Source of the DNA: a bacterium
GTDB lineage: Bacteria; Cyanobacteriota; Vampirovibrionia; Gastranaerophilales; Gastranaerophilaceae
Direction of reading: 5' to 3'
DNA: 12,007 bases
Assembly (NCBI GenBank): GCA_024408905.1
Contig: JAKSUP010000022.1
Location: 1-12,007, forward strand
Both the position numbers and the translations under genes were made by a program. Below the pieces are notes generated by a model. It saw nothing but the letters and a program-made list of their open reading frames with translations, made no database searches and was not told the origin of the DNA. Below are positions 1-12,007 of the stretch, one piece after another; within the stretch, counting starts at the first letter, position 1; every line of letters starts with the position of its first letter.

Positions 1-48
1 GAATTAAAAGATGATTCTATTAAATTTATCTCTACAGTTTTAGGTTAA
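1..48 (+). CDS. 3' end of an unidentified gene (partial)
   Basis: The plus strand is open from the window edge for 15 codons, reading ELKDDSIKFISTVLG, and ends at TAA (46-48). The codon use fits the AT-rich neighbourhood. The tail is too short to identify a family. The terminator hairpin at 198-226 could end this transcript, 150 bases downstream. A chance open frame of this length is possible, so the call depends on what lies outside the window. Confidence 0.4.
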   Translation, partial: ELKDDSIKFISTVLG

Positions 49-57
49 TCATTTTAA

Positions 58-160
58 GTTGTTGGGGTAGTACAACCTACTAATCTAACAACTTACCCTC
101 TCTTAGTGAGAGGATAGAATTTTGTATAACTTGTTTTGCTAAAATTCTTGGTGAGGGGTC
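58..160. repeat. Intergenic cluster of inverted repeats
   Basis: Three nested or adjacent hairpins are visible. GTTGTT (58-63) pairs with AACAAC (87-92), with GTAG (67-70) and CTAC (77-80) inside. CCTCTC (97-102) pairs with GAGAGG (108-113). AGAATTTT (116-123) pairs with AAAATTCT (141-148). The outer ACCCTC and GAGGGGT segments are roughly complementary. No protein-coding frame is convincing here. It may be a decayed short palindromic element or a structured 3' untranslated region. The CCCTCTC-type palindrome next to an AATTT stretch loosely resembles 11504-11530. Confidence 0.45.
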
Positions 161-197
161 GGCAATTTGTTGTTTAGTTGATTATTTCGATAAACCA

Positions 198-235
198 AAG
201 AAGGTCAGGCAATGCCTGACCTTCTTCTATTTTTA
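198..235 (+). terminator. Rho-independent terminator, probably bidirectional
   Basis: A perfect 13-bp stem (198-210 with 214-226, GC-rich core GGTCAGGC) has a 3-base loop. On the plus strand it is followed by CTATTTTTATTTAT. On the minus strand it lies 6 bases beyond the stop of the XRE regulator gene, with a weaker T-rich tail (TTTGGTTT). It probably ends transcripts from both sides. Confidence 0.8.
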
Positions 236-496
236 TTTATCAATATAAGTAAAATCCTTTGGTAATTTATCAATAATCTTTTTCATAAATTCATCTAATG
301 ATAGCGAACACGCTTCTGCCAATTTGTACAAAGTTGTATATTGAGGATCTTTTATCCCTCTTTCCAATGTACTTATTATTGAAATTGGTATATCATTTTC
401 ACTTGCAAATTTAAACTGACTTTGTTCGCCACGAAGTTCTTTAACTGTTTCTGACAAAGCATTAAGAAGAATTTGTTTTTTATTACTATATTGCAT
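233..496 (-). CDS. Small XRE/Cro-C1-type DNA-binding regulator
   Basis: This 87-residue protein is essentially one helix-turn-helix domain. Helices at about residues 15-30, a recognition region around FKFASENDIPISIISTLERG (29-48) and a closing LYKLAEACSLSLDEFM segment (56-71) follow the usual XRE pattern, in which LERG and the final hydrophobic helix are hallmarks. There is no effector or protease domain. The start is ATG at 496. No Shine-Dalgarno sequence precedes it, only A/T-rich sequence. A 26-bp near-palindrome lies 27 bases upstream and is a plausible autoregulatory operator. It is divergent from the small ORF at 553. The family assignment is secure; the target and signal are unknown. 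Confidence 0.88.
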   Translation of the reverse strand: MQYSNKKQILLNALSETVKELRGEQSQFKFASENDIPISIISTLERGIKDPQYTTLYKLAEACSLSLDEFMKKIIDKLPKDFTYIDK

Positions 497-519
497 AATT
501 AAAATAATAATGATAAAAT
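491..519 (+). promoter_or_regulatory. Candidate sigma-70 promoter for the ORF at 553
   Basis: TTGCAT (491-496) and TAAAAT (514-519) are separated by 17 bases, a good match in spacing and in the -10 box. Transcription would begin near 526, inside the palindrome at 523-548, so a bound regulator would block it. Matches of this quality occur by chance in AT-rich DNA. Confidence 0.4.
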
Positions 520-522
520 TAC

Positions 523-548
523 ATTATCGCTTTCGCGAACGCGATAAT
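523..548. promoter_or_regulatory. 26-bp near-palindrome, candidate XRE operator
   Basis: ATTATCGC (523-530) and GCGATAAT (541-548) are perfect inverted arms around the palindromic core TTCGCGAA (532-539). Only the T/C pair at 531/540 breaks the symmetry. It sits between the divergent XRE gene and the small ORF and is GC-rich compared with its surroundings. The symmetry and position are typical of an operator for a dimeric helix-turn-helix regulator. That the neighbouring XRE protein binds it is inference. Confidence 0.6.
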
Positions 549-552
549 AACA

Positions 553-747
553 ATGGGTTATTTTATGAAAATAGGAAGTCACATTTGGCATTGGCACTTA
601 GCATCTGATGGCACACTAATGATATATAACAAGAATGACTTGTATTGGGAAATTGAAAATTGTGCAGAGTATTCAAAAACCCAAATAAACATTATTGCTA
701 AAGAATTCATCTTACAAAATCAACATATTTTATACTCTGATAATTAG
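553..747 (+). CDS. Small hypothetical protein, divergent from XRE regulator
   Basis: This 64-codon frame is not recognised. It is rich in aromatic and histidine residues near the start (IGSHIWHWHLASDG, about 7-20) and has no signal peptide or membrane segment. The start may be ATG 553 or ATG 565 (MKIGSH). Neither has a convincing Shine-Dalgarno sequence. The stop is TAG at 745-747, and an in-frame TAA follows two codons later. A candidate promoter at 491-519 and the operator-like palindrome ending 5 bases before the first ATG support a real gene, perhaps the regulator's target. It converges on nuoN with 11 bases between stops. It could still be a chance frame. Confidence 0.5.
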   Translation: MGYFMKIGSHIWHWHLASDGTLMIYNKNDLYWEIENCAEYSKTQINIIAKEFILQNQHILYSDN

Positions 748-758
748 TTTTTTTAAAG

Positions 759-2192
759 TTAAATATTATACGCAATAAATTTACAAAGTTCGATAATTTT
801 TTCCGGGTAAACACCTATCAAAACCGTTAAAACTGTGCAAACAACAAGCACAAATTTTTGAGAAAATAATGCACTCAAAATATTCACATTTGCATTTTCA
901 CTTGTTTCAAACAATGGTCTTATAAGTTTCAAATAATAGTACAAAGCAACGACTGTTAATAACAATACAGCAATTAAGAACGGCAAAAATATTAGCCCTG
1001 AATTTGCTATTCCACTAAACAAATATATCTTAGACACAAACCCCGATGTTATCGGAAAACCTGCCAAACCTATGATACAAACTGCATACGCAACAGCCAA
1101 ACCGTGATTTTTATGATATAGTCCTTTATAATCTTCAAGGTTATAACCGATACCGTTTGATTCTGTAATATTTAAAAACGCAAATACGCCCAAATTCATT
1201 AATACATAACAGGTCAAATAGAATATAACAGTTGAGAGGTTATATTCTGATACCAAACCTGCGACAAGTATTACATACGCTGCGTTTGCAGCAGAAGAAC
1301 AAGCCAAAATGACCTTAACATTTTTTTCTCTTATAGCATAAGTATTTGCCCAAATAGCTGTCACTATTGCCATAATTGCTATTACAAAAGTCAATTCAAA
1401 ACTGCTTCCTAATGAGAATACCAAAAGTCGGCATACTATTCCGAAAAGCGCAATTTTTGGTATTGTTGATAAAAATGCTAAAATTGAAGTTTCGCTACCT
1501 TTAAACACATCCAACACCCAGTTTGCAAAAGGGAATATTGCGAGTTTTGAAACCAAACCTAACACAATTAAAATTCCTGAAAACGAATAAAGTAAAGATG
1601 GATCCTGTTCAATTATAGTTTCATATATTTCAGAAATATTTAAAGATGAAGTTAAACCGTAAAGATAAGACACACCGAACAAAAATACACCGGTTGAAAC
1701 AGCATTAGTGATTAAATATTTAAATGATGCTTCTTTTGAAAAATATCCTTTTTTTGATGCTATTAAAAAATAAGTCGGAAAACTTAAAAGTTCTACACTT
1801 ATAAACAACGAAATAAAATCATTTGCTGACACAACACACATTCCACCTAATATTGCAGTTAAGAGTATTGCGTGAAATGTGTAAGCATTTTGCTTCATAC
1901 TTTTGACAAGATTTTTTGTTAAAAGCGCCACAAAAAATCCACATAAAAGTATTAAGAAATGGAAAAATAGCGTGTACGCATCGGACATAACGGCATTCTT
2001 AAACCCAAAATACTGAGGCTCTGTCTGAACTGTAGTTAACAAAACTATCCCCAAGGATATTCCCACACAGCTTATCGGACGAGCATATCTATGATACTTT
2101 GGAGAGATAAAAATACTCAAAACCAAATGTATCAATATAAATAGTATTAAACACCCTTGTGGTAGAAATATATTAAAAAAGTCGTTAATCAT
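759..2192 (-). CDS. nuoN: NADH-quinone oxidoreductase subunit N
   Basis: NuoN is one of the three antiporter-like membrane subunits that carry ion translocation in complex I. At 477 residues it has the normal length, with about 14 hydrophobic segments. The functional charges are visible: Glu134 in SVELLS, Lys216 in SKLAIFPF, Lys246 in IPKIALF and Lys388 in GFVSKIYLF. The GLAGFPITSGF motif (375-385) is typical. The family usually has PFHMW after the first lysine; here it is PFANW, so the histidine is missing. The ATG start lies 1 base after the nuoM stop, so translation is probably coupled. It is the last gene of the operon. No terminator hairpin is evident after its TAA, and the convergent ORF ends 11 bases away. 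Confidence 0.95.
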   Translation of the reverse strand: MINDFFNIFLPQGCLILFILIHLVLSIFISPKYHRYARPISCVGISLGIVLLTTVQTEPQYFGFKNAVMSDAYTLFFHFLILLCGFFVALLTKNLVKSMKQNAYTFHAILLTAILGGMCVVSANDFISLFISVELLSFPTYFLIASKKGYFSKEASFKYLITNAVSTGVFLFGVSYLYGLTSSLNISEIYETIIEQDPSLLYSFSGILIVLGLVSKLAIFPFANWVLDVFKGSETSILAFLSTIPKIALFGIVCRLLVFSLGSSFELTFVIAIMAIVTAIWANTYAIREKNVKVILACSSAANAAYVILVAGLVSEYNLSTVIFYLTCYVLMNLGVFAFLNITESNGIGYNLEDYKGLYHKNHGLAVAYAVCIIGLAGFPITSGFVSKIYLFSGIANSGLIFLPFLIAVLLLTVVALYYYLKLIRPLFETSENANVNILSALFSQKFVLVVCTVLTVLIGVYPEKIIELCKFIAYNI

Positions 2193-2193
2193 C

Positions 2194-3681
2194 CTATCCC
2201 AACTCCATTAAATTTAGTATTACATTTGGGAATATTCCAAAAAGTATAAGCCCTATCGTTATTGCCGAAAGTACAACAAACTCGTGCATAGATATGTCAT
2301 TTACTTTGACAAAACTTTCCTTAATTTCGCCAAAGAAACCTTTATGCAAGAATTTGAGCATATAACAAGAGCTTACAATTAACAGAGGAAGCGCAAAAAC
2401 AGCTACGAATTTCAATACGTCGTTCATTTCAGAGAAGAAACTTGCCATAATAGTTGTGATTTCTCCAATAAACGGTGCAAACGCAGGAACACCTATTGAT
2501 GCCAAAACAATTAATGTCGCAAACCCAAACAAACGTGGCATATTTGAAGATATTCCCGATAATTCGTTGATATCACGCGTCTTACAACGCAAATAAACAA
2601 TTCCACAAATCATAAACAATCCGGCTGTTACAAGTGCGTGAGCTACCATATGAAATACTGATGCTCCAAGTCCTATTGCGTTATACGCACATAAGCCCAA
2701 AAGAATTAAACCCATATTAGAAATACTTGAATAAGCGACAATTCTCTTAATATCAGTCTGAGAATAGGCAACAAATGCTGTATAAATAATATTTATCAGA
2801 GCTAAAATTGCCAAAATTGGTGCAATATTCACAAAAGTTTCATTCATCATTTGATAGTTAAATCTATAGATACCATAAGCACCTGTCTTCAATAAAATCC
2901 CTGCAAGAACAATACTTATAGGAGTCGGCGCATTTGTGTGAGCATCAGGTAACCATGTATGTAACGGTATAATCGGAAGTTTTACGCCAAAAGCTATCAA
3001 GAAACAAATTGCAATCAAGTATTGAATTGCTGTTGGAATTGACGTTGTCAATACATCAGCAAAATCACCTGAAAGCACACCTGTTGAAATATAGTTGTAA
3101 TAATGCAAAAGCAGAATTCCGACAAGCATAAATATACTGCCTGTAAACGTAAATATAACAAATTTTACGGCTGATTTTTTAGCATCTTCATTGTCGGATG
3201 TATTCCATTTACCTCCAATCAAGAAATAAGCAGGAATAAGTTCAAGTTCCCAGAACATAAAGAACAGAAACATATCATTTGAAGTAAAAATACCCAATAT
3301 TGCAGACATCAATATTAAAAGCATTGAATAATAAAACTTATGATTTTTTCTTATATTTAACTTGCTTGAAATTGCTGCAATCATAAATATAAAAGAGGTT
3401 AGAGTTGTTAAAATTATACCGACAGAATCAATTTTGAAGGAGAATTTTACCCCCATAGACTGTATCCAATCTAATCCCCAAAAGTGGATGGTGGTTAAAT
3501 ATGGATTTGCTGAATCAAAAAATGCCAACATTAAAATTGCATAAATAAAATGAAATGCGCAAAATGTTTTTACAAAACGACGAATTACAATTTCGTTATT
3601 TGTAAAGAACGGTGACATTAACAAAAATGCCACAAGCATTGGTATAAATATTAAAAACGGTATTGAAATTATATGTTCCAT
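2194..3681 (-). CDS. nuoM: NADH-quinone oxidoreductase subunit M
   Basis: NuoM is the middle antiporter-like subunit of the complex I membrane arm. It is 495 residues long with about 14 membrane segments. The proton-channel residues fall at nearly the positions known in Escherichia coli: Glu145 (WELELIP), Lys234 (FGVKLP), His241 (PLHTWLPDAH), Lys265 (ILLKTGAYG) and Glu407 (FIGEI). The block THAPTP-like NAPTPISIVLAGILLKTGAYG is classical for NuoM. The ATG has a good AAGGAG sequence a few bases upstream. It ends with TAG (2196-2194), and an in-frame TAA lies two codons beyond. Nothing looks damaged. Confidence 0.96.
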   Translation of the reverse strand: MEHIISIPFLIFIPMLVAFLLMSPFFTNNEIVIRRFVKTFCAFHFIYAILMLAFFDSANPYLTTIHFWGLDWIQSMGVKFSFKIDSVGIILTTLTSFIFMIAAISSKLNIRKNHKFYYSMLLILMSAILGIFTSNDMFLFFMFWELELIPAYFLIGGKWNTSDNEDAKKSAVKFVIFTFTGSIFMLVGILLLHYYNYISTGVLSGDFADVLTTSIPTAIQYLIAICFLIAFGVKLPIIPLHTWLPDAHTNAPTPISIVLAGILLKTGAYGIYRFNYQMMNETFVNIAPILAILALINIIYTAFVAYSQTDIKRIVAYSSISNMGLILLGLCAYNAIGLGASVFHMVAHALVTAGLFMICGIVYLRCKTRDINELSGISSNMPRLFGFATLIVLASIGVPAFAPFIGEITTIMASFFSEMNDVLKFVAVFALPLLIVSSCYMLKFLHKGFFGEIKESFVKVNDISMHEFVVLSAITIGLILFGIFPNVILNLMELG

Positions 3682-3702
3682 TATTGCTCCTTATTTATCT
3701 CC

Positions 3703-5571
3703 TTATTCCCCACCGACTCCAAGATTTAATAATATGGTTGTATAAGTTATTAAAAGTAAACTAATTATTATTGTTATTATGATAAATGCATAAGCATTAT
3801 ACTTTTGTATATTCCCGCTTTGGAGTCTTAAATCGAGTTTAGACAAAAAATTTGAAAACTTTTGAACGAGTAAAACAGCACCATTCATAATATTTGTTTC
3901 TACCCATTTTGTAACTCTGACTCCTGTTTTTGCGACAAAAACTGTCGGTTTATAATTTGTCAAAACTTTTGAATCAAACTTACCTAAAATTTGGCAGCAT
4001 TTTTCATAAATTTTTGTAATTTTATTTGTATAAAAATTATCCAAATAAAATCCGTTATATGTTAATGGATAAAGCACAGGAACCTTCCAAAACGCATTTT
4101 TAATAAACAAAATATACGTACAAACCCAAGCCGTTAAAGCTGCCCAAAAAGGCTCTGCGACCTTATAACTTGTATATTTCCATAAATAAACATATAGCAA
4201 AATGTTTGCGATAAATAAACCGATAATTGCTAATAGTTCAATGACTCTTGGCTGTACTTTTTCCAGGCCTTCTGATGCTATTTTTAGAGCAATTCTAAAA
4301 ATATAAAATGCCGTTAAAAACGAAATTATTGAAAATGCAGTAATACTCAAACCACTTTTACAGCTTGTAAATATAAGTTCTTTTGAGGCAACGCCAGAAA
4401 GCAGCATGCCGGATAGTGCCAACCCACCGATTAAAAACGCCGTAAAATTAACATAACTCCATTTTTCATTTTCTCTCGGTAAAGTTAAGAATAGCATTGA
4501 TTTAATAACTGCGTGCGCCACAAAAAATGCAACAGCAGCTTTTATATTCAAAGCTCCGAGTGCAAAAAACATTAACCCAAGTTGAGCAGAAGTAGAATAT
4601 GCCAAAACTTTTTTAGGATGGTTTTGCGAAGCTGCACACAATGAACATATAAATGCCGTCAAAATTCCAAATACTGCAATAAGTTTTAGAATTCCTGATT
4701 CAAGCATAAATAAAGGAATTAATCTTAAAATAATAAATACCCCGAGTGCTACCATTGTCGCTGAATGTAAAAGAGCGCTTACAGGAAGCTTTGCTTCCAT
4801 TGCATCTTGCAGCCAAGTATAAAAAGGAACTTGTGCTGATTTAACAAGCGCTGCAATTATAAATAACAAACATATTCCCCAAAAAGCAGGAGTTGAAGTA
4901 TAAGCATAAATAAGAGTTGAAATTGCATTCATATCAACATAAGAAAGAGTTGTAAAATTTATGTTGTTTGAATAAGAAAACATAAAATACGAACACATAA
5001 TTATGCCGGCAACAAATGCTGTATCGCCTATTCTATTTATGATAAACACTTTTTTGGATGCCAAAGATTTAACAGGGTTTTTATATTCAAAACCTATTAA
5101 TAAATATGAAATCACTCCGACAAGCTCCCAAAAGAAATAAGTTTGGAATAAATTCGGACTAAAAAATAATCCTGCCATTGTGAAATTAAATAAATTTAAC
5201 AGTGCAAAAAATCTGTAGTTCTTTTTTTCATCCTTCATGTAAGAAATACTGAAAAGCTGTACAAAGAAGCTTACAACAAACAAAACAAGCGCGAAAATCA
5301 ATGAAATTTTATCGACATGCAAGCCACATTCAATAATAAAATGATTGATTTTTATAAACGGAAAACTTGTTTCTAATATTTTGTCAGAATTCAAGGAATA
5401 CAAACCCACACCGGACAGAATTGCACCCAATATTGATGCACCAAGCGTTAAAACATAAATTATACTCTTGTTGACATATACAGAGAAAAACCTTCCGAGC
5501 ATTATAATTAAAAATACCCATAATGGCAAAAGTAATATTATATATATGTTATTTAAAATAATATCCGTCAA
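3703..5571 (-). CDS. nuoL: NADH-quinone oxidoreductase subunit L
   Basis: NuoL is the distal antiporter-like subunit, with a C-terminal lateral helix that runs along the membrane arm. It has 622 residues. Visible residues are Glu149 (FWELVG), Asp183 (NRIGDTAF), Lys244 (KSAQVPFYTWLQDAME), His269 (PVSALLHSATMV), His353 and Lys357 (AHAVIKSMLF) and Lys397 (ASKELIF). The stretch from His353 to Lys397 is about 17 residues shorter than in E. coli NuoL (338-399), and the usual GSVIH segment is absent. The C-terminal amphipathic helix and final membrane anchor (about 556-617) are present. The start is TTG at 5571, directly after the nuoK stop. A GGAG 8 bases upstream supports it, and no nearer ATG fits the family N-terminus. 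Confidence 0.95.
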   Translation of the reverse strand: MTDIILNNIYIILLLPLWVFLIIMLGRFFSVYVNKSIIYVLTLGASILGAILSGVGLYSLNSDKILETSFPFIKINHFIIECGLHVDKISLIFALVLFVVSFFVQLFSISYMKDEKKNYRFFALLNLFNFTMAGLFFSPNLFQTYFFWELVGVISYLLIGFEYKNPVKSLASKKVFIINRIGDTAFVAGIIMCSYFMFSYSNNINFTTLSYVDMNAISTLIYAYTSTPAFWGICLLFIIAALVKSAQVPFYTWLQDAMEAKLPVSALLHSATMVALGVFIILRLIPLFMLESGILKLIAVFGILTAFICSLCAASQNHPKKVLAYSTSAQLGLMFFALGALNIKAAVAFFVAHAVIKSMLFLTLPRENEKWSYVNFTAFLIGGLALSGMLLSGVASKELIFTSCKSGLSITAFSIISFLTAFYIFRIALKIASEGLEKVQPRVIELLAIIGLFIANILLYVYLWKYTSYKVAEPFWAALTAWVCTYILFIKNAFWKVPVLYPLTYNGFYLDNFYTNKITKIYEKCCQILGKFDSKVLTNYKPTVFVAKTGVRVTKWVETNIMNGAVLLVQKFSNFLSKLDLRLQSGNIQKYNAYAFIIITIIISLLLITYTTILLNLGVGGE

Positions 5572-5874
5572 TTACAAATCTCCATAGTCTTCAACATTTT
5601 CTGATTTATTTTTATGGTACATAAGATAAAATATATAAAGTGCCACAGCCAATTCTACAGCACCTACTGCGACATAGAATAATGACATAATATATCCGTC
5701 AAATTTTATTCCGTCACAAAATGTTCCAAAAGTTATAAAATTAATGTTTACACCTGTCAGTATAAATTCAATAGAAATAAGCATTTTGATAACATGCCTT
5801 GAAACAACGGCACCAATCATTCCTATGACAAAAAGAACTAATCCCAAGAATAAATAGTGATACATCGTTATCAT
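5572..5874 (-). CDS. nuoK: NADH-quinone oxidoreductase subunit K
   Basis: NuoK is a small three-helix membrane subunit of complex I (MrpC-like) that carries two buried glutamates. It is exactly 100 residues, the usual length. Glu36 in LISIEFILTGVNINF and Glu74 in GAVELAVALYIFYL match the two conserved glutamates. The ATG at 5874 overlaps the nuoJ stop (ATGA), with AAGGGGG about 7 bases upstream; the ATG at 5865 is too far from that sequence. The acidic tail SENVEDYGDL is unusual in detail but harmless. Confidence 0.95.
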   Translation of the reverse strand: MITMYHYLFLGLVLFVIGMIGAVVSRHVIKMLISIEFILTGVNINFITFGTFCDGIKFDGYIMSLFYVAVGAVELAVALYIFYLMYHKNKSENVEDYGDL

Positions 5875-6404
5875 GATTTACCCCCTTTCTTGAAAAGAGT
5901 AAGTCCTGCAACAATAATCGTCAAAATTATTGCGACAATTTCAAATGCCCAAATATATTTTAAAAATATACCTTCTCCAAAAGCCGACAAAATACTGTGT
6001 GGATTTTGGCAGATGCAACCCGTCAGATTAAAACCGTCAGGTACAACCACGTTTGAAGTCATTACTATATAAATAATTGCAAGCACGAAAACGCCACCAA
6101 CAAGATACATAAAATATTTAAAATTAAATCCTTTTTCTGTATTTTTTTCAGGTTTTGCTTTGTTTTCCGTAAACATAATACTAAGTCCTAAAATTACTGG
6201 AACAGCAATTCCATATATTAAAACTTGCGCTATTGCATTATATTCAGAGCCTAAAACATAGAAAAACATGCCGGCTAAAAAGAAAACAATAATTGCTGAT
6301 ATTAACGAATAAAAAATGTTTTTGAAATTTATTGTCATTAAGGCAAATAAAATCATAACAACACAAGCAGGATAAAAAACAATCGGGTTAGTCAATCCGT
6401 TCAT
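5871..6404 (-). CDS. nuoJ: NADH-quinone oxidoreductase subunit J
   Basis: NuoJ is a five-helix membrane subunit next to NuoH and NuoK in the complex I membrane arm. The frame can be opened at GTG 6413, but that codon lies inside the AGGAGGT ribosome-binding sequence (6412-6418). ATG 6404, 7 bases downstream of it, is the better start and gives 177 residues. The third helix has the family pattern YVLGSEYNAIAQVLIYGIAVPVILG (about 49-73), including the conserved tyrosine (Tyr64) before the helix bulge, although the usual VGAIMVLFLF is replaced by GIAVPVILGL. The start overlaps the end of nuoI by 17 bases, and the TGA stop overlaps the nuoK ATG. Confidence 0.93.
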   Translation of the reverse strand: MNGLTNPIVFYPACVVMILFALMTINFKNIFYSLISAIIVFFLAGMFFYVLGSEYNAIAQVLIYGIAVPVILGLSIMFTENKAKPEKNTEKGFNFKYFMYLVGGVFVLAIIYIVMTSNVVVPDGFNLTGCICQNPHSILSAFGEGIFLKYIWAFEIVAIILTIIVAGLTLFKKGGKS

Positions 6405-6759
6405 CTTTGCCACCTCCTATATCATATGTTAATTTTAAATCACTTTTATCAGGTGTTGCAAGTTCAAAATCGTTTGTACATTTTATAGCTTTAACAGGAC
6501 AATAATACGTACAATTCCCACAGAAAATACATTTTTCTAAATCGATTGTAAAATTATTATCTTCAATTTTTATAGCACCACTTGGACAAACTTTTGTACA
6601 ATTCATACATTTTATACACCCGTCAACAACAATTTTCCCCCTATAGTTTTCAGGCACTTCAGGTCTTTTTTCAGGGTATTCTAATGTGACGGGTCTTTTA
6701 AACAGGTGTTTTCCCACAGTCAATAAGCCTATAAGAAGTGATTTTATACCTTTAAGCAT
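6388..6759 (-). CDS. nuoI: NADH-quinone oxidoreductase subunit I (two 4Fe-4S ferredoxin-like)
   Basis: NuoI carries clusters N6a and N6b, which pass electrons towards NuoB. Two complete 4Fe-4S motifs are present: CIKCMNCTKVCP (Cys48, 51, 54, 58) and CIFCGNCTYYCP (Cys77, 80, 83, 87). At 123 residues it is compact compared with proteobacterial homologues. The N-terminal amphipathic segment that docks to NuoH is present (about 1-20). The frame can be opened at GTG 6765, but GGGAGG is directly adjacent to that codon. ATG 6759, 5 bases downstream of GGAGG, is the likely start. It overlaps the end of the nuoH frame by 8 bases. Confidence 0.94.
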   Translation of the reverse strand: MLKGIKSLLIGLLTVGKHLFKRPVTLEYPEKRPEVPENYRGKIVVDGCIKCMNCTKVCPSGAIKIEDNNFTIDLEKCIFCGNCTYYCPVKAIKCTNDFELATPDKSDLKLTYDIGGGKDERID

Positions 6760-7066
6760 ACACACCTCCCAAGATTAATTTTATTATGACCATAAAGAAA
6801 AAGTTAATAATCGCAATAGGCAAAAGTCCTGCCCAAGAAAACTTTAATAAATCAAATGAGGCAAGACGAGGATAGGTTGCTCTTACCCAAATAATTAAAA
6901 ATATAATGAAAAAGGATTTTGCGAAAAGCCAAAATGCTTGTTCAAAATAAATCATGATGTTTGCTATATTATCTGAAAACAACATCGGACTTAAATATTT
7001 ACCAAAAGGCGAAAGGTATCCACCCAAAAACAGAATAGAAATTAATAGAGCATTTGCAAAAAGCAT
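6752..7066 (-). CDS. nuoH: C-terminal fragment of NuoH, downstream of an in-frame stop
   Basis: This stretch reads MLFANALLISILFLGGYLSPFG at its start and contains the last membrane helices of NuoH (about 104 residues). It is in exactly the same frame as the N-terminal part at 7849-7079, so only one TAG codon separates them. After the TAG come GEY-A and then this ATG, which line up with the family motif FFxGEYA. A weak AGGG lies 10 bases before the ATG, so independent re-initiation is possible but unconvincing. It ends in TAA and overlaps nuoI by 8 bases. It is best read as the rest of one interrupted gene. Confidence 0.85.
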   Translation of the reverse strand: MLFANALLISILFLGGYLSPFGKYLSPMLFSDNIANIMIYFEQAFWLFAKSFFIIFLIIWVRATYPRLASFDLLKFSWAGLLPIAIINFFFMVIIKLILGGVYA

Positions 7067-7078
7067 AGCGTATTCGCC

Positions 7079-7081
7079 CTA
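7079..7081 (-). other. nuoH: In-frame amber (TAG) codon interrupting nuoH
   Basis: The codon follows MRFAMFY and precedes GEYA. Family members have a hydrophobic residue, most often Leu, Val or Met, between the aromatic pair and the Gly/Ala-Glu-Tyr. A TTG leucine codon would differ by one base. No stop occurs in the following 108 codons. Confidence 0.9.
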
Positions 7082-7849
7082 ATAAAACATTGCAAATCTC
7101 ATGCCTGAGTATTCCGTATTATATCCACAAATAAGTTCACTCTCTGCTTCCGGTAAATCGAAAGGACAACGATTTAATTCTGCCAAAATAGAGATAAACA
7201 TAATTACAAAACCGATTATACAAGGTAAAATATACCACCCCAAAACTCCGTATTTTGAACTCTGCGCAAGTGTAATTTGAGTCAAGTTTAAAGATGACGC
7301 TAATGTTGCAACCGATAATACAGTAAACGCAATAGGAAGTTCGTAAGCTAAAATTTGAGAAACATTTCTCATAGCACCCATAAGTGAATATTTGTTATTG
7401 CTCGCCCAGCCACCAAGTAAAATACAAAGAACAGGGAGTGTCGCAATCGCAACATACAACAACAAATTCGTTCCGAAATCCATAAATGTAAATTCGGAAC
7501 TATACGGAATTAACCCTAAAGCCACAGGAATTGGAATAAAAATCAATATCGGTGCAAGGTTAAATAAAACTCTATCAACTCCTTTTGGTGTGACATTTTC
7601 TTTGCATAACAATTTGAATGCATCAGCTACTGTTTGTAAAACGCCCCAAATTCCGACTCTATTTGGGCCTTTTCTTTGGGTGAAAAATCCAAGGAGCTTT
7701 CTTTCAATTAATACCAAAGCTAAAATTACAATTAATAAAGCCACAAAAATAATAACTAAAGGAATAGCATAAAATGTTATATCCCCAAAAATCTGCGAAA
7801 TACCGTGTTTTGATAAAAATTCTATGTATAAATGATATAAATAGTTCAT
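7079..7849 (-). CDS. nuoH: NADH-quinone oxidoreductase subunit H, N-terminal part (interrupted)
   Basis: NuoH joins the hydrophilic arm to the membrane arm and forms much of the quinone channel. The first 256 residues are well conserved: ERKLLGFFTQRKGPNRVG (49-66), ADAFKLLCKE (75-84), GGWASNNKYSLMGAMR (146-161) and AELNRCPFDLPEAESELICGYNTEYSGMRFAMF (223-255). A TAG at codon 257 stops translation before the last two membrane helices, which follow in the same frame at 7066-6752. With readthrough the product would be 365 residues, a typical NuoH length. The ATG start overlaps the nuoD stop (TAATG), with GGAGG about 10 bases upstream. If the stop is real, the complex would lack part of its proximal membrane module. 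Confidence 0.92.
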   Translation of the reverse strand: MNYLYHLYIEFLSKHGISQIFGDITFYAIPLVIIFVALLIVILALVLIERKLLGFFTQRKGPNRVGIWGVLQTVADAFKLLCKENVTPKGVDRVLFNLAPILIFIPIPVALGLIPYSSEFTFMDFGTNLLLYVAIATLPVLCILLGGWASNNKYSLMGAMRNVSQILAYELPIAFTVLSVATLASSLNLTQITLAQSSKYGVLGWYILPCIIGFVIMFISILAELNRCPFDLPEAESELICGYNTEYSGMRFAMFY

Positions 7850-8934
7850 TATTTATCGACCTCCGGTAAAATAATATCAAGAGAGCCGGCTATTGCTATC
7901 GCGTCATTCAAGTATTCTCCGACCAAAAGTTTTCTCAAAAGATTTACTGAATAATATGAGCCTGTTCTCCACTTCAATCTGTATGGAGTTTTTTCTTCTG
8001 TAGATTTTATATAAACACTTGCTAAACCTCGTGGCGCCTCAATTTCAGAATAATATTCTCCTTGAGGCAGCTTAATATTCAACGGATTTACAAATGTTTG
8101 CTCAACCCCTGTACTTTGTTTCAATTTTCCCAAAATCTGCTTTATTATATTTATGGATTCTTTTATTTCCAAAATTCTTGCCTTATAACGACACCAAGCA
8201 TCTTTCCCCAAAAGTACAACAGGCTTAAATTCAATATCTTTGTACAAATAATCATTTGACCTTATATCCAAATTTATACCACTCGTCCTCAAATTAACTC
8301 CTGTAATTCCAAAATTCAATGCAACATCTGAGTTCAAACTCCCTTTACCCTTTGTTCTTTGGATAAAAATAGGATTGTCAGTTATAATTTTTTCATAATC
8401 ATTTAATTTTGAAGGCAGAATTTTTATAATATTTTCAACATCCTCCAAGTCAAAAATATCACGCCTTACACCCCCATAGACAAAATAATTATTCATCATT
8501 CTTTGGCCTGTAACTTTTTCAAAATATTTCAGGATAAGTTCACGCTCTCTAAATGCATAGAAAAACGGTGAAACAGCACCCAAATCCATCAAAAATGCAC
8601 CAATCCACAGTAGGTGTGATGCGATTCTATTCAATTCAAGCATCAAAACTCTTATATTCTTAACCCTTGATGAAAGTTCTATATCAAGTGCTTTTTCTAC
8701 TGTCCTGCACAGAAGCTCGGAATAGAAAAATCCTGCAAGATAGTCAATTCTATCAACAAGTGGCAAATATTGAATATAACTCAATTTTTCTGCCATTTTC
8801 TCCATCCCTCTATGAAGATAGCCGACATCAGGTTCGCAAGAAAGAATTTTTTCTCCTTCAAGCTCTAATATCAACCTCAAAACTCCGTGTGTTGAAGGGT
8901 GTTGAGGGCCTAAATTGAGTTTTAATTTAGTCAT
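7849..8934 (-). CDS. nuoD: NADH-quinone oxidoreductase subunit D (49-kDa-type)
   Basis: NuoD forms the quinone-binding pocket together with NuoB. It is a separate gene, not fused to nuoC as in E. coli. It has 361 residues, with the start GPQHPSTHGVLRL (9-21), CEPDVGYLHRGMEKMAE (33-49), DRIDYLAGF (61-69) and the usual end ILPEVDK. His16 and Tyr65 correspond to the quinone-head ligands His38 and Tyr87 of Thermus Nqo4; their 49-residue spacing is the same. The ATG at 8934 overlaps the nuoC end by 8 bases, with GAGG a few bases upstream. The gene is intact and is followed directly by nuoH; in NADH-oxidising operons nuoE, nuoF and nuoG commonly occupy that gap. Confidence 0.96.
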   Translation of the reverse strand: MTKLKLNLGPQHPSTHGVLRLILELEGEKILSCEPDVGYLHRGMEKMAEKLSYIQYLPLVDRIDYLAGFFYSELLCRTVEKALDIELSSRVKNIRVLMLELNRIASHLLWIGAFLMDLGAVSPFFYAFRERELILKYFEKVTGQRMMNNYFVYGGVRRDIFDLEDVENIIKILPSKLNDYEKIITDNPIFIQRTKGKGSLNSDVALNFGITGVNLRTSGINLDIRSNDYLYKDIEFKPVVLLGKDAWCRYKARILEIKESINIIKQILGKLKQSTGVEQTFVNPLNIKLPQGEYYSEIEAPRGLASVYIKSTEEKTPYRLKWRTGSYYSVNLLRKLLVGEYLNDAIAIAGSLDIILPEVDK

Positions 8935-9349
8935 TCCACCTCAACCTTTCATCATTTTGTACGTAGTCTTTTCTAAGAGGATGCCCTTCCCAACTTTCAG
9001 GTAAATATAGCCTTTTTAATTCATCATTTCCGACAAATTTTACCCCGAATAAATCATAAATTTCTTTTTCGTCAGCCACAGCTGATTCAAAAATTTTTGA
9101 TACACTTTCTGCAAAATCATTTACAACAAACGACACTAATACACTTTCTTCATTTTCAGTCGAATAAAGTCTGTATATCAGTTCAATTCCGTGTTCTTTA
9201 TTATCCACGGCAACAATTTCTTTTAATAAATTAAAACCATAATTATCTTTTATAAATTCTATAGTTTTAGCCAAATCTGACTTAATGACGATTTTTTCGT
9301 CAATAAGTTCGCAGTTTTGAAATATATCGTTAAATTCATTTATGTTCAT
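8927..9349 (-). CDS. nuoC: NADH-quinone oxidoreductase subunit C (30-kDa-type)
   Basis: NuoC is a cofactor-free structural subunit of the hydrophilic arm that packs against NuoD. It has 140 residues. The C-terminal family signature is clear: EKEIYDLFGVKF (about 94-105) and LYLPESWEGHPLRKDY (113-128). The N-terminal half is short and weakly conserved, as is common. The ATG at 9349 directly follows the nuoB stop, with GGAG 8 bases before it, and the 3' end overlaps nuoD by 8 bases, so translation is probably coupled. Confidence 0.95.
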   Translation of the reverse strand: MNINEFNDIFQNCELIDEKIVIKSDLAKTIEFIKDNYGFNLLKEIVAVDNKEHGIELIYRLYSTENEESVLVSFVVNDFAESVSKIFESAVADEKEIYDLFGVKFVGNDELKRLYLPESWEGHPLRKDYVQNDERLRWND

Positions 9350-9901
9350 TTATTCAACTCCAATTTTTGTTACGGTAAAATCGTTTTCAACCAATATCCC
9401 ACAGTATTCCTTCAATTTTGGAGTATGTTTTTCAACGAACTCTTTTCTTTTTAAAATAGATTCTTTTTTAATTTCTTTTTGCAATTTTCTAATCGCATCA
9501 AGTAAAGCTTCCGGTTTTGGCGGACACAAAGGTAAATAAATATCCACAGGTATAATTTTGTCAATACCGTTTACAACAGAATAAGATGTTTCATTAAACA
9601 TCCCGCCACCACAGGTACAAGCACCCATAGCAATTACATATTTAGGTTCAGCCATTTGTTCATAGAGTTTCAAAAGTGCAGGTGCCATTTTGTGAGTAAT
9701 TGTCCCTGCACAAATCAATAAATCTGCTTGTCTTGGAGAACCTCTAAAAACTTCTGAGCCAAAACGTGCAATATCATTATTTGAAGCAACTGTATGCATC
9801 ATTTCTATACCACAACAAGATGTTGCAAATGTCAAAGGCCACAAGGAATTTGCCCTTGACCAATTTAAGATATAATCAACGGAGGTTACTATAACATTCA
9901 T
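9350..9901 (-). CDS. nuoB: NADH-quinone oxidoreductase subunit B (cluster N2, NdhK-like)
   Basis: NuoB carries the terminal 4Fe-4S cluster N2, which reduces quinone. The four ligands are the adjacent Cys29-Cys30 in ATSCCGIEM, Cys95 in [10 protein letters not shown] and Cys126 in [10 protein letters not shown]. The 31-residue step between the last two, the GACT...GGMF motif and CPPKPEA match cyanobacterial NdhK and not proteobacterial NuoB, which has a 29-residue step. An extra Cys97 lies next to a ligand. The frame could open at GTG 9910, but ATG 9901 has GAGG 8 bases upstream and overlaps the nuoA stop by one base, giving 183 residues. It is intact. Confidence 0.95.
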
Positions 9902-10254
9902 TATATCCACCTCAACATTCGTTTTTTTATTGCAAAAATTAAGCCAAAAAGCAAAATTCCGACAAACAAAAAGGCTTCTGCAACAGCGAAAATTCCTAAC
10001 GAATTCAAGGATATTGCAAACGGATAAAGAAAAATAGTTTCTATATCGAAGATTAAAAACAAAATGGCATAGTTAAAATATCTTATATCAAACTTGATTT
10101 TTGCATCTTCAAAAGGAGTAATTCCACATTCATAGGTCGTATTTTTTAATGCACTTTCTTTTTTATACTGGCACAAGAATCCTGCAACAACCATTAATAT
10201 TGCTAAAATAGTTGATAAAACCACGAATATTGCTAAACAAACAAGCTCCTTCAA
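9901..10254 (-). CDS. nuoA: NADH-quinone oxidoreductase subunit A
   Basis: NuoA is a three-helix membrane subunit near the quinone entry site. At 117 residues it has the usual length. [38 protein letters not shown] (about 41-78) is the family hallmark, including the loop with the conserved cysteine and the acidic second helix. The start codon is TTG at 10254, supported by AAGGAG (minus strand of 10262-10267) 7 bases upstream and by the expected N-terminal helix. It is the first gene of the operon. The next gene upstream, for the TPR protein, is divergent. Confidence 0.94.
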
Positions 10255-10261
10255 ACGATAT

Positions 10262-10267
10262 CTCCTT
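10262..10267 (-). promoter_or_regulatory. Shine-Dalgarno sequence fixing the TTG start of nuoA
   Basis: AAGGAG on the minus strand stands 7 bases before TTG 10254, a strong match at normal distance. It decides in favour of the TTG, since no ATG nearby fits the family N-terminus. Confidence 0.8.
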
Positions 10268-10325
10268 ATGCAGTTTCTTTATATCAATTTTCCGATAAAA
10301 ATTTTTTTGATACAATAGATTATTA

Positions 10326-10331
10326 TATAAT
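10326..10331 (+). promoter_or_regulatory. -10 box for the TPR gene
   Basis: A perfect TATAAT lies 14 bases before the ATG at 10346. No clear -35 box is seen at 17 bases; TTGATA (10307-10312) is only 13 bases away. The expected leader is about 8 bases, too short to contain a Shine-Dalgarno sequence, and none is present. Confidence 0.45.
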
Positions 10332-10354
10332 ATTAAGACAAATTTATGCGACAA
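10327..10354 (-). promoter_or_regulatory. Candidate promoter of the nuo operon
   Basis: On the minus strand TTGTCG (10354-10349) and TATTAT (10332-10327) are 16 bases apart, giving a start near 10320 and a leader of about 66 bases. The -10 box overlaps the TATAAT box of the divergent TPR gene. An alternative with TTGTCT at 10341-10336 is weaker. The region is so AT-rich that this is tentative. Confidence 0.35.
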
Positions 10355-10981
10355 CTTTCCACCATATTTTTATCAATAATTTTTTTTACGCTACTGTTTG
10401 CTCAGCCGTCTTACTCTGCACTTCGAGGTGGCATAGATTACAGTATACCTATTGAATACAGGAATTTGTCAGAGAATGAACTTCAAAAAAAAGCAAGCTA
10501 TCATTATTTTGAAGCAATAAAGGCGAAAGATGGGGTTATAACAGACGATATAACTGATGCCCTTAATCTTTATACAATATTGCAAAACGTAAATCCTGAT
10601 AATGTGGAATATAGTATAAAGCTTGGCATATTATACGGAAAAATCGGAAAAGACAGATATGCAAAAGGAAATCTCTACAGAGCAATAAGCATAAATGACA
10701 ATAACCCAGCTGCATACTATCAATTGGGAGAATTTTATTACAAAAGAACTTCATATAAAAAAGCTCTGAAGTTTTATACCATAGCTTATCAAAAAGGCTA
10801 TTCAAAAGACTATGATACTTTGTATAAATTGGGCGATATCTACGAAAAATTCGGGGATACAAAAGAAGCTCTGAAATACTTAAAAGAAGCATCTTTACAA
10901 AGTCCAAATTCAGAACTCGATAGCAAAATTAAAAGAGTAGAAACTTTTGACTCTATAAATAAGGAATATTATACAAAATAA
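10346..10981 (+). CDS. Secreted TPR-repeat protein
   Basis: This 211-residue protein begins with a signal peptide: MRQ, then a hydrophobic core (about 6-20) and a likely cleavage after SYSA (25). The mature part is mostly tetratricopeptide repeats, at about 85-118, 121-154 and 155-189 (YKLGDIYEKFGDTKEALKYLKEAS is the clearest), with a poorer one at 51-84. Such helical arrays mediate protein contacts outside the cytoplasm or at the envelope. No catalytic domain is visible and the partner is unknown. It is transcribed alone: divergent from nuoA with 91 bases between, and closed by a strong terminator 26 bases downstream. It lacks a Shine-Dalgarno sequence, unlike the nuo genes. Confidence 0.9.
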   Translation: MRQLSTIFLSIIFFTLLFAQPSYSALRGGIDYSIPIEYRNLSENELQKKASYHYFEAIKAKDGVITDDITDALNLYTILQNVNPDNVEYSIKLGILYGKIGKDRYAKGNLYRAISINDNNPAAYYQLGEFYYKRTSYKKALKFYTIAYQKGYSKDYDTLYKLGDIYEKFGDTKEALKYLKEASLQSPNSELDSKIKRVETFDSINKEYYTK

Positions 10982-11006
10982 AATGATAATATTAAATTAG
11001 AAAATC

Positions 11007-11046
11007 AAAAGAGGGTATCCGTGAGTATTTGGATACCCTCTTTTTT
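11007..11046 (+). terminator. Rho-independent terminator of the TPR gene
   Basis: A perfect 14-bp stem (11007-11020 with 11031-11044, core GAGGGTATCC) has a 10-base loop and ends in a run of T. It lies 26 bases after the TPR stop codon. The A-run at the opposite side could also serve the minus strand. Confidence 0.9.
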
Positions 11047-11059
11047 ATATAGAATTAAC

Positions 11060-11081
11060 TACATAATATTTATTATTGGTA
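11060..11081 (+). repeat. Left terminal inverted repeat
   Basis: This 22-base A/T-rich sequence starts TACATAAT and ends TTATTGGTA. It is perfectly complementary to 11532-11553. Confidence 0.8.
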
Positions 11082-11094
11082 CTTGTTATGTGCA

Positions 11095-11132
11095 TTTTCT
11101 TCTCTTTTTATGGCAACAAAAAGAGAAGAAAA
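11095..11132. repeat. 15-bp hairpin near the left end of the element
   Basis: TTTTCTTCTCTTTTT (11095-11109) pairs perfectly with 11118-11132 around the loop ATGGCAAC. The loop is nearly complementary to part of the GTTGCATAGT loop of the hairpin at 11366-11414, so the two hairpins look like inverted relatives. Confidence 0.65.
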
Positions 11133-11212
11133 CGCACCCAAAAGAAGAGAAAAACAGCCACCGTTCAGAGCAACCTACGGTTGCCTGACAGAATGGATGT
11201 TGCAAGCAAGCT

Positions 11213-11284
11213 TGCACTTTTAGGCTCGCTAAAAAACGCTCGCCGTTTTAACCCCGAGCGTTACTTAGCGAGGGAAAAAGTGCA
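11213..11284. repeat. Three-tier extended hairpin in the element core
   Basis: Three consecutive stems nest with small internal loops. The outer stem is TGCACTTTT (11213-11221) with AAAAGTGCA (11276-11284). The middle stem is CTCGCTAA (11225-11232) with TTAGCGAG (11265-11272). The inner stem is AACGCTCG (11235-11242) with CGAGCGTT (11255-11262). That gives 25 base pairs around a 12-base loop. Short GAA- or TAC-loop hairpins flank it at 11170-11184, 11281-11299 and 11317-11331. Confidence 0.75.
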
Positions 11285-11365
11285 AACCGAAGGTTTGCAA
11301 CTATCATTTGATCAACTCACCCGAAGGGTGATGTGATATTCGCTTGGGTTTCTTATTTTCTTTTC

Positions 11366-11414
11366 GTACTTTTCTTTTGTTCTTTGTTGCATAGTAAAGA
11401 AAAAAGAAAAGTAC
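11366..11414. repeat. Long A/T-rich hairpin in the right half of the element
   Basis: GTACTTTTCTTTT (11366-11378) pairs perfectly with AAAAGAAAAGTAC (11402-11414). TCTTT (11381-11385) and AAAGA (11396-11400) continue the stem after a small bulge, and the loop is GTTGCATAGT. Confidence 0.7.
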
Positions 11415-11531
11415 ATACAAAAATAAATTTTTAAAAAGAAAAGAAAATACACATAGATGAAGAAAAATAAAAAAATAGCATACCCCCCTCCTGCCTTTCA
11501 GGCACCCTCCCCCTCGGAGAGGGAATTTCTA

Positions 11532-11553
11532 TACCAATAATAAATATTATGTA
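11532..11553 (-). repeat. Right terminal inverted repeat
   Basis: This is the exact reverse complement of 11060-11081 and closes the element. The bases outside it (AAAAAAGGGGG) do not match the left flank. Confidence 0.8.
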
Positions 11554-11613
11554 AAAAAGGGGGACTTTTGAGTCACACCTTTTTGTTTTATACTACACAA
11601 AATAACAATTTAT

Positions 11614-11641
11614 TTGTAGTTTTTTAAAATTATGATATAAT
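11614..11641 (+). promoter_or_regulatory. Promoter directly before a GTG start (leaderless arrangement)
   Basis: TTGTAG (11614-11619) and a perfect TATAAT (11636-11641) are 16 bases apart. Only 6 bases separate the -10 box from GTG 11648, so transcription would begin at or within a base or two of the start codon. Confidence 0.55.
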
Positions 11642-11647
11642 TTCGTT

Positions 11648-12007
11648 GTGAGAGATTTTATTAAGATATTTATAGTTGGGGTGGTTATGATTATGGCTTC
11701 GCAGGTTTATGCAGCGAGCTATAAGTTATTGGTTTTGCCCGATAATATTGTAACAGAGAGCATCGCATTAGATTCTTACATCTATGATGCTTCGGCTGAA
11801 TTCTTTGCTGACGAAGTTATCAACTTGATAAATACAACAGACAAAATAAAAGCTCCCGCAGTTAGTGAAACAAGAACAATCTTAAAAAAAGATCCTGCGA
11901 CTATGCTATGTACAAAAAATCTGATGGCAAGATTTAAGACTTCTTATAACATAGATTATGCATCAGTTAAAAAATTAGCAAATAAAACCGGTTCAAGATA
12001 TGTTCTT
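11648..12007 (+). CDS. Secreted protein of unknown function (5' part, runs off the window)
   Basis: The frame is open from GTG 11648 to the window end, 120 codons. The product starts with a signal peptide: Arg2 and Lys6, a hydrophobic core IFIVGVVMIMA, and cleavage after VYA (about 22). The mature start YKLLVLPDNIVTES and the later KKLANKTGSRYVL resemble the strand-helix pattern of N-terminal domains in TolB/CsgG-like periplasmic proteins, but this is weak. An in-frame TGA at 11633 leaves GTG 11648 as the first possible start. ATG 11687 has a GGGGTGG just before it but would destroy the signal peptide. The C-terminal part is not visible. Confidence 0.82.
   Translation, partial: MRDFIKIFIVGVVMIMASQVYAASYKLLVLPDNIVTESIALDSYIYDASAEFFADEVINLINTTDKIKAPAVSETRTILKKDPATMLCTKNLMARFKTSYNIDYASVKKLANKTGSRYVL

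Follow-up and report, generated by a model that had tools for sequence, protein, structure and literature searches.

The gut and aquifer Melainabacteria, relatives of the organism studied here, have been presented as flagellated obligate fermenters with an incomplete electron transport chain, in which an 11-subunit complex I is one among several possible ion pumps (PMC3787301). In a survey of complex I genes covering 44 Melainabacteria drafts of one catalogue, 22 of them from the Gastranaerophilales, 14 of the drafts retrieved are reported to lack any complex I gene (PMC8235220). Among the subunits of this complex, the membrane protein NuoH forms a single family with NdhA and ND1 (PF00146). 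In this work, we analysed a window of 12,007 bases, which is an entire contig (C135) of a draft genome that totals 1,708,849 bases, spread over 336 contigs, with a completeness of 78.24% and a contamination of 4.9%. What distinguishes the nuoH gene found here from this known family is that one stop codon breaks it.

The interrupted nuoH gene and its operon

The window carries a minus-strand operon of 11 complex I genes in the order nuoA-B-C-D-H-I-J-K-L-M-N, with Pfam support for D, H, I, L, M and N. The features of the region are as follows:

759 to 6413, minus strand: nuoJ, nuoK, nuoL, nuoM and nuoN, intact, from alignment to relatives (L, M and N also from Pfam)
6388 to 6765, minus strand: nuoI, overlapping the end of nuoH, from Pfam and alignment to relatives
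6752 to 7078, minus strand: nuoH tail, 108 codons plus TAA in the same frame (PF00146, 1.3e-16)
7079 to 7081, minus strand: in-frame TAG at nuoH codon 257, a leucine in the relatives examined
7082 to 7849, minus strand: nuoH front part, 256 codons before the stop (PF00146, 1.3e-80)
7849 to 8934, minus strand: nuoD, intact, from Pfam and alignment to relatives
8927 to 10254, minus strand: nuoC, nuoB and nuoA, intact, from alignment to relatives

Translation of nuoH (7849-6752, minus strand) gives a 366-codon frame broken only at codon 257, a TAG at 7081-7079, so that 256 residues, the TAG, 108 residues and a TAA follow each other with no change of frame. The first ATG of the tail lies at 7066, 12 bases past the TAG. 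Both pieces fit contiguous parts of the PF00146 profile (298 positions), the front covering positions 3-220 and the tail 222-297, and both exceed the family cut-off of 27, with 271.4 and 61.2 bits, respectively. The best-scoring solved relative of the product is 6hum_A, subunit 1 of an NAD(P)H-quinone oxidoreductase. The central claim of the original prediction, a nuoH split by a lone in-frame TAG with its remainder intact, is therefore borne out by translation and by the family profile, and the interruption is confirmed as a true reading of the sequence. A whole-genome search gave this gene, reported as '1 TAG' within a 366-codon frame, as the sole PF00146 match, and no second gene of the family that could act as a backup was found in the draft (78% complete). 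Homopolymers at the stop are short, the longest adjoining runs being TTTT and GGG, and a search for tandem repeats found none. Promoter-like patterns around the gene (9 versus 7.7 in shuffles) and terminator-like ones (2 versus 1.0) were also counted.

The ten remaining nuo genes (A, B, C, D, I, J, K, L, M and N) are open and relatives align over most of their length, in agreement with the earlier view that all of them look intact. Nine relative loci were tried in this comparison, several of which hold a partial operon, and nuoN and the full-length nuoM were compared with one relative only. The stop codon of nuoM is also a TAG. Divergent from the operon, a TPR-repeat protein is encoded on the plus strand (10346-10981), with its ATG 91 bases from the nuoA start.

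Codon 257 in relatives and the age of the stop

The front part of nuoH was matched in 54 of the 57 genomes searched, its own genome counted. The three genomes with no match (G038, G046 and G049) all come from one family of the same order, and complex I seems to be absent from parts of this order. When close relatives were aligned, as had been proposed as a check, nuoH turned out to be one open frame of 356-389 codons in all 33 same-genus relatives, against 257 here, and for this reason the break goes beyond chance. Codon 257 is a leucine, written with five different leucine codons, in 29 of the 29 same-genus loci aligned (four of the 33 were left out). The same residue occupies the site in 120 of 120 database proteins, the best 120 of 7,996 front-part matches, the closest of which is 84% identical. 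A stop at this codon was found in none of the relatives examined. An early stop at a position that is sense in its relatives is one of the features expected of a nonsense allele or young pseudogene, and the gene shows it.

Of the named genomes, those that match the front part best are two drafts of Candidatus Gastranaerophilales (74 and 75%), one of them from a rumen co-assembly, and the genome analysed here probably belongs in or near this order. Among genome contigs, where near records of its own genome may be excluded, the best match reached 75% and no nuoH allele of the same species was found. Similarly, the search for a same-species NuoN gave as its first match a two-member cluster from the contig of the window itself, followed by a match at 77%. 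Two other records close by NuoH (L064 and L069, 74% and 70%) are titled 'uncultured Acinetobacter sp.', apparently a labelling mistake.

The age of the stop was approached through the ratio between the nonsynonymous divergence (dN) of the tail and that of the front, obtained from Nei-Gojobori counts for 30 sequences and leaving out pairs with a front dN of 0.03 or less. The mean ratio for the window, 1.28, was the second lowest of the 30 (range 1.22-1.72), a relative measure that gives no date, with synonymous sites near saturation even against the closest relative. No sign of relaxed constraint or of further lesions behind the stop was found, either in this ratio or as a further stop within the tail, which has been under normal constraint for nearly all its history. 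This unrelaxed tail with no second stop speaks against an old and decaying pseudogene. It follows that the stop must be very recent, tolerated, or a mistake in the sequence, and the earlier inference holds: the lack of further damage does point to a recent event, to continued function or to an error.

Possible translation through or around the stop

A tolerated stop might be explained by decoding. The draft carries two open release-factor genes, which, from their motifs, we take to be one RF1-like and one RF2-like. ARAGORN confirmed 27 of 28 tRNA matches and added one tRNA-Thr; no CUA anticodon appeared among its tRNAs at 28 loci of the 78% complete draft, and the weak match L059 was confirmed by neither ARAGORN nor Rfam. 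PylS was searched for and not found in the same draft, and with neither this enzyme nor a CUA tRNA at this level of completeness, the insertion of pyrrolysine is not supported. In a sample of 81 sequences including the window (476,328 bases, 28% of the genome), TAG closes 55 of the 268 frames of at least 200 codons, TAA 186 and TGA 27. This count is mechanical, since both nuoH itself and contig C38 are in it, perhaps along with frames that are not genes, and its contigs are non-random, 20 having been picked for tRNA or release-factor genes and the other 60 by number. The use of TAG as a general sense codon is rejected on the open RF1 gene, the tRNA set, the TAG terminators (nuoM among them) and the fact that a second isolated stop of the draft, described below, is a TAA; general recoding is unlikely in this genome. 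Recoding at this site alone would need a suppressor tRNA or a local context that adds a residue at the TAG, and full-length NuoH would then be made. The normal constraint of the tail fits such a read-through, and a CUA tRNA could be absent from a draft of this completeness, but all the evidence just given on release factors, anticodons, PylS and TAG termination stands against it. Moreover, no Rfam match at gathering score was found in the window that could act as a structured signal, the RNA fold around the stop is unremarkable (z -1.25, with 20 of 200 shuffles as good), and no relative examined shares the stop. Among the papers found on stop recoding in Gastranaerophilales or on a premature stop or read-through in nuoH, none covers the case, judged by title. 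We regard read-through or suppression as improbable, and still more so a version in which the TAG is a fixed trait of the species and single-site suppression or read-through yields full-length NuoH, perhaps as a way of adjusting how much complex I is made.

The second way around the stop is a protein in two chains, in which translation of the tail would resume at the ATG 12 bases downstream and both chains would assemble. Such a short distance would permit reinitiation. With the tail as the only query, 27 solitary NuoH tail pieces turned up in the protein database, and three of the 12 read begin at the equivalent methionine. Each of the 27 is known from one contig, however, and the starts of the 12 differ. 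One piece with another start (P0138, 171 residues) comes from a contig of 110 kb and is for that reason unlikely to be just the fragment of a short contig; it may stem from a related organism in which the gene broke independently, upstream of the tail. Together with the three pieces that start at the methionine, it is the best that a split form has in its favour. A restart would omit the GEYA motif, whose Glu259 and Tyr260 are invariant in 36 aligned proteins (36 of the 120 listed); on the other hand, the glutamate is not universal, and since the aligned chain 6hum_A has an alanine there, losing it is not necessarily fatal on its own. The ATG of the tail corresponds to a methionine that intact NuoH almost always has, and is therefore no new start. 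The break, at residue 257, also sits within a helix predicted at 247-274 in the structure model of a relative, which is of modest confidence (mean pLDDT 61.5) and was consulted for this helix alone, and because of this position a two-chain NuoH is unlikely. None of the 33 same-genus relatives is split, and the break is neither conserved in relatives nor, in that same model of modest confidence, placed between helices, as would be expected of a true split NuoH. From these data, two assembling chains appear very improbable.

A second isolated stop and the choice between allele and error

Other interrupted genes were sought by scanning the draft for pairs of adjacent same-frame open stretches, which gave 34 pairs when the two together spanned at least 160 codons and 26 in a second scan at 130 or more. 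By eye, most of them are neighbouring genes or non-coding frames and, with contig C38 set aside, one recognised conserved gene besides nuoH has an isolated stop: fliH, on the minus strand of contig C57, with a single in-frame TAA at 1968-1966 in a neighbourhood that we take to be fliF-fliG-fliH-fliI. Because an isolated TAA also breaks fliH, the case of nuoH is neither unique nor specific for TAG. The fliH gene is one open frame of 249-260 codons in 19 same-genus relatives searched, the stop site holds sense residues in eleven aligned relatives, and a TAA reported in the fliH of genome G011 is the ordinary end of that gene. In the better draft of the relative G033, 18 pairs were obtained in 272,890 bases and no interrupted gene was recognised by eye among them. 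In these scans the selection was made by eye, with nuoH and fliH the only genes checked individually against relatives, an initial codon-usage-filtered scan missed nuoH, which makes such scans incompletely sensitive, and two isolated stops are too few to build a rate.

Both genomes were also compared directly. Frames of G033 had a best match of at least 50% in our sample in 34 of 238 instances, 26 of them clean and three flagged: nuoH, a frame on contig C146 that stops 58 bases short of the contig end, and a 78-residue match that is weak. In the reverse direction, 34 of 276 frames were matched, 29 of them cleanly, and the three flags fell on a frame antisense to nuoH, on the end of nuoM (stop at 492 of 495) and on a frame with five stops that is antisense to frames of 532 and 571 codons. 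Two irregularities of the draft stand out. On contig C146, at about 44-60, the frame of a gene that matches a G033 protein of 700 residues is lost within some 60 bases of the contig end, perhaps an assembly-edge error. Contig C38 (4708 bases) has a long minus-strand frame with several in-frame TGA codons in what could well be coding sequence, as though TGA stood for an amino acid, tryptophan for instance, and is probably foreign or chimeric.

Of the four options initially listed, recent mutation and error remain, whereas suppression and two assembling chains have lost ground, the former to the release factors, tRNAs, missing PylS and ordinary use of TAG, the latter to the unsplit relatives and the predicted helix; jointly they keep only a small share of the probability. 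The likeliest explanation, which we hold slightly better than an even bet, is that a nonsense mutation has recently inactivated nuoH, leaving a loss-of-function allele in a complex I that the cell can do without; a consensus error is close behind. Under such an allele, RF1 would terminate translation at the TAG, the 256-residue product would end inside a transmembrane helix and lack the last part of NuoH, and the membrane arm of the 11-subunit complex could not be completed. Cells would survive in the manner of the related Melainabacteria described as fermenters, with complex I as one of several possible ion pumps, and the allele may be a passing variant of the population instead of a trait of the species. 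The flagellar system of fliH is taken to be dispensable as well. Also in favour of the nonsense allele are the open nuoH of all 33 same-genus relatives, the leucine at codon 257 in the loci and database proteins compared, the unrelaxed tail, the failure to find a second PF00146 gene in the draft and the apparent absence of complex I from parts of the order. Against the nonsense allele stand the fragmentation of the draft, in which one contig or more looks foreign, and the undecayed state of the other nuo genes. If the consensus or the assembly is wrong, a serious contender that we place somewhat short of even, the living cells have a sense codon that the draft misreports through low coverage or the mixing of strains. 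The number of contigs, the completeness and the contamination of the draft all favour this explanation, as do two isolated stops of different kinds in 476 kb of sampled contigs, where inspection by eye turned up none across 273 kb of the better relative draft, the binning trouble suggested by the contig with in-frame TGA codons, and the undecayed tail. It is weakened by the lack of any long homopolymer at the stop and by the finding that both broken genes belong to systems taken as dispensable, no housekeeping gene having been recognised, even if two cases prove little. Since no reads, second isolate or same-species sequence were found, an error fits the data nearly as well as the nonsense allele does. 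The draft should consequently be labelled neither complex-I-positive nor complex-I-negative, and isolated stops in draft genomes require backing from reads. Should the allele prove real, complex I would seem to be open to loss in one step in a fermenting gut-type bacterium.

Two known kinds of defect resemble what we find. Ordinary nonsense alleles and very young bacterial pseudogenes likewise show one isolated stop in a gene that is otherwise intact and whose relatives are intact; nothing tested sets nuoH apart from them, provided that the base is real. Consensus errors are a familiar defect of metagenome-assembled genomes, where a fragmented draft likewise comes with isolated single-codon defects in unrelated genes. 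The stop in nuoH looks like a recent gene-breaking mutation of an ordinary kind or a draft-assembly error, and not like a new way of decoding a gene.
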